From positions 62,001-126,000 of the forward strand of contig JAMXDE010000057.1 of the NCBI GenBank assembly GCA_026770025.1: a DNA stretch of 64,000 nt, in the 5' to 3' direction. A program made the translations under genes and the position numbers. The stretch comes from Craspedostauros australis. Taxonomy: Eukaryota; Bacillariophyta; Bacillariophyceae; Mastogloiales; Achnanthaceae. Positions 1-64,000 of this stretch are shown here, piece after piece (positions within the stretch are counted from its first letter, which is position 1; the number at the start of each line of letters is the position of its first letter). The notes below the pieces were generated by a model. It did not search any database and had not been told where the DNA came from. It worked only from the letters and a program-made list of their open reading frames with translations.

Positions 1-883
1 ATACGGGATATGGGATCGGGAGAACACAAGTGAAAGCACCATGTCGAGAAGTGGAGAGGTTCACAGCATGTTTGGCGTCATTAGCTCCAACCCGGTATCG
101 GAAGATAGGTATTACGCTATTATCTATTCCAACCGCAAGAAGAACGGGAAGACGTAGACTAGACATATTCTACTCTCGAGTCCACTCTGGTCAGCTCTTG
201 CTGACCGGTGTATGTCTATCTTTGTTCAGCAGCTCGTATGTACTCTATGACACATGTATCTGGTGCGAGTGTTACATTGTTTGGCGTGTTCGCTCATTCG
301 AGGCCAGTCACCAAACCAGGTACTGTGCACTTGCGTGAATGACGAAAGGTTCGCACTACTCGCAACCAAGCGCGCCAAAACAAATGACCATGGACGCAAC
401 AGAGAGAGAGAAAACGGTGCTGAACCAGGCCAAAACGTAACCTCGACACACACGCACAGCGAAAGAAATGTTGTTGGGGCTGCCGCGGCGATTTGCATGC
501 AATGCCAGTACCGGCAACAACAACTTCGACACGTTGACAGCGTCACTCGCCACCGTTCCACGTTCCTCTGCAAAACTTCACGTCACCAGCTACCGCACCA
601 CAGAGGTCATCCTGCTTCGAAACAGAATCACAAATAGAATCACAATCACAATCACAATCCCCACACAAGACGCATTTCAACTTCGCCAACAATCTGCGCA
701 AGTCATACTCCACATTCCCACACTCACACTCACACTCACACTCACACTCACACTGTTACAAGATCAATTGCAACAACAGAGAGCAGTGGCACCAGACACG
801 TACTCAACAAGCAACATACAATACATACTCTATTCAACATCACAGCAAGCACAGGCGCAAAAGGACAAACGCATTTGGCCATC
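1..883. other. Upstream intergenic region with simple repeats
   Basis: I see no convincing gene here. The stretch holds a run of about six CACACT units at roughly 718-755 and short CAATCA-type repeats near 640-660, just before the HD-domain gene. It probably contains that gene's promoter and 5' leader, but I could not pick out a clear core promoter element. Confidence 0.5.
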
Positions 884-2731
884 ATGATCAACGGGGACCA
901 CATTGACGCCGTCGATGACTTCGGCACTCGACGTCAGAGCCGCCGGACAAGCGCGCTCACCGTCTTCATTCACAAGATGAAGATGTTCGGGACGCATGGA
1001 GCGGACGCAGCCGACACCAATGACGGCAACGCAGCGAAGGCCGGCACCAGCGAAGCAAACGCCGGCGGCAAGCGAAGCAGCTTCATCAGCAACGGCTCAG
1101 CCGCGAGCACGGCCGCTTCCACGGCTGCGCTTTCCGATCAGGACAGCCACCATCGACACAAGGAGGATGCATCGCTCTATCCCCGCACCTACCTGTCGCG
1201 TCTCATGCTGCAGATGAAGACCTGCCTGGAGGACTTGGATGCCGCGGACGTCACGTGGCCCAAGCTCGAGTCCATGGCCATCCTCATCCACGAGAGCATG
1301 TCCAGCTCCAGCCGCAACTACCACTCCGTGCAGCATGTCTTCGACATCTCCAAGAACCTCACCCACGATCCCATCGCGGTGCTGTCGGCATTCTTTCACG
1401 ATTGCATCTACTATCACGTCGATGGTGCGCTCACGCCGATCCAGGCCGACATCCTGCAGGGCGTCTTCACGTTGCAGCCCAACGGCAAGAAGGGCGTCAT
1501 CATCCAGGAACGCACCATCGACGACGACGGCGCTCGAGCCTTGGCATTGGTCGAGACCATCTTCGGCTTCCACCACCCCGGCCAGGAAGTCACGACGCAG
1601 CTCGGTCTCAACGAATTCCTCAGCGCCATCATCGCCGTGCGCAAATTGCAGGACCATCTCAGCTGGGAAATTCTGGCCCAGATCGCGTGCTGCATCGAGG
1701 CCACGATTCCATTCCGCAAGCCCCAGGATGGCAAGACGCCGTTGGACAACTTGCATGCCAATTTCCTCGCGGCGCGTTCCAAGTTCCAACTGGATCTATC
1801 CGACGAGCAATGCGTCGGAGCCGTGCAACGCGCAGTGCTGCTCTCCAACGAGGACGTCGGCAACTTCGGCACGGCGGATCGCCATTGGTTCCTCGACAAC
1901 ACGTGGAGCCTGCTGCCTGAAACCAACATGTCGTTGCGCAACCAGTACATTTACACGGTCCATCAATTTCAGAACGCCATCTTCAAGATGAACGGCTTCT
2001 TCGGTTTCATCCAACCGGAAGTCGTCTTCGCATCGTTCCAAGGCGTGCCGCCCACGCAGGAGCTGGAACTGCGACTGCGGGAATGTCGCACCAACCTCAG
2101 GATCGGGAAGATCTACGTGGGCGCCAAGTTGTTGGCGATCAGCGTGCTGTCCGCCTTTGCAGAATTGACCGGCGGAGACGCACCCATCTCCCTCTTCATG
2201 GGCGATCTGCCGTCGCGGCACAATGCGTCGACGGAGCATGAGGATGGTATTGGTGGCAACATCGGGCGCGGCAGTGGCAGCACGACCAGCATGATGCGAA
2301 ATATGAGGCACAGCATGTACGAATCCTTGTTCCGCAACGCCAGCAACGCCACGCCCAATCCGAAAGCAGCGTCGCTGCCGCCGTCGCAATTCCCATTGCT
2401 CGAGGATGCATCCGATCGCTGCGATCCCATCGTCTACGGTATCTTGGCGTACGGGCGTCGATCGGAGATCTCCTTCGACATCAAACAATCGCCGTTGGCG
2501 GCCTACCTGTACGGTTCGTTGGGCGACGACGGCCTGCAGCGTGTCCTGGAGAAGATCACCTTCCATCCCATGACGAAGGAGAACAGCATCGAACTGCTGC
2601 GAGCGTTGCCACGAGAAGCAGTCACGACCGTGGGTTCCATCGTGATGCGCGTGGCAGTGTCGCGTGCCGATTTTATCCGTCGTGTCATTGAAGATCTGTA
2701 TGAGGACGAAGAGGCGGCATCGCAAAAATGA
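884..2731 (+). CDS. HD-domain metal-dependent phosphohydrolase-like protein
   Basis: The reading frame encodes 615 residues from the first ATG (884); the frame is open a little further upstream without an ATG. Residues 1-100 are low-complexity (Ala, Ser, Gly, Asp). An HD-type metal site follows: YHSVQH near residue 146 and FFHDCIYYH near residue 171. This spacing and the 'YH..xH ... FHD' pattern resemble the predicted HD-superfamily phosphohydrolases of the COG4339 type more than class I cyclic-nucleotide phosphodiesterases, which carry HDxxHxGxxN. Family knowledge suggests hydrolysis of a phosphate ester or nucleotide with a bound divalent metal; the substrate is unknown. The C-terminal half (residues 330-615) has no domain I recognise. 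No signal peptide or membrane span is visible, so it is probably cytosolic. No intron is needed. Confidence 0.7.
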   Translation: MINGDHIDAVDDFGTRRQSRRTSALTVFIHKMKMFGTHGADAADTNDGNAAKAGTSEANAGGKRSSFISNGSAASTAASTAALSDQDSHHRHKEDASLYPRTYLSRLMLQMKTCLEDLDAADVTWPKLESMAILIHESMSSSSRNYHSVQHVFDISKNLTHDPIAVLSAFFHDCIYYHVDGALTPIQADILQGVFTLQPNGKKGVIIQERTIDDDGARALALVETIFGFHHPGQEVTTQLGLNEFLSAIIAVRKLQDHLSWEILAQIACCIEATIPFRKPQDGKTPLDNLHANFLAARSKFQLDLSDEQCVGAVQRAVLLSNEDVGNFGTADRHWFLDNTWSLLPETNMSLRNQYIYTVHQFQNAIFKMNGFFGFIQPEVVFASFQGVPPTQELELRLRECRTNLRIGKIYVGAKLLAISVLSAFAELTGGDAPISLFMGDLPSRHNASTEHEDGIGGNIGRGSGSTTSMMRNMRHSMYESLFRNASNATPNPKAASLPPSQFPLLEDASDRCDPIVYGILAYGRRSEISFDIKQSPLAAYLYGSLGDDGLQRVLEKITFHPMTKENSIELLRALPREAVTTVGSIVMRVAVSRADFIRRVIEDLYEDEEAASQK

Positions 2732-2984
2732 ATATGCGAGAGGCAACGGGAAGCGTGCCACAAGGAATGGCGATCCAAATGTTCGATCATTGCTGCAACA
2801 GGGGATGCGAGCAAACGATGAACAAATTGGGGTACAAGGGAGGGATTTTAGAACCGAAACATAGATCAACACTGTTTCGCGATAACATTCGATGGAGCAG
2901 AGCTTTGCCATGTCTTGTGCTACGATGTCGGCACCGCAGGGGTTTGGATTGTGCGGGGTTCGGAGCCACGAGGGGCAATGCCGC

Positions 2985-4869
2985 CATGTCACTCTACCAT
3001 ACAATTGTGGATGTGGAGTCAGACGCCGCCAGAGTACTCGCAGGCATCGTGGTCACAGCGAATGATGTCTGTGCGCACTTCGTCCATCCCTCAGCATCGA
3101 ACAGTCTAGATTGATGTGGCGGATCTGTCGGCCCAATGATTGCTCCACCAGAAGAGAGACTATTCGTAGTACGAGCGTACTTAGTTAGTTCATGCAGACC
3201 GTATCGTGTTGGTGCGGCTGCATCTACTTGCTTTTTGGGTCGACCAAGACTCCGCGATAGAAGTGTCACAATGACTCGGTGGCAGTTGTCCAAGTCAACA
3301 GTTGATGGGCCCTGTTGGCATGATGACACTGTTTATGCGAGCTTGGCCTTGAGACCAAAGCGCTCATCCAAGACGGGACGCACATCCAGATGATTCTGGT
3401 CCAACTCGCGAATCAGATCCAACACCTTTTGGAGCTCACCGTCGTCAGGATCGCTGTAGAAGTCTGGGACGAGGATGCCATTCTGCGGGTTGGATCGGAA
3501 ACTATGAATGCTGTTGTCGACGAAGACGGTGCGCTTGGGATCATGATTACCCCTGGAGAACTTCAGCTTGCCCAAGTTCTTCAGGAACGCTCCGTATCCC
3601 TCGTCGCAAAACTGGCGAGTCCATGCCTTGGTGAAGATGGTGCCATCAGGGTCCAACTCCTTGAGGACCTCAGTGACATAAGATCGCGGTCCTGCGGTGT
3701 AGAGATGGGTCTCAAAATTTTGTGAGATAGCCTCAAGGAACTCTCTCACGAATGGGCGTTCATACACAGTATAGCCTCCGTCGTGTGGAATTCTGATTTC
3801 GAATACTTCAGCACGCTTACGCTCTTCCTCTTGCTTGCCGTCCTTGTTGTCCTTTTCAGCCTGCCGAGCGACGTTCTTTTTGTAGAAAGACATGCTCATC
3901 GCAAAATCCGTATGGATCAGACACTCGTCCAAGTCCAGGACCACCACCAGGTCCGATGTGTACTCCCGTGGTGTCTTGATGGGATCGTCGGAGGAATCTG
4001 CCACTGTTTTCAAATGCGTGGAACCCTGCATGATCGTTCGAAGGTGCTTGCGTCTTGTGGTAAGAGAAGCTGTTGTGACTTGTTGTCTTGCTTTGGACAG
4101 AGCGAATGTGGTGTTTGTTTGCGGTGGCGTTTGTTTGCGGTGGAGTTGTTGATGACGGGTAAGAAAAGAGATGGAAGTTTTGATTTTATGATGATACGAT
4201 GCTCGTTTGGTTTGTTGTTGCTTTTCCTCCACGGTTTGCTTGTTGATGCTCGTGGTGAACGCGGGCATCAGCATGGTGGAAGCAGGCATCAGCATGGGTT
4301 GAGAGTAGGCTGCGATGCAGGTGAGCACATGCAACCTCCACGGTGTCGCGGTGGTCTTGTACTCCGTGGTCCATTTGAGTTTCGTTCGATCATTCAATTT
4401 TGTTGCGAGTTGCTGTTGGTTGTGTCTCTCAAGATCGTGTGGACGATCTTTCGCTTTTGGAGAAACACGATCAGCCAACTCTCGTTTCGTTGAGGCGTGT
4501 AGCGTAAATACACACACGCAAAACGTCTTTCTTCGTTTGCGTAGTACACGAAGATGGCTGGAGTTGCCATTTGACAACCGTACTCTTTCAGCAACTTCCA
4601 ACTTCCTTTCATGCCCACTGGATGGGCATCACTTGTTCGTACCCTTCATGCACGTGAGATTACTCACCAAGAGATACGTGTTCAAGTATTTCCAAACACG
4701 CTCATTGACGACACCGGTACACAAGATGAGTTTGTAGAGGTGGCATGTTCGTGATGCCGCTCTTCCATTCTCTTCAACCCTATCTTCAGGTTTTCATGTG
4801 AATGTGATGCTTGCTCAATTGCAATCTGCTTTGGAGCGACATGTGTCAGTTGTGGGTGTTGGGTGCAGC
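2985..4869. repeat. Tandem segmental duplication, unit 1
   Basis: First of three head-to-tail copies of a block carrying an FCP1-like gene. Each unit opens with a CACTCTACCATA motif (at 2992 here), runs through 'gtactcgcaggcatcg' and the gene, and closes with 'gtcagttgtgggtgttgg'. The block just downstream of each gene is almost identical between units. Unit 1 differs most upstream of its gene. Confidence 0.85.
3333..4031 (-). CDS. FCP1/NLI-interacting-factor-like phosphatase, copy 1
   Basis: The protein is about 232 residues, starting at MQGSTHLKTVADSSDD as in copy 3. The frame is open further upstream to 4601, but that sequence is basic, low-complexity and not shared with copy 3. The HAD-superfamily FCP1 homology domain fills most of it. 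The catalytic DxDx motif is VVLDLDECLIHT near residues 30-41, and the C-terminal part has FVDNSIHSFRSNPQNG, the usual VDNSPxxF-like motif III/IV region. These enzymes dephosphorylate phosphoserine on RNA polymerase II CTD or on other proteins; which substrate applies here cannot be told. It ends in DERFGLKAKLA. It is the first of three tandem paralogues on the same strand. Confidence 0.8.
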   Translation of the reverse strand: MQGSTHLKTVADSSDDPIKTPREYTSDLVVVLDLDECLIHTDFAMSMSFYKKNVARQAEKDNKDGKQEEERKRAEVFEIRIPHDGGYTVYERPFVREFLEAISQNFETHLYTAGPRSYVTEVLKELDPDGTIFTKAWTRQFCDEGYGAFLKNLGKLKFSRGNHDPKRTVFVDNSIHSFRSNPQNGILVPDFYSDPDDGELQKVLDLIRELDQNHLDVRPVLDERFGLKAKLA

Positions 4870-5225
4870 ACGTATGCCACTCTACCATATGACCCGTGTG
4901 AGCGAAGAGCCAGGCGCCGCCAGAGTACTCGCAGGCATCGTGGTCACCGCGAATGATGTCTGTGCGTGCTTCGTCCATCCCTCAGCATCGAACAGTCTAG
5001 ATTGATGTGGCGGATCTGTCAGCCCACTGGTTGCTCCACTAGAAGAGAGACTATTTGTAGTACGAGCGTACTTAGTTAGGTCATGCAGATGGTACTCTGT
5101 GTTGATGCGGCTGCATCTACTTGGTTTTGGGATCGCCCAAGACTCCGTGATAGAAGTGTCACAATGACTCGGTGGCAGTTGTCCAAGTCAACAGTTGATG
5201 GGCACTGTTGGCATGATGGCACTGT

Positions 5226-6176
5226 TTATGCGAGCTTGGCCTTGATACCAAAGCGCTCATCCAAGAAGGGACGCACATCCGGATGATCCTGGTCCAACTC
5301 GCGAATCAGATCCAACACCTTTTGGAGCTCACCGTCGTCAGGATCGCTGTAGAAGTCTGGGACGAGGATGCCATTCTGCGGGTTGGATCGGAAACTATGA
5401 ATGCTGTTGTCAACGAAGACGGTGCGCTTGGGATCATGATTGCCCCTGGAGAACTTCAGCTTGCCCAAGTTCTTCAGGAACGCTCCGTCTACCTCGTCGC
5501 AAAACTGGCGAGTCCATGCCTTGGTGAAGATGGTGCCGTCAGGGTCCAATTTCGTTTGGACCTCAGTGGCATAAGCCTGCTTTCCTGCGGTGTAGAGGTG
5601 GGTCTCAAAATCTTGTGAGATAGCCTCAAGGAACTCTCTCACGAATGGACGGAGACGCACAACAGCGATACCGACACCTGGAATTTTGGAGATGAAGTTC
5701 TCAACTGTCTTGCGCTCTATCCCTTGCTCTTTGTCTCTCTGGTCCTGTTCGCCCAGCTTTCGCATCTCCTCCATGAAGCCATACGCGCTACTGTAGATCA
5801 TTGAAGAGACCAGGCACTCGTCCATGTCCAAGACTACCACGAGGTCCGATGTGTACTCCCGTGGCGTCTTGATGGGATCGTCGGAGGATTCTGCCACTGC
5901 TTTCAACTGCGTGGACGACTGAGCCGACCCTGAGTTTGCTCTTTGCAAACCAAATGCCGTGGGAGCATCAAGATGACAAAGGCCATGACGGACCGAACGC
6001 GAGCATGGCGGCGATCCAGATAGCAGCGGCGACGAGGCGAACGCGAATGTACTCAACGCAAGGCCTGGTCCATTTGACGCAATGGCCGACTTACATGTCG
6101 CAGCCAAAAGGAGATGCGCTGGCCAACCCAGCATGGTCTTTCCAAGGAACTTGCGTCCAATGGTAAGAGAAATCAT
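5226..6176 (-). CDS. FCP1/NLI-interacting-factor-like phosphatase, copy 2, with N-terminal extension
   Basis: A 316-residue paralogue (start at 6176; the next ATG at 6134 is also possible). The FCP1-type domain begins at about residue 110 with VVLDMDECLVSS, so the second catalytic Asp is kept but the next residues differ from copies 1 and 3. The C-terminus is near-identical to its neighbours (FVDNSIHSFRSNPQNG ... DERFGIKAKLA). Unlike the others it has about 70 extra residues between KTM and STQL, with a hydrophobic patch (LALSTFAFASSPLL) and an APTAFGLQ stretch. This may be a new targeting leader or simply inserted sequence. The middle of the domain (KIPGVGIAVVRLRPF) is also more diverged. 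Confidence 0.75.
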   Translation of the reverse strand: MISLTIGRKFLGKTMLGWPAHLLLAATCKSAIASNGPGLALSTFAFASSPLLSGSPPCSRSVRHGLCHLDAPTAFGLQRANSGSAQSSTQLKAVAESSDDPIKTPREYTSDLVVVLDMDECLVSSMIYSSAYGFMEEMRKLGEQDQRDKEQGIERKTVENFISKIPGVGIAVVRLRPFVREFLEAISQDFETHLYTAGKQAYATEVQTKLDPDGTIFTKAWTRQFCDEVDGAFLKNLGKLKFSRGNHDPKRTVFVDNSIHSFRSNPQNGILVPDFYSDPDDGELQKVLDLIRELDQDHPDVRPFLDERFGIKAKLA

Positions 6177-6289
6177 TGTGACTCGGTGTCTTGCGTTGAA
6201 CAGAGCGAATGTGGTGTTTGTTTGCGACGGCGTTGTTGATGACGGCTGCGTTGACGACGGCTGCCCTCTTGCTCAAAGTCACTGGCTCG

Positions 6290-6298
6290 CTTTTTATG
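6290..6298 (-). promoter_or_regulatory. TATA-like motif upstream of FCP1-like copy 2
   Basis: On the minus strand this reads CATAAAAAG, about 115-120 bp upstream of the first ATG. The same motif in the same context lies upstream of copy 3 (near 7867-7875) but is missing from copy 1. That it is a core promoter element is inference. Confidence 0.25.
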
Positions 6299-6667
6299 AG
6301 ATCATTCTCCCGCCCTCTGGCTCTCTCGCTCTGTCTCGCGGTGTACACGAAGATGGCTGGAGTTGCCATTTGACAACCGTACTCTTTCAGCAACTTCCAA
6401 CTTCCTTTCATGCCCACTGGATGAGCATCACTACCTCGTACCCTTCATGCACGTGAGATTACTCACGAAGAGATACATGTTCAAGCATTTCCAAACCCGC
6501 TCATCGACGACACCGGTACACAAAGATGTGCGTGGAAGTGGGATCTTCGTGATACTGGTCTTTCGTTCTCTTCAACCCTATCTTCAGGTTTTCATGTGAA
6601 TGTGATGCTCGCTCAATTGCAATCTTCTTCGAAGCGACATGCGTCAGTTGTGGGTGTTGGGTGCAGC

Positions 6668-8250
6668 ACGTATGCCACTCTACCATACACTTGTGTACGT
6701 AGAGTCAAGCGCTGCCATAGTACCCGCAGGCATCGAGGTCACAGCGAATGATGTCTGTGCGCGCTTCGTCCATCCCCCAGCATCGAACAGTCTAGATTGA
6801 TGTGGCGGATCTTTCAGCCCAATGATTGCTCCACCAGAAGAGAGACTATTTGTAGTACGAGCGTACTTAGTTAGTTCATGCAGACCGTATCGTGTTGATG
6901 CGGCTGCATCTACTTGCTTTTGGGGTCGCCCAAGACTCTACTATGGAAGTGTCACAATGACTCGGTGGCAGTTGTCCAAGTCAACAGTTGATGGGCACTA
7001 TTGGCATGATGGCACTGTTTATGCGAGCTTGGCCTTGATACCAAAACGCTCATCCAAGAAGGGACGCACATCCGGATGATTCTGGTCCAACTCGCGAATC
7101 AGATCCAACACCTTTTGGAGTTCATCGTCGTCGGGATCGCCGCGGAAGTCTGGGATGAGGATACCATTCTGTGGATTGGCGTGGAAACTTTGAATGCTGT
7201 TGTCAACGAAGACGGTGCGCTTGGGATCATGATTACCCCTGGAGAACTTCAGCTTGCCCAAGTTCTTCAGGAACGCTCCGTCTACCTCGTCGCAAAACTG
7301 GCGAGTCCATGCCTTGGTGAAGATGGTGCCATCAGGGTCCAACTCCTTGAGGATCTCAGTGACATAAGATCGCGGCCCTGCGGTGTAGAGATGGGTCTCA
7401 AAATCTTGTGAGATAGCCTCAAGGAACTCTCTCACGAATGGGCGTTCATACACAACATAGCCTCCGTTGATTCCGAATACTTCAGCACGCTTGCTCTCTT
7501 CCTCTTGCTTGCCGTCCCTGTTGGCCTCTTCTGCCTGCCGAGCGACGTTCTTTTTGAATGAAGACATGCTCATCGCAAATCCCGTAGTCGTATGGATCAG
7601 ACACTCGTCCAAGTCCAGGACTACCACGAGATCCGATGTGTACTCCCGTGGTGTCTTGATGGGATCGTCGGAGGAATCTGCCGCTGTTTCCAACTGCGTG
7701 GAACCCTGCATGGTCTTTCGAAGGAACTTGCGTCTTATGGTACGAGAAGCCGTTGTGACTTGTTGTCTTGCGTTGAACAGAGCGAATGTGGTGTTTGTTT
7801 GCGACGGCGTTGTTGATGACGGCTGCGTTGACGACGGCTGTCCTCTTGCTCAAAGTTACTGGCTCGCTTTTTATGAGATCAGTCTTCCGCCCTCTCGCTC
7901 TCTCGCTCTGTCTCATGGTGTACACGAGGATGGAAGGAGGTGCCATTTGGCAAGCGTACTCTTTCAACAACGTCCAATTTCCCTTCATGCATACTGGATG
8001 AGCATACTAGCTCGTACCCTTCATGCACGTGGGATTTCCCACCAAGAGCTACGTGCTCAAGTATTGTCCAACGCACTCATCGACGACACCAGTACACAAG
8101 ATGAGTTTGTAGAGGTGGCATGTTTGTGATACTGCTCTTTCGTTCACTTCAAAACCCATCTTCAGGTTTTCATGTGAATGTGATGCTCGCTCAATTGCGA
8201 TCTGCTTCGGAGCGACATGTGTCAGTTGTGGGTGTTGGTTGCAGCACGTA
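6668..8250. repeat. Tandem segmental duplication, unit 3
   Basis: Third and shortest copy of the block. It ends at the shared 'gtcagttgtgggtgttgg' near 8240, after which the sequence has no match to the other units. Confidence 0.85.
7019..7711 (-). CDS. FCP1/NLI-interacting-factor-like phosphatase, copy 3
   Basis: A 230-residue paralogue, colinear with copy 1 from MQGSTQLETAADSSDD onward. The catalytic motif is VVLDLDECLIHT and the downstream motif is FVDNSIQSFHANPQNG. It differs from copy 1 by a short deletion before YVVYERPF and scattered substitutions; the C-terminal 60 residues are nearly the same in all three copies. This uneven divergence suggests either recent duplication with selection on the N-terminal half or gene conversion of the 3' half. 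A TATA-like motif lies about 160 bp upstream. Confidence 0.8.
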   Translation of the reverse strand: MQGSTQLETAADSSDDPIKTPREYTSDLVVVLDLDECLIHTTTGFAMSMSSFKKNVARQAEEANRDGKQEEESKRAEVFGINGGYVVYERPFVREFLEAISQDFETHLYTAGPRSYVTEILKELDPDGTIFTKAWTRQFCDEVDGAFLKNLGKLKFSRGNHDPKRTVFVDNSIQSFHANPQNGILIPDFRGDPDDDELQKVLDLIRELDQNHPDVRPFLDERFGIKAKLA

Positions 8251-8743
8251 CTATGATGCGAGTATGCTTGGTGAGCACGTCGATGGTTCCTTGTGATGGA
8301 TTCTCAAGGTGTTTCCGTGGAGTCGTTGGGGCGTGTTCCTCAGCGAAGATCTTTTGCGTTGGCCCGAAAGATCGCGTAACTTTGTGGTCTCAATCGTGCG
8401 ACATAGTTAACGTCATTATAACGTCAACATCAAGAAAGTCTAATCGAACGAGTTGTCCGACATCAGGATCAACACGAAGACGAGAATGGTACTCTGTGGT
8501 ATCCAAAGCGCGCCGACTTCCTTGAGATTTCGCTCGAGCATGTCATCCACACTTCATGCGCTCTCCTCGTGTGCAAGAAACAGACGACTACAAACGGAGT
8601 CACAACACATCTCAACGTCCAGGCTCACATCATCATCTCAGCCGATGGTTCTCCCGAACTGCTGTTCTCGATCTGAGCCAACTTCATTCGTGAGCGATTC
8701 TGTTCATCTTACCAATGGATATCACACAGATTTATGAAGAGGT
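8251..8743. other. Intergenic stretch before the Copia insertion
   Basis: I find no recognisable gene. Short open frames here lack family motifs. The Copia element inserted at the right edge; the same sequence resumes at 14868. Confidence 0.4.
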
Positions 8744-8876
8744 TGTTGGCATACGTACGCAGGACAGACGTCCGCAGCCTCCGCCTCTGAAGAGTGACAA
8801 CGGAGACAGTCTCCTCCCATAAATCCATCATTAGCACACACACACACACACACATCCTCCCGTACAGATACTGACA
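8744..8876 (+). repeat. 5' LTR of the young Copia element
   Basis: 133 bp, starting TGTTGGCATACG and ending ATACTGACA (TG...CA ends). It contains a CA dinucleotide run. Confidence 0.93.
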
Positions 8877-8969
8877 GGTTATGGCTTGTTTCACGCTTTT
8901 GTGACTACATCCTCTCCGTCTCTTCGTGCTCTTCGTTTCAGGACGTTTCATTCCCTGGCTTCGAGCTGT

Positions 8970-10739
8970 ATGCCCTCTCGTCACCCTCTCTTCGCTCCGC
9001 ACTTCGTTCCTCTCTCTACCATGGCTTCCGCTGGCGACAACGCTCCGCCCGCTGCGACGGTGTCCACCGCTCAAACCATCTCTCTCCGCCTCGGGTGGAA
9101 GTGGTTCCCAGATGCCATGACCGATCTTCAGGTGCGCTCGGATGAGGAACTCTACGACCTCCTCTGCGCGCCTGATGATGGCTTCCACGAGTGCCTCTGC
9201 GCGTGGTCCGCCAAGAGTCCGCTTCATGTGCGACACTTGTGGCGGCTCCGCGCGTGGTACCTGAAGACTGGCGAAGACGACGAGCATTGGGCGACCAGCC
9301 TCTCGGCGCGCGAGTTCCGTCCATTCATGCGCCTCGAGAATCCGATCCCTTCCGCCTTCCGCTCCGTGCCCTCGTCGGTGGCCTCCGTCGCTTCGCGCCA
9401 TGACGAGCGCAGCCCTGGTGCGGACGATGCGGTCGTCGACATTTCCAAGGTTCGCGATCCCGCTGATGAGCCGCCGCCTGACGATGTTCGTGGGTCTGGC
9501 GATGGTGGTGTTCCTGGCGATGGTGCTCCTTCTACTGCGCCTGCTGTGGACTCTCGTACTCTACCACCTGCCGATTTCACGACTCCTCGTCTCCCGGCAG
9601 AGGACTTCGACTACGTCACTGACTCTGGAGTTGACTACTCTGTGGCCAACGCCAGCCCTGCGTTCCGGCGACACCGTACCTACGAGGTCCCGCCCGCTCT
9701 CGAGCGTCTGGACTACGGTGTTGGTCAGGCCTGGGACAAGTGGCGCCTGCCCCTCAAGGATGACTCGCCCACCGCGATCTTCAACTGGTATGGCCAGTTC
9801 CAGGCTGCTGCTGCACGTGCGGACTTGCACTCTTGCCCGCTGAGTTCGTTCCAGCCGTCCTCTTCCGTCATTCCTCGCAATGCCCACGGTCACCGTGTCT
9901 TTGCCATGAATGACCAGCTGGTGGTGAAGCTGCAGGCCGATGGTGTCATCAACCTGGAGCATGCCGCGCTTCGCCTGAAGTACACCAGCAGCATCGGCAT
10001 CATGCCGCACCGGCTTTCCGCGTACGTCTTCCTTCATACACTGCTCTCCGGCGCGTATGATGCCGTCCAGTCGCAGGTCCACAAGGCTCCAGCCTTTCAA
10101 GGTTCCGTCGCGACGTACGCTGAACAGCTGCTCAGCTTCCAGCTTGTGGAGGGCCTCGTGTTTCGCCGACACATCTCCCAACTGGAGCTCACGCGCCACT
10201 TCCTTGAAGAGCTTCGTGGCCATGGGTACGAACTGGGGCACTTCCATACTGCCGTCCGTGGCGTTGCCGTGCCCAAGGACCTTCCCATCAATCTGTGCGT
10301 GGAGCAACTTGGGCAGGAAATTGCGGATCTTCCCCAACAGCCTGCTCGAGGTGTCGCCCATCGTGTCAACACACGCAGTCAAGGACGCGGTGGCGGTGGT
10401 GGCCGAGGCCAACGTCCCGAGAGGCGCCAGCACGCCTTTTACAAGCCAGTGCCTGGTGCCTTCTGTGAGGCCTGCTGCAACATGGGTCACACCAAGGACA
10501 CGTGCAAGACTTTTGGGCGCCATGCGCACATGAACGAGTACGCTACGTCGCATTCGGAGTATGCTGACGCCATGCGTGACAAGTTCCGCGGGCACTTCAC
10601 CAAGCAGACCTTCACGGCCAACGCTCGGGCCATCCAGCGCTACAGCGGGGATGCACATGAGTCCATCGCCAACCTTGTGGTGTCCGATGAAGTGCTCGAA
10701 TCCGTTGACCAGGATTTTTGGTCTGCCGGCCAGGAGTAG
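8970..10739 (+). CDS. Copia Gag
   Basis: The open frame covers about 590 residues from the first ATG (8970); another ATG with good context lies at 9020. The N-terminal third is Asp/Pro/Ala-rich. The C-terminal part carries a basic Gly/Arg-rich stretch (QGRGGGGGRGQRPERR) followed by a single Cys/His knuckle, CEACCNMGHTKDTC, which would bind nucleic acid. It forms the particle protein of the element. The frame overlaps the pol frame by about 20 bp in the -1 relation. Confidence 0.85.
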   Translation: MPSRHPLFAPHFVPLSTMASAGDNAPPAATVSTAQTISLRLGWKWFPDAMTDLQVRSDEELYDLLCAPDDGFHECLCAWSAKSPLHVRHLWRLRAWYLKTGEDDEHWATSLSAREFRPFMRLENPIPSAFRSVPSSVASVASRHDERSPGADDAVVDISKVRDPADEPPPDDVRGSGDGGVPGDGAPSTAPAVDSRTLPPADFTTPRLPAEDFDYVTDSGVDYSVANASPAFRRHRTYEVPPALERLDYGVGQAWDKWRLPLKDDSPTAIFNWYGQFQAAAARADLHSCPLSSFQPSSSVIPRNAHGHRVFAMNDQLVVKLQADGVINLEHAALRLKYTSSIGIMPHRLSAYVFLHTLLSGAYDAVQSQVHKAPAFQGSVATYAEQLLSFQLVEGLVFRRHISQLELTRHFLEELRGHGYELGHFHTAVRGVAVPKDLPINLCVEQLGQEIADLPQQPARGVAHRVNTRSQGRGGGGGRGQRPERRQHAFYKPVPGAFCEACCNMGHTKDTCKTFGRHAHMNEYATSHSEYADAMRDKFRGHFTKQTFTANARAIQRYSGDAHESIANLVVSDEVLESVDQDFWSAGQE

Positions 10740-13700
10740 GCGAACTCTCTGGTGAACGGCCATCTTTCAACAATCGCAACAGCGGGAAACCAGCAGGTCA
10801 TCACAACGATGAGGTTTCCATGCTTGCTCTTCCTGCTCCCTCCGCCATCCAGCTGCATAAGCTTATGGGATATGCTGTGGTCAGGGCCTGCCGTGTTCAT
10901 GCCGCTCGCACTGACGGCTCCGGCATCCAGGCCTGGAACCCTTATGGCGGTGTGGGTCAATGCGACATTGGTGCCAATGTGAGCGCGACTCCGTACAAGG
11001 AAGTCCTGAGGGATTACCAGCCTTTCTCCTCACCTCTCATGCTGGCGGCAGCTGATGCTCTCGCTGAGTCCATGGTGTGCCCGGGTGAAGGCTTCCTGGA
11101 TGTTCCCACATGCGAAGGGTCGACTATCTCAGTCCGGACTGCACTTTGCCCCAACCTGGCTGAGACACTCATCTCGCCACAGTCCATCGTGCGACAGAGT
11201 GACAACGCCTTCCAGCGCTTCACGTTTGCATCCAACCTGCAAGGCGCCACGCTCACGTTCCATGGTGCCAGCGGTGACTGCTCTGCCTCTATGACTCAGT
11301 CCAATGGGTTGTACTTCTTCAACGGCGACTCCACGCGGTCACCCATGGCATTCGCCATTCAGACTTCATCGCCGGCCTTGCAAGCGGAGCTATGGCACCT
11401 GCGCCTGGGACACCCCGGCATGTCGCAGTTGGAGAAGTTGCCTGCGCATGTCACTGGCGTCCCTGGCAAACTACGGTCCAGCGCGCACCCGTTGCGACAC
11501 TGCACGACGTGCAGCCACGCTCACTGCCAGAAGGCCGCTCGCGGACCCAACGTGGACACTGTCGAACCGCATCCGGGCGCTCGGTTCCATGCAGACTTCG
11601 GTTTCATGCGTGCCACCAACGAGGCGTACGGTGATGCAAAGCCACGCGGCCGCGATGCCAATCGCCGTGTTGTCCTATCCCTCGAAGGCTTCACGTCATA
11701 CCTCCTCATCACGGATGCGTACACGCGATATACGTGGGTGTTTCCAACGAAGGACCGGTCACCTCCGGTTGAGATATTCTCCAAGCTTCTGGGTGATTTT
11801 GGCCGACGTTCGGGTCATCGCGCGGTGCGTGTCGATACAGGCGGGGAACTTGCTCGGTCTGGAGCTTTCCAAGTGGCTGTCCGTGATGCTGGGTACAATC
11901 TTGAGCCCACTGGTGCTGGTTGCTCCTGGATGAATGGGAAGGTGGAACAGCTGAACCGCACTTTTGGCGTCATGACGAGGGCCCTACTGTATTCCGTGGG
12001 TCTCAAGCCGCAGTTCTGGGCCCTTGCGCTCGTACATTCGGTCTACCTGAAGAACCGGTTGTGGCATGCGTCCATCTCAAAGACTCCCTACGAGCTCCAG
12101 CATGGGGTCAAGCCAGATCTCGGGCACCTACGTGTGTTTGGGTCTCGTGTCACTGTCCGGAAGCCAGGGCATCCGCCTGCCAAGCTTGACGTTCACACGT
12201 ACAATGGCATCTTCGTGGGACACACGGCGACACCGACTCTCCACAAATACTACAACCTTGATTCTGGCCGCATCAAAACAGCTGGCAACATAGTCTTCGA
12301 CGAGGTTCACTTCACGTCCAGCAATCGGCCTCCAGGACCACAACTCCTGTTCGAACTGGGATTCCGTGACCCTCGAGGTGATGCAGCACTGATCCCTACG
12401 AAGGACGGCGCACTCAAGGGTGGCGATGCGGATACAGGGCGTACACCCGTTGAGTCCTGCGTTGCGTGTGGTGATTCGGAGTTACACGCAGCCGCTGCCA
12501 CGTGCTCATCCACACCTCATCGTTTTGTGCAGTCACTGGAGATGACGAGTGAGCCTTTCGGTTTTCCGTTCGCACAGGACATTGAGGTGAATGGGTCCGA
12601 TCCGTGTGCTGGGTTGGTGCTGGTGCCCGACGATGCTCGAGGGCAACTGCAGCTGCAAACATGCAAGCCTGGCACTCCGGCCGCTCGCATTCCCCGGTGG
12701 CGATCGCGTCTTCGGTCTGCACATCTGCTTACCCTGGATGGCGACGACGTGTTGCGTGGTGATGATGTCGTCCGCATCGTTTCGAAAGCGCGGCAGCGTC
12801 AGACGAATCCAATCGTCGCCATCTTCGCTTTTGATGAGGCGCGAAATGCTCTCTCCCAACAAGGTGTTCCACAGCTCTACTTCGACCAGCTTCGACATGT
12901 TCAGAACGTCATCTGGCTGATATCGCCGCACGCTCGAGCTGTTGATGCTGCACCCAAGCTCACACGGCGCAAGTTGCTGTTGGGCGATGATTGGGATGAG
13001 TGGCAAGCTGCGGAGTTCAAGCAGATGGAGCAATACCACCATCAAGGCATGTTCGGTGATCCAGTGGAGCCTCCGTCCGGCGCAGCTGTGTTCAACTGGG
13101 TCTGGGTGTATGTCGTGAAAGCCCACGAGAACAATCGCAAGAAGGCCTGCGCGGTGTGTGATGGTTCCACCCGAGGAGGCAACGTCCGTGTATTTGGTCA
13201 CACGTATGCTGCCACGCCCGATCTCACCGAATTCCGCATTCTTGTGGCCATCGCCGCTGTCCAACGCCTACTCATCTTTGGAGCTGATGTTGCCAATGCG
13301 TTTGCTGAAGCTCCCGCCAGCGCCCAGCGATACTACATGAAGGTGGACAATCAGTTCCGTTCGTGGTGGGAACACAAACATGATGCTACCATTCCGCGTG
13401 GCCATGTTGTGCCTGTCCTCAAGAACCTCCAAGGTCACCCTGAGGCGCCTCGGCAGTGGAGCATTCATGTCAATGGGATCATGCGCCGCATGGGCCTGAC
13501 GTCAACCACCCACGCTCCATGTCTCTACACTGGGGTCGTTCAGAGCGAGCGCGTCTACATTTTGCGGCAGGTCGACGATTTCGCAGTGGCCACCGCCCGA
13601 CAGAGCACCTACGTCGCGTTCTGCGATTTGCTCGACAAGCAGCTCAACCAACCGATCACTCGACATGGGCTCTTCTCGCACTACAATGGGCTTGATCTCA

Positions 13701-14815
13701 CGCAAGGAAGGTCGCATGTGACGGTACACTGTACTACGTATTTGAACAAGGTACTGCAGAAGCATGGTTGGAAAGACCTACGGTCGTCACAGCGACTTCC
13801 CATGCGCGCTGACAATGGTTACATCAAGCAGCTGGACAATGCTGAGGTCCCGGCTACTGACGGTGAGAGACGGCAACTGCAGTCGACGTTTTTCAATTAT
13901 CGACAGGCCATCGGCGAGCTGATTTGGGCCATGGTGTCTTGCCGTCCCGACATTTCGTTCCCAGTGGTGAAGCTCAGCCAGTTCTCTATCAACCCGGCCA
14001 AGCTCCATTATGAGGCAGTCAAGTACCTCTTCCGCTACATCGCTGCCACGCGGGAGCTTGGGATCACCTACTGGCGACCGTCGCCACTACTTGACCTTCC
14101 TGATGTCCCGGTGCCCGTACCTCTTTCACCGCCTGAGGACGTTTCACATGACGTGGGTGGTCACACGACGGTCCGTTTCTCCACAGTCTATGGATACGTG
14201 GATGCTGACTGGGGATCCGATATTCGACATCGGCGCTCTGTCACTGGCATCGTGTTCATGTTCGGCGGCGCTGCCGTCGCATGGAAGACCAGAGTCCAGC
14301 CAACCGTGTCCCTCAGCAGCTCCGAAGCCGAGTTTGTTGCTGCCAGCGATGCTGGCCGCATGGCTCTGTGGCTTCGCTCCATCCTCGATGAGGTCGGGGT
14401 GCCTCAGCAGCACGCGACTCTCATCTTCGAGGACAACCGAGGAGCACGCATGATGGCCAATGCAAGTCAGCCTACACGGAATTCGAGACATATTGATATC
14501 CGAACCTTCGCAGTCAGTGACTGGGTGGATCGGGATCTTATTCTTATCGAGGACGTCGCATCCGATCTCAACGCTGCAGATGCGTGTACCAAGCAAACGC
14601 CTTCGGTTCTCTTCTTCCGCCATACTGACTTGATCATGGGTCGCTTCCGCCCGTCTTACGCTCAAGACCATGATGGGCGTCGCTCTGTCAGAGCAATTTT
14701 TCCCGCTGGAAATCTTCCAGCGTGGGGGGGGGGGGGTGTTGGCATACGTACGCAGGACAGACGTCCGCAGCCTCCGCCTCTGAAGAGTGACAACGGAGAC
14801 AGTCTCCTCCCATAA
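10718..14815 (+). CDS. Copia Pol polyprotein (protease, integrase, RT, RNase H)
   Basis: One open frame of about 1365 codons. In order: an aspartic protease-like CDIGANVSATPY near residue 85; the GAG-pre-integrase region with LGHPGMSQLEKL; the integrase core (ITDAYTRYTWVF, VRVDTGGEL, MNGKVEQLNRTF giving the D, D, E series); the RT domain from about residue 790, whose catalytic box reads RQVDDFAVA; and the RNase H part with YGYVDADWGSD and SLSSSEAEFVAASDAG. QVDD in place of YVDD appears to be a lineage trait of some diatom Copia groups (from memory) rather than damage. The frame continues a little past the RNase H end into the 3' LTR. Confidence 0.9.
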   Translation: MVCRPGVGELSGERPSFNNRNSGKPAGHHNDEVSMLALPAPSAIQLHKLMGYAVVRACRVHAARTDGSGIQAWNPYGGVGQCDIGANVSATPYKEVLRDYQPFSSPLMLAAADALAESMVCPGEGFLDVPTCEGSTISVRTALCPNLAETLISPQSIVRQSDNAFQRFTFASNLQGATLTFHGASGDCSASMTQSNGLYFFNGDSTRSPMAFAIQTSSPALQAELWHLRLGHPGMSQLEKLPAHVTGVPGKLRSSAHPLRHCTTCSHAHCQKAARGPNVDTVEPHPGARFHADFGFMRATNEAYGDAKPRGRDANRRVVLSLEGFTSYLLITDAYTRYTWVFPTKDRSPPVEIFSKLLGDFGRRSGHRAVRVDTGGELARSGAFQVAVRDAGYNLEPTGAGCSWMNGKVEQLNRTFGVMTRALLYSVGLKPQFWALALVHSVYLKNRLWHASISKTPYELQHGVKPDLGHLRVFGSRVTVRKPGHPPAKLDVHTYNGIFVGHTATPTLHKYYNLDSGRIKTAGNIVFDEVHFTSSNRPPGPQLLFELGFRDPRGDAALIPTKDGALKGGDADTGRTPVESCVACGDSELHAAAATCSSTPHRFVQSLEMTSEPFGFPFAQDIEVNGSDPCAGLVLVPDDARGQLQLQTCKPGTPAARIPRWRSRLRSAHLLTLDGDDVLRGDDVVRIVSKARQRQTNPIVAIFAFDEARNALSQQGVPQLYFDQLRHVQNVIWLISPHARAVDAAPKLTRRKLLLGDDWDEWQAAEFKQMEQYHHQGMFGDPVEPPSGAAVFNWVWVYVVKAHENNRKKACAVCDGSTRGGNVRVFGHTYAATPDLTEFRILVAIAAVQRLLIFGADVANAFAEAPASAQRYYMKVDNQFRSWWEHKHDATIPRGHVVPVLKNLQGHPEAPRQWSIHVNGIMRRMGLTSTTHAPCLYTGVVQSERVYILRQVDDFAVATARQSTYVAFCDLLDKQLNQPITRHGLFSHYNGLDLTQGRSHVTVHCTTYLNKVLQKHGWKDLRSSQRLPMRADNGYIKQLDNAEVPATDGERRQLQSTFFNYRQAIGELIWAMVSCRPDISFPVVKLSQFSINPAKLHYEAVKYLFRYIAATRELGITYWRPSPLLDLPDVPVPVPLSPPEDVSHDVGGHTTVRFSTVYGYVDADWGSDIRHRRSVTGIVFMFGGAAVAWKTRVQPTVSLSSSEAEFVAASDAGRMALWLRSILDEVGVPQQHATLIFEDNRGARMMANASQPTRNSRHIDIRTFAVSDWVDRDLILIEDVASDLNAADACTKQTPSVLFFRHTDLIMGRFRPSYAQDHDGRRSVRAIFPAGNLPAWGGGGVGIRTQDRRPQPPPLKSDNGDSLLP

Positions 14816-14867
14816 ATCCATCATTAGCACACACACACACACACACCCTCCCGTACAGATACTGACA
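14737..14867 (+). repeat. 3' LTR of the young Copia element
   Basis: 131 bp copy of the 5' LTR, starting directly after the poly-G tract and followed by the GAGGT target duplication. Confidence 0.93.
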
Positions 14868-14968
14868 GAGGTTTCTCATCTCGTCATCTCCCCCATCTTG
14901 ATCACGGATACAATGATCACTACCATTCAAGGAACTAACAATTGTTCTTATTGTCATGTTTCTCTCAT

Positions 14969-17433
14969 TCACTGCCTTGCAGGGTCCACATTGGCACCAC
15001 ACAACCTGCAACAATTCTCGTCCATGACGGGATACGCATGGTTTGATGGCGAGCAGAAGTATGCAGTGGCTGGATCAGGATCGAAAGCACTTGCAATGCT
15101 GATAAATTGATTTGGAGGAATGCAACCAAGAGATTTATTGACCCATTGTTGTGTTGTTAATAGAGCCCAAACGTAATGGCTGTTGATAGCTGTGGGCAGA
15201 GGCTTGATTGGCAAGCGGTCTGAACATGAGTCTTCTGTTCCACAAGTAGTCAATTGAGAATACTGGTAGACGGTGAAGAAATGTGCGGATTGTGAGATTA
15301 GTGCTATGGCTCTTCCCTGCAGGGAGGGTCTCTTGTGGTGTCCTGAGTGACAGTGAGTATGAGTCACGTAGCCCAAGTACCGTGGGCCGAGATCCCTTGG
15401 CTGAGTTCCGTGAGAGACAAGGGGCAATGATGTGCGTTGCTGGGGTACTGTTTCCATGTGTCAGCGTTTTGGCGATGATGGGTTTCAGTGACCTGGTTAT
15501 CGGAACCCTTCTGGTTCCTTGACGCGGGTTCCAAAGATCTGCTTCAATGTTCTGGATCGATCCCCAAACGTGGGGGCCGGTGAGGTATGCATTCGATCTA
15601 CTGGAATGCTGACGGGTCAGACGGTTCGTAGCCTCGCTCTCTAAGGTAGGTACTAGTTTAGCTCTATTACAAAGGAAGAACCAAAGTGTATCTTCTTGAC
15701 AGCAGGTGAACTCTTTCACTTGGAGAGAGTGAATGCAGTCCTTCCAGTTTTCACGGCCTCTTGTTCCTGTTGATACAACAGTGCTATGCACAGTTCCTTA
15801 CCCAGCTGTGAGCTGAAGATGGAAACCAGAGCATGCGCTGTGTGAGTTCACTTGTGTTTTGTGTTGTCGGATACTGTTTGTTTGATTTTATGGGGTTGTT
15901 TTGTTGTTTCTTGCTGGTGCCACACTTCGTGCTTTGTCGTGTTGTGCTCCACGGCTGCGTTTCTTTGCCTCTGCCTGGTCATTTTGGTCATTGTGTTGCT
16001 CCTCTGCTCCGCCACGTGGACCATGATCGCCACGAACACCAACAGTTCCTTTTGCTTCGCTTCAGAAGCAGCCTCTCTAGCCTTTGCAGACTTGGAATCA
16101 CCAGAAAAGTTCTCGTTGAGTCTCTTCAATGTGCTGTTGTCCATCAGGTTAGCTGCAGTGTAGGCTCTCGACATTGCCACTGATTTGCGTGGACAGTTGT
16201 ATAAGAGATGGAAGAACTGTGGCAGTGAGTCACTCTGATGGTTGACACCAGTCTCACACTGAAGCATCTCGTTGTATCACTTTTCGTCAGCAGGGTTGCG
16301 AAGTTTCAGGTCCCAGGAGAAATGCTGTGGCTGTGAAGACATGGTCCACACAACTTTCCTGTTGTCACAGTAGGCCACACATTCAGACTTCTTTCTGTTC
16401 AGCTTGCTGGAAACTACCACACACATAGGTTTGGGTCCCCCCTGTTGGATCAAGATTTGCTTCCCATTGGTGGTTCCATGGGCTCCATAACCAAACGGAA
16501 CAGACCCAGTTCGCTTGTGCATCCCCTGTATGCCAATGCCAAGTTCAAGCAACTGCTTCCTGAACTTGATATCGATGAACCCACGATTAATCATTAGGGT
16601 CATGTCATCTAGAAGTGTGCCATGGTTGAGAAACTGTTGGTTGACCGATTTCATCGTTGCTTCGAAGTTGTCATCATGTCGTTCACAGATGAAGCCGATT
16701 CCACATGGCATGGCTGATGCAGTGCGGACTCCAGAAATTGCAACCGGACTGTGACAAATTGTTGAACAGTGGATGAGAGGCATAGTGAAATGGATAGGTA
16801 TGATCGATGAAGGTACAGACAAACAGGAGAGCACTCCTGATGACCTGTGAAAACTAACTCTGGTCTGTTGCTTTGGACATGGCATTTGATAGACAGTCCA
16901 CCAGTATTTCCATTGCTGTATGAATGGACCTTATCATCATCCAAGGTCACCACACATTCCGTTTCCATGTCTCTCAGAGCCACCTTGTCAAGAAGTTTAT
17001 TGGAAGCCTTCTGTAGGTGACTTCAGAAGTGCCTCCTCTGCTTATTACCAGATCGTGCCCCTTTGTTGATCCGCTTCCAAAGGTTGCGGTACTCCTAGTT
17101 GGTGGGGAAACCAGGGATGCCATCAACTGACTCGATATTGAACAGTTCCTTGACGGTGCAAACACGCTTGACCTGGTAAGCAAATGCCCACATGAATTGA
17201 TAATACTCCTTGGGCATGAATATGACTGGAGTCAAAGCAAAGGCATCATGGTAGATCTCAGATTTCTCATCAAAGAAGAGATCAATCAGTCTTGCAACAT
17301 CTGGTTGCAGCATCCCGCACAGATCCACAGTGTTCATGCAAAGTTGTTGAACCTCTTCTTTCAAGAGATTGTAGGCTGATGTGCATGCACAGCCGACTGT
17401 GACCTTGAATTGCTCCTTTATTGGATCGAGGAG
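14969..17433 (-). pseudogene. Degraded copy of the DDE-type DNA transposon family
   Basis: Conceptual translations align with the better-kept copy at 56695-59721. Matching pieces in order on the minus strand are: LIDLFFDEKSEIYHDAF against LVDYLLGRSSSIYTNAF; VVTLDDDKVH, the same ten residues in both; IHFTMPLIHCSTICHSPV against FHFYMNPFSMTVNTLVQ; DDMTLMINRGF against HTTLMADRGY; CYCDNRKVVW-like context against YAYRNKQKAV; and, near 15640-15740, WKDCIHSLQVKEFTCCQ against WEEKLWSLEVDGLTCEQ. The pieces lie in several frames, so the copy is broken. The family resembles PiggyBac-like DDE transposases (LDDDK block, DRGY/DRGF block) but this is inference. The nuclease end seen in the other copy is not recognisable here. 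Confidence 0.65.
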
Positions 17434-18999
17434 CTTCTTTTCAAGATCCATGGTTGCCAATCGCTCTGTTTTCGTCATGGATTCTCCCTCTGTGGCCACA
17501 GGCGATGGCTGATCCTGTTCATTTGTATTTGGAGTGTTTGCGTTGTTGGTTGTTGACTGAAGAGGACAAACCAAATCTGGTATGAGTTCAGCTGGAGTTG
17601 TCCCAGCTGCGACCTGGGTGTCTGCTTGATTGTAGACATCTGTGTTGATGTTGTTGGCAATGACAGAAACCGTTTTGGTGGGAGCATCCTCGTCATCATA
17701 ACTGTTACAGTCGCTGGATGGATCCACAATCCAATCGTCTTCCACATCGGAGTCATTGCTGTCATCAACTGTGTCCACAGCTGTGCTCTTGACAATCGGT
17801 GGTCGAGAATGGGAGGATATCGCCACCTTGTTGGTGTCGACCTTCGGCATCCGGTATGTATCGCCTGCATGGTTGTCAGCATAGCCCAGCATCACCGTTT
17901 TGAATGCTTTCGGTGTCAGCTTTGGCTTCTTGGCGCGATCTGTCACGTATCCGACACGTCCCCATTCCATCAGATGCAGGTAGAGCTTGGGATTCTGGCC
18001 ATAGAAGATTTCATCTGGACTCTTGTCCCTGCTTGTCGTGACTGTCAGGTTATGGAGCCAGGTTGCTGTGTGGATTGCCTCCGCCCAAAGCCGTCCTTGT
18101 GCCTCGTCCGTGAGATCAGTATTCAACATAAGCGGGAGTGCCGAATCTCCAATCGTCACGAATCCTCTCTGGACAACACCATTCATCATCGGTGTGTTGG
18201 GGGCAGTGTACTCCAGTTGGATTCCATGCTCGTCACAGACCTTCTCCAGCTTCCTTTGGTTCTCACCAGCGTCGTCACACCGAATGGCCTCCACCTTCAG
18301 ATCTGCACCTTTGAGTGTGGTGAGCAGAGTCTCCACCTGTCCTGCGAGTTGGCTCTTGTTCTTCAGGAAGTAACTCGACTTCTTCTGCAAAACCTCATCC
18401 ACGATCAACAGCCAGTAGTTGCTTCCTTTGGCCATCTTCTTGTATGGACCCGATATGTCAAAGTATAGGCATTGAGCGATGTTGGTAGCCTTCTCAAAGG
18501 CCTTCTTCTGCACTCCCTTCGCTTTTGCCTCACATGCTCTCCAAGTTCCAATGAGTGACCAACCTGCCTTTGCGGCTGTCAGCTTGGTGTAGCGCTCGTT
18601 TGGATGCCCCAGGATGCGATGAGCTCGATTGACATCCTTGGTGATCTTCCTCTCCACAGTTCCCATTGCCATGATGGATTCCATTGGCTTCCCCTTTGAC
18701 TTGCATTTGAGGAAGTACAGGTTGCCTTCTCCATTGTCCTCGTCATGTTGGAACTTCAAACTGATGTCAGTGCTTGGATGCTTCAAAGTGAAATCATCCT
18801 TGCCTCCACTGAGTGTGCATCCCTTCTCCAGGAATTGGGGAATACTGATGATGCTGTGTGTGAATCCTGGGACCACGAAGACTGACTTCAAGATGAACTC
18901 GGTGCCGTCCAGGCACTCTCCATGGAATTCCCCCACATGGGTTGGTGTCACCATGTTGCAGTCTCCCACCTGAACCTGTCTGTCATCGGTGACCGCCAC
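17095..18999 (-). other. Chimeric reading frame: Copia integrase region running into DDE transposon sequence
   Basis: One uninterrupted frame of about 634 codons. The first 420 or so codons are Copia: pre-integrase AHRILGHPNERYTKL, integrase core LLIVDEVLQKKSSYF, IRCDDAGENQRK, and APNTPMMNGVVQRGF, and the typical after-core GYADNHAGDTYRM. A Ser/Asp/Asn-rich linker follows. From about 17433 the frame encodes sequence homologous to residues 120-240 of the DDE transposon protein at 56695 and ends in GIPGFPTN, matching YLPHFPTK there. No RT or RNase H follows. It is probably a chance fusion made when one element was broken into the other, but the long open frame is notable. Confidence 0.65.
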
Positions 19000-20343
19000 C
19001 AGATCTGTGATCTCTTCGGTTGACCATGTTACATGGCATGTGGCTCCAGTATCAGCCAGCCACTTGTTCTTGTCTCCTGTCTGCCTGTCTGCCTGTCTGC
19101 CTGCCTGTCATCTGTCCCTGTTGCATGGGATATGGCTGCCATGCCAGCAAACATTCCTGCATGTGCATTCCTGGTTCCTCCTGCTTGTCCATCCTTTCCG
19201 CTCATATCCAGACTATCCTTGGCCTTGTGCCCTTGCTTCTTGCATCTGTAGCACTTGATTGTTGGAGGTAGTCATTGTTGTTGGTTGGTGACTTGGTGCA
19301 CTTTGCTGCCTTGTGTCCATATTCTCCATGCTTGCGACACGTGCCCTTGAACCCGCTCTGATATCCCTTCACCATGGTGTTGAAGGCCTTGTTGGTTGAA
19401 GTCGAGGCAGTGCTCCCATCCTCACTTGTCCTCACCTTCCTCTTCCAGAATTGGATCAGGGGCTTCTTCAGCGACTCCCACTTGGGATCTCCGTCATTCA
19501 ACTCTCTGTCCAGTGTCGTCTTCGCCTCACTGTAGATCTCCTTGGGTTGGTTTACCATCACATGAGCAATGCAGTTGTCATCAATCTTCTTCATGCTGGA
19601 TTCCTTCAGTTCCTTGACTATCTTGTTGATCCACAACATCCACTGGCTTGGGTCTTCTTACAGTGTCTGTAGAGTGCACCTGGTGAATTCGTTGAGTTTG
19701 GTCACCTTGTCTGCCTTGTCCCTTGGTGCACACCTGTCTTGATGTTCCTTCCACACTGCCACAGCATCACCCTTGGGTTGGCGATCTGTCTTGCACTCCC
19801 TCATGATGCTTCTTGCCAGTCCCTCAGTGCTGAGCATCAGTGTGCTATACGCATCCTTGTTCATCCGCTCTGCTTTCTTTTCCACTTCACTCTTGACTGC
19901 CTGGTCATGCCTTGGTACCGCGACCGTCTCGTCCAACACCTCATTGTATCCCTTGCACGCAACGAGAGCCATGAAGATGTCCAACCACTCGTCAAAGTCC
20001 TTGCCATCGAACTTTTCGACCTTCACCAACTTGACCCTGTCTTCATCCATCTTGCCATTGTTCTTCAGCCTTGGTGACCCAACTGCTTGTGTCTATCTTT
20101 CTCAGGACACGTTTTAAAACGTGTTGAAACATATCCTCAACCTCTTTATCATGCAGACCAGGGAGAATGCTGCAAATGATTTGGCCATCTGGTTTCTAAG
20201 TTATCTTGTAGTTTGGCATTCCTTCGTTTTGTGAGCTTGATCTGTTTGTCTCAGATCAGCTCACACTCAACCTCTTGTTGTCCTGCTGCAAACTTGTACA
20301 GTTTTAATCCCTATTGGATCTGTCTGTTGCTGCTTTCCTAACA
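17434..20343 (-). mobile_element. Broken Copia remnant (LTR, gag, protease, integrase)
   Basis: Reading on the minus strand: a 222-bp LTR (20343 to 20122), a gag frame from 20050 (KFDGKDFDEWLDIFMAL), a gag zinc knuckle CRKHGEYGHKAAKC near 19300, a protease DTGA-type site near 19050, and the pre-integrase and integrase regions. The RT-RNase H half and the second LTR are absent, replaced by DDE transposon sequence. The element is broken with a few breaks besides the loss of its 3' half. Age cannot be set from LTR comparison because only one LTR remains; it is older than the Copia at 8744. Confidence 0.8.
20122..20343 (-). repeat. LTR of the Copia remnant
   Basis: On the minus strand it starts TGTTAGGAAAGC and ends TGTTTCAACA. 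Directly after it comes an 18-bp perfect palindrome (20107-20124, overlapping the last LTR bases) in the primer-binding-site position. Confidence 0.6.
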
Positions 20344-21408
20344 ACTCACTGTGTCATGGATGCACAATCCATTTCAGTTCTCATGTGGTTTTCCATGCTG
20401 CAATCTTGTCTGAGGTGAACTCATTCAGACAGAGATGCCAGAACATGAATGTGTCAGCAACAAACACAGATGTCTTGTCTAATGAATTCCTCAGGTTCAT
20501 GTATCTTGGCTGAGGGACAATATATCTCCAATGATTGACTGATGACACACAAAACACATTCCGCATATGCTTGGAGAAGTTAGATTCCTAAACGATCAGG
20601 AGAACATATGTGTTGTGGTATTCAAAGATTATTTTTTGTGAATATTCCATGTTCTTGTTTGGAACATTTGATCGTGAAAGTTCTGCACAAACAAAAACAT
20701 GTGAGTGCAGTCATTTTTGCGCAACTGTGACCTCCCAGGGTTGTACGGAACCCAGATATGTGTCACATTCCAGAATCAAGTGGCATTGTTGGAGAAGACA
20801 CACAAGCGGTTTCACCTTGGTCCCATATGCAGGCCTGAAGCTGTATCTCCCCAAGGGAGCAGCAACATGTGTTGGGATGATGATGGGTGTGCAAGGTATG
20901 GCATTGTAGGAGGCTCTGGAATGGAGGTGCCACTCCTGGATGGCATCAACAAGATTGCCGTATCTTTGTGCCTCAGATATCCTTGCATCACATCACCACA
21001 CAAGAGAACACGAGTGCCAGATTTGCCAAACAGAGCCGCATCCAGTCACGAATTGTACAACAGTCACGTCTGACGTTGTCCAAGTTTCCCAATAAAGAGT
21101 CGAATGTGTCGAAGATACCACCACGATGTGCAAAACGAACAACCGTCAGCGCATCTGCGTCACTCATCAACCGACACACACAGCGGCAACACACACCACG
21201 AAAACAACGACACTGCAAGATCTTGACGAAACCCAACGTCACGCAATACACGAGCAGCTCGTACCCCGTCAAGTGTTGGGGCAACTCTGCTCCGTTCCGC
21301 TCCACAACAACGCACGTGACATCATTTGGAACAACCCATATCAGTGTAGCCACAACCACAACCATAGCAAACCACACAACCATTGCCAGAACAGAACAGA
21401 ATAGAAAC
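20344..21408. other. Intergenic stretch with no recognised gene
   Basis: Open frames such as the one at 20705-21073 show no family motif. The last 200 bp before 21409 are probably the promoter and 5' leader of the pentapeptide gene. Confidence 0.4.
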
Positions 21409-22708
21409 ATGAAGCTCTCCATTGCCCTCGTCGTCTGCGCCGCAGCCTCCCCTGTCGCTGCCTTCGTTGCCCCAAGCCCAGCGACTGCCAACCCAACGCA
21501 ACTGCAGGCATCGAGCTCCGCCGATGATGCCAGAGATGCCATCGTGAAGCTCGCCCGCAACGTGGCGCTGACATCCGTCGTCGGCTTGTCGCTGCTGGGC
21601 AGCCCCCTCGCTGTCCACGCGGACGGACAAACGGAGAAGTTCAAGCTGCCCCCCATCGACATTTCCGACAAGAACCGTTGCACTTTCAGCAGCAGCAGCA
21701 TCGGGCAGGCCAACGCCGCACGCGACAAGCTGTACGATCTGCGCAAGTGCTCGTTGTCCGGTGCCAAGGCGGCTGGCTTCGATCTGTCCGGTGTTCTCAT
21801 GACTGGCACCGATGTGTCGAACGCCAACTTCCAGGATGCATACTTCAGCAAGGGGTACTTGCATGGTGGGTGAAACGGAATGTTTGTAGATGGCTGACTG
21901 ACTGACTGGCTTAATGGATGCATGAATGAATGAATGAATGTATAATATGAATGAGCATGCGGTGGAAGCAACGTGTACGGATGTTGTTCGGCTGTGTGCA
22001 TGTCACGATTTGCACCGAGATTCGATGGCGTGGTACCAAAGTGTGCACTTGCTGACTTCATGACTCATCCAATTCTTTCCTGTTCGTCAATCCATGCCAA
22101 AATCCAAATCCTCAATCGATGATGGATTACTGCAATCATGCTACAATCAATCCACCACGCACCATCACAAATGCGCACCTACGTCCATCATGAATCTGCG
22201 CAGACTCGAATTTCGATGGCGCTGATTTCACAAACGCCATCGTCGATCGTGCATCTTTCAAGGGAAGGTGAGTGGCAACGCGCAGACGATTCAAGCTTCG
22301 CTTTCAGATTCGCATTAGGTGTATTCTGACTCTCGATGAGGCACGATCCGCACACATTCGACTAGTGGAACGTCCGCTCTACGATACATTCTGCATGTCC
22401 TCCTTCTCACCCATCCGCGATCGCGCTCTTCTGTTCCATCAAATCCAATCGCAAAACGAAAACGTCATCGACGACGACCAACAATGAAAAATGCACCATC
22501 CCACAGTTCGTTGAAGAATGCGATCTTCAACAACGCCCTGCTGACCGGAACCAGTTTTGAGAATGCCAACGTCGAAGGTGCGGACTTCTCGGAGGCCTAC
22601 ATTGGCAACTTCGACATCAAGGCCCTATGCAAAAACCCAACCCTCAAGGGAGAAAACCCAAAGACTGGAGCCGACACACGCATGTCTGTTGGATGCGGAC
22701 CATCGTAG
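21409..22708 (+). CDS. Thylakoid lumen pentapeptide-repeat protein (three exons)
   Basis: Exons by hand: 21409-21865, 22204-22267 and 22507-22708, all GT-AG and in phase (1, then 2), giving about 240 residues. Residues 1-18 are a signal peptide ending at VAAFVAP, an ASAF-like site that sends proteins through the chloroplast ER into diatom plastids. A second hydrophobic stretch (VALTSVVGLSLLGSPLAVHADG, quoted in part) ends in an AxA-type thylakoid processing site near residue 75. The mature part has pentapeptide repeats of the A(D/N)LxX kind: LSGAKAAGFDLSGVLMTGTD, then NFDGADFTNAIVDRASFKG from exon 2, then SSLKNAIFNNALLTGTSFEN and VEGADFSEAYIGNFD from exon 3. It ends in a short Cys-containing tail (KALCKNP ... 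VGCGPS). Related lumenal proteins (TL17/TL15 type) have a right-handed beta-helix and no established reaction. Confidence 0.85.
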
Positions 22709-23429
22709 AGCATGGTAGATGTAGAACTGATATGTGACAGCGCGGGGCAGTCCGAAAGACGAACAGCAACCAGTGAATGGAGGGAACAGAGCAGATGCAT
22801 ACTCGCACGCTCAATACAATCTGCAAGGTCGCATCGTGCTTGACCACGAATGATATTTCAGATTCATGAAGTGCCGTGATAACGTCGGCAGGCAACAACC
22901 ATCATGCACGCAGCTTCATTCGTGCGTGAAGTCCAATTGTGATATTCGCGCACGCGCATGTTGTGCCTGCCTTCATCCTGAGCATTCCGACATCTCTCGC
23001 GACGTCGTGACTAATGCACCAATGCACAGGCACACACAGTCAAACCATACACGCACCATACTACTACTTCACAGAAGCACAGGCCGAAAGATTGAATCCA
23101 AACCGCACAAGCAAAACGATCCTCGTGGGACAGTGAAGAAAACCTGATGGATAGAAGACCTCGCGTCGCGTGGGACAACCAATTTACAGCTAATTACAAC
23201 ACTTTCCAAATCTATCCCATCACACTCGAGCCATGTAAACGTGCAACAGGGTGTCTACGCAACTGGCAAGCCTGCGGCCTAGCTCGTATGGAACTGCTAC
23301 TGGTTGGTTGTCGCTTGGCTGAAGAAGACAAAAGCTGCGGTGACCTCTCTGCTCTATGTACTATTGTATGTTATTCGATGTGGATTTACTCGAACTCGTA
23401 CCTCCCCGACCTGGTATTGAGTTGCGAGG
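22709..23429. other. Intergenic stretch
   Basis: No gene recognised between the convergent pentapeptide and GPCR-like genes. Short open frames here show no motif. Confidence 0.4.
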
Positions 23430-25672
23430 TCAAACGCCATCATCGCCTCTGCCAACATCATCTCGTACAGCGCTGTTGTCGTCACTGCTGCTCTCATCGC
23501 TGCTGTCGTATAGCTTCGCGATGCGTTGCACATCCAAGTTTCTCAAACTCGTTCGAGCTGGAAACGGCGATGTTGGAACCTCGGGCGAACATTCTTCACC
23601 AGCCAACACTTGGCGTATGGCCTCGCGTACCCGGTTGCCGTTGCTCATCATTGATGAAGGACTCAATTGCTGCTGTGAGCGTGGTTGTGACTGTGGCTGT
23701 GCTTGTTCGGCAGGAGCCTCTTGGGGCAATCGAGGCGACAATGATGAACTGGCGGTGTGCAAGCTCTTCTCTCCGTTGCCTTCGCTTTCGTCGTGGTCAT
23801 CTGTCATCAGAGTGGATGTCTTCTGTTGCTGGAAGTGCGATTTTGGGGTGGGTGACATCGATGGAATGGACAGCCCCGCCCTGTGCGGCGACGCTATAGT
23901 GACGACTTCGCCGGTGGCGCTTGTAGTGGAATATCTCGAGAATCTGGCTGTGGGCGATTGGAAGAGGGCGCTATCCCGGAAGAGCTGTGATGAGATTGTG
24001 GAATCGAACATGTCACTGTCACGTGCCAGCATACAACCAAGCTTGTAGTCATCACCGAAGTAGTCTCCTTCGTCGTCGGTGACTTGCGACGGGCGATTGG
24101 CGGATGAACCCACGTTGGGGCTGGAGAGATCCATCGAGTGGCCGCCCGAGATCGCTGTCGCCCCGGATTCCAGGGAAATGTTGATGACTCGGTTGTGCCC
24201 CGAGAACGCACCGGGGTGCTTCTCATCACCATTGCTGTTGCCCGCGGCCGCCGCTGCATCGTCGTTGACGTTGTCATCGCTAACGGTGGGATTCGAGCTC
24301 GTGTTCTTTTTGCTCTGCTTGCTGCGGTGATTTCGTCGGCGCTTCTTGGCTTTGTGAGGAGATGTCGCTGCCTGAATGCCCTTGAGGCCCTTCTCACGGT
24401 TTCGCAGGTATCTGGGACGGATGTAGATCAGGTAATTGAACAATCCCTGCATGGGGTAGAAGATGGTCATACCCAACACGAAAATGAACGGCACCTTGTC
24501 GGCGAATGCTTGAAGGACTCGAGTCAGGGTGGCAAACAGAGCCGTCAGGCCGTACGCCACGATGTAGAGGACCGCCTGCGTTGCAACTCGCCGCGTGTTC
24601 TTCGAGGATCTTGACGATGAGGGAGTCCCTGATGCAGTTCTCGTGCTCGCGGCGTACTTCTGGGTGGCTTGTTCTGCCTGTCGGACTGTCCAGTACACGA
24701 GGAACATGGCGATGGTGACCCAAACAAAGCTCGCCCAGTACCAGGTGTAGAAGAAGGCGAGTCTGTAGATCCATGCGTGCTTCCCGCGCTCGCACTGCGG
24801 CAGGTCATCCATCTCTGATATGTCGTGATCGTTGTTGCCCTGGTAGCAGTTGGAGGGAAAGGCCGCCAGCCAGCACCATAGGTTGGCGTTGTTGAACAAC
24901 CCGAGCGCCAAGGCAGCAGTCGATGTGGAGACGGCCAGCACGACCGGGATGGTGTGGAAGAAAGGCTCGACCACCCTCTTGAGACGTTCTTCCTTCCAAC
25001 CGTACCGCACCACCAGCACATAGTACAATGCGAGGGCGGAGTTGTACATGGGATTTGCGATCTTGAGCTGGATGAAGAAGCCTTGGGCGTTGCATGAGGC
25101 TTGGTTTCCTACAGCCCCCCAGATGTCTGGTGTGGTACGAGGAACAGATGCGTGATGGAAGAGAAGGAGGGTGGAGAAACATCAGCAGCGGCAACACCAG
25201 CAGCAGCGGCAACACCAGCAGCAGCAGCAGCAGCAGCGGCAGTAGCAGCCACATTGAGAAGGGAAAGGGTATGAGTATGCAGGGAATGCAGAGGTTGTGG
25301 TGTCAGAAGTGAGCTTTCTGCTTGGCATGGGACGAGGTTGATGAGGTGTCGGTGCAGCTCCCTGCGCTGCACCAACAATGACGATGAGAAAGTGGGCCGA
25401 ACGCAACAAGGATGATCGCTGGTACCATCCGCACTCTACTTGTACGTACTCTGGGTATCGCTTGGGACTGGCCAGGTGCTCATGAACCAGGCCGAGGAGA
25501 TGAGAAGGTCGAAGATGCTCATGCCAAGCAAGATGCGATGGTACACCATGCCCTGCTTCTTCTTGTCCCGCAGCACCTCCCAGACGATTGCCGCCGAACC
25601 CAATATCGACAGGGACGCGGAGAACTTGGGTCCGAAGGCCAACGCCTTTTGCTCAGCGAGAGACCGTGCCAT
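23430..25672 (-). CDS. GPCR-like seven-transmembrane protein (two exons)
   Basis: Exon 1 is 25672-25450 and exon 2 is 25126-23430, with a GT-AG intron (25449-25127) in phase 1, giving about 639 residues. Exon 1 holds two hydrophobic helices (ASLSILGSAAIVWEV; ILLGMSIFDLLISSAWFM). Exon 2 opens with GNQASCNAQGFFIQL, a stretch typical of cAMP-receptor-like and related protist 7TM receptors where the Cys would form the extracellular disulfide. Further helices are ALALYYVLVV, TIPVVLAVSTSTAALALG, WYWASFVWVTIAMFLVYW, QAVLYIVAYGLTALFATL and FIFVLGMTIFYPMQGLFNYL, ending in IYIRPRYLR. About 330 residues of Ser-, Asp- and Gln-rich cytoplasmic tail follow, with a basic patch (KAKKRRRNHRSKQSKK). Ligand unknown. 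The intron carries a (CAG/CTG)-type triplet run at about 25180-25255. Confidence 0.82.
25176..25252. repeat. CAG-type triplet run inside the GPCR-like intron
   Basis: Interrupted GCAGCAGC repeats with CAACAC breaks, all within the intron by the gene model above. Confidence 0.7.
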
Positions 25673-26815
25673 GGTCGTTCAGAATGGTGTTGGTATCAGT
25701 GATGGTGGTGGCGTCTTTGACAGTGGAGGGTCGCCGTCTGGATCAGGCGATGTTTCGCTTGTTTCCTTTACTTGTTTGCTTGCTTGCTTGTTTGTTTGCT
25801 TGGCCTCCGTTGAATGCAGATGCGATGCTCTGTGGATGTTTGCGAAAGCAAAGGGGAGAATTTATGAGAAGCAACTGTATCGATCGACCCCAAGAACGAA
25901 GAAGGTCGCGCGGGAAGATTTGATCTTGGTCCATCATGTTGCTGGCGAACAGAAACCGAAGAGCATCCAAGAATGAGCGACAAGACTGCTTCTGTTTGCC
26001 TGTCACATGTGGCGGGCCCAATGGAAATATCAGCGCTTACATCATGTCAAGCACAGATCATGGGTGGTTTGAAGAATATCAATGTGCAGTATCATGATAG
26101 CGAGAATGGTGCTCTTCGCGTACTTTGCTCTTACTCCAACCGGTGTGTGGGCTGTTGCGGACGACAAGACGGTTCTCATTCGGTCAACGAGTGAAGCGTG
26201 CGTGCATTGTACGCATACGACTAGGCGCACATGGAAGAGGCTGCGTATAACCATCTTTGGTCCTCCCAATGCTGTCTCTGCATGTTTGACATCACCTGAG
26301 AATCCGATGTGTGCTATCAACACAGGGAGGGGATGCAGGAATGCTGCGCCACAGGTCGCACTCATCCGGGCTACGGGGAGTTTTGGCGGAATGGAGAGTG
26401 ATCACCATCTGTCAACTGCCGGGCACTTTTGTGCTGAGCTGGTAGCGGTTCGGAGAGAAACATCCAACCTCTCGAATACAGAGAGGCAAAGTGTATGTGT
26501 GGACTTGGACATGGACGATCAGCTGACACCTTTTGCGCACCAACTGTGCCCACCACCGCCCACATCCATCAAGCAAGCAAGCGAGTAACATGCAAGCGAG
26601 TAAGAAAGAGCAAGAGAAGCACAAAGACTGCCAGTCTCGTCCACCTTGGGAGTCCCCAGAGATCTGATCTGACCTGATTTGAATCTTCCACCCTTCCGCC
26701 CGAATGTTTAGATTTTGGGCGGGCACATGCGCGTTTCTTGTGCTCTTGCTTGAGTCAGGCAGCTATGGCCACGAGATATTCGGCCTAGCCCATAGCAGTC
26801 AACAATCAGGACGCC
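25673..26815. other. Intergenic stretch between divergent genes
   Basis: No gene recognised. It contains short GCTTGCTT/GTTT repeats near 25770-25800 and GCAAGCAAGCGAGTAA repeats near 26570-26610. It should hold both the promoter of the 7TM gene (leftwards) and that of the small membrane protein (rightwards). Confidence 0.4.
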
Positions 26816-27321
26816 ATGACCCAGCAGGCCCAAGCCTGGCTTCCCTTCGGCAAGCATCCCGTTGTCATTGTGGTCACCGCAGTGGCTGCCATTGCGTGAG
26901 TGTAGCCACCGCCTGCGTTGCCGAGCTTCGTCACACTTCAACTCTTCACAGAGGGAAGATCGCGCTTTATAAACAAACCCATGGATGAAGGAGCGTTTCT
27001 GTGTTCTGAGCTTCGGCGCTCGGAGGCATCAGCTCATGCGTTCCTCCCCATGATCGACATCAACGCCGCTCTCTCTCTCTCTCCCTTTGCCGTCGATAAC
27101 TTCTGGGCAACAGCCACTCCACCATGTGTCACAAAGAGTGGTTGGAGGGTACCGCCCAACGTGAAAAGCTCGTCCGAAAATGGAACGCGCTGGGCGAACT
27201 GTTGCGCGATCAAACGGGAGCCATCGTTACTCATGCTTGTGTTGAAACCGACCCAGAACCGATTCGTGATCGCTCACGGCGTCATTTTGCCAAAGCTGCA
27301 AACAATCCCTTTGTCGGTTAA
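26816..27321 (+). CDS. Small single-pass membrane protein, function unknown (two exons)
   Basis: Exon 1 is 26816-26895 and exon 2 is 27114-27321; the intron starts GTGAGT and ends AACAG after a pyrimidine-rich (CT) run, and the phase (2) fits. The product is 95 residues. Residues 14-28 are hydrophobic (KHPVVIVVTAVAAIAA), giving one N-terminal membrane anchor. The rest is charged and helical (HKEWLEGTAQREKLVRKWNA, then HACVETDPEPIRD) and ends NNPFVG. I do not recognise the family. The size and layout recall small inner-membrane subunits of mitochondrial complexes, but that is only a guess. Confidence 0.55.
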
Positions 27322-28060
27322 ATGTATGATAACTCCCAGCTGGTCCTTTCCGCGCAGAACCACTGTCTTTTCCGCCCTCACATTTTAGGTCCGCGTTGTT
27401 GCAAAAGCCGCCTTCACAGCAACATCCGAGGAGATAGGAGCATGCATGGAACGAACTATGGCATCGGGAGCTGTCTTCTTGTTGGTCCATCCATCCATCT
27501 ATCCACCACAATGGAATGCATTGATGGATCCAAAAGATAGTGCCGGCAGAGCGGAACGGAACAGCGCCGAGTGCAAGTACTGCGGACGATCGCAGAACAA
27601 AAGCGGAGGAACCAATGGCACGACGACTCGCTGTGCTAAGAAATAAGGACATGCGATCGCTCACATTGATCCAAGCCCTTCTTGGCAACGCAATACCAGG
27701 GACCGAAGCGGGGAATCAATGGCACTCTTCGTCTGCCTTGCGTGCCGGCTACGAGTATGTGTCAGAGGATTGCGATAGTCCACGTCTCACACTGCCTGAC
27801 CATCACACCATTCAGGGCAGTCTGGATTAGAAAGCTGGTAGTTCACCATGGTGGTCCAATGGGTGTAGCGGGGAGGCACAGCGCTCGATTTGCGATTTGT
27901 GATCGTGCAATGATAAAGATTCAAGTTCTCTGCGCGTTCGCGCCATGACACCAGAATTTGCATACGATGCTGGCCATCCTCTGCGGAGCAAGAAAGTTCG
28001 CGGCTGCTGCTCGTCGCCAGCTCCACAATGCTCGTACCAACTCGTGCTCACGCCATCAAA
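27322..28060. other. Intergenic stretch
   Basis: Nothing I can support as a gene. Short frames on both strands show no motifs. Confidence 0.35.
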
Positions 28061-30844
28061 TCAGGGCGACTTGTCCGAGCAACGATCATGGAGGATCGCG
28101 TCATACCGCCGCACACCATTGTCAACCCAATGCCCTGGCATCGGGTTTCTCTTCGTTGCGTCGACTTTGAGGTGGAATGACACGCTTGTCTCCGAGATCT
28201 GACCGAGCTCACCCTTGGAGGTGATGCCGTGGTACAGCTCCAGGTCGCCAGCGCGCCACACGCTGCGCCCGCTGGTTTTCCACCTCGCGTGCTCGTAGGC
28301 GTTGGATTGGTGATATCGCGTTTCGTTCCTGTCATCGTTGGTATCTTCGCAAAGCACATCGGCATAGCGGAAGCAACTTGCGATGTTGTAATCCTCCTTC
28401 GGCGTCTGCCAATACGGCCAGCAATCCTGCTTGTAGAACAAGCCCTCCACGAGCAGTTTCAGCGCGGGTCTATTCAACGTGTACCCAGCCCCTCCACCAC
28501 AAAGCCGCTTGAATTTGTTCGGGAATGCCACCATCGGGCCGCCTAGATACAGCGGCGCCGACTGATTCCATGGCCCGCGCCATGACCCTGTGGATACAAC
28601 GTGGCGCAAGTTCTCAACAATGACGTAGTGATCATCACCGCCAAGATGGAAGAAGTCGTACTCGTCCAGATAGTGTTCGTACACGTAACGCCAGATGGAC
28701 CGCACCTTGCTCCACATGTTGTCATCTGGTAACAGCATCCCAATTGATAACAACAACAACAACAACAACAACAACGACGACGACGACGACGACGACGACG
28801 GGGATCATAGTATCGAAACAAGCCAAACGGAATCGCAGATTCGGTGCAGAGCATGTGAGATGAATGGCGCATTCGGAGGGACAGCCGCAGAGCTAGCCAC
28901 AGGCATACCTGCATACGCAGACACATTTCGCAACGCTCTCCTCTGCCTCAACCATGCCCCGCGCAGAGAAGGAACTGTCCTAGTCTCCCACTTACATGAT
29001 TCAGGACCGTCATGAAGGATATTGACTGCACCAATCTCCACATCCGTCACGTTGGATGCTGCCATGAATCCATCACAGCGCGGGCCGTACGTTTCTGCAA
29101 TCGCTCGGACCCGGTCATGGCTATTGGAGTGCGTGTACACCATGCACAAAATCCTCAACTTCTTTCCCGCCCCGCCTGGTTCCTCAGCCGCAGGCAGCTC
29201 GTGTACGAGGAAGTTCCGTATTTTCTGCAATGCCGTATTCCCCAACGGCTCCTCCGATCCCGATCCGTACGGCACCTCGCAGATCCCCCTCGTCTGCGGA
29301 AATGGGTAGCTTCGTTTGTAGTACGGAATCCTCTCCGTGAATGGCAACGGATGCTCCTTGATGTACGTGGCGTCGTGAACGTATCCAGGGTGACCCGCTG
29401 CATCCAATGCACCCTTCGAGACCTTCCAAACATGATCACAGAGATTCTGGTGAATGGCATGGATACGGTACAGATGGCTGGCCGTGGTCCCTTCCATGGA
29501 TTCCAGTCCGTCGACCAAATGAAATGAAACGGTGGTCCTGGAAGTGCGCATCAACTTATTGCGAATGCGGATCCCAAACTGTCTCATGATCTCCTGGCCG
29601 TAGATGGGCGGTCCATGATTGGCCATCACCCAGAGCGCGGAGAAGTTGGGACCGTGCTCATGGTACAAGCTCGCCTCATCGGTAGCATCCAATCCCATCT
29701 GACATTTCTGAATTCCAGCATGCGCAGACAGGCAGTGTCCTAACCGCGTGTCGTACCGATGCGATCCGATGTCGCCTTCTTCAGTGTCCTGCTCCTGCGG
29801 CGATGCTGTCGCCATGCATTTCGTCATCTCGGAGGCTGTCGCTACCTTCAGCGATTCTGAATTGAAGGTGATTCCCGATCCGCTGGTGCAAAACATCTGG
29901 TCGGAACGCCGGTTGGGAATCATCCCATCCCCCATGTACATTAAGAAATTTCCATCCGCACCAGTCACATTCCACGCAATGCGTGCGAGGTGATACCGCA
30001 AGTTGTTTGGATAGATGTATGCCTGATCGCTTGCGATGTGGAAGAAGTCAAATTGCTGGGAATCGCCAAATTCCTTTTGAATGTATTGCATCGCAGGATA
30101 CAGCCGATGGTCGACGCCTGTGGTAGAATCGTTGCTGCGGTCTACTCGTATGATCGAATCGCGTGCATACATGTTGACTGCATTTATCGTGGCATCCGTT
30201 TTGTTGGAAACGGCCACGAATCCATCGCACTGCTGTGCGTACGTGGCCAGTATGGCAGGAATGACATCGCTGTGCCTCGTGGAGTCTGTCATGACCACGC
30301 ACAGCACCTTGGGGATGTCGTATGCGTCGGTCCGTTCTGGCTGGTCTGCTTGCAATGTTTCTCGCAACGATCGCAGCTGAGCCTCCAGGTTGATATTGTC
30401 CACTTTGATGATGGCTTGAAACCCCCATCTCAATTCGGGACCTTCGCCAGGTGGGACAGCGCAGATGTCACGGATGATGTCATCCCCAATCTGGGATTGA
30501 GGGATGCTGTGCGCAATCTCGCCATCGGCAATACTGTGACTCCTTGCATTGCTGTTGCCGTGTATCCTTCGTGAACGGTCAGACGACCGCGAGTGCGACT
30601 GGATCTGGCGATCTGCTGACACATCCAGTTGACTCCTCCATTGAGAGAACAGCGAGACGTCATCTCTCGTTTGAGTGTGACTGATCTGGATCCACGAATA
30701 CGTTTGGAGCAGAATGATGAGCGCAACGATGACCCCGAGGCTGCACTTGTACACGCTCCTTCGCCTTGGCCGCTTGTGCCATGCATGTTGGTGCGAAGGT
30801 TGTGGATCCGTGCTGCGTCGTGGATGCCCGGCAGACGAAGTCAT
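28061..30844 (-). CDS. Two-module C1GalT1-like type II membrane glycosyltransferase (two exons)
   Basis: Exon 1 is 30844-28996 and exon 2 is 28725-28061 (intron 28995-28726, GTAAGT...CCAG, phase 1), giving about 837 residues. I chose the ATG at 30844 because a basic stretch (KRPRRRSVYK) and one hydrophobic anchor (SLGVIVALIILLQTYSWI) follow, the usual Golgi type II layout. The C-terminal module reads RILCMVYTHSNSHDRVRAI, then PESYDNMWSKVRSIWRY across the splice, YDFFHLGGDDHYVIVENLR (an Asp-containing metal site), APLYLGGP and CGGGAGYTLNRPAL. These are hallmarks of core-1 beta-1,3-galactosyltransferase-like GT31 enzymes. The N-terminal module repeats the pattern (KVLCVVMTDSTRHSDVIPAI, FDFFHIASDQAYIYPNNLR, SGSGITFNSESLK) but has S-D-Q where the active module has G-D-D, so it may not be catalytic. 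Donor and acceptor are not known. Confidence 0.82.
28748..28801. repeat. CAA then CGA triplet run inside the glycosyltransferase intron
   Basis: About nine CAA units pass straight into about eight GAC units, read on the plus strand. The run is intronic in the model above. Confidence 0.8.
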
Positions 30845-31131
30845 GTGCTTTGGCTGCGTTGCAGGATGGTCACCCGCATCGGGAATGTCGGTCGCGAGTT
30901 GCTGGAGGTGTGGGGAAGGACGATGGTGTGGTCGCTCGAAGGGCAATGGGGAAGTGTCGCATGGAGGCCTGCTCAGTTGGTGGATGTGTGCACCGTGTTG
31001 TGGTTTTCTTGCTCGCCCTGCTGCATGACAAGGAGAAGCGACGAGAACGGCGAATGTGTGTGTCTGCTGACCGAGTCGTGTATGCCCACGAACGTGACTC
31101 AATCGTGTCAAGACTGCGAACCAAGAACGGC

Positions 31132-31750
31132 CTAGACTCCAAACAATAAACTCTCCAGAGGGTGGAGCGGAGTGGAGTGGAGTGGAGCAGACCACACAGC
31201 GAACAAGTGCATGGGTATTTTTATGATCTGTTGCTCTTCCAGCAAACAAATCTTCTTCAAAAGCGACGACCAATTCATGTCCTCCTCTAGCACCACGTCA
31301 TCCCGTTGCTCCAACGACTCGTCCAGCTTCTCACTCCTGGCTCGTTTCAACTTATGATCAGCGGTAGAGGCCCCCCTGACTGCTTCTCTGTTGATGTACT
31401 GGCATATCTCATTCATCAGCTCACCAGACTGCAACAATGTGGCAGTGCAGCTCTGCCTAAACTGTTCGGTCATGTTCTTTCCCACAACCTTGATACATTC
31501 ATCCTTCAACAAGAAGCAACTGCTCGCATCTGAGAATAGTAGAAGCTTGGCGCATGAATCCACATCGAGATGCTTCACGGCGAGTTGTGTCTCGAAGTAC
31601 AGCTTCAGCTTCCAGCAACCGAAGCGAGTGGCAGCAGCCAGGATGTCTTGAAAGCTCGAATTTGCTTGTGTTGTCGCCAACGAAAGATGTATCATCTGCG
31701 TGGATGAATTGCAGCATCCATCGGAAGAGTTTGTGACTGATTGTTGGCAA
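31132..31750 (-). pseudogene. BTB/POZ-domain gene remnant
   Basis: On the minus strand the first piece (31750 frame) reads LFRWMLQFIHADDTSFVGD, matching the BTB stretch before the last helices. A second piece (31695 frame) reads DILAAATRFGCWKLKLYFET, CAKLLLFSDASSCFLLKDEC and IKVVGKN, matching the BTB C-terminal helices and the start of the BACK-like region. The two pieces are in different frames close to 31690, and no N-terminal BTB start is seen upstream, so I call it broken. An intron could in principle explain the frame change, but the gap is too short. Such proteins usually act as Cullin-3 ubiquitin ligase adaptors. Confidence 0.65.
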
Positions 31751-31924
31751 TGGTCTTTGGAAGGCAGTCGGTCGAGATTGGACGAAGAAGCAACAAATTT
31801 CTGTACCAGAACGTCGTAGACTCTACGCGGTTACCAATGGTTACCAACGAGAAAATTCCGAAATCACGTCCGTACGTCGTCCGTATGAAAAGGCCGATAA
31901 AGGGTTAAAAGAGGCATCAAGATA

Positions 31925-32625
31925 TGTTAGGAATCGGGGGTACGACTTTGTCAAGATACCCATGATTGCCGCACCTCCCAAAATTATCAATCACGACTGA
32001 AATCAACTCCTGTTGATCACACCTTTGAGTCTTGTTGACCACACCCGTGACTCAAGACAAACGTGACTGATCTCAGTCTTGACAAGAAAACAAGCCTGTC
32101 CTCCTCTAACAAGAAAAACCATGACGACGCAAAAACAGGATGTCCCAACATCAAGCATGACATCGCGACGATCCAAACAACGACGTCACAGGAGAAACAT
32201 CGATGACCAGCAGGTCTGTGATCACCCCATCAGGAGAACCGAAACACGTGCCACTCACGGACTAGAACAATTCAGAAAGGGCATCAACCATGACATCAAT
32301 CATGACACCAATCGTAAAGTTTGGTGTCAGGAGATCAAGAGAGAAACGCATGACTGTGGAATCGTACCGCATGAATGTAGATGATGATATGCATGATGAG
32401 ATGCATGATGGAGATGCCTGATGAAAGGATCGATGAATACAAGCGAGAATGCATGAAGACAGCATGAAGGCAACAGTATGACATGATGTTACTGTGGATT
32501 ATACATGCTATGGCAAATGGAATTGGAAGAGCTGAAGATGATATGCTCACAGTTCTGAGAATGCAACAACAGGAATAGGTAATCAGATATAACTAATAAA
32601 GCTGGGTTACCCCGGATTTCCAACA
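31925..32625 (+). repeat. Solo Copia LTR (family A)
   Basis: About 701 bp with ends TGTTAGGAATCG and GGATTTCCAACA. Target duplication AAGAT flanks it (31919-31923 and 32626-32630). No internal element sequence is attached, so this is a solo LTR left by recombination. It shares its ends and an inner GCCGCACCTCCCA block with the LTRs at 38466 and 51739. Confidence 0.8.
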
Positions 32626-33232
32626 AAGATGAACAGGAAGCGGAGACCGTTTGCAGACAATGAACACATCAACAGATATCTCTCACTCTCCTCTTTCCAA
32701 TGATGTGAAGATGTCGGTCAACGGTCATCAACTCATCGAATGGCAGCTTGTGCCGTCGGCGATATGCCAATGGTTACCAAAAAGTGCCAAAAAAAGGAAA
32801 TTAGCCAGGAGACACTAGGATGAAGCAATCACAACGCTGTTCCTAGTTGCGATCCCGATTTACTTTACAGTAGTATTAGTACAGTGCTTGGAACCATTCA
32901 TTTTGGCAGCTTGTGCTGTGTTTTTTGTTGTTGCGGACTGCATGGACGCCAATCATTCCTCCGGAGGGATGATCCGCATCATCAGCAACGACAGCTCCAC
33001 CTGCCTCAGCATCCACAGAAACCACACACAGCAACGACGTCACTGGAACATCCAGACCAAGCAGCCAACTAACCAAAGCCCAAGGGAAAATCACAATCTC
33101 ATCATCGCATTGAGGTTGTCTTCGCCTCGGCCTATTAATTCTGAGCTTCCATTGGCAGCAGCTGTGGGCCTACAAAGATCTGTGTTGACCCAAGTAATGA
33201 CACACTCGCCTGACTCTGTGTACTCGTAGTCT
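32626..33232. other. Intergenic stretch
   Basis: No recognised gene. It lies downstream of the cytochrome P450 gene. Confidence 0.35.
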
Positions 33233-34966
33233 CTATGCTCCGATCTTCCTCGGAATCAACTGCGCACCAATCGGTTGCAATGTCAACGAGAATTGCAGAT
33301 GCCCTTCGTTCTCAATTTCAAAATCATACTTGGACAGCAAGGTTGCAAGGACTGTCTCCATCTCCACCTTGGCCATGTACTTGCCCAAGCAGCCACGAGG
33401 TCCATTGGCAAAGGAGGAAAGCTGTGTGGGCACCGTAGTTGATTTGTTCTTTTTGTTGTTGTTGGAATCCCATCGAGATGGAATGTACTCGTCGGGATCC
33501 TCAAAGTACTTGGGATTGCGGAAGGAGGGAAAGAAGGGAAGGAGAGCGATGGAACCCTTGCGTAGGAAAAATGTGCGTTGCTTGATCGGACGGCTGACGT
33601 TGTTGCCCGTGCTGCTGTCGTTGCTGCTCTTGTCCTTGTCGGTGTCTTCGCCGATCGTGTACATCCAATCCTTCCCGATCCATCTGGGGACACCCATCGC
33701 GATGACAGGCGAAAGTCGCATGCCTTCCTGGATCATCCATTGCAGTTCGTCGATCGAATGCAGCTGTCTCAGTTTGCTCTTGTCTGTCGATTGTGGCGAC
33801 GGCGACGGCGATGTGGTGTTGGCCACAATCTGCTTCGCTTTGTCGCGGAAGGTCTGTAACTCCTTGGGGTTGCTGCGTGTGGTGTGCATGAGCGTGTGAG
33901 AGATCGAGTATGCAGTGGTATCGTGTGCAGCAATCAACAATAGAGTAATGTCCGCTGCCCGTCCCAGATCATCGGCATACGTCGCATTTTCCATTATACG
34001 TCGAATGATGGTGTCCTTGGGCACATTGACTTTTGTTGCTGTCGATACTGATCTGTGCGAGGATGACAATCCGCCGATGCTATTCATCTCGTCGTAGTAC
34101 GCCTTGTGCTTGGCGCGATAGTTATCGATCAAGCGCAATGAAAACTGTTGCAAATACTTGCTCGATCGCTTGGCTTTCCAGACCGCGGGGAACAACCATG
34201 GCATGAACTGATGGAATTGGTCCATGAAGATGAACTCCGTTGCCGCGATCTGCAGATGATGCTTGAAGAGCTTGAGATCTTCATCGTCGATGATGTGGTC
34301 CTCATCATCGAGAACAGATTCACAAACAATGCGCAGGGTGAGGTATATCATTTCCTCGCCGATGTTGAAGGCTTTGCCGTCTTCAGCACAGGGTTCCAGC
34401 ACATCGTCAATCCATTGATTCAACTGCGTTTGGCAGATGGATTGGATGCGATCCAGATGCGATTGCGAGAAGCATCCTGCGACGGCCTTGCGCCGGTTCT
34501 TCCATTCCGTAGATTCGGTCGAGAACATGGACTTCTGGCCATGGCAGAGTTGATCGAAATCGCGGTAGCCGGGCGCCTTGAGCGTGGTGGGATCGATCAT
34601 GACATCGAGCGCGAAGTTGGCATCCCCAATGACAGTGAGGTCGTAGGTCAGCCTGTGGTATGCGAGCGGGGCAAACATGGGGAGCGGCATGCGCATGACC
34701 CATGGCGTATCTGCCGCTGCCTTTTCATCATCAGATGAGCGCCCCAGCTTCTGGAAGATCTCGTAGAGGAAATGTGGCCCATCCAGGCCGGAGATCCCGG
34801 CCACTGCCTCAATCAAACTCACGTCGGGTGCGAGCGGTGCAAGGTGGGCATCCCGTGGCTCGCTGTACACGAATTGTTTCAGCAGCTTGTTGAGGATCAG
34901 CGCAGCCAGCGCCGTCGCACCAACCAAGCCCGAGAGCTGCAGTGTTGCGATCAGCAATGGTATCAT
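33233..34966 (-). CDS. Cytochrome P450 monooxygenase
   Basis: A 577-residue intronless frame starting with an N-terminal membrane anchor (LSGLVGATALAALILNKLL). The I-helix oxygen-binding motif reads IAAHDTTA around residue 348. The K-helix ExxR is EGMR (QEGMRLSPVIAMGVPRW), and the PxRW motif is PSRWDSN. The heme-binding loop is FANGPRGCLGKYMAKVE with the ligand Cys near residue 526, a full match to FxxGxRxCxG. It will insert one oxygen atom into an organic substrate using electrons from a reductase, probably at the ER face. The substrate and CYP family cannot be named from sequence alone. A Lys/Asp/Ser/Asn-rich insert of about 30 residues precedes the KQRTFFLRKGS segment. Confidence 0.92.
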   Translation of the reverse strand: MIPLLIATLQLSGLVGATALAALILNKLLKQFVYSEPRDAHLAPLAPDVSLIEAVAGISGLDGPHFLYEIFQKLGRSSDDEKAAADTPWVMRMPLPMFAPLAYHRLTYDLTVIGDANFALDVMIDPTTLKAPGYRDFDQLCHGQKSMFSTESTEWKNRRKAVAGCFSQSHLDRIQSICQTQLNQWIDDVLEPCAEDGKAFNIGEEMIYLTLRIVCESVLDDEDHIIDDEDLKLFKHHLQIAATEFIFMDQFHQFMPWLFPAVWKAKRSSKYLQQFSLRLIDNYRAKHKAYYDEMNSIGGLSSSHRSVSTATKVNVPKDTIIRRIMENATYADDLGRAADITLLLIAAHDTTAYSISHTLMHTTRSNPKELQTFRDKAKQIVANTTSPSPSPQSTDKSKLRQLHSIDELQWMIQEGMRLSPVIAMGVPRWIGKDWMYTIGEDTDKDKSSNDSSTGNNVSRPIKQRTFFLRKGSIALLPFFPSFRNPKYFEDPDEYIPSRWDSNNNKKNKSTTVPTQLSSFANGPRGCLGKYMAKVEMETVLATLLSKYDFEIENEGHLQFSLTLQPIGAQLIPRKIGA

Positions 34967-37205
34967 GGTTAATGCGTAGACGATGGTATTTGATATCCCT
35001 AATGAGTTGGCCTACGTGGTGGGTATGAGGAAAAAGTGGGTCTGTGCGTTCTGAGGCATGGGCCCTTTTCTCATCGCACTCCGAATTCATCGAAACGCAT
35101 GTGTGCGGGCCAAAGTCACGGGAGGGGATGCGAACCCCTCCGAGATTTGAGTTTCCTTCCTCGTTTTTCTTTCCCTTCTCTGCTTTTTGTTCATCTCCAA
35201 TTGTTTCCTGTGCTTCTTCAATCGAGCTTCATCCTTCTTGGTCTCCCAAGTTCGATTTCGTTTTTGTGTGTCACGATTGTCAGCGTGGACAGCCTGACAG
35301 ACGGTCTGGAACATGTTTTGCCCATCTCGCATTGCGATCAGGTTGTTTTACTGCATTTGCATGATCGACTTTCGGATTGGTACTTGCCTTGAAGTCTTTG
35401 TTGGGTGCCCCTTGTGATACCCCTTGCTGTACATTGGTGCAGAGTAGGTTGTATGTGTAATAGTTGCGCATGCGTGTTTGCAGCTGGCCGGGTCAAGAAG
35501 AGAAGCACCAGAATGGGCAACAATAATTAGGAACGACAACTGTAGCGGCAGGATGTGGCCTCTTTGGAGGGAACAGCTACACCCCATCGCAATTGTACAT
35601 CGCCCCATCTGCCGTTGCTTTCTGTTATCCTAATCTTGGTGGGCAAGGATAGCAAAACAGAACCAGGAACATGACTAGTGACATCAACAGATGCCAACAT
35701 GTGAGCCTAAATGCCTGCTTTGTATGTCGAGATGTACATGTGAGTATATGTCAAGATGTACGTGTATATGTGCATCGTTCACCCGCTATTCTCTCATACG
35801 CACTTGGACGGTATAACTAGACTCGTGTTGATAGTATGTTGTGATTCGTCAGAATTACAACGGAAATGGAACACACGAAAAGGGGCAAGATTTCTGGAGG
35901 AAATTTGCAAATAACGATTTCTGAGAGAATTGGAAGATCGTCCATCCATCCATCAATGGTACCAAGAGAATCTCGAGGTACTTCCCAACTAAACCTCAGA
36001 TGACGATATCATCTGACAGACTCCTGCATCACCAATGGAACGTGACATCTGGAGAGCAGAAGGACGCCTACTGACGTCGACAGGATGTCATCATGTCACC
36101 ATGTCGACATCTGTCTCCAAGTCAGAGCAGGAGGCAAAGATCCAATGACCAAAGGGCATCAAGATCATGGATACAGAAGGCGAACTTCAAATGGTAAGTA
36201 CTCATGGAGTAGGAACCAGTACTGAACGAACGGAGTATCGAATGCGGAGTACGCATCGAACACAGAATGTCGTGTAGCACGAACACACGATGTTGAGAGA
36301 GAGAGAAAGAGAGAGAATACAGAGAGGAGCGAGAGAGCATCTCACGTACCGACTCATAGTCGGAGACTGAATCTACAAAACAGATTGAAGCACCGAGAGC
36401 ATTGGGCAAGACAACTGGTGTACACCGAGAGGATCGGAGTGCCAACGTAATGAAATAGCAAACAGAACCAACTATCAACCAATACCATCTTCCATGATCG
36501 TAGGCTTCCTATCAACATCTAGATCGAAATTAGGTACCCATCTCCCATGACTGAAACGTGATTCATTATTTTTGATTCGACTCGATTTGAGAGTATAGTC
36601 GAGTGAGTCTTGATACACGATTGATATTCAGTCACTACTGTCATCGAACATGACGTAGGCACTGACATCATCGTATGACGTCAGAGGATCGGTCATTGTG
36701 ATCCTCGGAATCGAGATTATATTTTAGTCATGGTATGCTGACCTGTCTAGCCTAGCCGAGTGCATCATCGAGCACGTGGCAGCAACATTTAGGATCCAGA
36801 ACAACATCGTCAGGGGTGATGCATGCACCCCGCCGACGTAGACGGATCAATCCATATGTGATCAAACAGAGATCAAGACCAGACAAGATCAGACAGAGAT
36901 GAAGAAAGACCCAAAGGCGAGAATAACACGGAGTATCGTGTAGATCAACATGCCATCTTGGGCAATGTTTTAGGAAAGACTGCGAGAGAAACCACGAGGT
37001 AATCAAGCAGCACGTTAGCAACCGTGCAATAGGCACCATCATTAGAAATAGGAGATCATCATCTCATAAACCACACTCAATCATCAATTGACACACTAAC
37101 TTAGCAACAACCAAATACACCAAACATCTCCAACTTCACCTATTGGATTGATCACCCAGGCGGTGTAGTAAGTGCAGTGTTTGGTGCTCCCCTCTTGTCC
37201 TGTGT
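34967..37205. other. Long stretch without a recognised gene
   Basis: No frame here shows a family motif. It has GA-rich runs (36296-36340) and a T-arm-like sequence at about 35115-35140 that I rejected as a tRNA. It may hold old LTR or transposon sequence belonging to the Copia remnant that follows, but I cannot show it. Confidence 0.4.
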
Positions 37206-39385
37206 GTAATTGCTGATTATCACTTCCAATCACGGAACTTGCCAACACCTGTCATCCACGATGTCACGCACCGTGTGATGATGGTGATCATGCTACTGCA
37301 GAAGATGGACTGCGCACTCGTGGACGTCGTCACGGCATTCTTGTACGGCGATCTCGAAGAAGAGGTGTACATGAACTGTCCAAGCGGAATGGACAGCACA
37401 CCAGATGAAGCGCTGCTGCTACACAAGCCAATCTACAGGCTGGTCCAGAGCGCACGCCAATGGTACAAGATGCTCGTATCAACACTGAAGGGAATGCGAT
37501 TCGATCAGAGCGCGGCAGATCCGTGCCTTTTCCATCGCAAGACAAAGAATGGAACAGTCATCGTGGCGATCTACGTTGACGACTGCTTCTGTTGCGGACA
37601 CCAGAAGGCACTCGAGCAATTCATCAACGACATCCAGAAGAGCAAGTTCAAGGTCACCATCGAGAAGGGTTTGGGTGACTACCTCAGCTGCAACATCCAG
37701 CTCAACGCAGACAAGACGACAGCCGTCCTACGCCAGCCACATCTGATCCGAAACCTGATCACCGAGTTTGTTGCAGAGGTGGAGAAGATGCAGTGCTACG
37801 CGACCCCAGGAACACCGAGCCAGAGCATCATCCGCCCATCCGAAGAGAACGGATTGCAGAAGGTCGATGCAGCAGAGCATGCTGACTATCGCAAGGGAGT
37901 GGGAATGCTCCTTTTCCTGATCAAGCATTCGTGTCCCGACATCGTCAATCCTGTCAGAGAGCTGACAAAGGTACTCGACGGACCAACCGAGGCTGCAACC
38001 AAGGAGATGCACCGTATCATTAAATACGTCATCGACACGAAGCACTACGGTCTGAAGATTCATCCCGTCATGGCAGACAGCAGCGCATGGAACATGGAGA
38101 TGTTCTGCGACAGTGAATACGCCAGAGACAAGGACACTCGCATCAGTGTCGGCGGATTCATTCTCTACCTCTGTCAAGTCTCTGTCCTCTGGCGATCCAA
38201 GGCGCAGAAGGCAGTGACGCTCAGTTCATCAGAGGCAGAGTACATCGTGCTATCCGAAGCGGCGAAGGAGATCTTCTTTGTGATGCCACTCCTGGAGAGT
38301 GTGGGAGTGCCAGTGAAGACTCCAATCACCGTGAGAGTTGACAATGTTGGAGCCATCTTCATCGCAAAGAATCCTTCAACATCGCAACGCTCTCGCCATA
38401 TTGACGTACACCATCATTACCTCCGCAACATGGTGAATGACAAGCTCATCGAAATCATCTTCGTCTGTCAGGAATCGAGGGTACGACTATGTCGTGTTAT
38501 CCTAGATTGCCGCACCTCCCATAATACCAAAAATAGACTGACCAATCTATCAAAGTCGGACACACTCCCAAGTCGATTGTAGACCTTCCTCCTCTGTGTG
38601 TCAAGAGTATGACGGACGACGGACAGACTAATGATGTGACATGTTTTGAGGAGACTGACAAACTGACATGGCGAACGATGGATGTGAAAGGGAGACTGGA
38701 ACACCAAAGTGTTCCAAGCATGAGAGTTGACCGGTTAACCTGAAACATCTATGCGAATACGCTAACACAGTTGAGTCGCTCGGAACCCAGAACATAATTA
38801 CGTGACTGACAGAGAACCAGCAAAGGAGAACAAAGCACGGACTGGAACAACATCGAAGAACTGGACTAATCATGCCAGAACTCCATGTTCTGACCAAGTG
38901 TGACCACCAGTGAACATGTGAGAAGAGTGAGTGAACAACACGGAAGAGTGTACTGAATGAGTGATGGATGCCTGATGAGAAGAGAGTGAATCAAGCATCA
39001 GCATGCATGCACCTCAGGAGTATAGACCGATATCTCAGCAGACGAGCATGGTGAAATGCACTTGTCATGAGCAATGAAATGGGCATGACAGAGAGAGATT
39101 GTAATGATGATTGTGAGGGGCAACTACAGGAGGCCATCAACATCATCATGGGCAAACGAGTCGACGATTTGAGAAATGAATGTGTTGTTCTCACAGTTCT
39201 AAAACGGTACAGTTTAATAAGCATTAGACTATATCTATACCCCGGATTTCCAACATTCGTCAAGTCAGAGAACAATCAGAGTGATGGCTTCACAAAGAAC
39301 ATCAAGTCAGAGCTACAGCGCGAGCACAAGAAGTCATACCTACACACTGGCGACAGCAGCAAGTGACTGACGCCTACAGGAAGGG
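37206..39385 (+). mobile_element. Broken Copia remnant (RT and RNase H) interrupted by a solo LTR
   Basis: The remnant begins inside the RT domain (PVIHDVTHRVMMVIMLL), carries the catalytic box VIVAIYVDDCFCCG, a connection region, and the RNase H part with TLSSSEAEYIVLSEA. At 38465 it is cut by the solo LTR of family A; RNase H tail sequence resumes after 39261 (NNQSDGFTKNIKSEL) and ends at about 39366. A purine run and a TGTCGGAATG start at 39386 may mark its own 3' LTR. The 5' half (gag, protease, integrase) is missing. It is broken, with at least two large losses or interruptions. Confidence 0.85.
38466..39255 (+). repeat. Solo Copia LTR (family A) nested in the Copia remnant
   Basis: About 790 bp, ends TGTCAGGAATCG and GGATTTCCAACA, flanked by the duplication TTCGTC (38460-38465 and 39256-39261). 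Confidence 0.88.
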
Positions 39386-41327
39386 TGTCGGAATGTGTGT
39401 ACTCGGATGTGTATGCATCAGTCACACTTGCGTGCCATCAAGAATATTTGGTGGCGGAATCACGACCCAAAACTCATGACGTCACATGATACCACCACGA
39501 TACTACGATACTACAATGTCAGGATACCGCGATACCAGCTGGTACCACAGTATCCACCACATGTGACGTCACCTCAAGGCCTTACCTACTAGGTCTACAG
39601 AAATGAAATATGTTTTATACATTCCATCAGATTCGATCAATCACCAGATTCAACAAAACCCGAGAACGGAACAACGACGAAACAACGAGAGAGAACAACA
39701 TCAACAACAACCAAGACAACATCAACGAGCAACAAGGAGAGCAACAAGGAGAGCAATGTGCATGGAGGTGCAAGAGGATTGCACCAAGTAACAACAGTGA
39801 GGAAGAGATGGATCAAGAGAGCATTTTGATCATCTCATTCCGCACGCACGCTCATCAACAATCGATAACAGTATCAGTAACAGTAACAGAAACAATTACA
39901 GCCAAAGAGTGTGACTACTACCGATTCTCCGTGCGCGGAGCCTTCCAACAACCCAATGAGGACCTGATGCTCCTGGTAAGTTGCTCAGTTTGCGAGCTAT
40001 GCCTTGAGGCTTTGGTCTCTGAGAGAACGTGCGAGCGGTTGGCAGAGGAAGTTGCTCAGAGGAGTTGGTGGACTTGATGTAACTGATCGCAGCTACCAGT
40101 TGGATTTCCATGTAACGTTGTGACATGATCCGGAAGGAAAGCCTAGCCGACTGCCAGTTTGGATGAAACTGAGGATGCAGTTGGCGAGGGATGACTGTCT
40201 GGGAAGATTGTAGTAGGTGACAATGAGTAGATTAGTGGTGTTGTGCTGATCTTGAGTTATGCTATTGTTATTTTTGAATAGTCTGCATTGTGAGTTAATC
40301 AGATTGAGATGTAAGATGAAGAAACGATGTCCAGTTGCATAGTGCGGCTCTGCACCGACCATCAGAGGTTCAGTGCTGAGGACGGACGATCTCTTTCTCT
40401 CTCTCTCTCTCTCTCGACTATCTGTGGTAGTTGTTCTATGTTCGAGTACAAAGTCTTGACATCTTGATTGAAGTCATGGTTGAGAACGCAGGTTGTCAAG
40501 CTACAGGAATTGCAGTTGTATTCCCTGCTCATGTTGAAGCAGGGAGGATCTCCTTGTTGTTGTGGTGTAGAGTTGTTAGCCAGCATGGCTGACAATGGAA
40601 CCAATATTAGCTGCAACACAAGGGTTCAGAGGAGCATATGATTCCCGGAGTACATTGACCTCGGTGACTCAATTGAGTTTTGAGTCAGCAGTGGTTCATG
40701 AGTGAGAGTGGGGGAAGGAGGGAAAAGAGAAGTTTTCCGTGTTTGTAGGCGGAAGGTTTCGCGCCAGAATTTACGCGCCAAAAACAATTTCATGGTGTGA
40801 CATGGGATACACTGTGGAAAGTAGTCTGTTCTTTAGATGAACTTCAACTCAAGGCAATGAAAATTACACCTCTCACTGAAAGCGCATAACACCCTGGGGA
40901 TGCAGAACGTGCACGGTGACTTGCATGAACATGGTCATTTTGGGCATGACCTTGCATCCACTGGACACCATCAAGTGAAGATGGGCACGGAGACCGAGTC
41001 CTGTTCGCAACAGACATCACCAAAAACACTTCCACGACCTCAAACATTCATTGTCACCGGGTCGTGTCACGACCCCAAACATTCATTGCCACCGGGTCAT
41101 GTTTGTGGAGGATCTCGCGACGTCTGCTGCGACAGCGGGGCTGAAGTATTCTCCTGTCGTTCACCAAACTCTGAGCAATAATGGCGAGGGCGAAACCAAA
41201 TTAGCGCCACAATATCCGGTGCCTGACTGTGACTTCGCTGTTGTTGCCACCTCCACGAAGTTGAAAGTTGTCCGAAGTTGTTGGATCCAAACTCATGCTC
41301 AACATCCACAAGAAGGAAGAGCACGCA
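39386..41327. other. Stretch with possible LTR start and no recognised gene
   Basis: A possible 3' LTR begins at 39386, but I could not set its end. The rest holds a (CT)n run at 40389-40416, a 33-35 bp tandem duplication at about 41037-41104, and no frame with a family motif. Confidence 0.35.
41037..41104. repeat. Tandem duplication of about 35 bp with internal hairpin
   Basis: The unit 'caaacattcattgycaccgg' plus 'gtc(g/a)tgt' occurs twice in a row. Between the copies lies a perfect inverted repeat GGGTCGTG-T-CACGACCC (about 41059-41077). Confidence 0.6.
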
Positions 41328-41329
41328 AA

Positions 41330-41457
41330 CAACGCAAACAACGCAAACAACGCAAACAACGCAAACAACGCAAACAACGCAAACAACGCAAACAACGCAA
41401 ACAACGCAGAACATGATCAACATAACATGATCAACATAACATGATCAACATAACATG
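41330..41457. repeat. Nonamer array followed by a 14-mer array
   Basis: About eight copies of CGCAAACAA (41333-41405), then three copies of CATGATCAACATAA (about 41413-41454). They lie 160-290 bp upstream of the start of the Cys-repeat gene. Confidence 0.8.
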
Positions 41458-41615
41458 AGGAGAGTTCCACCCTTCGAGGGACTCCTTGCCATCACCCACA
41501 AAATCGAGAACAGACCAACTCAATTCAACCCAAATTGACTCAAGGCCAAAGCGCACACACAACAAGTAACAACAAGCAGAAACAACAACAACAACAACAA
41601 CAACAACACGTAACC

Positions 41616-44333
41616 ATGCCTCCCATGAAGAAAGACATCCTCGCTCTCGTCATCGCACAGAGCATCATTTGCAACGGCGTCGATGCCGTGCTCGACAAGA
41701 GCGGTCGTACCAAGGTCACTTCCGATCTCAACATCGATGTCGACATCAACGCTCTTCAAGCGAAGTTCGGCAAGCTGGCAGCTGAGCATAAGGCCAAGAT
41801 CTTGGCGTTCAACTCCGCACACGGTGACAACAACAAGATCACAGCACAAGACACCAAAGACAAGGTGAACATGCTCCTCTCTGACACTTCCTCCATGCCC
41901 AACATCGACCATCTTGTTTCCAACTTCAAGGACGCCAGCACCAAGACAGAGGCCAACACCAAGGCCAAGGCAAGCAACTTCCATCATCGACGTGCCACCT
42001 CTTCCACCAACACCAAGAACAAACTTGAACAAAAGCTTGAGCACAAGTTCACCGATCTTGGCCGTCTTCAAGGCACCACTGATGATGCCGAGAAGGGCGC
42101 GTCGCCTGCGTCCATCGCAGAACTTCGTCATGAGGGGACGGTCGAAACCCTCAATGTTCGCATCCGCCAGCTCAAGTCCACCAAGCCTGAGAAATCGTCA
42201 TCAAAGGGAGCCAAGGCTGAGAAGTCTGCCAAGTCCAACAAAGCATTCAAGTCTTGCTTCACTGGAACGGCCGAAGACGTCACCGCGAAGTGCGCAGACG
42301 AGGAGGCTAATTGCTGTCAAGCACCAGACATTGAGATAGCTCCCGCGTGTGTGTGGGGCAACGACCGACGCGTGACGGTGTGCCCCAACTCCTGCAATGG
42401 CAATTACTCTTGCGCATTCAGTCCCAACGAGACAACGGCCATCACGATTGCTCCCTATGCTTGCAACGGTGTGGAAGCCTGTGTTGACATAGAGATATCA
42501 ATTCCTTCTTACGCTTGCAATGGCAACTACAGTTGCGCAGCCAACACAGGTAAAGTCAATGAGCAATCTTGCAACGGCGTTGGTAGTTGCCTCGAAAACT
42601 CAGGCGATATCTCCTCATTCTCATGCATCGGGGAGACTTCGTGTTTCCAGAATAGAGGAGACATTAGCGAAAATTCTTGCACCACAGACAGAGCATGTCT
42701 CCGCAACCGAGGCGACGTCAAGGAAAACTCTTGCGTAGGCAGAGCTGCATGCACTTACAGCGAAGGAGCAATCGGAACTGGCGCTTGCCTCGGCGAGGGT
42801 GCTTGCTTCGTGAACGACGCCAACATCAGTGACAGGTCCTGCATTGGAGAGGGCGCTTGTCTCTCCAACGCGGGAAACGTCGACGCCAGATCCTGCATTG
42901 GAGAGGACGCTTGCTTCTTCAACGCGGGAAACGTCGACGCCGGATCCTGCATTGGCAAACTCGCTTGCGACTCCAACGAAGGCACAGTCAGTACGAACGC
43001 GTGCGTGGGATATGTTGCTTGTTATTCCAACACAGGAGATATCGCAAGCGGAAGTTGTGTCGGTCAAGGTCCGTGCGTCCAAAACACTGGCTCCATCAGC
43101 ATGGGATCCTGTATTGGACCGCGTGCATGCAGCCAGCAGACTGGTAGCGTCGCCGCGGGGTCCTGCGACGGTGAAGATGCGTGCTTCCGAAACATTGTTC
43201 CCATCAGCATGGGATCTTGCATTGGACCCACTACGTGTGCATTCAACACTGGCATGATCGCTACAAACTCCTGCCGTGGCAACTCAACTTGTTTCAGGAA
43301 CGCTGGCGACATCGGGCAGGACTCCTGCGAAGGTGAAGAGGCGTGCTATTACAACCAGGGCGACGTGGGCATGGGGTCGTGCTACGAAACCAGAGCATGC
43401 TACCTCAACACCGGAATGGTAGGAGACGGAGCCTGCTGTGGCGACTCAACTTGTTTCAGGAACGCTGGCGACATCGGGCAGGACTCCTGCGAAGGTGAAG
43501 ATGCGTGCTATGACAACCAGGGCGACGTGGGCATGCGGTCGTGCCACGAAACCAGAGCATGCTACAACAACACCGGAATGGTAGGAGACGGAGCCTGCTG
43601 TGGCAACTCAACTTGTCTCACGAACGCTGGCGCCATCGCCCAGGACTCCTGCCAAGGCCCATACGCCTGCATCGGCAACGAGGCCGATGTGGACATGGGA
43701 TCCTGTGTTGGACCTTCTGCGTGCCTCGGCAACATAGGCATGATCGCTGCATACTCCTGCCTCGGCAACTTCACTTGTGCCACGAACGCTGGCGACATCG
43801 GCCAGGACTCCTGCCGGGGCCCATACGCCTGCATCGGCAACGGAGCCAACGTGGGCATCGGGTCGTGCTACGAAATCACCGCATGCTACCTCAACGCCGC
43901 AATGGTAGGGGACGGAGCCTGCCATGGCAAGTCAGCTTGTGCCACGAACTATGGCGCCATCGGCCAGGACTCCTGCCAAGGCCCATTCGCCTGCTATGGC
44001 AACGAGGCCGACGTGGGCATCGGGTCGTGCTACGAAAACGGGGCATGCCTCTACAACACCGGAATGGTAGGGGACGGAGCCTGCAGTGGCAACTCAACTT
44101 GTCGCGACAACTATGGCGCCATCGGCCAGGACTCCTGCCAAGGCCCATACGCCTGCTATGGCAACAAGGCCGACATTGGCATCGGGTCGTGCTACGAAAC
44201 CGCAGCATGCTACTACAACACCGGAATGGTAGGGGACGGAGCCTGCATTGGCGATTCCTCGTGTTTCAACAACTCTTACGTCATCCCCGATGGAGAATGC
44301 ATCGGTGTACAAGCGTGCGCTGTGGTGCCATGA
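41616..44333 (+). CDS. Secreted-looking Cys-repeat protein (36 C-x5-C units)
   Basis: I start it at the ATG at 41616 (AACCATGCC context), which gives about 905 residues. The open frame extends 27 codons upstream through a poly-Gln run, which I take as leader. Residues 4-24 (KKDILALVIAQSIICNGVDA) look like a signal peptide. A charged Lys/Ala/Ser-rich region of about 220 residues follows, then the repeat region from about residue 245. I count 36 units of roughly 22 residues built around C-x5-C with the pattern G-D-I-x3-S-C-x-G-x2-A-C-x2-N. In the last third the units form a 66-residue super-repeat (GMVGDGAC / NAGDIGQDSC / DVGMGSC) present six times. Regular 22-residue spacing with paired Cys suggests a disulfide-ladder solenoid at the cell surface. 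I know no function for it. Confidence 0.75.
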   Translation: MPPMKKDILALVIAQSIICNGVDAVLDKSGRTKVTSDLNIDVDINALQAKFGKLAAEHKAKILAFNSAHGDNNKITAQDTKDKVNMLLSDTSSMPNIDHLVSNFKDASTKTEANTKAKASNFHHRRATSSTNTKNKLEQKLEHKFTDLGRLQGTTDDAEKGASPASIAELRHEGTVETLNVRIRQLKSTKPEKSSSKGAKAEKSAKSNKAFKSCFTGTAEDVTAKCADEEANCCQAPDIEIAPACVWGNDRRVTVCPNSCNGNYSCAFSPNETTAITIAPYACNGVEACVDIEISIPSYACNGNYSCAANTGKVNEQSCNGVGSCLENSGDISSFSCIGETSCFQNRGDISENSCTTDRACLRNRGDVKENSCVGRAACTYSEGAIGTGACLGEGACFVNDANISDRSCIGEGACLSNAGNVDARSCIGEDACFFNAGNVDAGSCIGKLACDSNEGTVSTNACVGYVACYSNTGDIASGSCVGQGPCVQNTGSISMGSCIGPRACSQQTGSVAAGSCDGEDACFRNIVPISMGSCIGPTTCAFNTGMIATNSCRGNSTCFRNAGDIGQDSCEGEEACYYNQGDVGMGSCYETRACYLNTGMVGDGACCGDSTCFRNAGDIGQDSCEGEDACYDNQGDVGMRSCHETRACYNNTGMVGDGACCGNSTCLTNAGAIAQDSCQGPYACIGNEADVDMGSCVGPSACLGNIGMIAAYSCLGNFTCATNAGDIGQDSCRGPYACIGNGANVGIGSCYEITACYLNAAMVGDGACHGKSACATNYGAIGQDSCQGPFACYGNEADVGIGSCYENGACLYNTGMVGDGACSGNSTCRDNYGAIGQDSCQGPYACYGNKADIGIGSCYETAACYYNTGMVGDGACIGDSSCFNNSYVIPDGECIGVQACAVVP

Positions 44334-44662
44334 ACAATCTCCACATTTGATGTCGATGTTCATCGTCGCCCGCATTTCTGAAGAGCAAGATATTACAATT
44401 GCAGAGTAAATACATCGAATATATTACCAATTGGCACTCGGAAGGTCAACCAACCACTACTGTCCGAAAGCGCAAGTATCAACGTATGTGCAGGTGTGGA
44501 GTCTGTGTCTACGTCCTGCCCCCCACAAGAACACCACACGAAGCCTAGCAAAATGTAGCCTTGCAGGTTACAGGGCAGGTTTCAATTCCACTTTCCTATT
44601 AGAACTAACTCAGAATCCACAGTAGATGATGTTGGTTTGTTGTAACTACGATGTTGGTCTTA
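44334..44662. other. Stretch between the Cys-repeat gene and the DNA transposon
   Basis: Downstream sequence of the Cys-repeat gene and, near the right edge, probably the tail of the minus-strand Copia remnant that the DNA transposon split. No LTR end could be pinned down. Confidence 0.35.
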
Positions 44663-44664
44663 TA

Positions 44665-44823
44665 TGACCCAGGTGAGCGAGTGGACCAACCTTTGGTAAA
44701 GTAGAGTGGCACTTTTTCTTCGATTTCAACACAACCAAGCATATAAACCAACTCATTATAGTCTCTATAGCAACAGGAAAATTACCCAGAGCCTTGAAGT
44801 CCGTAGTTTAGGTTTTATGGACC
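44665..44823 (+). repeat. Left terminal inverted repeat
   Basis: Pairs with 49195-49353 in reverse orientation; includes the conserved stretches CCAACCTTTGGTAAAGTAGA and CAACAGGAAAATTACCCAGA. Confidence 0.9.
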
Positions 44824-45010
44824 TGTCAATGTGCACATTTTTGGACTACTCCTAAACTGAGCGATAGACATCCGACAAGTTCGATCCAAAATAACGTGTT
44901 TGTGTTCTTGGTTTTGGCGAATTTGTTCACATTTTGAATTAATTAGTCCTTATTTTGTTCCTCCATTTTCGCCGTCAGTCTCCGTCTCATCCTCGTCCGA
45001 ATCGCATCCC

Positions 45011-48676
<3,666 letters not shown>

Positions 48677-49194
48677 GGTGTTGATGGTAGCAAAGGAGGT
48701 TGATTGATTGATTGATTGATTGATCGATTGATTGATTGATCGATGAACGGCACTGTAGAACGCGGAACCAAAGCGAGTGGAGGAGGTGATGCCGATAGAG
48801 GTGTTGGAGGCAGCAGCGAGAACAACAACCGCCAATGTCACTAGTGCTCTCACTGCTCATACTACAACCGCAGCACAACAGATACAACGAGCATCGCATC
48901 GGCGGAGGCACCTTTGGAATGAAGCCAAAAATGTGACGGTTTTTGTGTCGGCGTGGCGACGATGTGTCCGTGCGCATGTGATGATGTGTGTGATGTCACA
49001 AGTGGAAAATGTCAATCGATTCCGGAGCAGCTAACGGTGTGTAACGTGTTCCAAACGAACGAGAACGAAGGAAAAAGCTGGAGACACAAACGTGAATGGA
49101 CATCAATCGTTATTAACTCGGAATAGCAAAGAACCTTCGAAAAAACTACATCGTGGAATGCTACGTTTGACCCCTACGACTCCAAATATTTGAT

Positions 49195-49353
49195 GGTCCG
49201 TAAAACTTAAACTATGAACTTTAAATTTCTGGGTAATTTTCCTGTTGCTATGGAGACTATAATAAGTTGGTTTATATGCTTGGTTGGGTTGAAATCGAAG
49301 AAAAATTGCCACTCTACTTTACCAAAGGTTGGTCGACTCACTCACCTGGGTCA
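49195..49353 (-). repeat. Right terminal inverted repeat
   Basis: Reverse-complement partner of 44665-44823. It also supplies the last few codons of the open frame of the neighbouring Copia remnant. Confidence 0.9.
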
Positions 49354-49355
49354 TA

Positions 49356-51738
49356 TGAAGTCGACTTATGTCTTCTGTTGTTTCTGTTGTTGCTGTTTCT
49401 GTTGTTGCTGTTTCTGTTGTTGCTGTTTCTGTTGTTTCTGTTGTTTCTGTTGTTTCTGTTGTTTCTGTTGTTTCTGTTGTTGCTGTTGTTGCTGTTGTTG
49501 CTGTTGTTGCTGTTGTTGCTGTTCTTGCTGTTCTTGCTGTTCTTGCTGTTCTTGCTGTTCTTGCTGCTCTTGCTGTTCTTGCTGTTCTTGCTGCTGTTGC
49601 TGTTGCTGTTGCTGTCAGCACACAACCGGTTGTTTTGTTGCTTGGTTCCTTGTTGAGCCTATCTTTTCGTTTGACTCGTTTGACTCGTTTGACTCTAATG
49701 CTGTTGCCATCCCGTCGTGACGTCACACCTTCGTCTGGTTTCGCTCCAATACGCCCCTTCATGACGGGATGTGGATCATCGGATATGTCCTGGTGGTGTA
49801 TGGCGACATAAGCACTTCGTCGCATCTTGTTCTCTGCAGGGATGGATGTCTGAGTCTTGGTGGTTTCTGCTTGCGTTGGTGCTTCTGGCTGGTTGTCTGC
49901 GGGTTGCTGTTTGCCGGACTTGGCAGCATTCAGGTGAGGAGGGTCACGGAACAGTGAGAGCTTGGTCAGCTGGTAGAAGGTCGCTTTCGATACTGACTTG
50001 GTGAGGATATCTGCTTCATTATCATGGGATGAGATGTGAACGAATCGAAGGATTTTGGCTGCAATGGCTTCTCTGATGCGATGATAGGCGATGCCGCAGT
50101 GCTTCTTCTTGAGTACACTCGACGGGATATAGGTGTTTAGCACGACCGACTTGTTGTCGCCCAGGAGCACAGCTGGACCGTCCAAAGGAACACCCATTGA
50201 TCGTAGCGCATTCCATAGCTCGATGATCATGTCGACGGCGATGCGGGCAGCGACGAGCTCAGATCCATATGTGGAGGATTCCACGGTTCGTTGCCGCTTG
50301 GAGTATGTGCGAACAACCATGCCGTTGACTTTTGCGATGATCCCGGTGACGGATCGGTGGGTGACGATGTCATGGGCATGATCTGCATCAACGTATACCA
50401 TGAGTGTTGCCTTGGCTCCCTTGGGTGTGATAGTCTTGTATGGAAGCGTCTCTTGTGCGTCAGGATAATACTCGTTCCATTGACTGGCATAGCCACAGGG
50501 AAGGTGGTGATGAGATGGTGTGTGTGGATCGCACAACAAGCGCCCCTGTTTGCGGTGTTTCAGGTAGCCGAAAACTCGTTTCATCGCTCGTAGATGCACT
50601 TCGTGAGGTGCCATGCTGAACCTGGAGAGTGCCATGACCGCGAACTGTACATCGTACCGCCCAAGAGTGATGATCCAGTTGGCGCTGCCGATGAGAGAGC
50701 GATATTTGCTCGCGTTCGAAGGACTGGGCAAGGGAGATTCATCCGTTTCGGCATGATACGACTCGGCCATGGGGACTTGTGTGTTGGGAAATGTGCAGTC
50801 CAGCATCTTCTCGAGCTTGGCGGTTGCGTTGTTGATGTAGGCGTTGGCAGAGAGGGCGGTGAAGATGTCATGTTGTTGCCGTTCTGCATCGAGGGATTCC
50901 ACATTTCCACCCAGGTAATACTCAGGTGCTCCAATGCCTTTGAGGTTGTAGTGTTGCTTGAGCTTGTTGATGATGATCATGGGCTTCCGGCTGAAGACGA
51001 GTACGTCGTCGACATACGTCGCAACGAGTTCGTAGTGATCATTGCGCTCCTTGATCCATAGGTCAGAATCATACAGTGATGGCATGAATCCCATCTTGCG
51101 GAATCGATGTGCAAGGTGCTCATGGAAGCAAGCGCTGGACGTGCGAAGTCCATACAGTCCCTTGTGGATGATCAACTTTTGTCCTTCCAGTTCCTTGAAC
51201 TCGGGTCCTGCAACGATGTATCGCTTCTCTTTGGTCTTTGCATACAGAAAGGCGTTCCCCACATCAGCTGCACACACCTGGAGCTTGTTCATGGCTGCAA
51301 TCGCAAAAGCGATGCGGATGGTTTCAATGGCCACCACGCCAGAGTAGACATCCTCTCCGGAAGGCTCACATATGTTGCCATTGGCAACGAGACGTGCTTT
51401 GCGTCGCAAGTCGAACTTCACATCGAAGATGATGTGGTATGGGATTCGTTGATACTCATCCATGTTGTCCTCAGCGGTGGGAAGTCGAAATGTGTTGTGG
51501 TCGTTGATCTGTTTCAGTTCCATCTGAATCGCATCAGCCAATGTGGTGTCACCACTGATTCGGTCGATGAATAGGGCATGCTTCACGGATTGGGGTACAA
51601 GCACTCCGAACTTGTAGCGATGTTTGAATCGGTCTGCCTTCTTTGCAGCATTCACCATCATGGTATGCATGTTGTGGAGCATTGGATGGACCCATTGGAA
51701 TTGCGGCTGTTGTAGGAGGTTGGATGTACGTGCATATT
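49356..51738 (-). mobile_element. Broken Copia remnant (RT and RNase H), cut at both ends by other insertions
   Basis: One long minus-strand frame encodes the linker before RT, the RT domain (ARLVANGNICEPSGED, VCAADVGNAFLYAKT, catalytic box LVATYVDDVLVFSR), the connection region, and RNase H (LMVYVDADHAHDIVTHRS, ESSTYGSELVAARIA, HDNEADILTKS). A low-complexity tail of Thr, Glu, Ala and Arg repeats follows (49372-49616). The 5' half is gone: the frame is cut at 51738 by the LTR of the plus-strand Copia. The 3' end is cut by the TIR transposon at 49354. It is broken, older than both insertions. Confidence 0.87.
49370..49620. repeat. CTGTTGTTT / CTGTTCTTG low-complexity array
   Basis: About 250 bp of 6-9 bp units rich in CTGTTG, inside the C-terminal tail of the Copia remnant's frame. 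Confidence 0.85.
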
Positions 51739-52532
51739 TGTCAGGAATCGGGTGTCCTGAAACACCGAATTGCCGCACCTCCCAAGAGCCAGGAGTTGAA
51801 TGTCATGATATGCTACATTACCGCAACTCCCACCTTTGGATCTTTGTGACAGAAAAATGTGAGCTGCACGTAACTCGCGGTGGAGAACGCCACGTGCCGA
51901 ATGCGAACCGTACTTTGGCGTTCATGACTCCAGTGCAGGAATGCCAATCACACGTGGATGTCGCAGGGGGCAGGGATGTTGGAATCGTGACCAACATCAC
52001 GATACACGCAACTATGGCCCTCATGTCGCATCCAATGAGAAAAGAGTAATGGAGGAAGGTCGATGTCACGAAGTGTGAGATGGCCTGTGAACGAACCTGA
52101 GATGAGGAACATCCAGGAAGCCGGTGAAGTGATCGGAGAAGTAAGCAGAGATGATCGGAGATGTGTAATGATGAGGAGCTGAGAAAGCCCTCATGCAAGG
52201 TATCCCTGAAACGAATGGGAGACCGTGATCCGATCGAATGGACCGAGCTGTATGATGCCTACGACTCGGCGATGTCTAAGGCATCGAAACTATCAGCAGA
52301 GGACAACGTGCTGTAGTGCACGGACATGGGGCACTAGGTGGTGCATGCATGTCCATTATGAATTTGCAATGAATGCAAGATGGATGCCTGCTAGACCAAC
52401 AGAGGGACCCATGGTGATCCCAGGAGGAGATCGAACTTTGCAATTGAGAGCAATGAAGAGCTCACAGTTCAGAGAAGCAGATTCTAACAAACGATTAGCT
52501 TTCTACTATCACACCACCCCGGATTTCCAACA
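51739..52532 (+). repeat. 5' LTR (family A) of the plus-strand Copia remnant
   Basis: About 794 bp, ends TGTCAGGAATCG and GGATTTCCAACA, same family as the two solo LTRs. It is followed by a short palindrome (CGTTTCGAAACG) in the primer-binding position and then gag. It inserted within the minus-strand Copia frame. Confidence 0.85.
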
Positions 52533-55500
52533 CGTTTCGAAACGTTACAATTGAAATCCTACGTTTCACCCCGCACCAACAAGCCATCATCCACCTTCAT
52601 CATCATCATGAGTACCTACGAGTCCAAGTCCAACCGCATCGTCTACTTCGACGGTAAAAAGGAGAACTGGAAGTTCTGGCATGCCAAGTTCCTCTGTCGC
52701 GCTAACCGCAAGGGTTACCGCGACATGCTCTTGAAGCCCTACTCTGATGCGAAGGTGACTGCTCCCTCCGCTGCAGCCAAGTCCCTGGCAGCAACCATCA
52801 AGTCTGATCCAGGCGCCAAACTCAAGCCGAGTGCCAAGTCCGGTACCAAACCGAGTGCTGCGGATCTAGCGGATTGCAAGGAAGCAATGGCGAAGTTCGC
52901 CTTTGAGGAACTGACCATGGCGATGAACCATGATTCGAAGGAAGGAAAGATTGCCTTCAAGGCGGTGTGGGGATGCGAGGGCATGCTGAATGGGGGAGGA
53001 GACCCTCATGCAGCTTGGGTGGCCCTCGGGCGCATCTACGAGCAACGCACTGCGCCTATGAAGGCAAAGTTGCTGGCGGAGCTCAACGCGATGCGATTGA
53101 AGAAGGGAGAGAATCCGGATCTCTTCTTGACAGACATGGAGGTCCTTCGCAACTGACTGATCGACCAGGAGGTGATCGTTGACGTCGAGCAGCTTAACAT
53201 GCTTGTGCTCAACGCGCTTGGCCGCGAGTACGAGATGGATGTGAAGCTACTCGAACTCAAGTTCCACAGAAAGGAAAGAGAGATGACCGTGGGCGACATC
53301 CGCGAAGCTGTGAGCCTTACCTACGACCGCCACCATCTCAAACATGGTTATAAGCGCGCAGGCAACAGCAGCAATGAGGAGCTCGCTCTGTTCGGAGCTG
53401 GACAGTTCAAGGGAAACTGTCGCAGCTGCGGAGCCTACAGGCACAAAAAGGCGGACTGTTGTGCGCCAGCCAAGGGAGGCAACAACAAGAGAGGCGGTGG
53501 GTCCAAGAAGAAGGGCAACCATGCCGATGCCAAGGGCGGATCCAAGAAAGGTGGATTCAACGGCAAGTGCAACTACTGTGGAAAGGCAGGGCACAAAATC
53601 ATCCAATGCTTCAAGCTGAAGGCAGCAATGAAGGAAGCAGAGAGCGCCAACATGGCGATGGATGGCGACGACGCGATGGACGATATGGCACTCGTCATCG
53701 CAGACAGTGGTTTCGTTGAGATTGACGATCTCGATGAGATCGAACTCGAGGATGGACTCGAAGAGGATCTCTTCGAAATCATGGAGTCGTACCCTTCGAC
53801 CAAGAGAGTCGAACCACCAACCAACCAAGACATTCGCGACCTCATGAACGATGACCTGCTCGAATCAGACGAGAGCATCGGAGTCACGGAAGTCGCAATG
53901 CCAGGCGTCGATGTCAACAATGCGCCACCTACGCAAGAGGAGGAAGCAACAGCTACTCGGATGAGCAGCGCCATCGACTACCTCCTACGTAACGAGATCG
54001 ATCGCGTATGTGAGCGCAACAGAACGGATGCATGGTGTCCAATCTGTCTCGCGTGTGGAGCGATGTACTCGTGGTGCACAGGATGCACCGAATTCGACGT
54101 GTTCAAGATTCGAGCACGCTGGGCGTTCAGAGACATCCCAACGACCACCGAACCTGAAAGGATTCGCTGTCGAGCAATCCTGAGCCGATTCGATTGCGTG
54201 GAAGACGCGGTCAGGGTTTCTCTATCCAACGTATTGGAAGCCAACGATGTGCGTGTTAATGACGCTGTCTTCTGCTTCGATGTGAGAAAGAAATCCATCG
54301 AAGATGGAAGCAACTGCATGGGAAGCAGGGAGCTCTACTACATGCTCACACAGATTGGCCTCAACGGAGTGTTCGACGTATCATGCAAGATTGTGGTCAT
54401 CAACGAGCTGCTCGAGGAAAGACAGCTGCCACTGCTCCCCAAACACTTAATGATGAGGATGAGCAGGATGGCCGCATCACAGCTCATGTGGATGCACAAC
54501 TGGGAGGACACCGAAGTGCGCGACGGGATGGAATGCCCAGAACTCCCCAAGACCAAACCACTTGTGGGAAGTCCTCAACATCAAGTTGAGATGATGGAAC
54601 GCCTTAATGCAGCAAGATTCGGACACGAAATGGCCATGGTGATCGAGGATCACGAGTTGAATGAGAACAACCGCGAGCTGGTTGCACCAGACCAACATGA
54701 AGCTAACCCATGGTTGGGGGATACCGGCGCATCATGTCACTTAACGAACAATGATGAAGGTATGACCAATGTGCGCCTCTCGAATTTCTCTGTGAAGGTG
54801 GGAAGCGAAAAATTCCTCTGCGCCACCAAGGTCGGTGACCTACGCATGAGAGTGATGCAGAAGGACGGCAAGAGCGCCATCATCCTGAAGGGAGTGCGCT
54901 ACGTGCCTAAGCTCTGGGTCAACCTACTCAGCATCGGCAAGGCGCTCCATAACAGATTCAATATCAGCAACAAGGGAGTCATCATCGCACTGGATAAGAA
55001 TGGACAGCGCATCCGATTCGATTGGATCATGGCAACTCACAGCGGATTCGTGCTTGGTGTGAACATGGTGCCTGCCCCTAAGAGCGAAGAGATGGCGAAT
55101 GTCGGGTTTGATACAAAGAAGCCCATGGATGTGAATAAGCTCCATAAAATGCTAGGCCACGTTGACTCTTACACGATCTCCAGGACGGCGAGACAATATG
55201 GATGGAATGTCACTGGAACTCTCAATCCATGCGAGGACTGCGCAATCGGAAAGGCGAAGCAAAAACGCCTGACCAAAACTCTCCAACCACGGGCGAAGAA
55301 GGTCGGAGAACGACTCTTCATGGACACTTCAAGTGTCCAAGCAACAAGCTTCGGACATGGGAAGTACTGGCTCCTGGTCATTGATGACTACAGCGACTAC
55401 TGCTGGGGCTACTTTGTTAAGGAAAAGAGCAAGGTTGGTCCCAAACTACTATCCTTGTTGAAGTGGCTATCAGGCAATCAACAAGTGACAGTGAAGAATG

Positions 55501-56040
55501 TCAGATGTGACAATGCCGGAGAAAATTACAGCGCCGAGGCATTACTGCTGAGGGCAGGCTTCGCCCCAACCTTCGAATACACCGCCGCATCAACTCCTCA
55601 ACAGAACGGAAGAGTGGAACGGAAATTCGCGGTTCTCTACGGTAAGGTCAGGTCAATACTGAACCAGGCGCACCTACCAAGACAACTGCGCGGCAAGCTA
55701 TGGGCAGAGGCAGCAAGGAATGCAACGCAGATTGAGAACATCATCGAGACCAAATCGAGGGATCCTGCGTGTCTACTACTCAACGGACAGACCCCAGCCT
55801 ACGCAAAGGGACTGCATATCTTCGGGGAGATCGGAATGGTCTACATCGGCAGTCGCGCAATCAAAGCGAAACTGGATGACAGATCCAAGCCAACCATGTT
55901 CGTCGGATACGGACAGTCTCATGCGAATGGTGTATACCGCATGATGAACCTGGCAACCACGAGAATCCTAATCACCAGAGACGTGACATGGATGAACCAT
56001 TCGTATGGGCAATTCAAGGGTATTGAGAATGCCAACAGAA
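51739..56040 (+). mobile_element. Truncated Copia element (LTR, gag, protease, integrase)
   Basis: After the 5' LTR: a gag frame from the ATG at 52608 (KKENWKFWHAKFLCRANRKG), two gag zinc knuckles (CRSCGAYRHKKADC and CNYCGKAGHKIIQC), a protease site LGDTGASCHLTN near 54720, pre-integrase LHKMLGHVDSYTI, and the integrase core (LLVIDDYSDYCWGYF, VRCDNAGEN, QQNGRVERKFAV). It stops near 56040, soon after the integrase, with no RT, RNase H or 3' LTR. It is broken: the 3' half is missing and there is at least one other break. A Cys-containing insert of about 280 residues between gag and protease (ICLACGAMYSWCTGC) is unusual. Confidence 0.85.
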
Positions 56041-56694
56041 CACAATGTATTAGCGCAACGCTATATTCCTAACAATAGCGACACCCGTCGACCAATCAGA
56101 AATCTTCTCTTTTCTTACCTTTTCCGTTCCGAACGGAAATTCTGGTCAAAATTCCGTTGTGTCAATTTTGTGTCGCATTTCGCGTCGCAAGAACCGTTTT
56201 CCCGTCAATCCCAGTTCCAACATGTCGCGGAAATGAATTTCTTGCCAAGATGAACCACTCTGCCCAATCAGGACAGACTTGGTCTTGGGTCCGATAAATA
56301 TCCACAAGGAGAAAACCCTTGCGTCAGGACGCAAAAACGGCTTTTCTTGCGTCCTGACGCAACCCCAAAATAAGTTTGCGTCAGGGCGCAACCCGTGTTG
56401 TTTAACCCGCGTAGAATCCAATCGAATTTTCTTTTTAGACTAATACGACTGGTCGGTCCAATTCTTCCTCTCCCAGCACACTCCAGTTCGCTCTGGTTCC
56501 CTCTTGTTTTGGGTGTTGCGACCGTTGGCTTTTCTGCTCTATTGAGTATCGTCGACATGCGGCTTTCCGATGCCGAAGTTGACGTCTGTGTGTTTGTTGG
56601 TGTTGGTTTGCATGTTGTATTCACATCTTCTGCACAACCAAAGACTTTCAGCTGGCTCTTCTCCTTGTCAACCAACATCTATCTACATGCAAAC
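56041..56694. other. 5' flank of the DDE-nuclease gene, with inverted repeats
   Basis: At about 56320-56390 the motif TTGCGTCAGGACGCAA occurs three times: once as written, once as its exact reverse complement 18 bp later, and once as a near copy (TTGCGTCAGGGCGCAA). The first two could form a hairpin. This flank may be part of the DNA element to which the next gene belongs, but I found no terminal inverted repeat. Confidence 0.5.
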
Positions 56695-59600
56695 ATGGAC
56701 TCTCTCTTAGAAGCAATTTCTGGCGTAGAATCCGCCAACGTCGTCGACGTCCCGATGCTTTCCGAGGCTGGTGGGTTGGATGATGGTGACGACGCAGCTC
56801 CTGAGCCTGGGTCCGCTCATGCCACAGGCAGATCCCCTGAGGCATGGGATGCCAACTTGGATACTGCCAATGTTGGAGTATCCGACAACAACAACGTTGC
56901 ATACATGCGGAGCGACGATGAAGGCGCTGTGGAAAATCCCAATGTCCACCCACATTCAGAGGACTTCGGTGCTTTCCCTTCCGCCAAGTTCGGCGTGAGC
57001 CAGGACGTTTGTCTGCCCTCCAGCATTGGTGACTCCGACAAGGTCTTGAACTGGTTGGTGTTGTGCCCAGAGGTGCATCAAACAAAGGTCTCTGTCTCCG
57101 CGGCCCACGACTTCGCTCTCCACAATGCGAGCCATGAGATCCGCAGGGCAAGAGCTGCTGTGTTGCAGCTCTTCCGAAAAGCTGCCCCTGGTTGCCAACC
57201 TTTCGTTCCCACCCATCACCATCTGGTGGATTACTTACTTGGCCGCTCCTCCTCCATCTACACCAATGCATTCGGTCCAGGCGGATTGGGGTTCGAGTAC
57301 CTGGACTATGTTCAGTTCCTTTATGGTTTCTGCGAGCAGATGATTCAAAACGTGACCGTGAAGCGCGTCTACGACTCTGGGGCTGCGACGTACTTGCCCC
57401 ACTTTCCAACGAAGGCAACGTACTTGTCATTGTGGTCCACAATCAGGGACAACGGCGAATCTGGCAACACTGTTGGCCATTGTTTCCTGTGGTCCGATTT
57501 GGAGGCGGCAATCAACACGCCCTTTCAAAAAATCTTCCTCCGCGGCACCAACTCCCATCGTGTGGTCACGCTGGACGACGACAAAGTTCATTGTCGTAGC
57601 TCTGCCGAGAGCAGTTGCTTGCTCAACATGCGCCACACGCAGGCGAACCGCGAAGGGTAAGACTGACAGGATGTATGCGCGTCTTCCAGCATGACTGGAT
57701 GTGTCATTGCTGTTTCTCCAGATCACTCACTCACCTTCGCCTTCCATTTCTACATGAATCCATTCAGTATGACTGTCAACACTTTGGTACAGACAGCATC
57801 AGGGCTTGTTGTGGGGGTTGCTGCGTCTTGCGACGGGATCGACAACGACAACCGTCAGCTCCTTGCACAGCTCGCCCAGACCGACGGCCGTCTCCGCCAT
57901 ACAACACTGATGGCCGACCGAGGCTATCTCAACGAGTCCATCACTCGTGAGTTATTGTCCAAGAGCGCAGACATCGAGGGCACACACATGCGCAGCGGCC
58001 ATCTCCCATTCACCTTCAATCAGTACAATGGAAGCAGCAAACGGCAGATTGATGTTGGCAAGCCAGGCCCAAGACGCTTGTCCATCGCGACGACCACAAG
58101 CATGTCTGGACGCCAATTAGGACTGTATGCATACCGAAACAAACAAAAGGCTGTCCTTGCAATGTCCACAGATACTCCTTCCTTTGCTTGGGACATCAAT
58201 CTCAAGAGCTCACAAGAGCAACAAATGTACCAAGACATGACTAAGAGGAAGGAAGGAGATGATCCAAGATCAGCAACATATCCTCGTTTCTTTCGGCAAT
58301 GCCTCCCCTTGCAGGAGTGTTCATCAACATACCGGACGGCGTCATGTCGTGCCCACAGTGGTACTCCTGGCACACCGTCCCCTTCCTCCAACATTCCAGC
58401 AGCACCTCCAACTGCTGCACTCGCGAAGGATATTCCAGCCACATGCCGGCTCCAGAAATCTTCCACGCCTTCTCGGATCACAAACACAACAAATGAAGAC
58501 GAGACCCGCTTGGCATGGGAAGAGAAGCTGTGGAGTCTGGAGGTTGATGGATTGACATGCGAACAAGGAGACCATCTCTGGTTCGTGCATAGGAGGTACT
58601 CATTCACATCGACGTCAACGTTTGCCATGATCCAGGAGGTCCTCAAGAGTGGTGAGTGGAGCAGCCCAGACAGCGGCCATGTCTTCAACCGAGAAGCGTG
58701 GGAAGACGTCGGGCGGTACATGGGATTCGATATCGCTGGGACGAAAGAAGCATACACAGTGGATGTAGCTCAGCAGAAACACGGATTAGTAGCGTCCAAG
58801 TTTCACACGAAGCTGACCGATCCTACGTATGACTCCCAAGATTTGGAACAATACATGCGTACCGTCGTCGACGAACCAGACGGTGATGATGAAGTGATGC
58901 CCATTGAAGTGCTCACCACCATGATGCACTTATTCTATGGAAGTCGGAACAGGCGCAAACCCTCCACCCTGAGAGCGATGCTTGGAAACATCCTGGACGA
59001 ACCAGACAAGCTCAGGCAGAGATTCATGGCCATGAACACAGTGACTTTGAAGAGACAGCTAAGTCTGCGCTTCCCAACACAGACAGAAACCGACGCATCA
59101 AACGAACAAATGATTGACCGGCTGATCGCAGCGACAATGAATAAGCCAAACTCAAAGGAAGAGAGAGCAACACCAGTTTCTGACAACGAAGCTGACACAC
59201 CCTGGATGTCGTCATTGAAGACTTCGTTGGCGTCGACCATGCTACGAACCTGGTTCATGACGCCACTTCGCGGGAAAGCAGCGAAAGATGCAAAACTGGG
59301 CCACAACAATGAGTTGCCGTTGATACGGAAAGCAATGGAGACCATGAAAGTGGATGGCGAGCGTTCTCGAATCAAGGCAGCATATCGGTCAGGGCTGGTA
59401 TGCAGGAAAGATGCCAGGTACGCCCGTGCTTCGGTAGACTTCCTGGCTGTGGTGGGAGACCCGGGCAGCAGCACTACAGATGAAGTATGTGTGGTTGAGG
59501 TGAAAACCAGAACCAACACCACAACGCAAGACATGGAAACAGCACACCAGCAGGGCGCGCGGGTGCGTGGTGATCTCGGAGAAGGGAATCATGTGTTCGT

Positions 59601-59721
59601 GGATAGGCAAGACCGACGCTGGCTGGCACTGTTCCGAAGGCGGTCGGAAATGATTCAACTGTTGCATCATTCATATGTTTTCGGAGTTCCAGGGGTGCTG
59701 ATGATTATAGGTAAGCATTGA
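56695..59721 (+). CDS. DDE-type transposase fused to a YqaJ-like PD-(D/E)XK nuclease
   Basis: The first exon runs from the ATG at 56695 to 57656 and the next from 57690. The 33-bp gap has GT-AG ends and keeps frame, but is so short that a simple frame change is also possible. Total is about 995 residues. The first part has an acidic Ser/Asp-rich leader, then a DDE-like domain: LVDYLLGRSSSIYTNAFG, HRVVTLDDDKVHCRSS, FHFYMNPFSMTVNTLVQ, HTTLMADRGYLNES, and GLYAYRNKQKAVLAMS. This order resembles PiggyBac-like cores. The C-terminal 150 residues look like a PD-(D/E)XK nuclease of the YqaJ/alkaline-exonuclease type: HNNELPLIRKAMETM (motif I Glu), RASVDFLAVV (Asp), VCVVEVKTRT (E-x-K) and HQQGARVRGDLGEGNHVFV. 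A GTAAG donor at 59711 and acceptors at 59754/59760 could give a short third exon to 59864. A degraded relative lies at 14969-17433. Confidence 0.65.
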
Positions 59722-60046
59722 TGTTCGGTTCGCGCGCCGGATGGATGCTTGCAGTCGCAGTCTGGACTCGATTCTCACCACATTACGTCTGTTTTCTTCC
59801 CATCCTTACGTTCGTGGCACACCCGGATCCTCTTTTGGAGAAGGTGATGCCACGGGGAACGTAATCCAAACTATGGCAACTAGGTTTGAATCGTCTCTCA
59901 TCCAATCCTATTGTACTGTGCTACAAGACCTCCACAAGCTCATGTTGGCATTTGCATACACGGAGGCCGGTACGAAACCAACCTCAACTCCATCCTGGAA
60001 ATTTCTGGAAAGCTACCTCCAAACCAAACGGAATCCTCACAAGAGG
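59722..60046. other. Stretch between the DDE-nuclease gene and the DIRS-like element
   Basis: It may hold a short final exon (about 59755-59864) of the DDE-nuclease gene. The frame at 59741-60052 has no family motif. Confidence 0.4.
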
Positions 60047-60230
60047 GGCTAATCCATAGACACATAGCTTTTGTCTGCGTTGGGTGGTAGTGCTACTAGC
60101 ACCTTCAAGCTTGCCTTGAATCATCCGGCTCGTTCCCTCCAGGCCAATTTCGTTTCAAGTCTCTGCCTCGGCTGTTCGCGTTGGTGTTGACTGATTCGAT
60201 CTTGGTTGGAGGGAGAGCGCTGGAATCCCC
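60047..60230. repeat. Split direct repeat B2
   Basis: 184 bp from GGCTAATCCATAGACACATA to GCTGGAATCCCC; repeated at 60817-61000. Confidence 0.92.
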
Positions 60231-60816
60231 AAAGGGCGGGAAGGTGGGTTAAAAAATTTGAAGCGTTGCAGGAAGCGTTAGTCGAAGCGGGGAGTTGACA
60301 ATTCTGTTGTCTTTTCCAAATTGTGGGTGCTTCGATTGCTGCTGGTCCATCGCTTCTCTGCTTGTTGTTTTCTATTCTCTCCTTTCTTTCTTTCTCTTGC
60401 GGGCTCCTCTCAGATCTCATGTTTGGCTCCTTCTCTGTTTCTCTATTGATTTGAATCGGGTCTTGGTCGGGCTTGGCCCCTCAGATCGTGTCTCTTTCTT
60501 GAGGGGTGTGTGTCGCGACCCAAGATGGTGCGTTTTGCGTTCCCGATTTTTGTTGTTCGACTTTTGTTGTCGCAGTTGCTCATTTTGTGAGCTCCGCGTT
60601 GCCATCAATTGGCCGTTGTCGCACCTCGTTTGAATTACTCTTACTTAGGTGTCTGGCCCATGTGTGGCCGTTAAACCTTTGGTTCGGGTTTCCGTTGCGG
60701 GGTTGTGCGTACGACTTGCACTTTCCGTTGCGTTCTTCGTCCTCTTCCATCAGATGGTGCCCTGGAGTCGTATGGGTCGTCTGTATCAACCAGTCAATTA
60801 TGTTTAGAAGTGACCC
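60231..60816. repeat. Spacer between the split repeats (predicted A2)
   Basis: 586 bp lying between B1 and B2. By family structure a copy of this sequence (A1) is expected at the other end of the element, past 64000. It holds no family motif. Confidence 0.5.
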
Positions 60817-61000
60817 GGCTAATCCATAGACACATAGCTTTTGTCTGCGTTGGGTGGTAGTGCTACTAGCACCTTCAAGCTTGCCTTGAATCATCTGGCT
60901 CGTTCCCTCCAGGCCAATTTCGTTTCAAGTCTCTGCCTTGGCTGTTCGCGTTGGTGTTGACTGATTCGATCTTGGTTGGAGGGAGAGCGCTGGAATCCCC
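60817..61000. repeat. Split direct repeat B1
   Basis: 184 bp, two mismatches against B2. Confidence 0.92.
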
Positions 61001-61144
61001 CCTGGCGGAGGGAGAGTATCTCCCTCTCGGTACCCCCTGTTTCTGTCGCAGGCGGCCGAAAAAGAGGGTTCCCCCCCCCCCAAAAAAAGAGAAAGAAGTG
61101 GAAGAAAAAGAGGAACAACAAGCGAAAAAGTGAGCGTCGTGCCA

Positions 61145-62785
61145 TCACATGCAAAGCGCGGTGATTGCTAGTCGGTCAGCGAGTGGCCATTGAAGGTACG
61201 CTGTCGGCATATCCTCGTTGGCGCGTTGGCGCCGCCATTTGCCGTGCTCTGAGACCTCCAGCTTGGTGGCTGCGCGCATGCATCCTGGCCGCTGTCTGGA
61301 GACGTGTGTGCGTCCCCCTCGTTGGTACATGTGGAAGGAGTAAAACCTGGTGGGAATGGGCGTGTCTTGTGCGCCGATTGCCGAGCGCAGGAAAGTGTCA
61401 CCGCGTTGTTGTTGCTCCAGCAAGGACGGGTACGCGAAGGTTGTGCGGTAGAAATGCGACGTCCACGGTTGCCCCGAAGGATGATGCACCACGAGGTCGG
61501 TCGGGATGCGATGGTCCCGTTCCGCGCGCGCTCGCAGCAGCCATTCGCCGAGACTGAGGCCTGATGAGGTGTGGAAGGCGACGACCACATCGGCTTGCCG
61601 GCTGCGGTTGGACTTCGTTTGCATGGCGAGACGCAGAAGGACTGCGCCTGTGTTTGGCGGGAGGTCGTTGTTGCTGGCGTCGCGTGGTTCGAGAATAGTG
61701 ATGTCTGACCACGAGATGCCGAAGGCTTCTGCGGCCCGTAGCCATCCCAGCCATCCCACAAGGTTGATGATGCCTGCCATTGCCGCTGTTCGTCGCTGTT
61801 GTGTTGTGACTGCATGTTGGTATTGATGCAGGAAGCATCGGTCCATGAAGTGGACGTGGCGAGAGAGCAGGGCGGCTGATGGTCGCGAATCTTCGCCGAG
61901 ACGTGTTCGCATGCCTTGTGTCAGCATCGAGTATCCGAGGTGATCTGTTTGAAGGCATTCATCGACGATAACAGGGCGTTGCTTGGCGTCGAGCATGGCG
62001 CGCTCAGGATGCGCAATGCACATGTTCCATGTGCCGAACGCTGATGCTGCGCTGCGCAGGCCACGCACGGTGCTGAACTTGATGGCTTGGTCGCCGAGTG
62101 TGTTCCTGCGTGAGGGTACCTGCGTGGCGTAGTGTTCCTGCGCCCACATGATCGGGATTGTCTCAGAGTAGGGTGGCGATTGGATGTCGGGTGGCTGCAG
62201 GGTAGGGACGCCATGTTGGAGACCGAACTTGCGCAGTACTCGAATCTTGCTGCTGTAGGTGGTGAGAGTACCCGACGCCCAATTGTGCGCTAGGTCGATG
62301 ATACGCATGCGTTCCAAACGGAGGAGATGGAGGTCCGTGTGGCTGGGGACCAATTCTCGCTGGAGATGTACTCGGACCGTGCATGCCTCGCACACGAAGA
62401 GACCCAAAATACTGAGGTTGGGTGGCAGCGTGAGACCCTTATGGTTGCGTAGGCGTGTTCGGAAGGGAGGCCCCACTCGCCAGCATAGCTTGTGATATCG
62501 GGTGTGGCATGCCTGGTAGGGGACACCATTGTGCATGAACCCGGTGTCGGCGAAGTGGCATTGGTGTGCTGTTGTGTGTCGGTTGATGCTCTTAGCACAA
62601 CCCGTGCAGACGCTCGGCGATCCGTTGGTGATGCCGTCGATTCCGGGAGCGGGGAGCAAAGTCCAGTCTGGGAGGAGTGAGAGAGCGAATGTGGGGAGAG
62701 ACACGGAGGAGAAGATTAGGAATATTGAGAGGAGAAGAAGAAGAGAGATGCAGATCGTCGTTGGTGAACACTCCAACTCGGACAA
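61145..62785 (-). CDS. Tyrosine recombinase of the DIRS-like element
   Basis: The open frame is about 546 codons. A Cys/His-rich zinc-finger-like region comes first (CTGCAKSINRHTTAHQCH, CHTRYHKLCW, FVCEACTV). The catalytic domain shows LGWLRAAEAFGISWSDI (box I Arg), FHMYQRGGRTHV (the H-x3-R-G-G form of box II) and EHGKWRR...AYLQW (final Tyr). It replaces the integrase of ordinary LTR elements and inserts a circular DNA copy without target duplication. Its frame overlaps the RT-RNase H frame by about 190 bp, as is common in the family. Confidence 0.85.
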   Translation of the reverse strand: MSELECSPTTICISLLLLLSIFLIFSSVSLPTFALSLLPDWTLLPAPGIDGITNGSPSVCTGCAKSINRHTTAHQCHFADTGFMHNGVPYQACHTRYHKLCWRVGPPFRTRLRNHKGLTLPPNLSILGLFVCEACTVRVHLQRELVPSHTDLHLLRLERMRIIDLAHNWASGTLTTYSSKIRVLRKFGLQHGVPTLQPPDIQSPPYSETIPIMWAQEHYATQVPSRRNTLGDQAIKFSTVRGLRSAASAFGTWNMCIAHPERAMLDAKQRPVIVDECLQTDHLGYSMLTQGMRTRLGEDSRPSAALLSRHVHFMDRCFLHQYQHAVTTQQRRTAAMAGIINLVGWLGWLRAAEAFGISWSDITILEPRDASNNDLPPNTGAVLLRLAMQTKSNRSRQADVVVAFHTSSGLSLGEWLLRARAERDHRIPTDLVVHHPSGQPWTSHFYRTTFAYPSLLEQQQRGDTFLRSAIGAQDTPIPTRFYSFHMYQRGGRTHVSRQRPGCMRAATKLEVSEHGKWRRQRANEDMPTAYLQWPLADRLAITALCM

Positions 62786-64000
62786 GGTGACGTGAGAGTC
62801 TGACGAAAGTGCGTTGAAGCACTCGTGGGACGAGGATGACGAATCCAGTGTCCAGAGGTTGTTCTGCCCAGCACCCCAGTAGGAAGTAGATCAGTTGGTA
62901 GGCGAGCTCCGGTGGTGGTGCCCACAGGGTGATGCGGTTCATGCAGTCCTCGGGGTTCCACGGACGGTCCCACCGACGGAGTAGTATGGTCGTGGGAGTG
63001 TCGGGGAAGGCGAGTGACGCAATCTGAGGGACATGCTGCTCCTGGAGTGGTGTCGGGGCCAGACAGGCGGATAGGATCTGTGATGATGTTGGCCGTTGGT
63101 GGGCGGCGTTGATCCATATTCCGCGGCTGAGTCCGTCGGTTCCCTCTGTGATGATGGCAGTGCCGGGGATGTGGATGACCTGGAGGTGGCATGATAAGCG
63201 GAGCTCGAGCTGTTTGATCTTCCGGACCAGCTTGTGTAGTTCCGGTGAGGTGGAAGTGCCTCCATCGACAACACAGTAGGTGCACATGTTGTCGGTGAAG
63301 TAGAAAAAAGTGGCGCCGAAGACGTCGGCAGCGGTCGTTGGGTTGTTGGCTACCTGTTGTAGGGTGCTGAGCAGAGTGCGTAGCTCCTTCCAGTTGGAGG
63401 AGTGGCGTGTGGCCACAAGGGACGACCATGTACCCATCCACATGCATGAGGGTTGGTTGGGGAAAAGGATGGTACCCCCGGTGCCTGTACCACTGCCATC
63501 ACCAAAACTGCTGACGAGGACGCCGGTCCGTGTTGCACGACCGCTCCGTGCCGTGTCGTTGATGAGTGCTGCTCGCCACCATTGGAGGTCTTGTGTGACC
63601 GCGGGTGAGATGGCCGTGTAGCTGAAGTAGGGGAGATCCGGTTGATCCCACTCATGTGGATGTACGAGGGCGTATAGAGCTCGGAGGTAGTTGCGACCGA
63701 GGTATGATGGTGTGGCCTCTGCCACGCTTTCGAGCATACCCGCTAGGACCGCGAGGGCGAGCCGGGAGACTCTTGCGGGTGCAGCCGAGACGTAGTCCAT
63801 CACAGCGACGATCTTGTCCCGTTTGAGAGGTGGGATGCGTAGGCGTGGGGTAGCTGTGGTATCGAAGATCAACCCGGTGTATTTGACGACTTGACTGGGC
63901 GGGGTGAGTTTGCTGGGGTGGCAGAGCAGGCCGCAGTCCACTGATAGATCAAGGAAAGCTGATAGCGCCGCCGAGGTCTTGCGCCGTGTGGGTCCGTGGA
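62592..64000 (-). CDS. RT C-terminal part and RNase H of the DIRS-like element (partial)
   Basis: The frame enters from beyond the window. The visible part starts at the RT thumb (LSAFLDLSVDCGLLCHPSKL, KYTGLIFDT) and continues through a connection region (LQWWRAALINDTARSG). The RNase H domain follows (SSFGDGSGTGTGGTILF, SSNWKELRTLLSTLQQ, FYFTDNMCTYCVVDGG, HIPGTAIITEGTDGLSRG). The catalytic RT motifs lie beyond 64000. Confidence 0.82.
   Translation of the reverse strand, partial: HGPTRRKTSAALSAFLDLSVDCGLLCHPSKLTPPSQVVKYTGLIFDTTATPRLRIPPLKRDKIVAVMDYVSAAPARVSRLALAVLAGMLESVAEATPSYLGRNYLRALYALVHPHEWDQPDLPYFSYTAISPAVTQDLQWWRAALINDTARSGRATRTGVLVSSFGDGSGTGTGGTILFPNQPSCMWMGTWSSLVATRHSSNWKELRTLLSTLQQVANNPTTAADVFGATFFYFTDNMCTYCVVDGGTSTSPELHKLVRKIKQLELRLSCHLQVIHIPGTAIITEGTDGLSRGIWINAAHQRPTSSQILSACLAPTPLQEQHVPQIASLAFPDTPTTILLRRWDRPWNPEDCMNRITLWAPPPELAYQLIYFLLGCWAEQPLDTGFVILVPRVLQRTFVRLSRHLVRVGVFTNDDLHLSSSSPLNIPNLLLRVSPHIRSLTPPRLDFAPRSRNRRHHQRIAERLHGLC

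Follow-up and report, generated by a model that had tools for sequence, protein, structure and literature searches.

The 64,000-nucleotide stretch of the Craspedostauros australis genome analysed here (the window) carries, close to its right-hand end, a copy of a repeated element whose gene and terminal features are collected in Table 1. The initial annotation described positions 56695-59721 as one open gene joining a DDE transposase to a nuclease. The motifs that it named are all found at the place claimed, in the claimed order and frame: LDDDK (57571-57585) and ADRGY (57913-57927) in the translated frame of the window copy and, further downstream, NE as part of an NNE ending in Glu at 59311-59313, SVDFLAVV with its Asp at 59437-59439, and EVKTR with Glu at 59497-59499 and Lys at 59503-59505. 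The extent of the gene had to be redrawn, since the frame is interrupted by two stops, TAA at 57658 and TGA at 57664, and the gene continues past 59721. Comparison of the copies placed both stops inside a GT..AG intron (57657-57767), which accounts for them and rules out reading the span as one uninterrupted frame. This intron is 111 nt long; a 33-nt intron guessed by eye was dropped. One comparison of 20 loci showed exon 1 ending at the same codon, with a GTAAG donor, in 19 of them, L028 being the one locus without an exon-1 match; the donor is also present in the window copy and in 16 loci whose sequence was printed. At the second intron, an acceptor in the right phase was read by eye in 11 of 15 loci; in L023, L041, L044 and L046 it lies beyond the printed sequence.

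Table 1. Features of the window copy and of the DNA that interrupts it (positions in the window)
Feature	Position	Strand	Evidence or remark
ATAT flank (target-site duplication, 5' copy)	56298..56301	.	ATAT at the ends of other copies and at one empty site
Left terminal inverted repeat, CCACAAGGA	56302..56310	+	L021 and L022 have it inverted at their right end
Subterminal 16-bp palindrome 1 (TTGCGTCAGGACGCAA)	56319..56334	.	L021 and L022 have it too, near their right end
Subterminal palindrome 2	56347..56362	.	
Subterminal palindrome 3, imperfect	56376..56391	.	
Exon 1: N-terminal part and first catalytic Asp block LDDDK	56695..57656	+	open frame; start codon assumed
Intron 1, phase 2, with in-frame TAA and TGA	57657..57767	+	conserved GTAAG donor
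Exon 2: DDE part to second Asp (57916-57918, DRGY), strand VLAMST, middle helical region, nuclease-like domain	57768..59710	+	
Middle region, predicted all-helical	58603..59142	+	model blocks 531-710, mean pLDDT 64-90
PD-(D/E)XK-like nuclease domain	59251..59710	+	Glu 59311, Asp 59437, Glu 59497, Lys 59503, Gln 59656
Intron 2, phase 1	59711..59843	+	GT at the same codon in 15/15 loci printed
Exon 3, 5' piece only	59844..60046	+	96% identical to L021 exon 3 residues 1-71
184-nt direct repeat of the interrupting DNA	60047..60230	.	second copy 60817-61000; absent from L021 and L022 here

Exon 3 of the window copy is broken off at 60046 by other DNA, and its block WNAFKGGSD, which holds the third Asp, is located outside the window. 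The remainder of this exon (residues 67-522) is found about 16.7 kb further on, beyond the window, at G000:C55:138782-140149, where it is 98% identical to L021 and contains two in-frame TGA codons. The window copy is most simply viewed as a full element split by a later insertion and, being split and having two stops in its exon-3 remainder, it is probably dead.

The DNA breaking exon 3 starts with two 184-nt direct repeats, 99% identical and 770 nt apart. On the opposite strand follow two open reading frames, 61145-62785 and 62592-63941, which by eye resemble a tyrosine-recombinase (DIRS/Ngaro-like) retroelement; the frame 62592-63941 gave no meaningful Pfam match. Just upstream of the transposon copy, at 52551-56072, lies a Copia-type retrotransposon with a gag-like ORF (recognized by eye) and a 966-aa frame matching Pol_BBD, SH3_retrovirus and, weakly, rve, this frame stopping after the integrase part.

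Copies, ends and target site

The second half of the gene matches at least 118 places in the host genome (74.8 Mb, 90 contigs), a lower bound that grouping by hand reduces to about 60 related loci. The same genome yields 61 light-harvesting protein matches; the single gene read among these has its nearest PDB counterparts in LHCI and fucoxanthin chlorophyll a/c antenna proteins, in keeping with a photosynthetic alga, plausibly one with chlorophyll a/c, as in stramenopiles. The exon layout is kept in all of the approximately 20 loci read. Fourteen other exon-2 sequences, 30-47% identical to that of the window, retain the motifs, and of the 19 loci that have both exon 1 and exon 2, 12 carry no stop in either. 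Exon 3 was matched in each of the 19 loci searched with it (84 places genome-wide); every one of these also has exon 2, and 18 have exon 1, the exception again being L028. In L021, exon 3 (L021 5741-7306) comprises 522 residues, and the protein would be about 1,490 residues long if the three exons are joined. Exon 3 carries a Cys-rich stretch and the motif WNxxKGGSD, of which WN and KGGSD are invariant in 12/12 exon-3 rows; LDDDK and its surroundings are likewise invariant in 11/11 exon-1 rows. The proposal that a single gene combines a piggyBac-like DDE core with a nuclease-like motif set is borne out, as is the reality of the repeated element, whose copies keep the two together. Some pairs of copies are 98-99.9% alike, which suggests that the element has moved recently. 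In the L041, L042 and L043 subfamilies, exon 2 is roughly 260-370 residues longer, the extra length being largely Ser/Thr-rich low-complexity sequence between the middle region and the nuclease-like domain. Outside the host genome, one pattern-based scan of IMG/VR returned 19 stretches, among which no relative was confirmed.

L021 and L022 each measure about 5.3 kb, and it is through them that the terminal inverted repeat was paired, the right end of the window copy being outside the window. ATAT directly abutting a terminal CCA was read at 17/17 of the 5' ends and 17/19 of the 3' ends printed for other copies, in a comparison where many copies are close relatives and where the 3' ends of L023 and L024 were not located. 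One clean empty site was obtained by setting L025 against the insertion at L030: ATAT is present once in L025 and twice at the insertion. Matches to the flanks at L032 and L036 yielded no clean empty site. Palindromes of 16 bp occur near the ends of the window copy, L021-L024, L026 and L028; L029 and L039 have related GTCTC/GAGAC palindromes at their right ends, and imperfect ones are seen in L025, L027, L033 and L034; the pattern of the first palindrome is absent from L040-L045.

The DDE core and its relation to piggyBac

The initial annotation had called the DDE core piggyBac-like, and profile comparison agrees with this. With hhalign and a three-sequence piggyBac template, the DDE part of exons 1 and 2 scored 34.8, the best of 100 column shuffles reaching 20.4. 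A profile that also included the exon-3 core, joined to it by us, scored 35.8 against the same three-sequence template (best of 100 shuffles, 23.6), and in this alignment D1, D2, GTxR, VLxxST and NxxKGGxD are collinear with piggyBac. For exon 3 by itself the score was 19.0, a value exceeded by at least 6 of 100 shuffles, and the best alignment of this exon put KGGSD on the GVD motif of piggyBac. When the joined profile was compared with a single sequence, L049, the score was 19.1, no better than 40 shuffles (up to 28.4). L049 is an ordinary piggyBac-type sequence of the host, which matches piggyBat 9c0f at E 2.3e-7 and piggyBac 6x67 at 0.0016.

The Pfam piggyBac family DDE_Tnp_1_7, which has 160 matches elsewhere in the host genome, matched none of 11 exon-1, 11 exon-2 and 12 exon-3 sequences; the only transposase family to appear was DDE_Tnp_1, below the cut-off. 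PDB sequence searches with the exon profiles gave nothing relevant up to E 5, and the PHROG search gave matches at chance level only. A Foldseek search with the structure model of exons 1 and 2 returned no match at E ≤ 0.001; piggyBat 9c0f stood at rank 2 with a non-significant E of 0.56, behind an unrelated enzyme. The piggyBac kinship of exons 1 and 2 is well supported, and the Asp of exon 3 is likely, though not proven, to be the third catalytic Asp that completes the active site.

piggyBac inserts at TTAA, and its ends are CCC. The element shares with piggyBac and piggyBat the order of the DDD motifs, the GTxR and VLxxST blocks and a putative third Asp in NxxKGGxD, as well as a four-bp palindromic target made of A and T only, a C-terminal Cys-rich stretch and C-rich ends (CCA here). 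It differs from them in that the duplicated target is ATAT instead of TTAA, and in having a nuclease-like domain, two introns and no Pfam piggyBac match. A further likeness is the subterminal palindrome near bp 17-33, which in the window copy occupies bp 18-33 of the left end; in piggyBac, according to the portion of PMC7351741 drawn upon, a dimer of the CRD binds bp 17-33, a palindromic repeat.

The nuclease-like domain and its probable place in the fold

The downstream motifs form a set of five residues, Glu, Asp, Glu-x-Lys and Gln, that is identical in all 14 nuclease-domain rows (window included), although these rows differ from the window by 45-61%. Their order is that of the YqaJ/lambda exonuclease family in 14/14 rows, the correspondence with lambda exonuclease, whose residues have known catalytic roles, being drawn by eye. 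The assignment to that family made in the initial annotation was not upheld. Compared by hhalign with six YqaJ/lambda exonuclease sequences, the domain scored 14.8, the best of 200 shuffles reaching 22.3, and Pfam YqaJ matched none of 11 members at E 0.1. (The sole Pfam YqaJ match in the genome, E 1.6e-17, is in a 365-aa frame at G000:C25:34761-35165, outside the loci of the transposon family.) On the Asp-ExK stretch of the window copy, two sub-threshold Pfam matches were seen, Endonuc_Holl (E 0.11) and UPF0102 (E 0.23), which we take to be PD-(D/E)XK-related nuclease families; neither was listed at E 0.1 in the Pfam scan of 11 members.

In the model of exons 1 and 2, which was made with intron 1 read through and has a mean pLDDT of 56.9, the domain is predicted to run helix-strand-strand-strand-helix-helix-strand (block pLDDT 42-82), with the conserved residues on the expected elements. 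Modelled alone, it has a mean pLDDT of 45.7 (blocks 30-60), and among the best 50 Foldseek matches listed for the exon 1 and 2 model no PD-(D/E)XK-type nuclease stood out. Because the profile comparison failed and the models and the fold search are weak, the domain is named PD-(D/E)XK-like here and is not filed under YqaJ. The middle region that precedes it (58603-59142) gave no convincing Pfam family; it contains TCxQxD..WF and a stretch that, by eye, looks SAP-like.

Judged by substitution rates, the nuclease-like part is under purifying selection in two of the three groups of copies compared. In the L033 group, this part has a dN/dS of 0.08 and the other parts have 0.17-0.30, which makes it the most constrained part of the gene there; these values are summed over nine pairs that share the reference L033, the partner having a stop in six of them. 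The L025 group gives 0.27 for the nuclease, no lower than the values of other parts, and in the L021/L022 pair the nuclease value is 1.25, on only five changes, the DDE part of exon 2 giving 0.95.

The position of the domain had been given as C-terminal. This fusion was dropped once exon 3, with its WNxxKGGSD, was found downstream: with exon 3 joined, the domain seems to lie between the second and third Asp, and an internal insertion replaces the C-terminal fusion. In 11 of 12 loci (L025 has no matching pattern end), 581-993 residues, 622 in L021, separate the VLxxST strand and an F-x-WD block from KGGSD, and this stretch contains the helical region and the nuclease-like domain. The piggyBac fold, as described in part of PMC7351741, is interrupted after its fifth strand by an insertion domain, residues 372-433, which precedes the helix with D447 and touches hairpin and target DNA. 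Judged by the motifs on either side, the nuclease-like domain would sit where piggyBac has this small domain, of 62 residues in the same portion of PMC7351741 as against 581-993 here.

Somewhat more likely than not, the transposase has a PD-(D/E)XK-like nuclease, together with a helical region, set between its second and its third catalytic Asp. A decidedly improbable alternative holds that there are two products: retention of intron 2 would yield a protein with D1, D2 and the nuclease and no third Asp, exon 3 being made separately, so that the nuclease-bearing protein would be an incomplete transposase. Indeed, the frame of exon 2 extends some residues into intron 2 in several copies, and ORF3 has its own ATG in L021. 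Weighing against it, the donor is at the same codon in 15/15 loci, with a right-phase acceptor in the 11 where it was printed, and in 13 of 19 loci the homology in exon 3 starts at the splice point (ORF3 residue 34-35) instead of the ATG. Another improbable reading concerns the domain itself, which might be no nuclease at all, its E/D/ExK/Q set having arisen by convergence in a DNA-binding or structural insertion domain. This would fit the want of a convincing Pfam, PHROG or PDB sequence match and the weakness of the structure models; it accords poorly with five residues invariant in 14/14 rows despite such divergence, with a predicted alpha-beta-beta-beta-alpha order that places them on the expected elements, and with the sub-threshold matches to two nuclease-type Pfam families.

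Possible mechanism and related systems

We presume that splicing joins the three exons to encode one protein, that the Asp of exon 3 completes its active site and that the nuclease-like domain cuts DNA. The explanation that we prefer, with somewhat better than an even chance, is a cut-and-paste DNA transposon of about 5.3 kb with a three-exon gene, encoding a piggyBac-like DDD transposase in which the nuclease-like domain is embedded. The DDD core would cut the 3' ends of the transposon, make and reopen flanking hairpins as in piggyBac, and join the ends at ATAT as piggyBac does at TTAA; ATAT being self-complementary, seamless excision is possible. The embedded nuclease may, with considerable doubt, cut or trim the second (flank) strand during excision, a role favoured because the nuclease is placed where piggyBac contacts hairpin and target. 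A bolder form of the idea, somewhat short of an even chance, is that, in a eukaryotic transposon lineage, the insertion domain of a piggyBac-type RNase H fold has given way to an active PD-(D/E)XK nuclease. One polypeptide would then have two different nuclease active sites, which would act jointly on the transposon ends, with a new ATAT specificity.

The main rival to second-strand cutting keeps the same architecture and makes the nuclease an exonuclease that works after excision, resecting the donor site or the transposon ends and steering repair toward copying from the sister, a role that could also be supposed for the separate YqaJ ORF of ISL2EU elements. By eye there is a likeness to lambda exonuclease, both in the Gln of EMIQLLHH and in the E-D-ExK order, and ISL2EU elements pair a DDE transposase with a YqaJ ORF (PMC4482050, in the part consulted); on the other side, the profile match to YqaJ is not significant and a place inside the DDE fold suggests a role in the transpososome. 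Post-excision resection is on balance unlikely.

For the preferred second-strand role, Tn7 offers a possible analogy. In Tn7, the PD-(D/E)XK nuclease TnsA and the DDE transposase TnsB act on opposite strands, and the two are separate or end-to-end fused proteins. The proposed likeness is that a nuclease and a DDE transposase would divide their labour over two strands; the difference is that the nuclease is here embedded inside the transposase. ISL2EU elements (IS4EU, PHIS superfamily) are alike in that one element carries both a DDE transposase and a nuclease. In the parts of PMC4482050 and PMC9179366 that were drawn upon, their YqaJ is a separate ORF of unknown role, and the former describes a THAP/HTH transposase, an AT duplication and ends that are usually GG. 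Here, by contrast, there is one gene, the nuclease lies inside the same exon, the target is ATAT, the ends are CCA and kinship with YqaJ was not found. KolobokP, as presented in the excerpt of PMC9587614 used, is also a eukaryotic DDD/E transposon that took up a nuclease, in that case a His-Me finger nuclease of homing-endonuclease origin, in another superfamily and with another architecture. Among the titles and abstracts covered, which took in few subscription journals, none describes a YqaJ or PD-(D/E)XK domain inside a piggyBac-like transposase, and we read the element as a piggyBac-like transposon of a new arrangement, in which a PD-(D/E)XK-like nuclease is embedded.

piggyBac is a widely used tool in genome engineering. 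If the reading is true, a single protein would combine piggyBac's DDE chemistry with a second nuclease, located at the very place where piggyBac meets flank and target, and the family would constitute a natural experiment on the function of the insertion domain and on a target shift from TTAA to ATAT. It would also tie the element, in a way open to testing, to the as yet unexplained YqaJ ORF in ISL2EU elements, and could reveal a new way in which mobile DNA processes or repairs the sites that it leaves and enters.
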